Below are positions 1 through 64,000 of a stretch of DNA of 64,000 nucleotides, in pieces. The notes below the pieces were generated by a model that saw only the letters and a list, made by a program, of their open reading frames with translations, was not told where the DNA came from and searched no databases. Position 1 is the first letter of the stretch. Each line of letters opens with the position of its first letter. This DNA comes from Spinacia oleracea (taxonomy: Eukaryota; Streptophyta; Magnoliopsida; Caryophyllales; Amaranthaceae). The translations under genes were made by a program, and so were the position numbers. The stretch spans positions 145,235,861 to 145,299,860 of the forward strand of contig NC_079492.1 in NCBI RefSeq assembly GCF_020520425.1, written 5' to 3'.

Positions 1-100
1 GAGAGATTAGCAGAAAATTCAGAACTCGTGTTAAGCTAAATGAAAGTCGAGCTCACAGGTTACAAATATAAGAGAAAAGTTGCCCAAACAAATGTCATAC

Positions 101-3100
101 CTGTGATATAGCCTCTTGCTGTGCTGAAGGCAATAACTTCAGGGCAAGTTGAGCGTCATCTCTAAGCTGCAAAATTAACAAACGAAGATAAACTCTCACA
201 CCATTAAATACAACACCTAAAATAACAGATTAGGGATCTAAAAGGAGGACCTGCAGGGTTTTCACACGGTTCCATAGTGGTGGCAAGTCTGCTAACAGTT
301 TCTTCACAGAAAGCTCAGGCGGTTTGGCATGTTTAAAGAAAGAATGCTTGAGTAGCTTCTCGGCAGTAGGCCGCTTTGCTGGATCTTTCACCAGACACAT
401 TGCAATCATTTCTTTAAAAGACTGATAAACAGCTACCAAATACTCCAGTTAGATGATTATATTTGCAGAATTGCAGTGAATAGAACAGTATAAGTATTAG
501 CTAATTAGGATATGAGGACCCAGAAACAATGTCGATTGATTAAGGGGGAAAAAAATTGTGCTTGTACAAAGTAAAACCCACAGGCTAAAGTTTGCACAAA
601 TAAGTGTGAAAAGAGGCCACATTTCATATTTCAAGTTAAGAAATCCAATACTTCCTCCATTTCTTAATAGATGCATCATACGGAAATGACACATGAACCA
701 AGGAGAAGGAGATAGAGTGTGGTATTTACATATTTGCCATATTACTGTCCCCTTTTTTAGAAACAAAGTTCAGGACAAGAAAGTAATTTTGCACACAATA
801 AGTTACTAAATGGAGAAATAATGCATTTATTGAGAAACATAATTAAAAGAAAAGGAATATGATGCATCTATTAAGAAACGGAGGAAGAAAATTTTAAGAA
901 GGTCAAGAAGACGCAAGTCGCGATGGTGTGACAAGTATTTAACCACATTACAGAGAGAAACATAAAACATAAAGTTCCTGACATGCGAAACGATTAACCT
1001 TTGAGAACTTTTTATCCCGGTCATGGTCAAGTCCTGGTGGAGCATTTTGTAAAGTCATAAGCAAAACCTAAAAATGAAATCACACAAGCGAAAGAAGTCA
1101 TAGTGAGCATCATGTTTTTTATACGAAGTATATAAGACCGCTGTGAACTGAACAAATAAAAAGTCAATACCTTCATATAAGGATATTTCGAGAAGGGTGC
1201 ATGACCATGAGCTAATTCAAGTGCAGTTATTCCAAATGACCATATGTCAGCCCTGAACAAGAAAAATGCACTCAGCAACATGTTCCAGTACATTAAGTTT
1301 TAATAATCTCACCATAAATACAAGTACAAGCCAACTAATAGAGCGGAAACTTTGGTTCCCTTAGAAGAAAATTCATCATTTTCAGTTCTTTACTCTGTTA
1401 ATAGAGTAATGTCTCATGCTGTTTGCACTCACTGCAGAGCTCAATGAAAGAAAAGGCAATGCCCTCCAGGTCCACAGAACATATATTGGAGGCATTTCAT
1501 TTGAAGACATTGAGGTAACTTTTGTCATTAATAAGGGGGCAGAAGATTTTACTTTTACAAATAATTCTGTTTTTAGATAAGTCTGCAATGGCCTTCAATT
1601 CAACTATTGGATTTGATATAGTAATTTCAGTTTAAATTTGAAACACATGCTTTAGCACCTCTTCCATATCTCTGGTAGTTTTCATGTGTTGGTCTTGAAA
1701 TTTCAACGTGTATGATATTAGTTGCATAAAGATCTTAGATTAATTTTACTATAGCAGTAATGTTAATTTTGAGAATTGTCAATAGAAAATCTAGTTTTCT
1801 AGTTTCCAGAAATCTCATTTTTAGTGTCAAAACAGCTTTGCTTTAAAGATAATTTTAGCACTTATATATTCTGGTGGCCGACACCAACAGTTCTACTTAA
1901 GTACTTCCTCAGTTCTTATTTAGTTGACACAGTTTGACAGAGAAACAAAGGGGATATTCTTAAGAGTTAAATGTAGAAAGAGAAAGAGATAAAGGAAAGA
2001 AAAGAAAAGCCAGGCCTTGAAGAGAATTGGTATAATCAAGAAGGAAACAAAAGCCCACTAACATAGCCCAAGTGAGGTTCCATCCTAAAACCAATTGGCA
2101 ATACGAGGAGTAGCCCACATAGGTTATAAACTAAAGTTCTTTCCTTCATTTTCCGAAGTGGGACACAATACTAACACTTATCTTCTATCAGTTATGTTTT
2201 AGCTTATTTAGCTAACTGCGGAAGGTATAAGGCTCCAGGCCTCTTGGAAAAATGAAAGATTGAATCAGATATTTCAGATCAATAATATCATATATTAAAG
2301 AGAGAAACCTGAGGTGACTGCAGTGAAATATACTAAACTTTAGGCTGCCATACTGAATTTTTCGGAAGGTATAAACTATAATAGTTAAATACAAGATCAT
2401 CCAAGCACCAGCATAATTGAATAACCCATTAGAATCCACTAGGGTGACCCCTTAATTCGTAACCCCTCCTATCATTTTCCTGTATTCATGTGTAAATGGT
2501 GTACAGGTGAATATAAAAAAACTCTACTTCTCCTATATATGCTTGAATGATGAATATGAGCTACATACTAATGTGTTAGGTGCAATTACTTGTTCAGTAC
2601 AGGGAAAGAAAATTTGTATTATAATACAAACAATAGACGTACTTGAAATTATATCCTTTTTCTGGTAGCATCACTTCAGGGGCCATCCTGGATAGAACAT
2701 AAAACATAGCACCAAAAGAGAATCAGTAAAAGGGAAACTTTCACGAACTGCAACAAACAATAAATAGACAAATTGTGCCAACTGATCCCACCAGCACGGA
2801 GTTCCAATAAATGTATTTCTCGACCGCTGCCTATCACCACTATCAAACATGCAAGCAGAAACACCAAAATCGGCAAGCTTCACAACCCCATTAGTATCAA
2901 GGAGGATGTTCCCAGCCTGCAATTAAGAAGTTGTATTAAAGTACTTACAATCATAGTCATAATTTACAATTGCACTGTATAAGCATTAATAAAACATAAG
3001 TAAACAACCTTAACATCACGATGAATATGTCCATGCTGATGGAGATACTCCAAAGCCTTGAGTGATTCTTTCAAGATGGAACAAATTACAGGTTCCTCAA

Positions 3101-4714
3101 ACCCATCAGGGTACGCTGTCTGCATCAAGTGTAAGCAAGAACCTTCAGCCATAAATGGCATAACAACCCAGAGGTTCCGATCCACGACAAATGAACAAAA
3201 TGCTCTGACAACATTTGCATGATCAATCAAACTCATCATTTGTGCCTCCCTCCTAATGTCATCCTGTATAAGAACGACGTTTTTGATAAACAAAGAGATA
3301 ATATTATATGCAAACTGCTAGCTTTTATATGCCTAAATAAAAGTGTTGTCAACAATACCGTTGTTCCAAGGCATTTATAGATGCTCATTGTTGAAATTAT
3401 AATAGAGATGAGAGAGGGGAAAGAATATAGAAAAATTATACTTCCTACGTTCCGTACATATCGCACCATTTGGTTTTTTACACTATTCACACTACAACTT
3501 TGGCCATTTTTTGTGATTCATACGTAAGTCATGTGGCCATGTGGGGTCATGTTAGATTCGTATAATCCTATTGATACATATTTTCTAAATATCAATTTTT
3601 TATAATTTTTACGTACACATAATTTGAGATATTAAGAGGAGTAAAAGTCAACCATGGTGCGATATTTATGGAACGGATGAAGTACTACTATTTCATATTT
3701 TCATTCAATCCAATTAATTAAGTTACATTAAAATACCTTTTATATGCTCATAAAACATACTTCACTATAACTCATTATAGCCCACTAACAATACACTAAT
3801 ATGAAGCACTAAATCCAACACTCAGTAACCACAAATGCAAAGCTCTCTATACTGAGAAAAGGAAGGACCGGTTTTTTGAATAAAGATAAATTTTCACTAC
3901 ACAGGCTACAATATTTTATATGGAGCCTTTTTTTTTTGGAAACAAAGAATAGTTCCAACTTCGGTTTACATTGGACCAAATCGGATGTCTTGCCAAATTA
4001 ACCTTAACTTTTTTTTCCTGTGAAGTTGTAGGACAGTTGATATTTCAATCTGCATTTTTCTTTGATTGTGTCCTCATCCCAAAGAGATAATATTATATGC
4101 AAACTGCTAGCTTTTATATGCCTAAATAAAAGTGTTGCAACAATACCGTTGTTCCAAGGCATTTATAGATGTTCAGTAGCCAACAAAGGCAAAGCATAGA
4201 AGTAAAACTTCTGATATGTTCAACAACTCTAAATAGTCCATTATAATAGCTAAAACGTTAATTCACACTGGAAAACAAAAGGAATTGTCATGCATGCAAC
4301 CAAACTGTAAACATTCATAATTACAGTCATCAGGCCTAATAGGCTATAATGAAACCAACAATATAGGAAAAGGCAAAACAGATCATAGCAATACACCAAA
4401 ATTAACACAAAAATTCAAAATTTGAAGTTATTGAACTACCTAGACTAGAGAATTCCCCAAAAATCCCTAAAAGTTCACAAATTGATGATCAAATTGGTCA
4501 ACAAAACAAATTAAAACACAGAAATTAACAAAAATCATACCAAATTACTATTGCATCGATCAAGATCCAAACACTTGATAGCAACGACCTCGTTATAAGG
4601 AACATAGATCGCTCGGAAAACCGTCGCACTTGCACCATATCCAATTTCCTCCAGAAGCTTATAGTCATTGGCGTTGACGGAATAACTCCGTTTACCATGT
4701 CCAGACTTCCCCAT
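101..4714 (-). CDS. STE20/GCK-like Ser/Thr protein kinase, 5' part (3' end off window)
   Basis: Eight exons fit in phase (minus strand): 4541-4714, 3009-3263, 2792-2916, 2643-2687, 1171-1252, 999-1067, 251-421 and 101-166, giving 329 codons before the left edge. The start gives [20 protein letters not shown]. Kinase landmarks are visible: glycine loop GYGASATV (about 27-34), VAIK lysine (about 48), HRDVK (139-143), DFG (159-161), the GTPCWMAPE activation segment (to 189), and a final HSFFKHAKP region followed by [17 protein letters not shown]. That tail after the kinase domain is typical of plant STE20/germinal-centre kinases related to the OSR1/SPAK/Fray group and BLUS1. All catalytic residues I can see are present, so it should be active. 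The substrate is unknown. The C-terminal regulatory half lies beyond position 1. Introns carry MITEs (651-887, 3441-3682) and a local duplication. Confidence 0.9.
651..887. mobile_element. Stowaway-type MITE in kinase intron
   Basis: A 237-bp element whose ends are inverted copies (CTTCCTCCATTTCTTAATAG at the left, its complement ending CGGAGGAAG at the right). A TA precedes it; the right-hand TA has changed to AA. The outer 30 bases match the element at 19500-19759, so both belong to one subfamily. Confidence 0.75.
3291..3383. repeat. Direct duplication in kinase intron 1, copy A
   Basis: About 93 bp starting CAAAGAGATAATATTATATG recurs almost exactly at 4080-4171, with a small indel near AGTGTTGTCAACA/AGTGTTGCAACA. 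The two copies flank the MITE at 3441-3682. The segment duplicated with the MITE-bearing DNA between the copies, or was copied to the second site. Confidence 0.9.
3441..3682. mobile_element. Stowaway-type MITE in kinase intron 1
   Basis: A 242-bp element with ~28-bp terminal inverted repeats (CTTCCTACGTTCCGTACATA at the left, matching the complement of the right end ATTTATGGAACGGATGAAG), flanked by TA on both sides. No coding capacity. Confidence 0.85.
4080..4171. repeat. Direct duplication in kinase intron 1, copy B
   Basis: Second copy of the segment at 3291-3383, in the same orientation, ~700 bp further from the exon 2 side. It ends at GGCATTTATAGATG in both copies. Confidence 0.9.
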
Positions 4715-5667
4715 ACCCTAAAACCGATCAGAAAACCACTGAATTTCCAACTCCAAAATCACCGCTGGATTTCAAAATCAAAAACCAAAAAATACAACCA
4801 GGGTATAAAATTATATATATACTCTCCTGTTAGGGTTGTTCAGAGTTTTATTTAAACATAAACCAAATCGTGTCGCGTTTCACCCCTACTGTTGATGATG
4901 AATACCTAGTAGGCCAGTACTACTCTCTTAAAAAAACAGTACTAGGATATTACGATTAGTTTATTAGATTTTGCCCTTATAAATAATAGTAATAATAACG
5001 TATAATTTACCTTTTTTTTAACGCTAAACATGTCTGAAAGTTTATTAACTTTATTATATTATATAGAGTACCAAAATGATTATTATATTAAAATAATTAT
5101 TCAATTACAACCAAAATTAAAACATATAATTAACACATAATCAAAACGAAAAAGAAATAAAAATATTTATTTTCAGCATAATAAACGAAAAGGAAAAAAT
5201 CAAAGTTTGAAATGTCGCGCTCCTACACAGGAAAGCGTTTCTACAAATGTCTACATGCCACATGACGCTCTTCATCAATCCATAAATCAATGTCATTAAT
5301 CCACTTTCATCTGAAAAATGAGAAATATAGTTTGCATAAGATGTGAACCTGCAACCTTTAATTTCAACACCAGAGCATTATCCAATTGGGCTATGAGTTT
5401 TTACATGTTAATTAATATTAATGCAATACAGAATAATTATCTCGTGAAAAAAATTCAACATAAAATAATTAAAGAATATAATAATTAATTGTTATTCACA
5501 TAATAATTTGGGGCATCACTCGAACCAAAAATAATACTATTATTCCATATAATTATATAAAGCCCTGTTTTTTTTTTTTTTTTTTGCTTAATTTCAGTTT
5601 CAGAGTTATTTTTCAGTTCAGTTTAGTTCACGAGCATTCAGTTCAGTTCAATTCAATTCAATTCAAC

Positions 5668-5734
5668 TTATTATTATTACTAATTATATATTATTATTAT
5701 TATAATAATAATATATAATTAGTAATAATAATAA
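5668..5734. repeat. Near-perfect AT-only palindrome
   Basis: Two 33-bp arms (around ATAATATATAATTAGTAATA) are exact reverse complements separated by one base at 5701. The DNA can form a long cruciform or hairpin. It follows a T-run and a TTCAGTTCAG-rich stretch that resemble the inner part of the 'GGCCCTGTTC' MITE family seen elsewhere here, so it may be the core of such an element. Confidence 0.85.
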
Positions 5735-6145
5735 CAATAATAATTATTATTATTATATTACTATTATATTATTCTTTATTATTAACTTATTATTTATTAC
5801 TTATTAATCCCTCTGTCCGGAATTATTCTCCCCGCTTTGACTGACTCATGCTTTTAAGCAATATTATTGTCTTCATATTTAATTAATTATTTTCCCCTTT
5901 CTATATATAAACTATATATTGAGTATATGACAAGTAATTTTATTATTCATTTATTATGTCAAGAATCTAAAATAATGTTTAGATTATTGATTTGAAGAAT
6001 ATTGTAACATTTTAACATGTAAAGAATTACAATACTCCACAATATTACTGAATACTCCAGATTTTAGCCCATGTGATGCACGGATAATTATTAAATGGTT
6101 AAGTTAAAATAAACCTGTTATATATACCAACTGCTATATTTTATA

Positions 6146-6414
6146 CTACCTCCGTTCCTAAAAGTTCTTTACGCTTTCCGTTTTAGTCCGTTCCTGAAAG
6201 TTCTTTACACTCCTACTTTATTCCATTTTTACTCTTATTTGGCCCACCATAACTTACCCACTCACATACTTAATATTAGTTTCCACCCACTCACATTGTT
6301 GGACAATTTATAGCCACTCATTTTCCATTTGTTACCCCACCATCACATGTTCACCAAAATTCCTTAATTACCGTGCAAATAGTAACCGTAAAGATCATTT
6401 AGGAACGGAGGTAG
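6146..6414. mobile_element. Stowaway-type MITE
   Basis: A 269-bp element with inverted ends CTACCTCCGTTCCTAAA / TTTAGGAACGGAGGTAG and TA on each side (6144-6145, 6415-6416). An internal half-copy of the left end (TCCGTTCCTGAAAGTTCTTT) lies ~40 bp inside. Confidence 0.85.
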
Positions 6415-6425
6415 TATATAGGAGT

Positions 6426-6893
6426 AGATTAGATTAGTTTTTGATTTTTGATTGAATTTCATTTTAGATTTATTTTTTAATTATTATACTGTTTGACTTT
6501 GGATGAAGTTGTATATGCGTAATATTAGTAATTAATCAATAAAAATATCTATGTGACATCTAATTATTTATCTACGTGGCACTCGACGTTTTAAATTCAA
6601 AAATAAATTTGAAATTTTATTTTTTATTGGCCAAAACCATTATATTTCTTATGTGGCACTTTAATATTGGATTAGTTTTTGGATCGAATTTTATTTAAGA
6701 TTAGTGTTTGATTTTGGATGAATTTTATTTTAGATTTAATTTTAAATTATTAGAGTGTTTGATTTTGGATGGAGTTGTATATATTAGTAATTAATTAATT
6801 AAAATATTTATGTGGCACCTAATTTTTAATTCAAAAATAAATAAGAAATCTAATATTCCATTGGCCGAACCATCAGAGTTCCTACGTGGCGCT
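6426..6893. repeat. Two-copy tandem repeat, ~235 bp unit
   Basis: Units at about 6426-6660 and 6668-6893 share the order ATTAGTTTTTG, TGGATG.AGTTGTATAT, ATTAGTAATTAAT, TATGTG(A/G)CA and TTTTTATTGGCC/TTCCATTGGCC. They are clearly diverged, so the duplication is not recent. No coding potential seen. Confidence 0.65.
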
Positions 6894-7369
6894 CTAATAA
6901 TTCAGCAAATATGCTACATTTATATATGTAATATTAGATTCTCTAATATTACATTATACTCCGTGTGTTACTAATAATTATAATTCTCCAAAGTATCAAA
7001 ATTCTCTCAATCTCAATAAATAAATTTATGCCTTTCTAAAACCTAAATCTCCAAAAGCACCTTGATTTGCAAATATGTATCCCAACTGATCAAGTTTGGA
7101 ATTTTTGAGGTTGGATCTTTATTCCAGAAGAATTGTACATACATTTGTATAACTTTTTCTTTACTGAGTTAGGGGTGCAAAGTTTTGCAATTTTTTTAGT
7201 GTGCTTTAGAAGCTAAATTTGAATGAGTTAAGATTGATCTTCCTAAATGAGAAAGAGAGTTAGCTTTCTACTTAACTAACAGGTTTTGAATAAAAGAGAT
7301 TTTATTTGCCGTCTCATATGTAAAAATGAAGGGGATCTTCATGCGAGAAGCGGAGTAACTCAATTGATC

Positions 7370-7560
7370 TTTTGGCCATTCACGCAATAAAAGTTAAGTT
7401 GTCTAGCTAAGAGTTATGCGTACAAAAATAAGAGGTATGAAGACAGTGGATCTCCTTGTCTTAGTCCGGGTGGAATTGGTTTGAACGGAATTCTTAATAC
7501 CTTGTTGATGTTGTATTAAGATCTAATTTCCTCACCTGATGTTGTGGAATGCGACGGTCT
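7370..7560 (-). pseudogene. LINE reverse transcriptase fragment
   Basis: On the minus strand, 7441-7490 reads PPGLRQGDPLSSY, the conserved reverse-transcriptase motif of plant L1-type LINEs. A stop codon follows within about 10 codons, and the upstream sequence is too decayed to align by eye. A short dead scrap of a non-LTR element. Confidence 0.65.
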
Positions 7561-8197
7561 TTGAAGATTCTGAAATTGAGTGTTGAAAAGTTCATGATTA
7601 AAGTTGATACGGGACGTCTGAGTTGAAAAATAATAGGAGGATGGAGGTATATGGTTTGAGAAGTTATAGTCTCATAGATGAGTCTAAAGAGTAAAGCCAG
7701 TGGATAATAAAAAATAATTAGTCATCAAATAAAATAACATTTCTCTCTCTTACTTCGTATATTTTACTCATGACCATCCCGACCATTAACCCTCGATGGT
7801 CGATGGATGACTAATTAAATTTAGTCATCTTTTTCTCTTTTCTACTTTTATCCTACCCATACCAAAATAAAGAAATAAAAAATAAACAATCTTATTTTCA
7901 CCCGTCTTCTCTCACTCCATGCTCAAGAATTAGTTTTGATCATGGCATGACCACGTCATACTTCTTTCTCTTCCTTACTTCTTATCTATCTTATTTCTTT
8001 ATTGCTTTTAATGTTCTCTTCCTCCTCGTGACTAATCCATGACCAATGATTGGGATGAACAACTAGGTTTGACTGAGGGATGAACAACTAGGTTTGACTG
8101 AGGTTGTAAGAATTTTAACAAAAACGTAATACTTGACAGAAGAATAACTAATCAAAGTCATGTAATACTCATTGTCACAATTCACAACAATTATTAA

Positions 8198-8273
8198 GGC
8201 CCTGTTCTCTCTCCGATAAGTTCAGTCCACACAATTATTTGGTTCAGAGATTTTCAGTCCAAAAGAACATGCC
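8198..8273. mobile_element. Short MITE of the GGCCCTGTTC family
   Basis: A 76-bp stretch beginning GGCCCTGTTCT and ending AGAACATGCC, with TTCAGTCC motifs inside. The same kind of end (ctgttc...gaacag) marks several insertions in the YSL introns. hAT-like by its ends; the superfamily is not proven. Confidence 0.55.
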
Positions 8274-8485
8274 TAACCCAACTAATAAGGTCTTGATTTA
8301 GCAATTAAGACCGAAGATTTGTGTACAATAAGTCACATGTTCAAATGTCTCCTTCCCCATCTCTAATTCAATCAATGTACTAGCATCATGAGTAGAGAGA
8401 CAAGCACAAGTGTCCTCAATTCCTCATATGCTTCCCATACATACAGCATACGAGTACTTATACAACCAAATGTCGAAGGCCCAAG

Positions 8486-8607
8486 AGAGTGATGAATAGT
8501 TCAATTGGTTAGAGCTTCCATCCCGGTTTCAGATAATCCTGGGATCGATTCTCATCCCCGCCCTTCTAACTCATTTGCACCCGGAAAAAAAAAAAAAAAA
8601 AAAAAAA
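8486..8607 (+). mobile_element. tRNA-derived SINE with perfect target duplication
   Basis: 122 bp with an A-box-like stretch (TTCAATTGGTTAGAGC), a B-box-like stretch (GGGATCGATTC) and a 3' poly-A run of over 20. It is flanked by an exact 13-bp target duplication, TCGAAGGCCCAAG, at 8473-8485 and 8608-8620. The perfect duplication and long A-tail indicate a recent insertion. It is not a tRNA gene: only the left part resembles tRNA and there is no clover-leaf 3' half. Confidence 0.88.
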
Positions 8608-8968
8608 TCGAAGGCCCAAGGATAGGATTTAGCATCCTTATCTGGCCAGGATGTAAAATTATGTTGAAAGAATCTTTCTTAGTACAAAAAGGCAAATTGC
8701 AATTTTACGAAAAATAATATACTCCGTACATGTCTTCTTCTTGGAAAGAAGCTTATGTCTTACTACAAGGTACTCTGTGTAGCTTACTGAATATATACAG
8801 AAACACACACAGAGACAATCAGACAAACTTAAAAAATGGAGTACTCCGCAATAACTTGATTAACTTGCACCACAAATCAGTACGCTCGGAGAAATATGGA
8901 ACTTTATAATTAGAGAATCTGCAACAGTTGATACTGATATTGTACTCACATTTGAGTTCCGACTTAAT

Positions 8969-9210
8969 TGTTAGAATTGAGGAAATAGGAAGAAGAAAGG
9001 AAGAAGAAAGCAAGAAGCCATTGTTGAGCCTTGGAAGCTCGTGAGCTTTGAGAGAAAAACTAAAGACTACATTTTATTAATTGTGTTATTTATGAGAATA
9101 ATACAAGCTTAGGTATTTATACTAACATATGTACAAGTTAGTATCTAGTAACAAACTTCCTAAACTAAGGAAACAAACTAACAACTTATACTACAGTATA
9201 AGTTCCAACA
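8969..9210 (-). repeat. 3' LTR of the compact element
   Basis: 242 bp, same length and apparently same sequence as 11171-11412. It starts TGTTAGAATTGAGG and ends AAGTTCCAACA on the plus strand. Confidence 0.9.
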
Positions 9211-9699
9211 CCCCCCCTCAAACTGAAAATGGTGTTAAACATTTTCAGTTTGAAATCATGAAATGAAGCAGTTGTTTCTCGGTTGCTCCTCTTGGCGATG
9301 AGAACTGCAGCCACAACATCTGGAATACTGTCAACGGGAGGTATCTGAAGTTTTGAACACTGCACCTTTGTGTTTCTTCAACACTTAGCATCTGAAAACT
9401 GTTATGTGAATCCATGGTTGTTTCCTGACCATGACCAACAACTTGACTGATGAGAACACCACCAGAATACTTCATACAAATGGAACTACCAATCAGAATA
9501 ATTTGGTTGAACTAACCACCATGAATCAGCTTCCTGCTCCAAAATACACCATTGATCATTAACCAATCACACACATACACCGTAACTCCAATGTGAAGAA
9601 TGAAGGATAATGTGTTTGAGAGGAAAAGAATGAGAAATTCAGCTATGAAAAATAAAGCTGAAGATAGAAATTGATCAAAAAAGAAACAATTTGAGAATG

Positions 9700-9965
9700 A
9701 CCCTTTGGGTCTTTTGAGAATTGACCACTTTGGGTCGAAACTGACCACTGTGGGTCGGAAAGAGGACCACCGTGGGTCTGAAAATGACCTCCATGGGTCG
9801 GATAGAATGAGCCACAATGGGTCTCATCAAAAGAAAGATCACAATGGATCATGAAATTGATCTTTACGGATCAATGAGAAAGGACCTCTATGGGTCACAA
9901 AATGAACCTCAACCTCTGTTGGGTCATCACAAAAATAAAACCTCAACCTCTGTTGGGTCACAAAC
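9700..9965. repeat. Degenerate TGGGTC-phased repeats inside the LTR element
   Basis: About ten irregular ~24-30-bp units, each with GACC...(T/A)GGGTC (for example GACCACTTTGGGTCG, GACCACTGTGGGTCG, GACCTCCATGGGTCG), ending in two near-copies of CTCAACCTCTGTTGGGTCA. Each unit is a small inverted pair (GACC/GGTC), so the transcript could fold into a row of short stems. Confidence 0.7.
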
Positions 9966-11170
9966 AAACTTCAACACCAAAAAAAAAATTCAATGTTATT
10001 GGCAATAAATCAAGCCAACATTCAACAACCACCTCTGTTATCTGCAGGACTGACATAAGAACCACCATTTCAAATCACATACAACACCCATACTCGTATG
10101 ATTTCATCTTGGAGGACAATTTGACATAAGTCACAAAGAATCCTCCAATGAAAGTACTACCTACAATAAACGCTTCTTTGAATTCTCCAGCATGAACTTC
10201 TACTTCTGCTATCCCTAAAACCAATACTCCACCATCATCCAACAATACACTCACACTTCAATTCAATGTCCAGTCAAGAACTACCCAAATCGGACATGAA
10301 CCAGAACTTCAAACTACAATAACATCTTAGAACAACATCCAATTGGAAGCCAATGAACATTCAAAACCAATTGGAAATAAACTGATGCAGTTGACATTTC
10401 TTAAACCTCAGCTCAAGCATATGTTACCCGGACTAACAAAACATATCAATTAATTTGCAGAAGGTTTAGAAACCCAGTTTTGGGAGATGAAATTGAAGTT
10501 GGTTTTCTTTGGGAGTTTGGTTGAGGAGAGAGAGAGTTTTCAGGTGAAGGACAAAACTAAGCAACATCATTGGCAGGGGAAGCAGTAGAAGCCAAGAAAT
10601 CAACCAATTAAACAGAGAATCACTCAAATAATGTGAAACTTTATTCAACTCGCAATTAAAGAAGGTAAGCAAGGAGATCAAGAAATCAAACCAAGAACGC
10701 TCCAAACAACGTACGAACTCAAGAATCGTAATCCACTACCTTGAATTCTCCAAGAGTTTCCTCAATGGCAGCGAAGATCTTGATGATGATTTCGCGCCTT
10801 TGATTGTGAAAAAATGGTGTTACGGGTGGCAGTGGAGGCGGCAGTAACTATTCATCTTCCTCTGGTTATCGCCGGCGAGGAATAATTGACGAAACGCTTG
10901 CGATTAATTCCAGTAGTAAGATTCTAGAACCCTAAAATTTGGGAAAAACTCAAGAATCATAAAATTGTTTGATTCAAGGTTCTAAAGAAGATTTGTGAGC
11001 GATTTTAGAAGATATTAGGGCGAATTAAAGCCCTAATTCGTCGAATTAAGACCCAATTCGAGCAAAATTTCGGAGCAGAAAATTTTTGGGGAAAAAGAAA
11101 TTGATGAGTTGATTTGAACAAAAAAATTATGCGGAATTGAAGAGCCGGGATCGTTCCCGCTCTGATACCA

Positions 11171-11412
11171 TGTTAGAATTGAGGAAATAGGAAGAAGAAA
11201 GGAAGAAGAAAGCAAGAAGCCATTGTTGAGCCTTGGAAGCTCGTGAGCTTTGAGAGAAAAACTAAAGACTACATTTTATTAATTGTGTTATTTATGAGAA
11301 TAATACAAGCTTAGGTATTTATACTAACATATGTACAAGTTAGTATCTAGTAACAAACTTCCTAAACTAAGGAAACAAACTAACAACTTATACTACAGTA
11401 TAAGTTCCAACA
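11171..11412 (-). repeat. 5' LTR of the compact element
   Basis: 242-bp LTR next to the primer-binding site. TTAAT follows at 11413-11417. Confidence 0.9.
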
Positions 11413-12636
11413 TTAATGAACCAAATTATATACTTCGTACAAAAATAAAAACAATCAGATCCAAGATCCACTATTTCAGAATGACACAAATAGAACATCT
11501 TACACATAAGCTTTCAGTTTATGCACAATTAGGATGCTCATATAGGCTACTAACATTAAATCATTGATGATGCATTTCCTCTCTGTAATCTGATTGAGAT
11601 TAAACTCTGGCTTATAGAGAAATGATAACAGAATTAAGATAAACAGAAGAAATGAGACTAAGAGACCTAACTTTGAAATTCAGGAACAACACATGAGGGC
11701 TTTCTGCAATATGACTCCAACTCTAAGATTATGCCTTGATGGGGATGCAATAAAAATATTAGTTCGGTATCTAATAACAATCCATTCTTCAACATTTATG
11801 GCTGAAGGCGTATTAATCGAGATATAATGCAATCATGTGTAAACAGAATGAGACTTTCATAACAAGTTACAGGATACCTGCATGGCTTCTCTGCACAACA
11901 GAACAACACATAGAACCAAAAGTATTTGAGATTTGTCCAGGGAGGAGCTTTAACCAGAGCCCATTACTTAACTGGAGCTAGATTCTTATAATTATCCAAA
12001 CATAGCCCAGATGTCTAGTAGAAAAGCTGTTACGGGCCAAACCTAAATTAAGCACACAAGCATGATATCTTCCAGCAAAGATAGCATTAGAAGGGGGCTA
12101 GACAAATGAAATTTATAAACTTGGAATTCTAGAGATAAATATCCAACATGAGTCATATCCGAGAATAAGATCCACCATAAAAGAATAAACAATGATTAGA
12201 GGGGGTTGAAAAATTGAGAGGAAGAAGAATCATTGACATCATAAAGCCCCCTAGAATTCCAAGCTTGATAGAGTTACGGGAGTTTGGTGCTTACTCTCAC
12301 TTTGATTATCACTTGAATTGAACATTACAACACGTAAACAACCATCTTGCTAGTTTTCTGGAATAAATTTTACCCGTAATTGAATTAAGGGGCATAAATC
12401 AAAGAATCGACTGAAGAAATAAGGTGTCTACTGGCTTGTCAAAAGGAAGATGGAGAGGTCTAACCATTGCAATCAGCAAAAAACATAGTGGTGATAGATA
12501 TATAGTTCAATATTAAGCTTGGATAACATTATATGCATGCTGAGACTTGAGACTGTTTAGAGAGGGGGGAAATTGCCAATCTTGGATGAGGATGAGAAAC
12601 GGCCATACGGGAGAACTGGTGAGACTGGAAGAGAAC
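11413..12636. other. Intergenic region without recognisable genes
   Basis: No convincing reading frame, RNA gene or closed mobile element found between the compact LTR element and the solo LTR. Confidence 0.5.
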
Positions 12637-13942
12637 TGTTGACCCTAAAGTTTTGATGATGACAAAGCAAACTCCTGACAATTGGTTAAGTTATGTTGCA
12701 TAATAGGTTCCGAGATCCTTAGAGGGATAATGCTAAGTTAAGGAGATCCTGAGTTGGATAAACTAAGCAACGTGGAATATAAACAAGTAATTGATCCATG
12801 TCAGACACTACATTGAAGATATAATCATTAAGCAAGTTTACAAAGGCGAGTTCCTAAGGCGAGATCCTCATATATTATGTGGATCCTCGATGTTCCAGAG
12901 AAGGAACAAATTGGGAAGACTTCGAGTGAAGCTTCTAAAGGTGCAACATGAAGACTACAACATATGAGTTTATGTTTAGGATTTATGTAAGTATTTAATA
13001 TTGTTTATACGTAATTTGGAACGAAAGGAACCTAAGTATTTTGGTACGTTTTAAATTGAAATATATTAACTGTAATTATAAAAGAGTTTTAAGTTGGAAA
13101 ATCTTTGTTAATAAATAAAATGAATTTAATTAATAAATGCAAACATAGGATTCTGTTTTCATTCTCCTTGTTTCTCAAGCAAAAGATTTTCCATGATCCT
13201 TAAAACTCTCCCACGTATTTCTGTTTAAACGTGCAAGTAGTGTTTTGATTTGGTCTCCCTGTTTCTCTCCAACTATGCCCATGTTACTGAGCAGTAACAG
13301 TTAGTGGGTAGTTGAGGAGAACATGGGTACCCAATCTTAGGTAAAACTCTCCTATAAAAGGAGAAGAGTTTTAGCTTTTCAAAACACAACTGATTTCTAC
13401 AAAATCTATCTTAAAGAGCTTAAACGTTTTAAAAGAATCAGTTGGCAAAATAGAGTGTTCCTTGAGTTCCTTATTATTATAAGCTTTATTACGTACTAGA
13501 ATCTATCTATCATATTGTATTTTGGGTTTAAGGATTGAGTGATCCTTGAGTGACTTAGAGTTAAGTCAAAGAGAGAAAGAGCGACTAAGAGTTTAGTCAA
13601 AGAGAGAAACAGTGACTTAGAGTTAAGTCAAAGAGAAAAGGAGCGAATTAGAGTTAAGTCAGAGAGAGAAAGAGTAGCACAGTAATCGAAGGGGATTGCT
13701 GTGGGGAACTCGTGTTCGAGATGAACTCGAGTTAAAGAGTGTATTTGTAATAGAGTTATTGCATTAATACAAAAGAGTAGTGAGGTTCTTCTTGATTAGG
13801 GTCAAGAAGGTTCCTCCGTTTTATATCTTTCTTCGCTCATTGTTCTCAGTCTCTTTATTGTTTAAATTCCGCAAGAAACTTACTCAAGTTCCCAAGAAAC
13901 AATTCACCCCCCCTCTTGTCAAGTGTTCCTACTGAACTATCA
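12637..13942 (+). mobile_element. Solo LTR, large Copia (SIRE/Maximus-like)
   Basis: A 1,306-bp TG...CA unit with AGAAC on both sides (12632-12636 and 13943-13947). It begins TGTTGACCCTAAAGTTTTGA and near its end reads AATTCACCCCCCCTCTTG, both familiar from long LTRs of SIRE/Maximus-type Copia elements. A TATA-like TATAAAAG lies at 13353-13360. Inside, 13549-13670 has four ~40-bp repeats built on GACTTAGAGTTAAGTCAAAG. No internal region or second LTR is present, so it is what remains after recombination between two LTRs. Confidence 0.85.
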
Positions 13943-14679
13943 AGAACGATCGAGGAAATTGACAACACGTGGCACATTACAACTAGGGCATTTTGGGGCT
14001 TTTATCTTCTTCTTCTCCTTCTTTACTTAATACTTCATACTACCCCATAAAGACTATAATGGTTTTTCACAAAAATGAAGGGGGGAAAACCCCCTTCCAG
14101 GCTGAATTTTAAGTATTAAGGCTTGGCAAGCTAGAGTTCATTTGCAGTCTAGTGCCCACTACTAGACTATGGACATGGAAGACAATCCACCAATCCTTCA
14201 GTCATTAAAAATAAGAACACATAAATCATGCTAGTTATATGCTTCATGTATAAACAATTAAACATCCAATTATAAATTTATAATCCACCAGTATTTAACA
14301 CATAGAACTCCATTCGATATATTTGGTGTCCTATCAGCTTATCAGACACATTAAACTGGTCCTATATGCCATAATTAGATACAGATTGTAAGAACACATT
14401 CATAAACCAGCAGTATCAAACACATTCATAAACCAGCAGTATCAAACACGTACAAATCATTCATACCATCACTCTATTTTGAAATCTTCAAGCACAATCA
14501 CAAAATTCAAAGCATGTTGACAAACATATATGGCATTACTCCAATCATTTGCTATATAGAAAAAGCTTCATATTCATGGCAAAATATACAAACTCTATTC
14601 TACACGGCGACACATATCAATCAACATATGTCTAACTATCAGCACAATGTACAAAAAGGGAATGCAACTTACTACAAGT
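13943..14679. other. Intergenic region downstream of mTERF gene
   Basis: Likely includes the mTERF 3' UTR. The only structure seen is a perfect two-copy 26-bp tandem repeat at 14394-14445 (unit ACACATTCATAAACCAGCAG plus TATCAA). Confidence 0.6.
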
Positions 14680-15567
14680 CTACAATCGATCAATTAGCTG
14701 CAATCTCATCTCAAGCAACCGAACATTGAACTCTCCATCGCTAACCTTCAACATATCCCTAAGCGGCATAGAAAATCCATGCTCCACCAACAACCGATGT
14801 CGCGGCTTAATCTTCCCTTCCAAACTAAACGAAAAATACTGCGGAAACCGCTTAATCTCCTTCAAATCTCTCTTCATTTCCTTCACGAAGTACTCCACTT
14901 TCGGCTTAAAGTTATTCTCAACACTGTAAGTGAGCAACCCAGGTGACCGGAGTACCATAGTAACCACCTCAAATTCCGAAAACCCTAAGCTCCCCAAATA
15001 CTCCAATTTAGGAATCAAAGTGTTTTCCACACTCGAGACCAACAAAACGGAAGTGTGGCAATCAATTCTATGCTCACCTACAAACCCTAATTTCCGCAAG
15101 AACAACAAAGTGGGGCGCAACTGAAGGTCGACACTTGAAACGAGCAATCTAGGGCACCGGATAATGGATTTGCTGACGTCAGGGAACGGTAATTGAAGTT
15201 CGTTGATGAGGAAATCGAAAATTGGGTAAAGATGGAGGTGGGGATCGGAGGTGAGGAGTTGAGGGTACATGTCGAGAATGCGGCCGAGAGAGGAGCGCGG
15301 GATTCCAAAGGAAGAAAGGCAATTTTCGACGGATTTCAGGGTTTGGAGAGAGGAAGAGCGGAATTGGGGGTTTTCTCGGAGGGCTTTGATGGAGTTGACG
15401 TTTAGGGATTCGAGGTAGAGGAGTTTGCGGCGGAATTGGAGGCCAGTGTCGGTGGTTGGAGCGGCGGAGAGAGAAATTGAGGGGGGTAGGAAGGGTTTAA
15501 GGGGAGGAGATAAGACGAAGTGGGGAGGGGGGTGGAGGAGGGAGGTGGTGGTGAGTCGTGGTATCAT
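14680..15567 (-). CDS. mTERF-family protein, probably organellar
   Basis: Single-exon 295-residue protein. The first ~45 residues are rich in Ser/Thr/Pro/Leu with few acidic residues, consistent with a chloroplast or mitochondrial transit peptide. From about residue 70 come repeated ~30-residue mTERF motifs with the signature proline ([64 protein letters not shown]). mTERF proteins are helical-repeat nucleic-acid-binding proteins acting in organellar transcription, splicing or ribosome assembly. At ~295 residues it belongs to the short plant class (like Arabidopsis At2g34620 or SOLDAT10). I cannot tell which ortholog it is. The start was chosen as the first ATG before the transit-like region. 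Confidence 0.88.
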
Positions 15568-15972
15568 TTTTCAAGTAGCATTTGGAATGAAAGAAGGGCG
15601 GAATGTGTGTGTTCTCTGTTCTCTGTTTGGGTGGTGTTAACCGTTGAAGCACTGGACTACTCGAATAGTATACGAAGTGAGTAACTGACAAGTTGATACG
15701 GAGTACTCCGTAACAGGTAACTTGATATCGTGGTATCGGTTTTCTCTCGTAAATAATTTTTAATTTAAGGTATGATTTCTTCCAAAAATTTTACATGGTT
15801 ATTTCTCACAATTTTTGAGCAATAAAGGTTAATTTCGACAAATTTGCCAAAAGATAAGATTAATAAACTTTATCACGTAAGACTCGAAGTTAATCAAAAC
15901 TTTAAAGAACCTTTTATTACTCCGTATTTTGTATTGTATTGTACGACTAGTACAGTAATATATAAATGTTAT

Positions 15973-16598
15973 GTTTCTCCATTAAAATAATGTACAACAA
16001 ATTGTGTGGTGTTCACCCAAAAGTTCCCTGGAGAAGGAAAATGTGCAACAATTCTGCAACTCCTAAAAGCCTGTTCATTCTGTGGGTTGCTATCTGGAAG
16101 AGATTACCTACTCTTGACAGATTGATGAAATGGGGAGTTGTTACTGCTGATGGTTGTCCTATCTGCAGTACTTGCACTGAATCTGCAGATCACTTGTTCT
16201 TTGCCTGTACTTTCTCCTGTAGAGTTTGGCAGAAAGTTTTGGATTTGCTGCAGTTCAAGAGAAGACCTGAGCCCTTTGTTAATGAGTTGCAGTGGGTGAT
16301 TAAGAGTTGTAAAAGGAGTGGCAGTAGACACAAGCTTCTGGGAATGTTCTTTGCTGAAAGTGTATACTCCATTTGGTTGAATAGGAATGATGTTGTCTAA
16401 AATCGCAAAACCCTGAGGTGTTGTTTAGGCAGATCCAGTTTAATGTAGCTAGTAGATCATCTGATGTACTTAGCTTTACACTTTTGAATTTGAGTAGATA
16501 GTGTTATAGAGCTCTATTGGCTGATGTGCTTGAGCTTGTAATTGGGGTGTTTGCCTTATTTCTTCTTCCTTTTGGTAATAATATCCTTATTTGCCAAA
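15973..16598 (+). mobile_element. 5'-truncated L1-type LINE with target duplication
   Basis: About 626 bp bounded by AATATATAAATGTTAT at 15957-15972 and again at 16599-16615 (with one extra A), the insertion duplication. It holds the last part of ORF2, with a cysteine/histidine zf-RVT domain (WKRLPTLDRLMKWGVV, CPICSTCTESADHLFFACTF), a stop near 16400, then a 3' UTR ending TTATTTGCCAAAAA. This is the normal outcome of incomplete LINE reverse transcription. The well-kept reading frame and duplication suggest modest age. Confidence 0.88.
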
Positions 16599-16615
16599 AA
16601 ATATATAAATGTTAT

Positions 16616-17630
16616 TTGGTTATTAAGTAGATCTTACGATCCGATTTTCTCCGGCCTTCATCGGTCTAAGGTAGAATCCTTGGTACTAAAGATCTTAGGT
16701 GATAATATTTGTTGAACCACCATTTACTCAATAGTGGACTATAGGTTCAATGCCTAAATTTTGAATGTTGAATTGTGAGATCATGGATGCAAGTCTTGTA
16801 TCAACAAGTTAGGCCTCAGCCTAATGATTAAAAATTGAAAACTTATACTCCTATACAATATGTTACAAGTTCGAATCTCCGACACTTCCATCAATTTGAG
16901 CTTGTAATGCCTTTCTGTGTCACTCATACAAAAAAAAAGAGTCAATAATCATAATCACAAGTAAGAAGCCGTAAAAGGCCATCTAGCCAACTAGAAATAT
17001 GTTTTGTGGCTCATTCGCGCAAAAAAAAGGAGATTCAATAATCTCGATCACAATAGAAGCCGTGAAAGGCCATCTAGGCATACATCTTTTTCAACAGATT
17101 TAAAATTCAAAGATTCCAGCAGTTCTATAGTTCTATGTATGACAAAGTAGCATCTAATCATCAATGTGCATTCAGTAGTAGCCTATGAAGTTTCAACTTG
17201 TATTTTAGAATCCTTCGCTTCCTTGACTGACTTTTTTCATTGATATTTTGCCAATGTTGAAATTTCGTAAATTTGTCATTATGAGGTGAGGATATGGACT
17301 AATGGTACTAATCCACATGGTTATACAGAGCGTTACGATACAAAATGTGATACGACATATTGGGTTTAGACACGTTAAATACTTAAATGGGTTGGTCAGA
17401 TCGAGTGAGTAAAAAGCTCTTCACATTTGTAAAAAAATAAATTATAATTTTTTTTTGGCAAAATAAAAATAAATTATAATTTGTCTTTAATGTTCTTCAC
17501 ATTTATTATTATCGGCCATTAGAATTAAGGTTCCATGGGCTTAATTTTAAGATATCAAGTTAGCATGGTTAGGTATTTTAGTGGGTTGGTATCATATTGA
17601 GTTCGGGCCGGTTAGACTTAGACATATTTA
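16616..17630. other. Intergenic, scraps of repeats
   Basis: No gene seen. A SINE-like scrap with GTTCGAATCTCCGAC lies near 16810-16930. A short duplicated phrase (GAAGCCGT.AAAGGCCATCTAG) occurs at about 16966 and 17058. Confidence 0.5.
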
Positions 17631-18030
17631 GGCCATGTTCGGCAAAATTAGCAGTAGCGGGTAGCGGTTAGCGGTTAAGTAGCGGGTAGCGGTTAAAGTA
17701 GCGAGTAGCGGTGAATAGTAGCGGGTAACAGTTAGCTGTCGAAGTAGCGGTAACTAATATGAGTGTTCGGTAAAAGTAGCGGTTGATATTATAAAAATAA
17801 AAGTAAAAGCAAGAATATTATTTAAAACTTTATTATAAATTTGTCAAACGCTACCCGCTACCTTAACCGCTACTAATTTTAACGTTTGACAAAAGCTACC
17901 CAACCGCTACCTCAACCGTTAACCGCTACTTAAATCGCTACTTTACCAAACACTTACAAATTTTACAAGTAGCGTCTTGACTAGGTCAAAACGCTACCCG
18001 CTACCTCAAACGCTACCGCCGAACACGCCC
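17631..18030. mobile_element. Tourist-like (PIF/Harbinger) MITE rich in AGCGG repeats
   Basis: 400 bp flanked by TTA on both sides (17628-17630, 18031-18033). Ends are GGCCATGTTCGGC and GCCGAACACGCCC, 11 of 13 bases inverted-complementary. Both arms are built from repeats of GTAGCGG/CCGCTAC (GTAGCGGGTAGCGGTTAGCGG at the left, its complements at the right), so the whole element folds into one long imperfect hairpin. Confidence 0.82.
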
Positions 18031-18478
18031 TTAATCAGACCTAGAAAAAACCAATTACACGTCCATAAATATCATTAACAATCCAACCCGAGATTCTGGC
18101 ATTCAGCAGTGTGATACTGTGATAAATAAAACAAATAAAAGTGCCAATATTAATAGAGAAATTGATTTAATTCAAACAATAATACTACTTGCAAGTCAAT
18201 AATTATGTGTCTGTCAATATGCCAAATGAAAGTTGTTTTCCAAAATGAGAAATTTGTTTATGTAGTAAGTACACTAGCAGTTGTAATCCCGTGACAGTTT
18301 CTTTTATATAGCTCTCTAATCTCTAATTATCTATGTATAATGTATATCAAATGATAGGTTGTTTACAATTAGATCACTTTCGAAAGCTGTTAATCAGGCG
18401 AATCTTTCGCGCTTATGCATAATTAATCCAACATGTTAGTATTGTATTAGGCTATTAATTAGCTTAAGCTTTAATGTA

Positions 18479-18711
18479 CTACTCCATCATTCTCTAAAAT
18501 ATTGCCCCATTTGAATTTTTATGGTCACCAAGACACGACTTAAATGCAAAAACCTCTAATTCCACAGTTGTAAAAAATATAAAAAATTGATATTTCAAAA
18601 CTATATTAAAATGAATCTAACAAGATCGCACATGAACATATTATTATTAATAGGCTAATTGAAATTCATGATCAAAGTAATTAGATAATCTTTTAGGGAC
18701 AGAGGGAGTAG
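18479..18711. mobile_element. Stowaway-type MITE
   Basis: 233 bp with ends CTACTCCATCATTCTCTAAAA and TTTTAGGGACAGAGGGAGTAG, flanked by TA. The ends are diverged, suggesting greater age. Confidence 0.7.
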
Positions 18712-19499
18712 TATGTAAGAGAATTTACCATCTTACCAAACATGAGTATAAATTTATTATAATCGATTGTGTCATCTTGTACATACATGTTTTGAGGAAT
18801 CAAACCAATTGAATTATTAGAAAAATTGATTTTGGGGACATCATCGATTCACTCTCTTGCTAGTTGCCTCATAATATGACAAGTTCAGTCGCAATGCAAA
18901 TTATAGACTATTGGCCTCCATCGCAATTGGATTGATTGGTATCATTGGTCAATGTTATTTTTGTTGTTGTATGAGTCAAAACGGCAATATTAAATTACAA
19001 ATGTGGGAAGTCAGAAGAGAGATTCAAACTGTAACCTAGTATGCATATCCTTAATCTTAATTACTGGGCCAAAACATCAAAAATATAATTGGTCCATGTT
19101 ATTGTTAGTACAAGAACAATTTTTTTTACTTTTTATTTTTTTATAGTACACAATATTAAAGGTGATTATGATATTTCGTTCGTAGAGCACTACAGAGTAT
19201 TTATCATTTTTGGAGGACTCATAAATTTGCAAGAAAAGTTCACCAAGGAGAAGTTTTAGTAAAGATATAAACTAAGGACACAATGATCATCTAGATTGAG
19301 GAGCTGTCCAATCAAGACAAGATTGAATTTTATTTTTTCTTGGAGAATTGATGGTTTGATTGCAAAGTTGCCAAAAGAATATAGAATACAAATAGCTTTC
19401 AAATTTGGTCCATAGCATAGATTTTTGGCATCCCATGCTAAGGACATGTAGTGGCCTAAGGACAAAGTCACGGCAAATAGTAACCGACTAACCGGAATA

Positions 19500-19759
19500 C
19501 TTCCTCCGTTTCTCAATAGATGCATCGTTTCTCTTTTGTACACTTTTCATTAACTAATTTTGACAATTATTATTTCACGTTATGTAGAAACAAACATAGT
19601 CAAGTCAGATCTTGTTAAATTCGTATCAATGTGAGGATTCCAAATATCAATTTTTTTTAATTTTAATTACTTACACGCAATTAGAGATATTAATGTTCAA
19701 AGAAGTATGTTGGGATACGTGGAAAAAAAAATGATGCATCTATTGTGAAACGGAGGAAG
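19500..19759. mobile_element. Stowaway-type MITE
   Basis: 260 bp, ends CTTCCTCCGTTTCTCAATAG / complement ending CGGAGGAAG, with TA on both sides. Same subfamily as 651-887. Confidence 0.83.
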
Positions 19760-20078
19760 TATGCTTTAAAGTTGAAATTAAAATCACGCAAGTATTTTGG
19801 GATCGGCTTTTATAAAACTTAAACTTATAGAAGGATATCTTTTAGAATTTAGGAAACAACGTGGAAACATTGTGGAGTATTTCAATATTATAAATTTGAA
19901 GTATCTCATATGATCCACGGTAGACCGATCAGAAACCGATATACAAGAGGCCGTAACGAAATTAGACTTTAGTCCTAACCTTATTGCCTTATCGGTAACA
20001 GAAAAAGTGACAAGAAGGTCATGTAAAAGTGATTTAGAATCCTAATTAGTCTAAACTCTAAACAACCATTGAAAGATA

Positions 20079-20400
20079 CTTCCTCCGTCCCTTAATACTC
20101 GCACCGCTTTCCTTTTCGGACCGTCCCTTAATACTTGCACCGCTTTTATAAATGGAAATCTTCACCAATATTATATTATTTCTCACACTTATATACCTAT
20201 TACCCCACCTACACCCTACTCCCTACAAAAAAATCATTTAAAAATCTACACTCCCCACTCACCACTCCCCACCCCTTACACATTTCCCACTAACTATATT
20301 AAAAAAATACCCACTATCAACCATTAAATTAATAAGTCAATGCAAATGTCTTAAACTCCGCACCGGTTAAACCGGTGCGAGTATTAAGGGACGGAGGGAG
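20079..20400. mobile_element. Stowaway-type MITE with internal palindrome
   Basis: 322 bp with ends CTTCCTCCGTCCCTTAATAC and GTATTAAGGGACGGAGGGAG, flanked by TA. The left side carries a second, inner copy of CCGTCCCTTAATACTTGCAC. Near the right end is the perfect palindrome GCACCGGTTTAACCGGTGC-like block at about 20371-20389. Confidence 0.85.
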
Positions 20401-21220
20401 TAATACGTAATTAGTATATACTACGTATGATCTTGGATTTAATGATTTGTTTTCATCATGACATCATTTTCATGAGTTTCATCATCTATTGACTATTGTA
20501 ATACGTATATTGAACGCAAAATATTCAAACGCAATAATCTTTTACTTTTCTTTTTGTTAGAAACACATAAATTGCTTCTTTTTCCATTAAAGCTAATTGT
20601 TCGTCTACTTTGCATTCCAGATCCGAATTTTTTTTCGTACAACGGTTGTTCAACATGGATTTACATACCAGGAAAAATAGGGGTAGGGGTTGCCCCTCAA
20701 AAAATTGAGAGTAGAAATATCAAGTGGCAAAAAATTGTGAGATGGAGAGAGTAGTATATTTTATTATTTTGGTTGAAGGGGAAATTACATAGCCCTCACG
20801 TTAAAAAGTGAAGGAGAGAATCAAAACCAAATCAATAAAAGCCAGGCCTAAGCTAATGAACTCATACTACATGTATTTATTTGCTCCACTTTTCTTTTTG
20901 GTCCGCCTCAATATAATTTTGCCTCACTTAGACCCCTTTATTTTGGCTTGTAAGTTACATAAATTTTCTAACTACTAGCAAACTATTGAAGTACATAGGA
21001 GCAATTAGCCAGGCTAAACAAATTAGCTCTAAAAAACTAATCAACTTGGGAAAAAAAGAACGGTATAAAACAATTGTTTATTTGGTAAATATGTGAGTTA
21101 TAAATAAAAATGATTTTAAAAAAATGCTTGAAAAATCCATGCAATTTGCTAACTGTTGGAGCAAAAAAAGATAGAAAAGTAGTAGCTTGAAAATCTGATG
21201 TGGCAAATAAAAGCAACATA

Positions 21221-21609
21221 CTCCCTCCGTATTTATTTAAGGGATACACTTGGACGGCCACGGATTTTAAGAATGAAGAATTGAATGAAATAAAGTAATA
21301 TGTCCGTGGCAATGCTATAGCAAGCAACTACACACCATGTTATTTTAGGGGATGGGGGATGGAGTGAATGAAAATAAACACTCCAAATCTGCTATAGCAA
21401 GCAATTACTACACACCATGTTATTTTTGGGGATGGGGGATGAGGTGTAGTTCTAAAACTATTTGTTTAATAGGGTGGTGAGACATAGGATATATTATAGA
21501 TTATTTAATTAGATGGTGGGGTTGATAAGTTACTAAAAATGACAAGTTATCTCTTAAATAAATACGGCCGGAAAAGGCAAGTGTATCCTTTAAATAAATA
21601 CAGAGGGAG
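21221..21609. mobile_element. Stowaway-type MITE with an internal duplication
   Basis: 389 bp with ends CTCCCTCCGTATTTATTTAA / complement ending CAGAGGGAG and TA on both sides. Inside, ~60 bp starting TGCTATAGCAAGCAA and running to GGGGATGGGGGATG is present twice in tandem (from about 21314 and 21392). Confidence 0.83.
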
Positions 21610-21715
21610 TATCAATTTGCTTACCATTAAAGATGCTCCAATGATGTTTTCTTCTGTTTCGGTTACATTTAATTCCAGACGAAAAGTTTTGGATACCAAC
21701 CCTCAAAACTTTACC

Positions 21716-21925
21716 AACTAAGCTAGGTGTTATCTACATATTGGCATGTATATAAGAATTTGTCACTCCGTAGTAAAGAAATAATGCCCCGCCATATCTG
21801 TCAGTTAACTAAGCTAGCTAACATCCACATATTAAGATCATGGGCTCATGGCATGTACTAAGTATATAAGAATATAGTACTCCATAGTAAAGAAATAATG
21901 CCCCCCTATATCGTCCATAATATGG
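21716..21925. repeat. Imperfect tandem duplication
   Basis: Two diverged copies of roughly 100-110 bp, each running AACTAAGCTAG...ACATATT...GGCATGTA...TATATAAGAAT...TAGTAAAGAAATAATGCCCC. Confidence 0.7.
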
Positions 21926-22630
21926 GTCTATGTGCGAGAGATGGGCAATAACAACCCTATATTATTCCACTATATCTTTAGAAATGTCTTGGACCTCTAG
22001 TATATATGAACAATTTGACTAAATTCTGGTACTTGATGTAAGTTGATATGTGAGCTAAATTTGTTCGATTATTCTCGTCCAGCCTTATCTTGTGCTGGCC
22101 ACACTCTATTGTAACCACACGACAAACTATCCCTATTAAGCATATAATAATTCCAATCCCAAGTCCAAAGAGCAACTTCCTAGGCAACTCTCTCTCTCAT
22201 TCAATTCATAGATTAAGTCATGTTCTTCTGTTCTTGTTAGAATATTACTATAGTTTTTTTACTCAACTTTTATACTAACTAAACTGAAAAATCCACCCAT
22301 AACATAAGTTTACATATATAATCATCAAAGAATATAAGATTCACAAAAAGATATTTTTTATTTTAGGACAGTCACAAGGGACAATTCCCATGTTTGGTTA
22401 GGTATTTCTTAGTGTGTTTCCTGCATCTATTATCGATGGTGTTCTTACAACGTGCCTAATTTTTCATCCTACTTCTGTTAAGGTAATAACTTGCTCCACC
22501 ATATTTGGAAATTAGGACATAATTTGAAGTTATATTATATGTACTTATCTACTGTATTATTAGTGTTGAGTGATCATGTGATTATATCTGAAGTTTTGTT
22601 TTCAGAGAATCGCGTATTATTGAGAAGGAA

Positions 22631-25600
22631 ATGCAACGAATGGAGGAGAAAGACGAGAGGGAGATAGCGAGGGAGGTGGTGGTGGAAGGTGAAGTATCAG
22701 ATGAGGCGGTAACACTAGAAAGACTGCAACCATGGAATAAACAGATCACAGTTAGAGGAGTTGTAGCAAGTGCAATTATTGGAGTGATTTACAGCATCAT
22801 TGCAATGAAGCTGAATCTTACAACAGGACTTAGTCCAAACCTTAATGTTTCTGCTGCTCTTTTAGCCTTTGTTTTTATCAGGACTTGGAACAAAATCCTT
22901 AAGAAAGCTGGTTATTCTCCTGTTCCTTTTACTAAACAGGAGAACACCATGATTCAGACTTGTGCTGTTGCTTGCTATAGCATTGCCATTGGAGGTTGTT
23001 CAACACTTTGTTTTTTCGAGGTTTTATTGCTGTAATAACACGAATTCAGATTTATGATTATGGTTTTTCTTTGATGAATAGGTGGATTTGGGTCTTATCT
23101 TTTGGGACTGAACAAGAAGACGTATGAGTTAGCAGGAGTTAACATGGAAGGGAATTCTCCAGCAAGTTATAAGGATTTGAAAGTTGGATGGATGACTGCT
23201 TATCTTTTTCTAGTCTGTTTTGTTGGTCTGTTTGTGTTGATCCCTTTAAGGAAGGTAAAAAGGTGCATTTGTTTTTGACTTAACAACACTGTATATATGA
23301 CCTATGTTACTTGGACTCGGGTACTAGTGCCGGACACGGATACATGTCTGAGTGTCCGACTCGGCTAAATTGTGAAACTTTTCCATGACTTAAGTCGAAA
23401 ATAGAGTGTTGGAGTGTTGAGGATCCGACACGGGTACTTGAGGTAAAATGAAGAGTCCGAGTAACATAGTATGATAGTATATGACTGACTATATGTACGG
23501 AGTACTTATAAAAGTTGTGTTTGCAGATACTGATTGTCGATTATAAGTTGGTATTTCCAAGTGGTATGGCAACTGCTGTGCTCATTAATGGATTTCATAC
23601 AAGGGGAGATAAAATGGCAAAGTATGCACATATCTAAACTCAAGCGGCAAGTTGCTTTATGCTTAATCTTAATTGTTCTGCTTAGACTAGTTGGGGGCTT
23701 TGTTCTCTTCTCCTTATACTTATGTTTATTAGACAGACCAAATTAGACCAAAAAAAGCAAAAAACACTCACATAAAACATTCAGACCAGAAACTAGAAAA
23801 ATCAGACCAGATCAGGCGAAGAGAACAAGGCCGGGGTTGTTGTGATTTGTTAGTAAGGTAAAATATATACTTACAGTTAACAGGGTTATAATTTGTTTTC
23901 AGGAAACAAGTTCGCGGATTTTTGAAGTACTTTTCAATGAGTTTCTTATGGGGTTTTTTCCAATGGTTTTACACTGCTAAAGAGAACTGTGGATTCATTC
24001 AGTTCCCTACTTTCGGACTGCAAGCTTGGAGACATACGTAAACTTTCCTGCTTCATCTCTTTCAGCTCAATTATCTGATATTATCTGTAAGAAAACTGCA
24101 ACAAAAAAAAACTATATTGAGTATGTTGCAAATTTGTGCAGGTTTTACTTTGATTTTAGCATGACCTATGTGGGAACAGGGATGATTTGTTCTCATCTTG
24201 TAAGCTTGTCTTTGCTCTTTGGAGCCGTGCTCTCGTGGGGACTAATGTGGCCTCTCATTAACAAGCAGAAAGGAAATTGGTTCCCTGAAAACATACCAGA
24301 AGAAAGCATGCAGGGTTTGAATGGATACAAGGTTATTATTACACTCTCAGTTCTCACCTTCAACTGATCATCACTAATTGATCACTTGCTTAATCAGAAT
24401 ACCAAATTTGTCCATTAATTATCGTCTTACTCTTTGAAAAAACATGTGATTAACAGGTCTTTATTTCAATTGCTCTCATTTTTGGAGACGGATTCTATAA
24501 CTTCTTCAAAGTAATGCTCATCATTCTGGTAAATGTTCGAGGTAGAATGAAACAAAAGGCCGCACAGAATACAGGTAACTTTTTCACTTCTCTATTGTTT
24601 ACTGTCAAGTCTTTCTAAATTAGGCTATGTTCTGTTCACCTTATTTCCACTTATATCAGGAAAATAAGTCCACAAAAGTACAGTTTAAGTTCAGAAAAAA
24701 TAAATGTTGACCAAGTATGATTTATAACTAAAATAAGTTTTGATAAGTTCAGATAAGATAATTTCAGAAAAATAAGGGAAGACCAGATAAATAGAACGCA
24801 CCCTTATACTCTGTCAGACAGAAATGAAAGCCCATTTTCTTTACCTTTACAGAAACAAACGGTAATGAAAGTAAAGCTCCCAACATCAAAAGACAGAACG
24901 AGGTATTTGTAAGAGAAAGCATACCAATGTGGGTAGCAGCAAGTGGCTACATCTTCTTCTCAGTAATAACTGTCATCTTCCTTCCAATGCTATTCCCTGA
25001 AATCAAATGGTACTACGTCATCGTAGCCTACCTTCTCGCACCAGCTTTAGCCTTCTGCAACGCCTATGGAGCTGGACTAACAGACATGAACATGGCATAC
25101 AACTACGGCAAAGTAGCACTCTTTGTATTAGCTTCCCTAGCAGGGAAAAAATACGGCGTGGTAGCAGGACTTGTAGGTGCAGGAGTAATCAAATCAATGG
25201 CATTAGTTTCATGCACATTAATGCAGGACCTTAAAACAGGACATATGACCTTATCATCACCACGATCAATGCTTATAAGTCAAGCTATTGGAACAGTCAT
25301 TGGATGTATAGTAACCCCACCTAGCTTCTTCCTGTTTTATAAAGCATTTGATGTTGGAAACCCCAATGGTGAATATAAAGCACCATATGCTTTGATATAC
25401 AGGAACATGGCAATATTAGGTGTTGAAGGGTTCTCAGCTTTACCACAGCATTGTTTGCAGCTTTGTTGTGGTTTCTTTGCCTTTGCAATACTTGCTGATT
25501 TGATTAGAGATCGGACTCCGTCAAAGATTGGGAGATTGATGCCGCTTCCTATGGTGATGGCGGTTCCTTTTCTAGTAGGTGGTTACTTTGCTATTGATAT

Positions 25601-25787
25601 GTGTGTGGGGAGTTTAGTGGTGTTTGTGTGGCATAAGATTAATTCTAAGCAGGCAGATTTGATGGTTCCTGCAGTGGCTTCTGGGTTGATCTGTGGGGAA
25701 GGATTATGGTCACTTCCTGCTTCGTTTCTTGCTTTGGCTAATGTAAATCCTCCGATTTGCATGACATTTTTGTCTTCAAAGACATAG
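22631..25787 (+). CDS. Yellow Stripe-Like metal-nicotianamine transporter (copy 1)
   Basis: Seven exons fit in phase: 22631-22994, 23082-23254, 23527-23621, 23903-24037, 24142-24331, 24457-24574 and 24853-25787, giving 669 residues, the usual YSL length. This is an oligopeptide-transporter (OPT) family membrane protein with many hydrophobic spans. Family phrases include [10 protein letters not shown] (after a ~35-residue acidic cytosolic start), [66 protein letters not shown] and the end [20 protein letters not shown]...[10 protein letters not shown]. The tail is closest to the YSL1/2/3 clade, which moves Fe, Cu or Zn complexed with nicotianamine across the plasma membrane. Tandem partner of 27072-30770. 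The start is the first ATG; a second in-frame ATG lies three codons later. Confidence 0.93.
23302..23469. mobile_element. MITE in YSL copy 1 intron 2 (CTATGTTAC ends)
   Basis: 168 bp beginning CTATGTTACTTGGACTCGG and ending CCGAGTAACATAG, with paired CGGACACGG/CCGACACGGG blocks inside. These ends recur widely in plant genomes. The target duplication is not clear, so the superfamily is unassigned. Confidence 0.7.
23692..23830. mobile_element. hAT-like MITE in YSL copy 1 intron 3
   Basis: About 139 bp with ends GGGGGCTTTGTTCTCTTC and GCGAAGAGAACAAGGCC. AGACCAGA/AATCAGACC motifs fill the interior. Ends of the CTTGTTCTCTTC type relate it to the other ctgttc/gaacag insertions. Confidence 0.65.
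24622..24805. mobile_element. hAT-like MITE in YSL copy 1 intron 6
   Basis: About 184 bp starting AGGCTATGTTCTGTTCACC and ending AAATAGAACGCACCC, with AATAAGT/ACTTATT motifs between. Same family as pieces at 27803-27876 and 29440-29614. Confidence 0.65.
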
Positions 25788-25952
25788 AACATTTTCTGTA
25801 ATGGCTATAGACAGGTTTTTGTTTTCACAATAATGTATACATTTTTCAGAATTTTTCATGATCCCTCAATTCAATACAGAGTTTTCAGGTGCAGCATAAG
25901 ATGCAGTTCATGTTCATGATCCCTCAATACGTGAATATTAATTTCAGTATGA

Positions 25953-26200
25953 TAATACTCGACCTGTTTTGATTTTTTGCACTATTCACATAATTCACGT
26001 TGACCCCATTTTATTTCTAGTATATATGAAAACAAATGTTAGTATATAATATATTGTTGGCTTCATTTTTATATATATTTTCAAAATATTAGTATTTTTA
26101 TAAGTTTTTATAATATGTAGTTAAAGAAATTGGTGGTCAAAGTTGTGCATTGACAAGCGTGTCCGGTCAAAACAGGCCAAGTATTAAGGGACGGAGGGAG
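25953..26200. mobile_element. Partly eroded Stowaway-type MITE
   Basis: The right end is typical (CCAAGTATTAAGGGACGGAGGGAG then TA), in a stretch trimmed here to its last part. The left side keeps AATACTCGACCTGTTTTGA, the inverted match of TCAAAACAGGCCAAGTATT, but the outermost ~15 bp are lost. Confidence 0.6.
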
Positions 26201-26938
26201 TATCTCAGTTTAAGTTAACTTTAGAACGGTGATAAATCAAATTTCATATGTGATCAGCCACACTATGAACTTGATGGTGTGACGCATTTTCACTACTAAT
26301 TTAAGTGTTGACAACATGACTACTTAGCAACAAAATACAGAGGAAATAACATTACTCTGTTCGTTGGCTCAGTGGTCAACCTCTTCATCAATAATATTTC
26401 TTATACGGATTAGGGAAATATGTTTATTTGTTAGTGTATCACAGGAAAATATTTCAAGTTATAACTTAAAATTAATTAAAGTAAATAAATGTGATTATTA
26501 TAGTATGTTACTACGTACTTCGTATTTCCCAGTAGAAAAGCTGGTCTAAAAAACAATACAACGAAAAGGGTCGCGAAGTGCAGATAATAAGGGAGTGATT
26601 TTTACCATTGGGTCAACGACAATTTATTGCTTCTATTATGCACAATTGCGCATAAACTCATATAAGTATGTAATCGCATCTGTTGGATGTCTGGGTAGCA
26701 CAAACGCGCGTTACTTAATTAAGTGTGGACGCGCCATACCATTAGTTGATGGTGTGGCACGTCACATGCCAGACCAGCTGTACGCCTGTACATGCTTTTT
26801 TCGTGTGTTCACACACCAAAGACCCATGTTATATTTATCATTAATTCCTAACATTTTCCACCTAATTTTTGTTTTACTTTTGTAAAAAATCTCCAAATCT
26901 CGTATAATAATAATCAGAAATAAACGTAACTAACTCTT

Positions 26939-26946
26939 TATAAATA
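26939..26946 (+). promoter_or_regulatory. Probable TATA box of YSL copy 2
   Basis: TATAAATA, 126 bp before the ATG, in a suitable position for a transcript with a ~90-100 nt leader. Inferred from motif and spacing only. Confidence 0.5.
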
Positions 26947-27071
26947 CACTCCATATAAATAGCGAAAGATAACTATTGAACAAAACAAAGTCCAACTGTC
27001 AAACGACACTCACCATTATTTCATCACTGAAATTTCCTAAATTTTTTGACCAAAATCATCAATAAAAAAAC

Positions 27072-30000
27072 ATGGGGAAAGAGGAAGATGAAGATGGATC
27101 AATGAGAGAGATACAACCGGCGGCGGAGATGGAAGAGGAACAACAAACGGCGGCCGAATACGGCGACTCGAAAAACAGAATCCCACCATGGAATAAACAG
27201 ATTACAGTACGAGGTTTGGTAGCAAGTACGATCATTGGGGTTATATACTGCATAATTATAATGAGGATAAGCCTTACTACTGGTTTGAGTCCCAATCTGA
27301 ACGTTTCAGTGGCACTTCTTGCATTTATTTTCATTCAATCATGGACTAAAATTTTGGAGAAGACGTCCTTTTCCTCTGTTCCTTTTACCAGACATGAAAA
27401 TACTATGATTCAGACTTGTGCTGTTGCCTGTTACAGCATGGTCATTTCAGGTCTTATATCTTAATACTACTACCCAGAAATGTCAGAAACTGGGTTTATC
27501 ATTACTTGAATTTTGTTGTTACAGGTTATCTGTTTTTTTCTTTGTTTCATTCTTGATTGATTGGTTTGCAGGTGGATTCGGGGCGCATCTGTTGGCATTG
27601 AACAAAAAGACGTACGAACTTGCCGGAAACTCGCCAGGGAATCCACCAGGGAGTTACAAGGAGTTACAGCTTGGATGGGTGATTGGTTATAATTTGCTTG
27701 TCTGTTTTGTTGGACTGTTTGTGTTGATCCCACTTCGGAAGGTAATTAACAATTGTAATCATCTTTCATTCATGTTCACTATTAACGTGATTTTCATTTT
27801 CCTAAACTTATCTTATCTGAACTGGACTTATTTTTGCTGAAATAAGTGAAAATAAGGTGAACAGAATCGAGCCTAAGTAGAAATAACGAAAATGATCACT
27901 TTCTGAAGGTCAATCCTGATGTCTTGCAGATATTGATAGTTGACTACAAATTGCCGTTCCCGAGTGGCTTGGCAACTTCTGTTCTCATTAATGGATTTCA
28001 TTCAAGGGGAGATAAACTGTCAAGGTACCTCCATCATTTTCGCAGTAGTTAAGACTAATCTCTCTATGTTGGCAAAACCAAAATAGCTAGTTAAACAAGA
28101 GGTGTTTTAGTTAGCACTAGTAGTGCCAATGTATCTATACTAATCTCAATCAACATAATTAGGCATGTGTGGGGTGAAGTAGTTAAGTGGTGTATCTCAA
28201 GACTCGAGTAGGGTGGGTAAGTGAAGGGGAGGTCAATCTTGGTTATTAACTAGGAGTTTTATCGGTTTCATGGGAGGGATAACCTTATGTTATGAGTCTG
28301 AGAGAAGCGGTCACTAGGGAGTATTTCTCATTACATCAGTCTAGAAAAATCAGACCAGACCAGACCGAAAACTAGAAAAATCAGACTTAGCCCAGGAGCA
28401 ATATGGTTTCTTTGAGGAGTTCACACCTCAATGAAACCATGGTGTGAGATAGGATCTCTTCACCTGGTCTAAGTCTGACATTTCACTCCATGGTTCCTTA
28501 TTGAAGAAGCATTAGAATGAAATAGGGAAAAGATATTGAAGAAGCCTAAGTCTTGACAGTTGATCCTAAAACCATGTTGCTCTGATTTACAGTGTTCGTC
28601 ATAAACATTCAAAAAAAATCATCTATGCATACCCTTTCTTCACATTGTTCCAGATTTCAGCCTGTAAAACCTCTGGGTTGTATTGAAGAAAAAGGATGTA
28701 TGTTTGAACATCCTCAAAAATCCTCACATGCCTCCTATGAACCAAATTTAAACAAATAAAAGACAGAACCTTTGTTAAAGAATACTCAGTAGAATAGAAA
28801 TTGAAGCTGTTCAAGCTTGCAATTCTTAGTTTCCAGAATCTGCTACTATGATTTCCAGTTTTCCACCAAACAAACAATCTCCTAAAAATCTTCATCATTT
28901 ATAGCTCATTTCTGTTGTTGCTATGTATCAAAAGTTTGCACATTCCAGGAAGCAGGTGCGAGGATTTGTGAAGTACTTCTCATTAAGCTTCTTCTGGGGT
29001 TTTTTCCAGTGGTTTTTTACTGGTAAATCAGGAGACTGTGGATTCAACCAGTTCCCAACTTTTGGCCTTCAAGCCTTTAAACATTCGTAATTTCCCTTTC
29101 TTCCCTCTTCCTTAAACTCTAAAGTCCTATGTTCCTGCTTGATTAGTCTGATTTACTTTCTGCACATTTTACTGCAGATTTTACTTCGACTTCAGTCTGA
29201 CATATATCGGCACAGGAATGATTTGTTCTCATCTTGTTAATCTGTCTGTACTGCTGGGAGCTGTGATTTCCTGGGGAATCATGTGGCCACTAATTGGTAA
29301 ACTCAAAGGAGATTGGTTCCCTGCAGATTTACCAGGTTACAGCATGCAAGGACTCAATGGCTACAAGGTTACTTCCTCTACTTCAACTCCATCCTAAGCA
29401 CTAGAAAAACCTTAGGGAAATTTCTCGATATTTCCATAACTTATTTTGTCTGAACCTATCTAAACTTATCTGAACTTAACTTAACTTATTTTATCTGAAA
29501 TAAACTTATTTGTGTGTAAAAATGGCTGAAAAAAACTGAACTTATATTATCTGAACTTAACTGAACTTATTTTGTCTAAAATAAGTCAAAATAAGTCGAA
29601 CAGAACATAGCTTAACTGGAATTTTTTTTTTGGCAGGTATTTATTTCCATTGCTCTCATTCTGGGTGATGGGTTATACATCTTCCTCAAAGTAATTTACA
29701 TCATCATTAAAAACATCCGCGATAGGACAGGAAACAAGATCATCGATACAGGTGAATTTTTACTTTGAGGTGTTCACACTTCTTCAGTATCTTTGATTCT
29801 TTTCCCTTACTTCATTCTAATGCACAGATCTGTTTTCAATATAGATGAAACTGATCAGAACAAAATTCCAGAACTCCATAAACAAAATGAGCTTTTCGTT
29901 AGAGAAAGGATTCCTATGTGGATCACAGGTGCTGGGTACATCCCCCTCTCCATCATCTCCACCATTGTGATCCCATTCATGTTTCCCCAAGTTAAATGGT

Positions 30001-30770
30001 ACTATGTCATCATAGCATACATTCTATCACCAATTCTGTCTTTTGCCAACGCGTATGGAGCTGGTTTAACTGATCAGAACATGGCATACAATTACGGAAA
30101 AGTAGCCATTTTCATCCTAGCCGCCCTTGCCGGGAAAGACAACGGGGTTGTAGCCGGGCTCGTGGGCTGTGGTGTGATCAAGTCAGTTGCCTATGTTTCA
30201 TGCACCCTAATGCAAGATTTCAAGACGGGCCATATGACCCTATCATCGCCCCGTTCAATGCTCCTTAGCCAAGCAGTTGGCACTGCAATTGGGTGCATTG
30301 CATCCTCACTCATCTTCTTCCTGTTCTACCAAGCTTTTGATGTGGGAAACCCTAATGGTGAATTCAAAGCACCTTATGCCCTAATTTACAGGAACATGGC
30401 AATTTTAGGGGTTGAGGGATTCTCAGCACTTCCTCGCCATTGTTTACAGCTCTGTTATGGGTTTTTTGCACTTGCAGTGGGACTAAACCTGATGAGAGAC
30501 TTGCTACCATCAAAGATTGGAAAATTGATGCCACTTCCAATGGTTATGGCTATACCATTTTTAGTAGGGGGTTATTTTGCGATTGATATGTGTTTGGGAA
30601 GCTTGATAGTGTTCGTGTATCAAAAACTTAACCCGAAGAAGGCCGAGTTAATGGTTCCGGTTGTTGCTTCGGGTTTCATTTGTGGGGAAGGGATTTGGAG
30701 CCTGCCCGCTTCTCTTCTGGCTCTAGCTAAAGTTAAACCTCCAATTTGTATGAAATTTTTGGCCTCTTAG
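27072..30770 (+). CDS. Yellow Stripe-Like metal-nicotianamine transporter (copy 2)
   Basis: Seven exons match copy 1 in number and phase: 27072-27450, 27572-27741, 27930-28024, 28949-29086, 29178-29367, 29637-29751 and 29845-30770, giving 670 residues. Exons 3 and 5 are the same length as in copy 1 (95 and 190 bp). The N-terminus is acidic and longer ([20 protein letters not shown]...), then [13 protein letters not shown] leads into the membrane domain. The end [17 protein letters not shown] is a textbook YSL1/2/3-clade tail. Expected role: plasma-membrane uptake of metal-nicotianamine complexes. For exon 7 the acceptor CAATATAG was chosen; an earlier CAG would bring a stop. Introns are longer than in copy 1, partly through MITEs. 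The two copies probably arose by tandem duplication and have since diverged. Confidence 0.93.
27803..27876. mobile_element. Fragment of ctgttc/gaacag MITE in YSL copy 2 intron 2
   Basis: ACTTATC...AAATAAGTGAAAATAAGG...TGAACAGAATCGAGCC resembles the right half of the element at 24622-24805 in reverse. Only one clear end is seen. Confidence 0.5.
29440..29614. mobile_element. ctgttc/gaacag MITE fragment in YSL copy 2 intron 5
   Basis: Rich in TTATCTGAACTTAACTTA repeats and ending AAGTCGAACAGAACATAGC, the complement of the start of the 24622 element. The left end is worn. Confidence 0.55.
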
Positions 30771-30932
30771 GAGTTATATAGGAAGAAACTTGTGTCTTCT
30801 TTGTAGTAGAATAACTCTGGACATACGTTAAAAATTCGGAGTTTGACTAATATTACCTCTGGTAATTTGGTGAGTATTTTGACGCAAAGTTTGACGACAT
30901 TTATTTGGGGAGCAACAGACTAGAAACAACTA

Positions 30933-31028
30933 CCAAGTGTTTGTTGGTTTAGTGGTGATTGGGGCTGAACTTAGTCCGGAGAACTGCGTGTTCGATCCGG
31001 ATTAGCCCTAAGGGTGAACCGGGTGGTA

Positions 31029-31079
<51 letters not shown>
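30933..31079 (+). mobile_element. tRNA-derived SINE, second family
   Basis: 147 bp with an A-box-like GGTTTAGTGGTGATTGG, a B-box-like TGTTCGATCC, and a poly-A tail of about 40. It is flanked by an exact 14-bp duplication ACTAGAAACAACTA (30919-30932, 31080-31093). The internal boxes differ from those of the SINE at 8486, so it is another family. Recent insertion ~160 bp after the YSL stop codon, possibly inside its 3' UTR. Confidence 0.88.
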
Positions 31080-31082
<3 letters not shown>

Positions 31083-31388
31083 AGAAACAACTAAAAACAT
31101 ATGCCAGAATTCCAAAACATAAAAAGTGAGCATCAAAACTTGTTTCTTTTATAACTTCAAAGTAAAAATAAAAACTGGATTCTGCCACCACAGGCTACAA
31201 AAGAGACATTTATTTGGCGATATATTTAGCACCAATTGCTACATAAGTAAAAAAAAATTGATTTCCTCAGGAAATTCTTCATAATATACATTGATTTCTG
31301 TGATTAAACATTTCTATGCTACACAACCCAATTAAAAGGGAAAAGAAAGCGTACCGATAATACAATTAATACATTTAACAAAGACTAA

Positions 31389-33680
31389 TCATCCAGTGAT
31401 TACACCAGCCAAAACATCACTCTTACCTCGAGCAAAAATTGTGTAAACTAAACGAATTGCATCCAGCCAACCATCCAAAGATTCCCACGAGTCAGCTACC
31501 TAAGATGTCCAGTGAGAGAACAGCAGCGTTATAAGGCCAAATTTCCAGTTATCGTCATAACAAATTGAGAAACAATCAAGGACCGCTATGGAAAGAGCCG
31601 GCTACCCTTGTGAATGTTAAGCTTATGCATTTAGTTTGTTTCGTAATAGATGTAATGGTCTATAAGGACCTTAATTTTTTGTTTAGTTTGTAAAACTTTT
31701 TCATTTCAGTAAATTTAACCCTATGTCAAAATAAAAAAATAAAAAGACATTGAGGAAAAAGAATCATTGAGATGTATGGAAAATGCAGATATAAAAGGTA
31801 AAAGAAGTTGCTAACCAAGTATACAGGTCCGTGTATTGTGTCAATGAAGAGTCCAGCCCCAGGTGGTAAAGTAAGATCAGCAGATGCTGACACTGAAACA
31901 ATGTCAGGGATGTCAACTTTGACGGCTCTATTTTTTATATTTGGCCCATCTACTGGCTTGCTAGAAAGACTCTGCCGTGATGTCTTTTGTTCGGATACAA
32001 TCTGCATTAGAAAGGGGTGGTTCAGTAAGAAACATTACTTTCAACCATCCATCAGATTGCACAATGGTCAAATATCTCAACATATCTCCATAATCTATAC
32101 CATTATCCAACTGCCTGAGTCAAGATGAATGTCATGTCTCCACATATAATTGAGAAAATCTCAAGAGATATCTATCTTAGTTACACACAGCAATAGATAG
32201 GTCCCCATAAATTTTAGAAAACCAATTAAAGAAACTACCATATAACAAGAACTTGATAGCTCTCCATCGCAAGTATCCATAGGTGAAAATTCCAACTAAA
32301 AGTAACTTTCAGATGCTAAATCAACCCCAAGGATGAAACGAGTACAATACAGTATCCTTGCAAGTTTCTCAAGTCAAGATAGAGAAAGGGAGAAAGAGAG
32401 GCATTGCTAACTTCACTGCAAGACGTTGGAAAACAAAGACAAACAACAATCAATATAATTTGGGAAATTCTACATGGTGGTCTACTGGTTTGGAAAATTT
32501 TACATGGTGGAAAATAAATAAATTAAAGGGACCCAAAAAAATTATTGTTCTGCAAAAACGATCTATTTATAGAAGTTAAATTGTTGAATATAAACGAGGT
32601 TGGACTGGGGAAGCTGTTGCTGGAGAGGCCAAGCCGATTTCTCCGAGTCAGCTTTGTCAGATCCAAGAGAAGAAGAAGAAAAAGACATCTCGATTCTTTT
32701 GATGTTGCCAAGTTTGCATTTGAATTGGTTGGCTGGTTCGCTGAACAGATTGGCTGGGGAATAGCTCGTTGATAGCTAAACTGGCTTGCCGGCGGAGACG
32801 TGGGCTGCGTGTGGTTGTTGCCTTGTTGGTGAAGATGGAGAGAAGAAGTGGTGAGATTGGGTGGTAGAGTGGTGGGTGCGGTGGTGGGGTCAGGTAGCGC
32901 GATGGGGTTGGACTGGTCGGTGGGGTCAGGTGGTGGCGTGGGGTGGTTAGGTTGGTTTGGATGGTGGGTGGTGGTTGGAGACTTGGAGTGAGGTGTATTA
33001 ACTAGAGGGTAGGTTAGTAATTATATTTAGGGTCAGAAATATGGTAAATTAGTGGTGGGTTAGCCATAACTTTAGTTGATAACGACACTTAGTGTATTAA
33101 GCCATTACCAAGAAAATGAAACTTTTTAGTTTCCACCATGTAGAATTTCCCAAACGAAGAGGTCAGGATGTAGAACTTCCCATATAGTTTTCATCAAAGA
33201 AATGTATTTGTTACTATATGAAAAGATATCACATGGAAAGATGTTTAGAAAAATAGGATTATTTAGCTAAACAATGCTCTAAACGCAATGCAACTGAGCC
33301 ATGGAAAGCACAACACCTGAAGTGTCTGATTAAATATTGCCTGTCTAACATCCTGGAGTGTCTGATTAAATATTCACTTTCCTTCCCAAGCCAGGAGATA
33401 GTGAAATTACCTGATAAAGACCCTCATGGTTAAGGACAAATTGTGTCCGCTTCCAATCACTATGGGGGCCTATTGGATTTCCTGGAGGTGGAGCCGTCAG
33501 ATATCCCACTTTAAGATAGGGCAAAGGAAGCTGAAAAATAGATAAGAGAGATTTAGAACAAATCATGACTTAACACACTGCAAAAGGAGAAGCCTTGTGT
33601 TAACATCAGGGAGCAACACAAACCACTATATATGAAAATGCATAAAGGTGCATGTTTTGTCTGCAAGAACATTTCCTCTT

Positions 33681-33711
<31 letters not shown>

Positions 33712-36700
33712 CCCCCTCCCCGCCCTCTTCCTTGAAACACTGGATTATCTCCAGAAGCAACTAGAGTAGAGAACTAAATCAAACAAATATCAATTGAACC
33801 ATAATTTATGTCCCTAAAAGGTCAAGCTTCGGAAACAGAATTTTAAGGAACGTCTCTACTATATTCCTTGATATGTTTTCACTTGACATTCATGAAAGGT
33901 GAAAGTTGATCAAAGCTCTGGGAGTGTCCTTAAACATACACAAAGTACTTGATAATTTGATTCGGGTAAAGCCGTAAAGGGATTACCTATTGAGGGGTGG
34001 GGAGAGGGTCAAACTAGCATTGAGGATAACTAAATGGAAAGTAGAATGTGGTTTTTACAGTCACGTAAAATGCTGAAATGTAACTAGAACTATGTACACT
34101 TTCTGTTGATTTTATGTAAAGCACTCTTACCATAGAACGGACTAGCCTCAGTGCACTGCGGTAGACCTACAAGTTTAAAAGCAAAACCAAAAAAACTGTC
34201 ACAATTACAACTCAACAAGAAACCTCGTCAGAGAAAACAGATATGATGCAACTGTTTGCAATAGGAATACATTGGCCTAGCATAATGATTTTGCGTTATA
34301 ATTTTTCCTTGCATTTCTCCAATAATATTCTGAGCTTGAAAGTTGTATCAGGATGAAAAATACAAAGCGCAAGAACCCAATAGGTCCAATTTCAAGAGAC
34401 AAAAAAACACCCACCAAGAATTCTACCAAAGCAGATTTAGGAAGGTTGAGGTGTATACAAGCCTACCCGCATCAATGTTTCGTGAGGACCGCTGAAGAGG
34501 CAGGGAGGGTGGAGATGAGAAACCAGAATTGCAGAGAGCTTACCGAGTAATTTGGCTTCAATGCGTGAGCAGCTGCAATATAGACAGCGCACTGACTATA
34601 CAAGTCATTGGGCGAAATATCATTATGGCTGACTGATCCCCCGATTCTTAGCAAGTCCTCGGCTAAGCCATACTGCAAAACCAAAATATACATAACTCAC
34701 CTTATCATCCGATCTCAGTGACCGTGTAACCCTTCAATACAACACAATATCCAGATGATAATAATAAAAGAAAGAAGAAAGCACTGGACAAGCATTGCTA
34801 AAACAGAAAAGAATAATTGAGGACTAACCAAAACAGTTCCGAGGTTGTAAATAGCCCTATGAAAGTCAAACTGCAACTGAATTGCTGCACGGAACTGCAT
34901 CAAGGTATATTACAGAGAATCAAATAATAGTGAAGATTAAATAATATTCATAATTTCGTATGTAACCCACACCTAAAATCATTTAGTTATCTTGAGTTTA
35001 TCAAGTAATATGTTTGCACCTTACTAATTGCCGTCTTAACAATGTTATGCTTTTCCTTAGCAGGGACTATCGCACTGAGTTCCTGTATCACAAAACAGGG
35101 AATGGTAAAGCCAAAGTCTGAGAGCATTGTATTGCCACTAACTTTCTAGTGTAAAAAAAATGCACTTCTCAGCCTTTCCTTTCTGCATTTCTCACTGTAT
35201 AGATGAGAAATATTACCTGCAGTGCAAGTCCCCAGTTGTTAAGCGCCTGGAAAGGAACAATGAGATTGTTACAATGACAAAAATGAACAGAAATCTAAAG
35301 AATTGTAGTAAAAAGATAAAATAGCCAAATACAAAAAGAAAAAAACCTGGGGACTATTCCAATTCAACTGCACAGCTTTTCCGTAGTAATCTGTGGCCTG
35401 AAAGGAAGATAATTAGGTCATAAGGTCTACTTAAATAATACAAAGCAAAAGCCTAAATATTCTACTTTCATCATTTCATAATGAGTTAATATTTCCAAAC
35501 ACCCATAATTTGTAAGAAAATAGCATCAATTGTGTTCTTGGTACATCCAACAATAAGTGAACGTCAAATGAACAACTCAGAGAAAAGGTCACCACTTTGC
35601 TTCAGAGATTTATGATCAATACAGCTTCTGGAAATGATAGGATGAAAATACAACAAGACCATAAAAAATGAAGGTAAAGAATTATAACATGAAAATGACC
35701 TCAAATAAGCAGTCCAGGTTCTTCCACCAAATCAACTGTTTCAAATTCATAATCGGCTAGAAGGGAAAAGGCAGACAGCCGCAGAGAGTGGATTTGGAAG
35801 TGTAATAGAAGGGAACAAGAGTGCGAACTGCGAAGACCTTCAGGAAAACCACTTAAAATATAATTCAAGACAACCACTTAATTATCTAATATTACAAGGG
35901 TGTTGCTACAGCCTACAGAATGCAGATTACCATACTAATAAATTTTACCCCGTATTTAAAAAGCTGCAAAATTCTAAGTCTCGAAGAGCAGCTATACTAG
36001 TCCCCAGATACAGAACTTGAACCAAACTGGCAAAATCATCCAGTGCAAGACTTCCAAATTACAGAGGTACGGTTCAACTCAAGTAGGTCTTCTAACTATC
36101 GAGATCCGGAGTGTTTTGAGAGAAGGTCCGCCGCATGCCGGTTCCAAATTTGAGAATAATTATAGTAAAACTTTGTCGGCGGGACTCGGGCACTCAACCC
36201 CTCAAAACTCCGTCCGGTCCCTGCTCTTGGAAAACTTGAGGGAGATTTCCTTAGCAGTGATGAGATCACAAAGAGGTTTGGAACCCAATGCAAGGGATCA
36301 TTTAATGATAGCGATAAGTCCGGTTTGAAGAGGCGGCTCCCCGCACGTTAAAATACGTCCAAGAGTCGAGCACCCCATAGCATTTTTAGGAGTCCTATAA
36401 TTCGATCATTCATCACTAAAAACCATTTATGTTATCCAACTCGGTTATAAGAGAGGCAGCAACACCATAAATTCTGGATTCTACGAACTTGCTAATTGCC
36501 TAATACCTGAACAAGCCTAAGTGTTGATTTAGCCATCAGAACATCAAGATTATACCAACATGCCCAAAGGATAGTATTAGCAATAATGACAGATGCAGAC
36601 TGCATAACAGATATTGACATATGCATGACCAAGCAATTTATCATGAAGAAAGAAAGCTTTTGCACCTGCTTCCACAAGTCTTCAGCTTCCTTTGTACGAC

Positions 36701-39700
36701 CACGCATTCTTGCTCGATCAGAGATAGCAATGGCCCAATTATAGTATGCCTGTGAGATATGTCAACAAATTATCTGACAAGCCAATATGTTTCTCTCAAA
36801 GAGTTCCCAGACATGAATTTTAAAGTTTTACTTATAAGGTCGGTATGGAAAGCCGCATAGCACAGCCCACTATCAGATCCAAGATTAGGGTGGGGGAAGG
36901 ATAGGGGGTAAATCCATGAAGGCTTAAGCCAAATCCTGCCACACCACCACTACCCTCCCGAACCACATTAAGTTAGAAAAGGCGGAACTGCGGAATCAGA
37001 ACTCCATTGACCTAATAATCAACCACTAAATATCACTAAATAGAGAATACATACATCATGAAGGGTGGGACAAAGACGAGTAGCTTCCTCATACTTTTTG
37101 CAAGCCTCCTCGAGCAGCGCATCTTTAGAAGGGGAGGCAGAATCGGGATCAACATTATCAGCACTTTCCTGAACACAAATGCACATGGCTAGTCAGAAAA
37201 TTACGCAGATCTAATTGCATCCATTCTTGACCTAAAAGCACATATTCTTGCAGAATCGAAATTCAGTACCACAGCCCTTGACCCCTCACCAATCAGGTAT
37301 TTTGAAAACTATTTATCAATACAATACTGAAAATCCACAGAAGTAAGGGGGAAATAAAATATAAAGACCACTTGATACTGTGTTGTGTATACACCCCCCC
37401 CCCCCCCCCTGCCGGGAAACAATTGAAATACATAGTTCTTGGCTACCACGTATTGGAATGCTAAAAAAGAAAGCAATGAAGAATTGCTGTAATTGGAAAA
37501 AGAGAAGACAAGGTGATTCAGATCAGATTAGAACCTGAAGTACCAAAGCCCAGTTGTAGAGGGCATCATAATCTCCTGAATTTTTCTCTATCGCACTAGC
37601 ATACCTATATTGTGGGCAGAAGAAGGTTACTACACCACTCAATAGCAAAAGTTATAAAGATGGGATCAGATTCGAACCATCGCTAAACCTATCCCCAAGA
37701 AAGTGTTATTGCATGATACAAAATAGAGATAGAATCAAACTTGGTTACAATAAAGCCTCTGAGTAGTTCACAAAAAGAGCATACCTCCTGGCAGCATAAG
37801 TAAGAATCTTTTGGCGAGATCGACCTTCCTCATCCACACCCGTTACACTATTGATAAGATCCATAGCGGCATGGTTCTGGAAAGAAATATCTTCACTGAC
37901 AATAACAAATTTTGGCAACTTTTAGCTCGGATACTCAAAATTCTGGATATGCTGAATCTCAGTAACTGATAATGCAGCTAAACCCTTAAAAGAGCATGCA
38001 GCCACAATCATGTCTATTAATCTAAGTCATGGAAAGGCCTTAAGGGTTTGTTTATGTAACATAAAGCATGCAATAGGAAGGGGAAGAAGCATGAGCAGAT
38101 GAGTTTGAAAACAGTGTTTGGTGACAGAAATGTAACAAAAGGGAAGCAAGCCAGTAACTACAAGCCTTTCCGATTATAAACTTATGTGATTATGATTCAG
38201 TGGGGTTCTAATGTTTCCACTTTCTTGTATTGATCACTAACTAGGAAAGCGTACCATGTGGCATGTACCTTTTTAGGGGTTTTTTCAACAATCCTATCTA
38301 GTTTACAACCAAGCGCAGAGAATTATTTGGAACATGCACAAGAACATCAAACGTGAAAATAATCCTCCGTCAATGTAAGCGGCAAGCCGGCAAGTGGTGG
38401 AGAACACTTCATTAGCCCTCCTCCCTCTCCCACCCCAAATGTTTGTGACACACTGGAATTCTTTCTCTCCATTGGCAAGGTGGCACCCCTAGCATCAAGC
38501 AGTTTACCAAGCAACCGCAAGGATTGGAGAAGAAAAAAGAAAAGTGCATTCTGTTATAGATGATTAAAAATCATCTACCCCCATTACTCCCCTCAAAAAC
38601 TCCCATTTCCAGGCTACTACTTGTTAACAGAACACTTCCTCTACGACTCTACCTACAAGTCTACAACAACACCAAACTAACCTTAATTACCATTTTGACC
38701 ACCTCATTGGACAACACCATCGGCAACTACTGGCCGGCTTGCACCACTCCAACTACCAGCGAGCCCACCCAACCACCACCCAGTTACCTCTAGAACCTCC
38801 ACCAAACATCCACCTATCACTATGAAACTAGCCTCCCACCACCAAAAAACTTTCCTATTTAGCACAAAACCATCCACCCACCATTCAAAACCACCCACCT
38901 CCCCTCAAAAATCACCCCAACCACCCAAAGAACAAACCCTAACCTCCCCAAACACCACCCTACCTACTTCAGAAACAACCCCACCCAATCCAAAAGCACT
39001 TGAACCACTAGAAGGGAAGGATGGTGGCTATGGGGTTATTTTCTTCTTTTTTTGGTAAAACAAACAAATTGGTATAAGAAAGGGCTTTGTTTTCCATTCT
39101 CTTCCTATCTCTTTCTTTATCTCATCACCTTTATCCTTTGCAACCCAAACACCCCCTAAATTTCCAAACTTCAGAATCCAAAATGAAGACTAATGCCCTA
39201 TTTATCCAGAAAATGAATTAAAATCCACTCTCTGCATCATAAAATTCGAAATTATAGTTTGAAACCATGGAATTAAATTGATCTACTCATGCTTCTTCCT
39301 TACATAAAATGAGCAAAGTTTCCTTCCTCTCCTTTCCCACATTTTCTCTCTTACACAAACAAGGGGATTGATTTCTTCTTCTCTTCCCTCCCTTCACTTC
39401 CCCCTCCCATCCTTCCCTTTAATTCCCCTTCCTTCCTAAAATCTTATCCAAACAAACTGTTAATTCCTCGAAAGCTAAATCGGCTCGTCATACAAAGCAC
39501 TCTCACTATTCATCTAAGCAGATGCCTACACAGTGAAATAGTTTCATAACCTTCCCTGGAAGATATTGATCAACTACAATGGTAAAATTCAACAAGGTTC
39601 CACCACTGAAGTTCAATGATGTCCACTATTTCGGAACCGAAAAACGATTTATTTGCAGTTCTACAGCTGATCAACAATGCATATATCACAAAGGAAACAT

Positions 39701-40213
39701 TAATAAGCTCCGTTCGAACATACAAATTGATTGATTGATTGTTGAACAGTAAATTTTCACATGTAGGACCAAGACCCAAAATTTCCAGCAAATCAACTAA
39801 AACTCCACTAATTGCATCAGGAAATACGAAATTAGACAAGAATCATATTGAAATTTTCGCAGGAATAGAGAGAGGGAAAAAAACCTAAGCGGAGTCACGG
39901 GTGCAACGGGAGTAGAATTTCCGGATTGACTTTGATCTCCCTTCAATCCATTCAACAATTCTCTCATCGTGAAGGTTTTGCTACCTTCGTCCTTCTTCAA
40001 TTCGGGTTGACCCGTTGATTCTTCGTTTGATCCGGAAGGTAGGGACTCTGGTTCGGGTACCTCGTGCTTCGGATCCTTGTCAGAAGCAACGGACTCAAGA
40101 ATGGCTTCAACGGCGTCGTTTGATTGCTCAATGCCGCCATTTTCTTGCGGATCTGTTGCCGGTTCTAATGCCGTGGTTTGATGTTGGGAGGATTCTTCCG
40201 AGGGTACCGCCAT
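31389..40213 (-). CDS. HLB1: HLB1-like tetratricopeptide-repeat protein
   Basis: Fourteen exons read on the minus strand: 39885-40213, 37785-37876, 37535-37604, 37055-37168, 36666-36749, 35347-35397, 35217-35246, 35020-35082, 34829-34894, 34544-34672, 34131-34166, 33411-33530, 31816-32001 and 31389-31499. About 494 residues are seen. A Ser/Glu-rich start ends in [15 protein letters not shown]. Helical TPR units follow ([63 protein letters not shown]), then a C-terminal region ending [34 protein letters not shown]. That layout and tail match, from memory, Arabidopsis HLB1, a trans-Golgi/early-endosome protein linking traffic to actin. Exon 1 ends in phase 2 but exon 2 begins in phase 0, so one small exon of 3n+1 bases is probably missing from the 2-kb first intron. 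Confidence 0.82.
32459..33154. mobile_element. TIR DNA transposon in HLB1-like intron
   Basis: 696 bp bounded by a perfect 22-bp inverted repeat (core GGGAAATTCTACATGGTGG). Each end has a second, looser copy nearby: TGGAAAATTTTACATGGTGG inside the left end, and GATGTAGAACTTCCCA just outside the right. The right half (32800-33000) is strikingly GT-rich (GGTGGTGGGGTCAGGT). No target duplication could be settled, so the superfamily is open. No transposase. Confidence 0.7.
33679..33724. repeat. Poly-C tract in HLB1-like intron 11/12 region
   Basis: An almost pure C run of about 45 bases (with a few T) lies between exons 11 and 12. The coding (minus) strand is poly-G there. A shorter C run occurs in the same gene at about 37391-37409. 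Confidence 0.9.
36060..36400. other. GC-richer block inside HLB1-like intron
   Basis: About 340 bp with many CG dinucleotides (GAAGGTCCGCCGCATGCCGG, GGCGGCTCCCCGCACG), unlike the AT-rich intron around it. A 103-codon plus-strand frame crosses it without resemblance to a known protein. It could be an organellar-DNA insertion or a transposon scrap. Confidence 0.45.
38040..39165. other. Possible insertion in first intron of HLB1-like gene
   Basis: The interior is unlike the rest of the intron: a CCACC/CCACCC-rich plus strand at 38560-39000. It starts near GGGTTTGTTTATGTAAC and ends near GCAACCCAAACACCCCC, loosely inverted. Boundaries and class are uncertain. Confidence 0.35.
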
Positions 40214-42120
40214 TGTTGAATTTCCAAGATTTGATGAATTCACAGATGAATGAGAGAGAGATGGAGAAGAAGAGAAGGTGTGAATTTTGAAATGTGTGTG
40301 TTTGGTTGTGTGACAAATTGAAGGAAAGGGAGCGAGATCTGTCTTTGAGTAGACTGTTGTTTTTGGCTTTTACTTTACAGTCACAAAACTAACATTACAA
40401 ATTTACAATTCTTAATTTTCGATGTTTGGTTGACATGAAAAAACATGGAAATATGACTTCTAATGAAGTGGAAGATTGTAGTATTATTTGATTGACAAAA
40501 ACATGAAAGTCACACTTGCTAAGAAGTTCCACTCTCTACCATAATGGATGAAGTTGTTTACCTAGATTTTCCAAGATAAGTGGAACTTCTCATGTTTAAC
40601 CAAACAATATCACACAGTTCTTAGGAAATGTTTATACATGGGAAAACTTTCTTCATATGAAGTTCTATTTCCCACAATCCACCAAACAATCCCTGAGATT
40701 TCAAACATTGCACCTGCAGGCTGCAAGAGTAAAATATGTTTTTGAATCTTATTTGAGTGTTATACGCTTGTATGGAGTCTCTTAAGTTTGCAGTGTTTTT
40801 GGTGCGCATGAGCTATATACAAGTGCGATACAAATTACAAATGAGTGTGAGAATTCGAACATGTGACTTATCGTACATAGGCCTTTAGTCTTAACCACTA
40901 ATTCAATACCTTATTTGTACCGTACTTGACTAATTGGTGTGGTTGGTTGTTGGTATTTCAAGTAGTGTGGATATGGGTTGAAGGGCCAAGTAATTCAGAG
41001 GCATAAGGGTGGCCGCGAGTTTATGTGTGGTGGCAAGGTAAGTGGGGTTGCGGGGGAGTGCTTGCGCACACGCGCTTGTGCGAGCCTATAGGATTTATCA
41101 ATCTGTAGGTCTAACCTTAGTCCATCATTCAGAGTCAATTTCAGCTCGAAATAATTAGCCGATTAAAAGTTATAGATGTTGTATTCCAACAGTTTTACTA
41201 AAATCCGTTTTTGTGTTATGAGTCAAGCTCATGTTCAACCGTTAAGTCTGACTCGTCCGAAATAACATGATGAGGTGTTGGAGTGTTCCTCGTCCGACGG
41301 AACAAGGAACTACTCCCGCAAGCTTGGGCAGAGGTGTTGTGCTTCTTCTTTTCCCATGAAATTGTACGATATGACTTACATGGCCTGCATTAGATTTACT
41401 CTTTGTATATCTAACCATTAGAAACAATGATTATTGATTTAAGAGAGAAAAAGGCTTCATTGAATAGTTTATGCTTTCATAGACTAACGAGTTTTAACTT
41501 TTAAGTGAAGGAGAGTAGTTATAAAAATCATAGTAGCCCGTTAACCTAAGTCGAGTTAACGCATAGACCAAAAAATAACATTGGTTGCACCTTGTTACTT
41601 GTTACGTACATACCGACAACGGATTAAACCGTCCAAAAAAAGTATATCATACCATGAAGCATCAACAAGGAGGATTTGACCCTAAGACTTATCATACACA
41701 AACTCTCAGTCTTGTTATATGGAATTTCTGACTCAGATTTTGAAAGTACTTTGACAATTAGAAACTTGAGAATTCAAGATCTTTGACTCAAATCAATGGA
41801 CCAGGGTATGATGAACAAAGACTACAAATCTTACCAGTTTCACTGATCTTGGAATTCCGCCTCCATCGCTTCAATTTAGTTATGAGCGCGGGCAGTAGTA
41901 CACAGACACATTCCATAGTTAAGGACCATACAACAGTGGTGTATCAATTATGAAGTGCTTTTCTTTTCAAAGCATCATCTAATGGATACATACATAATCC
42001 CATATTGGTTAAGAGGAGATCCCTTAACCAAAATACAACAAACAAATCATGTAAAAAAAAAAAAGGGAAAAAAAAAAGAAAAACAGTGTCCCCAACTCCA
42101 AAATTAGGGTGTTGGTGTTG
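40214..42120. other. Intergenic, HLB1-like promoter side
   Basis: No gene seen. It holds SINE-like scraps on the minus strand near 40830-40920 (with CGAACATGTGACTTATCGTA) and 41650-41720, and a hAT-like stretch (GTTTGGTTGAC...GTTAACCAAAC) around 40420-40700. Confidence 0.5.
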
Positions 42121-45100
42121 TTAAATTTTGTCATGCAAAGTAACCACCAAGTCATGAGCATCATCCAAAAGCTTCCATACATCCAAATTCCCAGCCATGT
42201 TATTACATTCTCTTATTATTTCATCCATGCTGTTGTATTTCTCTAGTATGAGCTTTCTTCTCTGCAACACGCATGCTGCAACAGCGTAGAGAAGAAGGTC
42301 GTCACTCGGAGGAGCTCTGAGCCGCATTTTCCCCCACGCTGACTTGCTAATCCCGGCCCTAATCGCGGTCTGATCAGCCCACATAACTTCCCATAAACAA
42401 AGTGTTTGCTCGAAAGTTAACTCCCTTCGAAAAAGGACCACTACCATTCTGTACAAGAAGAAGCAATCTTCTGCTTGAAGCTTCTCTAAATGTCTATAAA
42501 GATGGGAGTCTTTGCACTTTATGATCTTTGAGATAAGACCCAGTTGTCTTCTAATCCCAATTTCATCGAGCCGGAAGTTGTGCCTTGCTTTTTTCATGAA
42601 CCCAACAAAGCACCAGAATGCTTCGTGGTCTTCCTCTATGACCGATATGATTGGAGAGAGAAGATCGCTCATACCTTGGCAGTAGCCGGTTTCGGGGTCG
42701 TAAAGTGCGTAAGCTTCAAGGATAGATACGAGACGAGTAGCGTGGTATATCATGCATGGTTCTAAGTGATCAAATTCCTTCAACCCGACTTTCTCTGCTT
42801 GCTGCCTAGCCTTGGCTTCGGAGACTGCAGCCTGGGTAGGGCTGTATATTATCCATTCGGGATTTGCACGAAGAGCATCGACGCGGATAATCCTCTGCCA
42901 CGTGGCGAAATCCTCGGATGAATATAAGTTCAGTCCGCCCTCAGCTTTTGAAGGAGAAGAAATTGTGTTGTTCTCATTCAGAACATTTCCTTCGTACTCT
43001 TCAGCGCTAAGAAAAGGTACATTGTCACCTTCGGATGACTCGGAATCAGAAGATTCCGAACTGGCACCGGAACCTTCTATGCAAGTCAACTCAATCTTTA
43101 TGCCTTCATCAAAAGAATTGACAGAAGGTAAAATCTCGGGGTCCCAGATAGGTCCATCAGAGTCTGATGGGTTATCCCCGTCATTTGAAGTTCTTGCACT
43201 GCTTATGTTATCTGATTCAGGGGTGTTCGAAACTTGACTGAAAAACCCACCACTACCACCATTGCTATTTTCAGCAGTCTCGTTCCCCTTGAAGCTTGCA
43301 ACACTGCGTCTTAGTATTTGGCGACATTGCTTGCGCAAGTTTTCATATTCTTTCCTGATCAAAGAAACCAAACATTAAACAATAAGTTCATGAACATTAT
43401 GAAAGGGGAAAGGAGGAATGGAGGATATCATAAACACAAGAGAAGCTGAAGTACCTTTTCTTTTTCCTAGCAGAGTCTCTTTCCTCCTTTGTGCTGTTCA
43501 GGTTATAACTGCTCCAAGAAAAAAGCATTTCAATATAACAAAACTTCAAAAGCTATATCCAGCATCCACAATTAAAAGTCGGCAAGGCGACAAGTTTAGA
43601 ACACACAGCAAAACACCAAATGTTCTACAACCACGTTGAAACTAAAGCTAAATCGTGTCCTTGAGCACCACTTGAAAAGCAAAAGACATGAAGGACCACT
43701 ATTACCGCAGATTCAAGTCCTAACAACAACATAGAGGCTAGAGTTACACATCATTTCGTTGGTTTCAAAATACTAGGCCATAATAAATCTTGTCAATTTT
43801 AAGCTTTTAATTATTACCCTCTCGGTATATCATTCAGAATAGTGAGTAAAAATCTTGAGATAACATTTTTCTCAACCTAGCAATGTCATTTCAGATCAGA
43901 ACTCGATGCATATTTGACTAGTTAATGCCTTATTGGTCAAAAGTAGAGACTTTAACCACCAAACTCAGATGTCAGGGGACAATAAGAATGAACATGGCAA
44001 TATATACATGCAGGAATTAATTGAAATAATCATGAGAAGCACAGTGGTAAGTGTTGCTTATAGAGACAGTAAAGTGCTTGTTGGTGGAGACATCATTAAC
44101 ATAGACATTGATACAGCTTTTTTTGCCTTGTGGGGACATAACTCTCAAATAGTAATTAACTAATTTCTAATTAGATATCAAATCAAATCAGGTAAAAAGA
44201 AGCAGCCCTGAGGTAATACAAAAAGTGAAGACTAAACAATTGACTACTTGTCTTTCTATACTTACACTCCAAGAAGAAATGGCCAAACCTCTGCTCTGAT
44301 ATTGGGATCAACTCCCTGCAACAACGATACGAAGAATAAGAATTTCGACAAAACAAAGTGCAGTGCACAAATACAACAGCTGACTCGGCAAGCAACTTAC
44401 TCCGCTTCTCACTTTCTTCAAAAGCTTTACTCCACCACAGGACAGTCTACCATCGGCTTCAAATAGACATTTCCATTGCTTGGATAAAAGGGCGCGTTTC
44501 CTTCTCCGCCTAGACCAAGGAGATTTAAGACTTATACTGCGGAGGTAAAACACAAAAAATAATCAACATAAGTAACAAATCTAGCTCCAAAACTCACACA
44601 TTACAAAAGGAAACAATCACTTGAGTATCATCATATCTAACCCTAGAATAAGAAAATTTGCAACGAAATTCATCCACATCCAAAACGAGCAAAGCAGATT
44701 CAAAAACGATTTCCGATACACATATGGCTATAGTTAATATACTCATTTGAGTCTAACAAGCAATACTGAAGTAAAGAGGAAGTGTTGGTTTATCCAGGAA
44801 AGATGCATTCAATCCCACACCCATAGTAGGACTACAGTGCTAAACTAATGAGGTGATGTTGACATAATGGCACAGTCGAAGCCATTAAAGTACAGGTCTT
44901 ATATAGGAAAAACTAAGAGCTAATGAAATAGGATGATGCTGTTGGTGAAGTGTGGTTGTCAAACAAGACTTGAATTTATAAGAGTGATGGTTCCAAGATC
45001 TTTGAATGAGTCTTGTGTATAATTTCTAATCCACTGAACGCGTCAACAACGCAAAGATTAAATCTTCACAACACCAAACTGATTGTACTAGGTTAATTAC

Positions 45101-45507
45101 ATCAACTCATGAGCAATTGAGCATATTGAAAGAATACTATGCAATAAAATTTGGAACAAATAAAATGAACATAGGACTTAGCTCATTTCTGGAATTATGT
45201 GGTCAACATGAAACTAATTAAATAAAACAAATTGGAGTAAAGTAATTAAACTGCAAAAGTAAACTAATTAAGTAGGAAATTGTTCCAGATCTCGATCTTA
45301 AATTAGTAAGAATTAGGAAAAGGGAACTCACCGATCACTGGAAACTGGGGAAGAAGATGAATTCGTAACTACAAAAAGCACCGATCTCAAGTGAATCCAC
45401 GAAGAAGACGAAGATGAAGGGGACGGCGAAGACGACGACGATGACGACGGCGTTGAAGTGCGACTTCGCCGGAGAGATCTTAACAAGTGTTTTTGTTCTG
45501 TCATCAT
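42121..45507 (-). CDS. TBC-domain Rab GTPase-activating protein
   Basis: Five exons, all in phase: 45332-45507, 44401-44536, 44266-44315, 43455-43508 and 42121-43354, giving 549 residues. The N-terminus is Ser-rich and basic (RSLRRSRTSTPSSSSSSS). RKRALLSKQWKCLFEADGRL and GGVDPNIRAEVWPFLLGVYN follow, the usual opening of the TBC fold in plant TBC proteins. An acidic/Ser linker fills about 165-290. The catalytic dual-finger motifs are both present: IIRVDALR (Arg about 301) and GYCQGMSDL (Gln about 365). It should speed GTP hydrolysis by a Rab GTPase in membrane traffic; the target Rab is unknown. Closest in style to the plant TBC1D15/GYP7-like group. The first of two adjacent ATGs was chosen as start. 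Confidence 0.9.
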
Positions 45508-45646
45508 ATCTTAGTTACTGCTAATTTAACTCCTATTTGTATAATTTCGCCTCTGATTTGACGGATTTAACTTCGAATACTGATCAACTTGAAGTCTAAA
45601 CTCTTTGATTGATTGATTGATTTGAGTAAATGATTGGTATCTTCAG

Positions 45647-45928
45647 CTAGGGAAGAAAATGGTGGCGGCCACGGCGGTGCAAGCCGTGGCCGTCACAGAA
45701 AGAAGCTAGCCCGACATGTGAGGTAACTGAAACTCTTGCGCTGCCGTTGCCGTTACCGTTGTCGCTGCAGCCACCGCCGCCGGAAAAGGTGATAGGTTGA
45801 ACGAAGGAAGAATCAGTAGGAGCATGTGAGATAGATAAGGTTAATTGAGTGAATCTCTTGTTATTCGCATGGTGGAATTGAATCACCACCATCACCAACT
45901 GAAAAACCCAACTCCTTCCAGTTTCCAC
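45647..45928 (-). other. Possible upstream ORF in the TBC gene leader
   Basis: A 93-codon ATG frame on the minus strand ends about 140 bp upstream of the TBC start codon. It begins METGRSWVFQLVMVV and contains FSGGGGCSDNGNGNGSA. No domain recognised. It may be a uORF in the 5' leader or a chance frame. Confidence 0.3.
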
Positions 45929-46074
45929 CCCTTCTTCCTTTCAAAGTACCTCAACTACCCTTTACTCACTTTCTCTCTCTTTCTTCGCTTTTTCTCTTTT
46001 ATATCAGTTGGAAGGTTGGACCCTTAGGTGCTCTTTTCTCTCTCCTCCCCTACTCTTACGCTCTTACACTTACG

Positions 46075-46210
46075 GAGTAAACTGTATTGAAGGTCCCTAA
46101 ACTTTGCCAAAAGGAGCAGTTAGGTCCCTCAAGTTTCAAAAGGAGCATTTAGGTCCCTCAAAATGGATGGAAAACGCTGCTTTTTGTTTTCCGTCACTAA
46201 CGGCCGTTAA
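46075..46210 (+). repeat. Left TIR of MULE
   Basis: Contains three spaced copies of the phrase AGGTCCCT, each after an AAAAGGAGCA-type block or terminal A-rich stretch. The last ~55 bp (GGAAAACGCTGCTTTTTGTT to CGTTAAAAT) is identical to the right TIR. Confidence 0.9.
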
Positions 46211-46571
46211 AATGAATATAATAATATTAAAAATTATTAAAATAAAAGGAGAATTAATATACACGTAGATTAATGATTGAAAACAGATGATTTTGATGAA
46301 AATAAGCCTTTTCCAATTACTTAGAGGTTTCAACTTACTTTTTCAATGTGTACACGTGGAAACCTTCCAACTTCTCTCGTTTTTTCTGGTTCCTTCCTAA
46401 TAATGTTTTGGCGGTAATTTTTTACTGTTCCCAACCCTATTTCCCCCCTTTTCACTTCCTATTTATATGGTCCCCCCCCCCCCCATTTTCATTCTCAGTT
46501 GTCTTTTTCCCATTTACTCACTTAAACACTTAAGAGAAGTTGAAGTTATTGCTCTGAGTTTTTCTGCAAAA

Positions 46572-47490
46572 ATGGGTTCTTGCGTATCAGGAAAGAGGAC
46601 TGCTGATAAGTGGGAATGTCGCACCCCCAAGAGAACAAGAATTTCCAGATGGGACGAAGGTATTTTCATTCAATTTGTCGGTTTTTTCAATAAATGTTTG
46701 CAGTTGAGCCATGATAAATTAGGGCTTTTTTGTTAAGTAACTTTTTCCCAAAATTGGTGCATGCATGTTCTTGAAAATGGTGTTTTATATGTTAATTTAA
46801 ACAATCGTGGGCTGATTTCGCATAATTTATCAATTGAAGTTGGAATTAGGGTTTCGTCCGTTTTTACTTTTCAATATTTAATTTGAATTGATGCTTGCAT
46901 GTTCTTGAAAATGGTGTTTAATATGTTAAATTATACAATTGTTGCCTAATTTGGAATTAATTTAAACTAGATTTTGTAGTAATTAGGGTTTCACTTACTG
47001 TTTTTGATTCACTTAAATAAAAAACAGAGTTTGATTAATTCGAATTGATGCTTGCATGTTCTTGAAAATGGTGTTTATTTAAACTATTGTTTAATTTGGA
47101 AGTATTTTAATCTAGATTCCGTATAATAATTAGGGTTTACTTACTGTTTTATTGACTTTGGCCGTTACTTTGACTTTAGGAGGCCTTGCTTTAAGGGAGG
47201 CACACCCCCTTTGTCATCATCAAGACCTCCTCATCACCCAGATCTTCACCAAGCTGGACTGGGACGGGCAGGCTGCTGTGCAGATGGTGTGCAAGCAGTG
47301 GCGTAGGTGGGCCAAGTTGCGGTACCGCCTCCCATACCACTACCCTCAAGGATGCTACCGCGCGTGGCTGCGGGAGTGGGTGATCATGGACATCATTGAC
47401 AATGATGGCCGTGACTTCCACGCCTGGATGGACAAGGACATGACCGTCTACTTTGACGGCTTCCCCCTCCTTTTCAAGGAGGAGGAGTAG
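46572..47490 (+). CDS. F-box-like protein encoded inside the MULE
   Basis: Two exons, 46572-46659 and 47180-47490, join in frame to 132 residues. The start MGSCVSGK is a classic N-myristoylation/palmitoylation signal. Exon 2 reads HHQDLLITQIFTKLDWDGQAAVQMVCKQWRRWAKL, which has the spacing of an F-box (DLL..IF..LDW......VCK.WR..A), the motif that binds SKP1 in SCF ubiquitin ligases. A short acidic-aromatic end follows (WMDKDMTVYFDGFPLLFKEEE). There is no typical substrate-binding repeat, as the protein is too short. Exon 2 is far richer in G+C than its surroundings, suggesting capture from elsewhere. Exon 1 can also be spliced in frame to the transposase exon at 47907. Expression not shown. 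Confidence 0.6.
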
Positions 47491-50400
47491 CTGGTGGTGG
47501 AGGCCATGCAGGGGTGGTGGTGGCGCTGGTGGTGGCCCCTCTTTTGTCAAGCTTATGATGATCCAGCTTGTTTATAGCTTTTTTTATTTTTAATTTTCAA
47601 GGACAATTACATTACTACTGTCATTGCAATTAGGTTTTTGTGAATGTGACAAATGTTGGTTTTTGGTATTTGTCACTGCTATGACAGTAGTTTATATCTA
47701 ACCGTAGGCTTCTCCCTCAATAGTGGATTGAGGTTTGAAATGTTAGGGTTGAAGCCTACCCTTTTGTAAATGAATTCTGATCATGTGGATGAATGAATGA
47801 ATGCAATTTAACCTTTTGTTATCTCTTGTGTTGTTATTCAAGATTTGGTTTGGTTTGATTTCTTAAAGTTTTGTTTTTTTAATTGATATTGTTTAACTTT
47901 GATCAGATGATGTTGATGATTTGACTTTGAACCCTTGCATATATGTGCATCATGGTGGTGAATGGGTTGTGCAAGGTGATATGGTTTATAGTGGGGGGAG
48001 GGTGGATGTCTTTGATTACATCCATGAGAATGCAGATGGCAAATATGTTAAGGAATTAGTCGATAGTTTAGGTTATAATGATATAGAGAAAGTACATTTC
48101 TGGGACCCTAGGAAAGAATTCAAGAATGGGGTTAGGTTTTTAGGTTTTGATAGTAGTACTTGTGACCCTTTCTTAGCTTTACTCTTTGAATACAAAAGCA
48201 TTCATATATACATTGAACATAAAATCAAACCCACCTACAACTTTAACCTAAACAGGAGTGCAGGAGGGGGGGGAGGGAGAGGTAGCTTCCTTGAGTTGTT
48301 GAATACTGATGTGGTTGACTTAAATTCTGATTATGTGGAACCACCTTTTACAGTACTCCCACCCAAACAAACTGAACCTCAACCTGAACCTCAAATTCAA
48401 CCTCAAAATGTGCCTCAACCTGAAATTGATTATGATTCAGAGGGTACAGATGAAGATGATGATGAGTTAGCCACTGCTAGGTCTAAGATATCTGATGATA
48501 TGAGAAGGGAAAAGGCTTATTTTGAGGAGTTAGTAATGCTGAAAAAACTAGCAGAAAGTAAAGTACAAGGTGGTCTGAATTTGGGGGATGACTTTGATGG
48601 ATACAGTGACTTAGACAGCCCTAGTGAGTCAGAAGATGAGGATGATGTTGGTTACTTAGTTGCACCACAACACCATAAGAGGGGGAGAGGGAAACAGAAG
48701 CAAAACAACACTGAAACTGAAGAGAGGGAAGCCACTTTTTATGTTGGGCAACAGTTTGAGAATCCAAAGACATTTAGGAAAGCAATCATAGATTATTCAA
48801 TTGATAAAGGAAGAAACATTCCATTTTCTAAAAATGATTCCACTAGGGTTTGTGCAGAGTGTGAGCACAAAGATAAAGGTTGTAAATGGAGAATTTGGGC
48901 TTCATGGGAGAGAGGAAGAAGGTCATTTACAGTGAAAACATTTGTCAGTGAGCACACTTGTGGTAGGACACCTATCATTAAGAAGATGACTTCACATTGG
49001 ATTGCAGAACACTACCAGAATCTGTTTAAGGTTAACCCTTACATGAGAGTGCAAGATATTCAGGAAACCATTTGGTTAGAAAAGGGTATAAGGGTGAGCA
49101 AAGACAAGGCTGCCAGGGCTAGGAGAAGGGGTCAAGCACTCATTGTTGGTGAATACAAAGAGCAGTATGCATTACTCCCAAGGTATGCAGCTGAGATACT
49201 AAGAAGCAATCCAGGGAACACAGTGAAGTTGAAGTTGGATGCAAATGTGTTTGACAGACTGTATTTGTGTTTTGAGGCACTTAGGAAAGGGTTCTTGGCA
49301 GGATGCAGACCTTTCATATCACTTGATGGATGTTTCTTAAAGGGACCATTTGGGGGTCAATTGTTAGTAGCAGTAGGGAGGGATGGAAACAATCAAATGT
49401 TCCCTTTGGCTTGGGCTGTTTGTGAGGTTGAGAGCACTGACACATGGAGTTGGTTTCTAGAACTTCTAGCTACTGATTTAGGCACTAGTGAAGGAGCAGG
49501 GTACACATTCATGTCTGACCAACAAAAGGGTTTACTTGCTGCTGTGTCAAATGTGTTTCCACAAGCTGAAAGTAGGGTGTGTGCAAGGCATGTGTACTGT
49601 AACTTTAGGGGAGTGTTTGGAGGTGGTTTAGAGTACAGAAAACAATTTTGGACTATTGCAAAAAGCAACACAGTAAATCACTTCAATGAAAACATTGAAG
49701 TAATGAGGGGTATTTCACATGAAGCTGCTGAAGACCTACTGAAAAGGAACTACAAGAAATGGTGTAGGGCATTCTACACTCCATTATCTTGTTGTGACAG
49801 TGTAGACAACAACATGAGTGAGGTGTTTAATGCATACATCTTGAGTGCAAGGCACAAGCCTATTATTACCATGTTGGAAGATATCAGAGAGGGTTTGATG
49901 GAAAGACTGCATAAGAAAAGAGATTTTATTGGGAAAAAGGAGATAATGTTGTGTCCTAGGATCCAAATTCAGTTAGAGAAACACAAAATTTGGGCTAGGG
50001 GTTGGAATGCATACTGGGATGGTGGGTTTTGCTATGGAGTAAGAGAAGGTGCAACACAGGTTAAGTATGTGGTGGATCTGAACCAACATACTTGCAGTTG
50101 CAATGCATGGCAGGTGAGTGGGATTCCATGCAAACATGCAATTGTTGCTATATGGAATAAAGTAGACCACCCAGAACAATATGTCAATGCATATTTCTGC
50201 AAACAGACCTACATGAAGGCATATGAATTTTTGTTAGAGCCTTTAAATGGTCCTCAAGAGTGGCCTACTTCTGATAGCATTGTTGTGGCTCCAAAGGTGA
50301 AAAAGGTCAATGGAAGACCTAAAACAAAGAGGAGATATGGTGTTGGAGAGGTAACTGCATCTGGTAAGCTGAAGAGAACAGGTTGTTCTATGAAATGCAG

Positions 50401-50890
50401 CTTATGTGGTGTGATAGGCCACAACAAAAGGGGTTGCAAGAATGCCCCTAAGCAACAACAACACAGCAACAATCATGCTACTGCAGAGCAGACCACACCA
50501 CAGCAACAACACCCAAGAACCAGTTCAGCTATACCAATGCACAATAGGGGTGTGGGTATTTATACCTACCCAAATGGGTATCAAAGAATAGCTACTGTAA
50601 GTCATTCAATATACTCAAATTCTTTCTTACATGTTACTTTACTGTACTGAAGCCAACTTGTTCCTAATTTGTTTTAATTAATGCAGCCTATATCACAACA
50701 CTTCCCCACACCACAGAGGCAAAGACCTCCTGCAGCTTTCTATTCTGATCATGGGGGTGAGCAAACCATCTACTCCTTCCCTGCACATGACTTCCCATTG
50801 TCACAGACTCAACCAAGTCAAGGACACACAATATCAAGCCAAGCATTGCAGGATCTTGCAATGGCTAGAAGATTAGAAAAAAGACCATGA
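46572..50890 (+). CDS. MULE transposase (MuDR family)
   Basis: Exons 46572-46659, 47907-50596 and 50687-50890 join in frame to about 993 residues. Domains: an N-terminal region (LYVHHGGEWV-like, IYVHHGGEWVVQGDMVYSGG); an acidic linker; a MuDR DNA-binding zinc domain (FYVGQQFENPKTFRKAIIDY...CAECEHKDKGCKWRIWASW...SEHTCGR, about 300-370); the MULE DDE core with FISLDGCFLKG (Asp about 503), FMSDQQKG (Asp about 567) and SVDNNMSEVFNAYIL (Glu about 667); a SWIM zinc finger (CSCNAWQVSGIPCKHAI, about 759-775); and a CCHC knuckle (CSLCGVIGHNKRGC, about 860-873). All three acidic residues are present and no stop interrupts the frame. The exon at 47907 has no in-frame ATG near its start, which supports splicing from 46659. 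Otherwise the first Met is in GDMVYSGG. Confidence 0.88.
46755..47130. repeat. Three spaced repeats in the MULE first intron
   Basis: The phrase GCATGTTCTTGAAAATGGTG and its flank (ATTGATGCTTGCATG before; TTTAATATGTTAA or TTTAAAC.ATTGT after) occurs at about 46762, 46898 and 47055, with ~130-155 bp spacing and an AATTAGGGTTT block between copies. Confidence 0.8.
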
Positions 50891-50971
50891 GGTTAGATTT
50901 TATTGAATTTAAAGTCTTCATTACATTTCATTAGTGCAGATCATTACATTTTACCTACCCACTTAACCCAC

Positions 50972-51401
50972 TTAACTTAAAACAAACCAGATAAAAAAAA
51001 ACAGAACCACTAGGATTACAACCCACACTTCACATTTCACACTAATAGGTCTTCTCATCTTGCTCATCACATAGTCTGCCTCCCTCTTCCTTGCATAATT
51101 GTTAGCTTCACTAAGTTTTGTCCTAAAACTATCAACTTCAGCAGCAAGGCTTTGTTTATCTTGCATTAACCCTAGTATGACAATTGTTTGCCAAGTTGTT
51201 GGTTCTTGTTCATCAATCCATCTAAAAAAAAATGCAACCCCTTCTGTTTGTTTCAACATCATAATCTAGACAAGCAATGAACCTCCTTCCAGGATTTTCT
51301 TTTGTCCATGCCTTTTGAATGGATACTGTGAATCCACAGTAGCACCTCTTAGGGTGTTCATTATCACCATTGTTGAACAAAGAGATAGCCCTATTCATCA
51401 T
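50972..51401 (-). pseudogene. GRF-type zinc-finger membrane protein in MULE (one frameshift)
   Basis: From an ATG at 51399-51401 the minus strand reads MMNRAISLFNNGDNEHPK, then RCYCGFTVSIQKAW, NPGRRFIACLDYD and GC at the Cys positions of a GRF zinc finger. The phrase FFFRWIDEQEP continues in the next frame. A run of nine T on this strand (51223-51232) shifts the frame by one at that point; eight would keep it open. After it come a likely coiled coil (DKQSLAAEVDSFRTKLSEAN) and a C-terminal membrane span (VWVVILVVLFFFIWFVL). The acceptor TTTGCAG just before the ATG suggests a 5' leader intron (about 51407-51501). It faces the transposase as mudrB faces mudrA. The shift may be real or a homopolymer sequencing error. 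Confidence 0.72.
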
Positions 51402-51779
51402 TCTGCAAATAAATTACGTTTTAATAATTATTTCCTAAATATGTTTAATTATTGTTAAAATAAGCTAACTTAAGATTTTAAAAAAAAATGGCAGAAAAAT
51501 ACCTTTTTGTTGAGAAGAGTCAGCTATGGTGGAGCAACAGAGAAAAAACACATAGCAGAAGATGGAGAAGAAAGAATTTTGTTTTTTAAGTGTTTTATTG
51601 TTGTTTTGTTGTGCATGGAATGTTAAATACTCTGTTTTTTGAGAGCCTCAACGGCTATATTTTTGTAAAAAGCTAACTGAAATGAATTCCCCTTTATTTA
51701 ATTATTGGTAAATGGTAAATGTAACTGTTTTTTTGTCGTTTAGTGCCTTTTATTTAGTTTCCTTTTAATTGAATTGAAT

Positions 51780-51917
51780 TTTAACGGCCGTTAGTGACGG
51801 AAAACAAAAAGCAGCGTTTTCCATCCAAACGCAGGGACCTAAATGCTCCTTTTGAAACTTGAGGGACCTAACTGCTCCTTTTGGAAAAGTTTAGGGACCT
51901 CCAGACCTATTTACTCT
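51780..51917 (-). repeat. Right TIR of MULE
   Basis: Inverted match to 46075-46210. The outer ~25 bp (AGTTTAGGGACCTCCAGACC) are more diverged than the inner part. Confidence 0.88.
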
Positions 51918-52222
51918 ACGCTTACGGTCCGTAAGTCCGTAACTATACATTTATACTTTATACGGAGTACCTATCCTTCCCTCCGGGTTTTTATAATTTC
52001 TCACTTGTATGGCACATGGTTTATGAATTATGAGAGCAATAATAGTGAAGAGCTTGAGGAGAGAGAATAAGAGCTAATGTCGAGAGTTAGTTCATTTTTA
52101 CAAGTTTTAAGAAAAGATTTTTATTTGAAGTTTGTGCTTAGGTGTCATAAGAAATAGATTAAGAGTCATCTAAATAAGAGTATTTCCTTTATTGTTGCTT
52201 TGAGTTCTGTGTAAAAGAAATA

Positions 52223-52389
52223 TTCCCTTTATCCCTAAACGATTATCTTATATAGTTAAAAATAACTGTATTCAAAGTTGGTTGTAAAATATGCACCTGG
52301 ATTGTAGTGTGGAGCCATGGAGAGAGCCGAAGAAAATACAAGTAAAATTTTTTACCATTTAAGGTGCAATATTTTAGGAGCGGATGGAG
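52223..52389. mobile_element. Diverged Stowaway-type MITE
   Basis: 167 bp with ends TTCCCTTTATCCCTAAAC and TTTTAGGAGCGGATGGAG, flanked by TA. It lies between the MULE and the Copia element. Confidence 0.65.
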
Positions 52390-52528
52390 TATTAATTTAC
52401 TCCATATTTATTAGAGTAAAGCAGTAATGTGTACTCCGTACCATGATAGTGAAGTATGGGAGAGATGGTGGTCATTTTAATTATTTAAGTGGGATCATGA
52501 GAGAGAAAAATAATAAAATATTATAAGC

Positions 52529-52694
52529 TGTTATGAAATATAATATGGATGCCCATTATACCCCCATTAGTATTTCCGGAATATTCTAGGGTTCAGTCAA
52601 ACCCTAACTATTGTATCCTATATATACCCAGTATTATATGGAATAATAGATACAACCCTATTCTCTCTATTATCTCTCTTGTTTATTCATAACA
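52529..52694 (+). repeat. 5' LTR of the Copia element
   Basis: TGTTATGAAATATAATATGG ... TTCATAACA. It includes a TATA-like CTATATATACCC region near 52620. Confidence 0.8.
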
Positions 52695-55422
52695 CGTTAT
52701 CAGCACCAACCCTAGCCGACTGAGCAGATCAGAAAGAAAGGAAGCATCCATCGTTGAGGTAAATGTTATTATACCCACTAATCTTATTACTGAAAATTTG
52801 ATATTGTTATAGGGTATATGCGGCAATGTGATTACTTTTGTATATGTAATTTTTTTTGTTTGGAGTTAATCGATTGGACCGATAATCCGTTTGCCGCAAT
52901 TGTCGAAAACTTATACTACTGCAATTGTCAAAAAAACTTATACTGCCGTAATGATATTCGCATATTTTTTTTTGTATTGTTGTCAATTCATTAGTCTCTT
53001 TCATTATACAAATTGAGATTAATGTCCCCAAGTCTGAATTTTGTAAATAGAGATTCGTATCAATTTATCACTGGAAATTCTTTAGCATTAAATTTATTTT
53101 TAGACTTTCAGATTACTTTTGTGGGATAAACAAGATGCTATTCCGTAGGTAATCATTATGTATGATAGACTTGATTTCTCATACGAGGGTCTCGTCACTT
53201 TGTTTAATATTGGACTTGATTTCCTTTGTTCGTGCGATTAAAACATATTGTTATATTTCTTGAACTACGATATTGAATTACAATTTGATATGAATATGTT
53301 TATTATCTGAGTCCTAATTTACAATATTCAATTGTAGTGTGAATTATGTCGAATCTTACAAAATTTGAATTTGCGGCTCTTGATATTATTGGAAAGAATT
53401 ATTTGTCTTGAGTGTTAGATATCGAAATTCACCTAGGTGCAAAATAATTTGGTTATACAATCAAAAGAAGTAAATAAATCTGGAAGTCAAAACAAGGCAA
53501 AGGCTATGATTTTTCTTCGTCATCACCTCCATTAGGGTCTTAGTATTTAGTATTTGGCCGTAAAAGATCCACAAGTCCTTTGGAGTAATCTAAAGGAAAT
53601 GTATGACCACCAGAAAACTGTGATATTACCCAAAACTCGTTATGATTGGTTACTTTTAAGACTACAAGACTTTAAGTCTGTAAGTGAATAGAACTCGGCT
53701 ATGTTCAGAATTTTTTCACAGTTGAAATTATGTGGGGAGAAAATCATTGATGCAAAAAAATGATAGAGAAAACTCTATTCTAACTTTCACTAAAATAAGT
53801 TGTCCTGCAGACACAATACAGTGAAAAGATATTAAGAAATATTTTGAACTTATATCTTGTCTCCTTGTGTTCACGTCCAACTGGTCCTGCTACATTCCCT
53901 TAAGCGAATGTGACATCCCATAATGGGAAAGAAAATACCACACAACAAAAGTGGTTGAGGACGTGGTCATGGACGTGGGCGTGGATACGAATATGGTCGA
54001 GTTTGAGGCCGAGATCGTTCTCTAAATAACTCATATCCCCACCAGAAGTGGGACAAAGATGTCAACAAACAAGATAAAAATGATACTTGACCAATTTATG
54101 TTACCGCTATGGAGAAAAAGGGTATTGGTCTACTAAAACAAGTAGAATTTATAATAGAATTTACTAGATAATATTGAAGAACTTAAATATGTGGTCTTGC
54201 TCTTCCCTAAAGAAAATTATTTATCAAGGGTGTTATATGTTGAAATGCAAAGGTACCTTTGACTGTTGTTTATAAGTCAAAATAGGTTCACGACTTAAGT
54301 TTAGACTTTTGACTATTAAAGGCCCGCAGACCTTTTGGAGAAGTACAAGAAAATATGACCCAGAAAACTATAATAGTTTATAAATCTTGTTGTCAAGATA
54401 TCCTACATTTCTTTCATGAAACTAGCGTGGTCCTGCAGACACGATATTTTTGAGAGAGATTTAAGAGTGTTTTTAAATAGTTATATATTGTCTTTTTGGT
54501 GGATGAGACAAATAATGAAATCCTGAAGAAAAGTACTATGATCACGTTCAATTAGATAAACCATTCCCAGAAGTGAATGAGAAATTGTATGACTAAAGAT
54601 AGTGAAGATAATGTCAACAGTCATGATCGAGGATGTGAAAGTAAAATATAGTATAATCATGGGTGAATAAATGAGTACGAATGTAATTTCAAAATACACA
54701 TATACACACCAGAAGTGAGATTGTAAATGATGAAAAGCATGTGAAAGTTAATGATGAGAAAATACAAATTTTATATTTTTGGTTGGTTGCAGAGGAAAAG
54801 GAACAAATGTTTGACCCATTACACCAAAGCATCTTGTTGAGATTTATTAGCACCCATCAAAAAGGAATAAATTGTAGATATACATGGTGTATGAAAATAT
54901 ATAGTCTAGTAAACATTGTAGCGCTCTCCAAACCAAATTTATACATGAATACATGCAAGGATTAGTGGGAAATAGCTCTCAACATAATAAAATTAGTAGT
55001 ATATGATCAGGATTATAATGCAATATGTTAAACTTGGTACAAATACTTGATCATGTCTTATTGACTCGCTCTATGAGCATGAGTAATATACTACATTATG
55101 AAGATGTATACTTTTGTGATATGTACCAAAGTTGTAATGGATACTCTTGAAGAGTACAAGCTATCTTCCATAAGTTTTGTTTAGATTGTCTTGCCGTTAT
55201 AATTGAGACACCAGTTTGTGCCGTTATATCACATCACAATATGTTCAAATTATAGTATTCTATAATTACAGTGATCACTTTGAGAAGATAACCAGCAGTT
55301 ATCGAATGAAATATTTTATATGATATTATATGCACATGATGTGACAATTCAGGCCATCCGGGTTTAAGAACACCCGTTATGAGAATTTGAAAATTCTTAT
55401 CAAATAAAATTTTATGTGCTGA

Positions 55423-55600
55423 CACTAGTAGGAAAATATTGATTTGCGGCGATGACTTAGAGGCGTTAATTTGAGAACGCCTCTAACTAAATGACAAAAT
55501 AGATGAATTAGGTGAAAAAAGCTTACTTTGCGGCGTTATCTTGAATTATGACGCCTCAAACCATTTTAGTTTGCGGCGTCATCACGTTTAACGTCGCAAA
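55423..55600. repeat. Left subterminal repeats of CACTA
   Basis: At least six motifs of GCGGCG or GAGGCGTT/AACGCCTC type. The pair GAGGCGTTAATTTGAGAACGCCTC forms a small hairpin at about 55452-55475. Confidence 0.75.
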
Positions 55601-56762
55601 GTGTTGTCCCCATGCTTCTCATATTCGCCCGCGTTTAGCTTCTTTCTTTTGCTTCTCGTCCTTTCACAAAACCTCCTTCTTCTTCCTTCAACCTCATCTC
55701 CACCATCGCCGCCTGTCCTTCGCCTCTTTTCCACCACCGAAATCACCGGGAAAGTGAAGCTTGATTCATCTCCACCGCCACTGTTTGTCCTTCGACCTCA
55801 TCTCCACCACTGTCGTTCTTACTTAAAATAAATTATGCTTCCACTGACTCCTCCTCATCCTTGCCGTTTTTTCGGTTCAATTACTCTATTCCCCTCGTTT
55901 CAGTCTCTCAATTAACATGAATTGTGTATGAGTTATCGAATCTTTCTTGCTCTCTCCTCTCCTCTCCTCTCTCCACCAAAAATGTAAACCCTAATTATGA
56001 AATTCAAATTTTGGCTTAGAAGAACCTTAAAATTGCTTCGAATTTGAGAAGCAATTGTAGAAAAAGTAATCGAATTTCAATTGATGAGTTGTTCGATGAA
56101 ATTCCTCTTTCAGAAGTAATCGAATTTCTCGAATTTATTCCAAATTGCATACACTCACTTATTTTAATACTTGATTCTGCTTTATTTTGAGTATTGAGGG
56201 TGTAAATTATATATATAGATTGAAGGGGCTGAGGCCTTGGAGGTATGAATTGAAGAGTAGGCCAGAAGAATGCAGCAGTTTTCTGGGTTTGTTTGGAAAT
56301 CCCTGCTTGAATTATGTATTGAGTGATAACTAATTACTTACTGTTTTGCTGGTAAATTTGTTCCCCTAAGGTGATTTGTTATCGGTAAGATTTTCAGAAT
56401 TGAGTAAAATTGATATGTTAGTGGAAAAAGACGGGAGATAGATTCTCGGAAATCTATTCTAGGAGTAAGGCTTTGGTTTTGATGTAATGTTGTTAGATTG
56501 ACGTTTTAGATAGGTGAATGTGTGTTGCTATTCTTTGGCTTGTTCTAGCTGCTATTTTGTTTTTCCGTTTGTTGTGCATTCATGGATTTCGTTATCCGTT
56601 CAATTTGAATTCGTTATTGTAGATGAAAATAATAGGATAGCAGTTCCTGGGTTAATCTTGAGTTTGAGGATAAGGATATTGTGATTAGTGATTTTTTTTT
56701 CTCTTATTCGTATGCTGCTTAATATGGTTCACTATATATGTCTGTGTTATGCTATGGTTTAG

Positions 56763-59700
56763 GGAAACTTGAGGAAAGCGACTCCCCAACGAGCACAAAA
56801 GGTGCAATATAAGCAATCAAGCAGGCGGTTCGTCGTTAGAGAGTTTGCGAAGCAAATTGCCTTTGACCAGGATTCGAGGGCAGCTCTTCAAGCTGGAATT
56901 GACAAACTTGTTGATGCTGTTGGTAAAACTGTTTCTGGTTGAATATGCTGGTATGCAGTTAGGTGTTATGCATAATGGTTGATGTGTGTTCTGTTTGTAT
57001 AGTCCAATTTTGTATAGTTCAGTTCTGTTGTGTCTGCATTCTGTTTTGTTTGTGTTGTTTGCTTCCAGGTTTACTCCCTGGTTCTGGTGTTCAGGTGCAG
57101 TCATGACTGCTGGCTTGTTTCTGGAATGCAGGTGGTGTTATTGGCAGGGTCTCTGTTGTTTGCAGGTGTTGTACTGCAGGCTAGGTTGCATAGTTCAGCT
57201 AGTGTTTCTGCTGTGTGGGGTTTTTTTACAACTGGCTAGTGCTCTGGTTACCTGGTTCAGCTAGTGTTGATGTGCTTCTGGATAAGTTTTGTGTCCTTTT
57301 GCTGTTGCTTTGTTGTTGTTTGTTAATACTAGTTGGTAAGTTGAGTTGGTCAAACAATTACGTTGTAGTTTAATTCATTTTACAAATATTAATGTACTAC
57401 AATATAATTTAATGCCTTTTACCAATATGAATATGGTCAGTATCGTGTGAACTAATGACTGCAAAGTGCCAACAGTAACGGAGCCCAAGATCTGCAGAAT
57501 CAGTTTATTAATGATGCTTTCTCTTTTGTGTTTGTAGATATTCTGCTTTGTTTATGATACATTTGTTGATATTATAACTGGGAAGCTATGTGATATCCTA
57601 TTGAGTCCCTTTTTCTTTTTCATGCTTTCCAGTATTTACGGAGCTTTGTACCATTTTCTGCAGGTACAAATGGAAGTGTTTCTTTTGACCCATCTCTTGA
57701 TATAAGAAGACAGAAGAACGGCACCACGCTGTCAAACTTTGGATCTGTGAAGGATAACGAAAGACAAGATCTTAACTTTGCTGTGAAGGAATACTTAATC
57801 TTGGCAGGGTATCGTCTGACTCCAATGACATTCTATGAAGAGGTAATGTAAACTTCAAGATATTTCTTCGTGATTTCTTCAAGAAAAGTAGTAGTTGGCC
57901 AAATATATTTCTTCGTGATTTCCAGTCTAGCATAAGATGAATATATTTTCTTTTGCGTCAGAAGAACCTTAAACTTTATCCTACAGACGCGTAAAAATCC
58001 TACAGAATTATCTTGAATTTTCCCCTTTGAATGTAACAAATGCCTTCTGTAAAGGGAGGGTTGGGTTTTGACACTGAACTGAAGTACTGAACTTAACTTA
58101 ACTGTTGCTTGATAGATGCTTACTGTTGGAAGAACAATCAGTATATTGATATTTTAAGTTTCAATAAATTCGTTATATAATTGTGCTATTATTGTTTCTT
58201 AGACTTAAATGGTTTAGTGCTCCTTGACTTGTAGCTGACCCTTTAGATATTATAATTGACCAACTTTGAATTGTCATTGTAAGTTTGCCTTAAGCAATAT
58301 TGTCCTCAAAACTGCAGGGTATGGATTAGGAAAATAGATACACCATGTAACTTTGTTGCCTTGTTTCATGGAATGCATATGTATGATTGTGTGATGCTAT
58401 CACTGCCTTACTTGGTAGCTTCCAACTTGCCACTCAGCACTTCAGATATTTTGAAACCCGCTAATCAGATGTGTTTATTACTGGGAATTCACTTATGATT
58501 TATTTGTGACATGATAATCAAGAAGAGTGAAAATGACTATAACAGTCAAAATATAACCTATAAGTCTATAACCATAAAAAAACCTTAAATGTGCGTAACT
58601 AGACCAAAGTAGATGAGAATGAGTCTTAGTAACTTAATATTAAGTATATTAAGCATTTAAAGGTTTTAGAATACGTATTTAGGTTCATTAGTTTAGAGTA
58701 GAAAGAAAAAACAACCATTTAAGTCAAATTATAACATTATAACAATCAAACGATCCTTAAATGTGCATAAGTTGACCAAACTAGGTGAGAGTCAGTCTTA
58801 TAAACATAAAAACGATAAAGGTTGTAGAATACCTATTAACTTCATTAGTTGAGAGTTGGGAGCGCAAACAACCATTATAGTCAAAAGATGTCATATAACG
58901 AACAAACGAGCCTTAAATGTGCCTAAATTGACAAAAAAAAAAAATGAGAATAATTCTTAGCAACCTAATAATAAGTATATTAAACATGTAAAGGGTTTAG
59001 AATACCTATTTAGCTTTATTAGTTGAGAGTTGGGAGCGAAAACAACCATTAATGTAAAAATATGTCCTATAACGATCAAACGAGCCTTAAATGTGCATAA
59101 CTTGACAAAAGTAGCTGACAATGAGTCTTAGAAACCTAATACTAAGTATATTAAAGATGTAAATGGTTTATAATACCTATTTATCTTCATTAGTTGAGAG
59201 TTGGGAGCAAAAACAACCATTATAGTCAAGATATGTCCTATAACGATCAAACGAGCCTTAAATGTGCATAATTTGACAAAATTAGATGAGAATGAGTCTT
59301 AGCAACCTAATACTAAGTATATTAAGCATTTAAAGGGTTTAGAACACCTATTTAGCTTCATTAGTTGAGAGTTGGGAGCGAAAACAACCATTAAAGTCGA
59401 AATATGTCCTATAACGATCAAACGAGCCTTAAATGTGCATAACTTGACAAAAGTAGATGAAAATGAGTCCTAGAAACCTAATACTAAGTATATTAAAGAT
59501 GTAAATGGTTTATAATGCCTATTTATCTTCATTAGTTGAGAGTTGGGAGCGAAAACAACCATTATAGTCAAGATATGTCCTATAACGATCAAACGAGCCT
59601 TAAATGTGCATAACTTGACAAAAGTAGATGAGAATGAGTTTTATCATCCTAATATTAAGTATATTAAACATTTAAATTGTTTAGAATACCTATTTAGCTT

Positions 59701-61107
59701 CATTAGTTGAGAGTTGGGAGCGAAAACAACCATTAAAGTCGAAATATGTCCTATAACGATCAAACAAGCCTTAAATGTGCATAACTTAACAAAAAAAATA
59801 TGAGAAGAGTCTTAGAAACCTAATACTAAGTATATTAAAGACGTAAAGGATTTAGAATACCTATTTAGCTTCATTAGTTGAGAGTTGGGAGCGAAAACAA
59901 CCATTATAGTCAAAATATGTCCTATAACGAACAAATGAGCCTTAAATGTGCATAACTTGACAAACGTAGATGAGAATGACTCTCAGCAACCTAATACTAA
60001 GTATATTAAACTTGTAAAAGGTTTAGAATATCTATTTAGCTTCATTAGTTGAGAGTTGGGAGCGAAAACAACCATTATAGTCGAAATATGTCCTATAACG
60101 ATCAAACGAGCCTTAAATGTGCATAACTTGACAAAAGTAGATGACAATGAGTCTTAGCAACCTAATACTAAGTATATTAACATTTAAAATGTTTAGAATA
60201 CCTATTTAGCTTTATTAGTTCACAGTTGGGTGCGAAAACAACCATTTTAGTCAAAATATGTCATATAACAAATAAACGGCACTTAAATGTGCATAACTTG
60301 ACAAAAAAGATGAGAATGAGACTTAGCAACCTACTACTAAGTATATCAAAGACGTAAAGGGATTGGAATACCTATTTATCTTCATTAGTTGAGAGTTGGG
60401 AACGAAAAAAACCATTATAGTCAAAATATGTCATATAACGAACAAACGAGCCTTAAATGTGCATAACTTGCAAAAGTAGATAAGAATGAGTCTTATAAAT
60501 CTAATACTAAGTATATTAAACATGTAAAGGGTTTATAATACCAATTTAGCTTCATTAGTTTAGAGTTGGGAGCGAAAACAACCATTATAGTCAAAATATG
60601 TCCTATAACGTTCAAACGAGCCTTAAATGTGCATAACTTGACAAAAGTAGATGAGAATGAGTCTTATCATCCTAATATTAAGTACATTAAACATGTAAAA
60701 GGTTTATAATACCAATTTAGCTTCATTAGTTGAAAGTTGGGAGCGAAAACAACAATTGTAGTCAAAATATGTCCTATAACGATCAAACGAGCTTTAAATG
60801 TGCATAACTTAACAAAAAAAATATGAGAAGAGTCTTAGAAACCTAATACTAAGTATATTAAAGACGTAAAGGATTTAGAATACCTATTTAGCTTCATTAG
60901 TTGAGAGTTGGGAGCGAAAGCAACCAACCCCTGTTATTTTCTATTTTTCTAACTGTTTTTAGATCGTCTAACCGAAGATAACTTATATTATGTTATATAC
61001 TATTTTGTTAGGTTTGTGCGTCTCTAAGTGGAGATTCTTTCACCGCTGAGCAAATTGATGAAGTACGAGACAAATGGGCATCATACTTCACTGAACATTG
61101 TGTGTAA
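56763..61107 (+). CDS. Chimeric captured coding unit in CACTA (CPN60-alpha-like + LisH exon)
   Basis: Three exons join without a stop: A 56763-56922, B 57664-57842, C 61012-61107. Exon A encodes SSRRFVVREFAKQIAFDQDS and RAALQAGIDKLVDAVG, which closely resembles the mature start of chloroplast chaperonin-60 alpha. Exon B encodes DLNFAVKEYLILAGYRLTPM and TFYEE, a LisH-type motif like that of plant RELCH/HEAT-LisH proteins. Exon C adds 31 residues (SFTAEQIDEVRDKWASYF) that I do not recognise, then TAA. The chaperonin's ATP-binding continuation (LTLGPRGRN) is absent, so chaperonin function is lost. A start exon upstream was not found; 55600-55830 is a CT-rich leader-like region. Whether it is expressed is unknown. 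Confidence 0.6.
58520..60927. repeat. 171-bp tandem satellite array, ~14 copies
   Basis: The landmark TTGGGAGCGAAAACAACC recurs at 58861, 59035, 59206, 59377, 59548, 59719, 59890, 60061, 60231, 60401, 60571, 60742 and 60913. Spacing is 170-171 bp, with one 174 at the start. The leftmost copy (about 58520-58700) is most diverged. Each unit runs TAGCTTCATTAGTTGAGAG, GAGCGAAAACAACC, TATGTCCTATAACGATCAAA, CGAGCCTTAAATGTGCATAA, AGTAGATGAGAATGAGTCTT, ACCTAATACTAAGTATATTA. The array lies wholly in the intron between exons B and C of the captured unit. Confidence 0.95.
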
Positions 61108-61399
61108 ATAATTAACACTTCATCGATCTCTTTTTGTGGATGTTTCCTCCTATTGAAATCATATGTAATTGCCATTGTTGATGCAAATTTGTAACGTACG
61201 AAGTGTAAAAGGCATATTTATGATCGACTTGAAACTATTTAGGTGGTTTCTTTTTGTAAACATATGATTGTCGACTTATATGTAAAAACCAAAGTTTCTT
61301 GAAAGTTATTGGTGGTTGATGATACTTTTTGGACATTTTATAGATGTGGCGTGAGTACAGGTTTTTGTGCTTCTTGAATACAGAAAATAAATTATTTAT

Positions 61400-61664
61400 A
61401 AAAAAAATTACACATTATTCGCGGCGTTTAAACTCCCGCAATTTTACAATGTTTGAGGCGTTTAGGTAGAAAAAGCCGCCTAATAATAGTATTAATTTGA
61501 GGCGTTTTTCTCCCAATACGTCGCAAATGAATTATTAATTAGAGGCGTTTTTTAACGCCGCAAATCAATCCTATTCATTTGCTGCCACGCTATTTGCTGC
61601 TACGCCAAAAACGCCGCTAATGAATGTAAAAGTGACGCCTCAAATGAATGTTTTTCTACTAGTG
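61400..61664. repeat. Right subterminal repeats of CACTA
   Basis: GCGGCGTTT, GAGGCGTTT, GACGCCTC and AACGCCGC motifs repeat about eight times before the terminal TTTTTCTACTAGTG. Confidence 0.75.
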
Positions 61665-64000
61665 TGACACTCCCTCATATGTAGTATATATCCAAAGGCA
61701 GGACAAAATGATGAGGTTGAGTTGTATTTCAATCGAATAGTTAAAATGAATCGATTGAGAAAATAAATACAAGAGATATTAATGATTTTGAAAATTTGTA
61801 TAATGATAGGTGATTTGAAGTTCACCATGATAGTAACTGACCTGAAGTTCACCAGAATGATAGTAGGTGACTTGAAGATCACCAATAAGTTTACAAGTAT
61901 TTTGTGATTGATTTAAGTATCATAAATAAGCATCATAAATCTCTTGATCGGGGCAACCATACATCAGCACGAAAAGAGAAAATATAAAGAAAACAACTGC
62001 ATATTATATCTACTCCCCATAATCAATGTTGATCTCCAGAAGAGAACAAAAGTATGTAATATTTATCAAAATACACGTTGAAAAGTGTATTATTTAGTTG
62101 GTGAAATTTTTTATGCCCCATAACATATTGAAAATATTTTCCCAACTTAGGGGGAGACGAGCAAGAATAAGTTGGCAAAATTGAAAGATAATAAACTGAT
62201 CCCCATATGAGTAAGTGTACATGCCACCTTTATGTCCTCGAAGTATGTTTGGACATAAATATCTATGACTTGATTGTGTTAAATTGTTACATGTTCAAAG
62301 GCATAAATGTGTATGATAGTCATAGTGCTCGATGTTAATATAGTAAGTGTTGAGAAATATATATCTTGCCAATATTTATTTAAATCTCTACACCCGAAGT
62401 GTAGATTATATATACGGTTCCAACATAATGATGAGATATATATATTTATTTATATGAAAAGGGCAAGATAATGTAGTTGATGATATTATTGAAAATAAAG
62501 AAAACACTAATATATAGTGTATGAAATACCCTTGAAGTGGTATCGATATCTGAACTATAATAGATGGCCCGTGAGAAAAGATGAATGGTACCTATTGAAT
62601 AATTATTCAGATATCATTGATGAATAGCATGCGAAGTATATATGTTGAAGAATTTTGATGATACCGGTATATGATGGAACCGAAATATAATGCATATGCG
62701 AGAAATAATGGATTGAATAGGGGATTGTAAATTTATGTCTATTTCGATGTAGACATCATTATAATAATCAAATGAGCTCATGGACCTGAAGTCCAACAAG
62801 ATATGGATTTAAAATATCCACACTGTACAGTGTTTTGCATTTTGAGTCTTATTCGTATACATGTGTAGTTAATATGTAAATGCATCATTCATCATACATT
62901 TAGTTTGTTTTGTGTTTTATCATGATTGATTTTCATTTATCAAGTTATATATGTTTCAAAATTATTATGATGTCATATATGAATATGCATCCAAAGAATG
63001 GTAAGACGGATTTGCAACTTTATGAATATTATAAGAGGAGTTTCTTACTCCAATGGGCGAATAGTTGCGAAAGAAGTATATATATATATATAATATTGAT
63101 TTAATAGCATGTTATGAATCATGCAATAAGAAGAGTTCTTGAAGAACTTATACATGATGTTCTTACACATCTAGCCCTTTAAGTTTTACATATGAATGTC
63201 ATAACATTGATCAAATATTATCTAAACTCTTGAAGAGTGTTTTTGAACTGTCGTTTCAACCAGTAGTTTGAGTACTTAAGAATTATGAAATATACATATT
63301 AGTTTATTTACGGAAGAATTCTTGTACAAATATGAGTTGATTCAAAATTTTAAGATAAGAGTATGTAATGTCCTTACATTGAGTTTATTTTATGGTCCAG
63401 AAGAACCATAAATTACATTATACCCTTAGTTGGACAGTGATATTATTATTTATCATGTATTATCATGAAAGTATGACTAGAGAAATTTTGATCAACATTG
63501 ATGATTACTACTACTTATAACCTCCAGAAGAAGGTTTATATTTGTCCAATATTTAAGGATACATTTTGTAATATTATGTACAAGAAAATATATTTATTTC
63601 AGGTATTATTGTCAAAAGTCTGGTGATATAAATACTCACCTAGTGCATACAAGTGAACGTTTGAAAATACAGAATATTTCTTGGCGTTCCATGAAGCAAA
63701 CTATTGCAGCTACTTCTTCTAACCATGCAGAAATTTTAGCTATCCACGAAGCTAGTCGTGAATGTGTATGGTTAAGGTCTGTAATTCAACATATACGAGA
63801 AGATTGTGGCATATCCACAGGGAAAGAAGCTCCAACAGTTATGTATGAAGATAATGCAGCATGCATTGCACAGCTTAAGGATGGATACATCAAAGAATGG
63901 TGATGTACAGGTTCTGCAGATTCGTTCAAGTGAAAATTTGGCAGACCTATTTACCAAGGCGCTTCCAACTGCTACTTTCAAGAAATTAGTTTACCAGATT

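What the first reader, a model, noticed from the sequence alone, without database searches (positions are those of the whole stretch)
46572..47907. One first exon can feed either an F-box-like protein or the transposase
Exon 46572-46659 ends one base into a codon. Both downstream acceptors (47179/47180 and 47906/47907) restore an open frame: one gives a 132-residue F-box-like protein, the other a full transposase that otherwise lacks a nearby ATG. Both products would begin MGSCVSGK. A transposon making a membrane-anchored F-box-like protein and its transposase from one promoter would be an unusual regulatory design.
Basis: partly seen in the sequence, partly recalled or inferred. Interest (0 to 1): 0.85.

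Follow-up and report, generated by a model that had tools for sequence, protein, structure and literature searches.

The report
Plant jumping gene sharing one exon
A recently active plant jumping gene seems built so that one short first exon can be spliced either to its transposase or to a small F-box-like protein lying inside the transposase's first intron; the sequence pattern is well conserved, but no RNA evidence was available.

Summary
Window 46075-51916 is a Mutator-like element (MULE) with 139-bp inverted repeats and a 10-bp target-site duplication. Exon 46572-46659 ends one base into a codon and both acceptors restore the frame. Among 46 other copies from the same genome, the ATG (44 of 44), donor (44 of 45), first acceptor (46 of 46) and second acceptor (40 of 43) are kept. 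Exon-1 length changes are multiples of three in 18 of 20 changed copies, against 78 of 284 in intron windows. Exon 1, the F-box-like frame and the transposase start show codon-frame-specific selection; introns do not. Neither downstream frame has a usable ATG, and exon 1 is the only conserved candidate with a good donor. The order recurs at 82 of 92 long F-box hits.

Two interpretations need correcting. A membrane anchor is not a family trait: Gly2 is missing in three old, diverged copies, while a basic NLS-like motif plus RWDE is in 41 of 41 open exon-1 alleles. 'F-box' is weakly supported. Maize En/Spm is a precedent, so this is a new variant of a known kind. No transcripts could be examined.

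The parts
46065..46074 (.). left target-site duplication, TACACTTACG (right copy TACGCTTACG, 1 mismatch)
   Evidence: 15 of 20 other copies examined have a 10-11 bp duplication
46075..46213 (+). left terminal inverted repeat, 139 nt
   Evidence: 91% complementary to 51778-51916; matches of most copies begin within a few bases of here
46460..46469 (+). TATA-like box TATTTATATG; start site expected near 46495 (inferred)
   Evidence: same ten bases in 37 of 44 copies
46572..46659 (+). shared coding exon 1, 29 codons + 1 base, NLS-like basic motif and RWDE end
46660..46661 (+). donor GT (GAAG|GTATTT)
   Evidence: 44 of 45 copies
47178..47179 (+). acceptor AG of the F-box-like terminal exon
   Evidence: 46 of 46 copies
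47180..47490 (+). F-box-like coding exon, phase 1, stop TAG 47488-47490; GC 0.58
47905..47906 (+). acceptor AG of the transposase exon
   Evidence: 40 of 43 copies
47907..50596 (+). transposase exon 2 (DBD_Tnp_Mut, MULE, SWIM)
   Evidence: 3' end inferred from a GTAAGT at 50597
50687..50890 (+). probable transposase exon 3 (donor at 50597, AG at 50685-50686, phase 0)
   Evidence: read by eye; not tested in copies
50972..51401 (-). convergent accessory gene: GRF-zinc-finger-like, with a hydrophobic C-terminus; frame interrupted in this copy at the A-run 51224-51232
   Evidence: (Zn_ribbon_GRF E 0.015, below cut-off)
51778..51916 (-). right terminal inverted repeat
51917..51926 (.). right target-site duplication

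Best explanation
The element is a recently active MULE whose left-hand transcription unit makes two proteins from one promoter and one coding first exon. Exon 1 supplies the start codon and a short basic, NLS-like N-terminus. Splicing from 46659 to 47180 and polyadenylation within the large intron gives a 132-residue F-box-like protein as an alternative terminal exon. Splicing from 46659 to 47907, skipping that exon, gives the transposase (about 993 residues with the likely third exon). Shown from sequence: element boundaries, both in-phase junction signals, their conservation among copies, and frame-specific selection on all three coding segments. Inferred: that both transcripts are made, the promoter and poly(A) site, nuclear targeting, and that the small protein acts as an SCF adaptor.
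For: Donor and both acceptors kept in nearly all copies. Exon-1 length changes 18 of 20 multiples of 3, against 78 of 284 in introns. Pooled pN/pS is lowest in the true frame: exon 1 0.62 (other frames 1.45, 0.99; 7 sequences); F-box 0.45 (0.87, 1.80; 9 sequences); transposase start 0.47 (1.22, 0.87; 9 sequences); introns 0.80-1.15. Transposase sequence upstream of its first in-frame ATG resembles a 49%-identical cousin that reads MEPKPCIVVHHGG at its own ATG, so here translation should begin upstream of 47981. Of 42 candidate ATG-to-donor exons in the transposase's phase and 28 in the F-box phase (the 14 most conserved of each were printed), only exon 1 is both conserved and has a good donor score, 3.9 against 0.4 for the next conserved one (donor weights recalled). 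82 of 92 long F-box hits have exon 1 upstream and transposase downstream in the same orientation. No ATG lies in the presumed leader 46495-46571.
Against: No RNA data. No retrocopy carrying either spliced junction was found, which is uninformative. A weak alternative first exon, 46761-46779, is conserved in 8 of 8 diverged copies; candidates upstream of 46450 were not tested for conservation. Acceptor 2 is lost in 3 of 43 copies, two of them (L063, L067) among the nine diverged. Dinucleotide conservation alone is weak evidence: in the eight diverged copies 8 of 27 intron AG and 16 of 59 intron GT are also fully conserved. Selection estimates come from copies many of which are dead. In exon 1 dN (0.23) exceeds the intron rate (0.14) although dN/dS is 0.54, so it is not simply constrained.
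Confidence: 0.74

Rival explanations
1. The F-box exon is a poison exon: its inclusion stops translation early and lowers transposase output, and the small protein itself does nothing.
For: The exon ends in a stop kept in most copies and lies inside the transposase intron.
Against: Frame-specific purifying selection on the 102 codons (pN/pS 0.45 against 0.87 and 1.80 in other frames); the frame ends at 98-106 codons in 40 of 46 copies, four others having an early stop and two no stop in the stretch examined; no stop in 75 of 92 long hits.
Confidence: 0.12
2. Exon 1 serves only the transposase; the F-box-like gene is a nested gene with its own promoter and start.
For: The F-box exon is GC-rich (0.58 against 0.28-0.31 in the introns), as a captured piece would be.
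Against: No conserved in-frame ATG before its conserved part; acceptor 1 kept in 46 of 46 copies and in phase with exon 1; no other conserved first exon with a good donor.
Confidence: 0.07
3. Exon 1 serves only the F-box-like protein; the transposase starts at the internal ATG 47981 or from another exon.
For: The first in-frame ATG is only 74 nt inside the exon. A cousin starts its transposase at an ATG in the corresponding exon, after what looks by eye like a non-coding first exon.
Against: The region 5' of 47981 resembles the cousin's coding sequence, and the stretch 47909-48280 that holds it is under frame-specific selection; 3-nt indels right after acceptor 2 keep the phase.
Confidence: 0.07

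Closest known systems
Maize En/Spm (CACTA), tnpA and tnpD
   Same: One transcription unit, alternative splicing, a large ORF within intron 1, more than one protein (passages of PMC2613891 and PMC1636069).
   Different: Different superfamily and transposase. In Spm the transposase-like ORF lies in the intron and the DNA-binding protein is the spliced product; here the small protein lies in the intron. That the shared exon is coding here is shown for the frame only; how Spm's compares was not checked.
MuDR (mudrA, mudrB) and other MULEs with extra ORFs (Abermu)
   Same: MURA-type transposase, inverted repeats, additional ORFs including one in the opposite orientation (passages of PMC6446971 and PMC9168764).
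   Different: The extra genes described there are separate; no shared first exon or F-box appears in the passages read.
VANDAL / KIU MULEs of Arabidopsis (VANC anti-silencing; Ulp1 domain)
   Same: MULEs that carry accessory proteins acting on the host's silencing, some with a captured Ulp1 domain (passages of PMC13317346; starts of two VANDAL abstracts in the listing).
   Different: No F-box and no exon shared with the transposase in what I read.

Membership tests
Mutator-like element (MULE) | MURA-type transposase (DBD_Tnp_Mut, MULE, SWIM) | tested here: met
   E 3.1e-16, 1.8e-16, 3.6e-10, all above cut-off
Mutator-like element (MULE) | terminal inverted repeats | tested here: met
   139 nt, 91% complementary
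Mutator-like element (MULE) | target-site duplication of about 9-11 bp | tested here: met
   (ends allowed to shift by 2): 10 bp with 1 mismatch in the window; 10-11 bp in 15 of 20 other copies, 14 perfect; 5 had no right end in the fetched stretch
F-box protein | F-box motif above curated score | tested here: not met
   window protein E 0.041 (F-box-like) and 0.19 (F-box), below gathering score; of 12 members 6 and 5 match at E<=10, best E 0.0051 and 0.00029 (scores of the other members against the cut-off were not shown)
F-box protein | F-box fold | tested here: inconclusive
   model pLDDT 54; no PDB match at E<=0.001
F-box protein | binding to SKP1 | not testable with these tools
   needs a binding assay
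N-myristoylated protein | Met-Gly start kept in the family | tested here: not met
   Gly2 in 36 of 41 open alleles; absent from L060, L062, L063 and from single copies L024, L039
Spm-like single alternatively spliced unit | two mRNAs from one first exon | not testable with these tools
   genomic signals conserved; no RNA held

The most novel reading that the evidence does not exclude
The MULE encodes an F-box adaptor that redirects the host ubiquitin machinery against a silencing or repair factor, or against excess transposase, and by sharing promoter, start codon and a fast-changing NLS-bearing exon with the transposase it keeps counter-defence and transposition coupled: a splice choice sets the ratio of the two.
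Probability: 0.15. Interest if true: 0.82.

Novelty: new variant of a known kind. Interest (0 to 1): 0.52.

Why it matters
It would be a MULE that, like En/Spm, draws two proteins from one first exon, and in which the second protein may be an F-box adaptor. That gives a direct test of whether plant transposons use the ubiquitin system against silencing, a question raised by VANC and Ulp1-carrying MULEs. Because many recent copies exist, the splice choice should be measurable in existing RNA-seq.

Tried and rejected
Spliced retrocopies: junction patterns gave 1 hit against 3 in the reversed control and 3 hits, each with 3 mismatches, against 0 in the control; none lies near an exon-1, F-box or transposase hit in the lists (cut short), so I read them as chance. 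Host donor gene of the F-box-like exon: none recognised; the best hit that I took to lie outside the family had E 0.26. PDB profile search: best E 0.15, not credible. Structure model too poor to use. A fusion by splicing from within the F-box exon to the transposase: the only GT between 47184 and 47600 with donor score above 1 are at 47287 (phase 0) and 47307 (phase 2); phase 1 would be needed. Membrane anchor as a family trait: rejected. Literature: searches (no paper; no paper) showed no MULE with an F-box gene in the titles and abstract starts listed; I looked at passages of PMC6446971, PMC9168764 and PMC13317346 ('F-box' 0 times in each main text), and of PMC13359793 and PMC1175971, where the F-box passages shown concern host genes. 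The other listed papers were not opened. Only open-licence papers are held.

Full report
What is there. The window lies in an 894-Mb genome, a plant's by its content. Positions 46075-51916 are a Mutator-like element: 139-nt inverted repeats, 91% complementary, a 10-bp target-site duplication with one mismatch, and a transposase with DBD_Tnp_Mut, MULE and SWIM domains. Of 20 other copies fetched with long flanks, 15 have a 10-11 bp duplication (14 perfect, one with a mismatch) and five had no right end found within the fetched stretch. The 46572-48500 stretch gave 52 matching pieces, 91-100% identical (window included); several loci give two pieces, and the tool scored only 40 of 137 candidates. 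High identity and intact duplications mean that it moved recently.

Checking the finding. The coordinates and phases are right. I projected 46 other copies onto the window. The start codon is kept in 44 of 44 copies that cover it, the donor GT in 44 of 45 and acceptor 1 in 46 of 46. Acceptor 2 first appeared lost in many copies (17 of 43) because the aligner split a 3-base unit; the copies' own letters show AG in 40 of 43 (a stricter pattern counted 38). Exceptions are L017, L063 and L067. Length changes within exon 1 are multiples of three in 18 of 20 changed copies; in 17 overlapping intron windows of the same size 78 of 284 were. Those counts include shared ancestry. Of 41 copies that cover all three segments, 29 keep all three open and in phase.

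Coding selection. Among the window and eight diverged copies (L059-L065 and L067; L066 left out as a near-duplicate of L065), pooled pN/pS in the true frame is 0.62 for exon 1 (L064 and L067 do not cover it, so seven sequences), 0.45 for the F-box-like exon and 0.47 for the transposase start. The other two frames give 1.45 and 0.99, 0.87 and 1.80, 1.22 and 0.87. Two intron stretches give 0.80-1.15 in all frames. So all three segments are or were translated in the stated frames. Many copies are dead, so the ratios are probably upper bounds.

Why both products need exon 1. The first in-frame ATG of the transposase frame is at 47981, but residues before it (NPCIYVHHGGEW) resemble a 49%-identical cousin family that reads MEPKPCIVVHHGGCW at its own ATG. 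The cousin stretch (L068, 1201 bases) shows no F-box-like frame (no hit there), and its first exon looks non-coding by eye. The F-box-like frame has no usable ATG either. A scan of ATG-to-donor exons in the right phase found only exon 1 with both a good donor score and conservation; a 19-nt candidate at 46761-46779 is conserved but has a weak donor (the donor weights were recalled, and candidates upstream of 46450 were not tested for conservation). The order exon 1, F-box, transposase holds at 82 of 92 long F-box hits; 84 have exon 1, 88 have the transposase start, 2 have neither.

What the N-terminus is. Among 41 open exon-1 alleles (window included), Gly2 is in 36 and Cys4 in 38; the diverged copies L060, L062 and L063 read MVASSS or MDASSS, while the diverged L059 and L061 read MGSCSS. 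A K-[KR]-x-[KR] motif and a final RWDE are in 41 of 41. I read this as a nuclear-localisation signal (motif recalled, not tested).

What the small protein is. Pfam's F-box models match weakly, near the N-terminus of the exon: best E 0.00029 among 12 members, 0.04-0.06 for the window protein, below the curated cut-off. The structure model is poor (pLDDT 54) and gave no meaningful match. No host homologue was recognised in this genome. Membership in the F-box family is therefore not established; working like an adaptor is a reasonable lead.

How it most likely works. One promoter (TATA-like box at 46460) drives a transcript whose first exon joins either to the F-box-like terminal exon or, skipping it, to the transposase exon. 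The choice of acceptor and poly(A) use would set the ratio. Whether both mRNAs exist is untested, because no RNA was available.

Comparison with known systems. En/Spm of maize does the same kind of thing with a CACTA transposase (passages read). MULEs with accessory genes are well known, including oppositely oriented second genes and Ulp1-bearing or anti-silencing proteins. In the open-licence library my searches listed no MULE with an F-box-like protein; a shared coding first exon in a MULE was looked for only through search 23. I call it a new variant of a known kind.

Noticed in passing
window 46580-46640: The middle of exon 1 is more diverged between subfamilies (54-83% identity in 20-bp windows, mean of five diverged copies) than the adjoining intron (82-95% from 46660 to 46999); dN 0.23 and dS 0.42 against intron K 0.14. 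Alleles look mosaic among close copies, suggesting gene conversion or fast change of a shared N-terminus.
   Followed up: partly
window 50972-51401, minus strand: Convergent accessory gene resembling a GRF zinc finger with a hydrophobic C-terminus, placed like mudrB (placement recalled); in this copy the frame is interrupted in a homopolymer run whose length differs from that in the 5 other copies where the flanks matched.
   Followed up: partly
window 46752-47158: A repeat unit of about 157 bases in intron 1 varies in copy number among copies (+157, +314 bases).
   Followed up: no
L068 1-1201: A cousin MULE without a visible F-box exon seems to start its transposase at an ATG in the exon after a presumed 5'-UTR intron, so the coding exon 1 of the window family may be an innovation.
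   Followed up: partly
G000 C2:97553993-97555274: A copy with exon 1 and transposase start about 418 bases closer together and no F-box hit between them: a likely deletion, letters not read.
   Followed up: no
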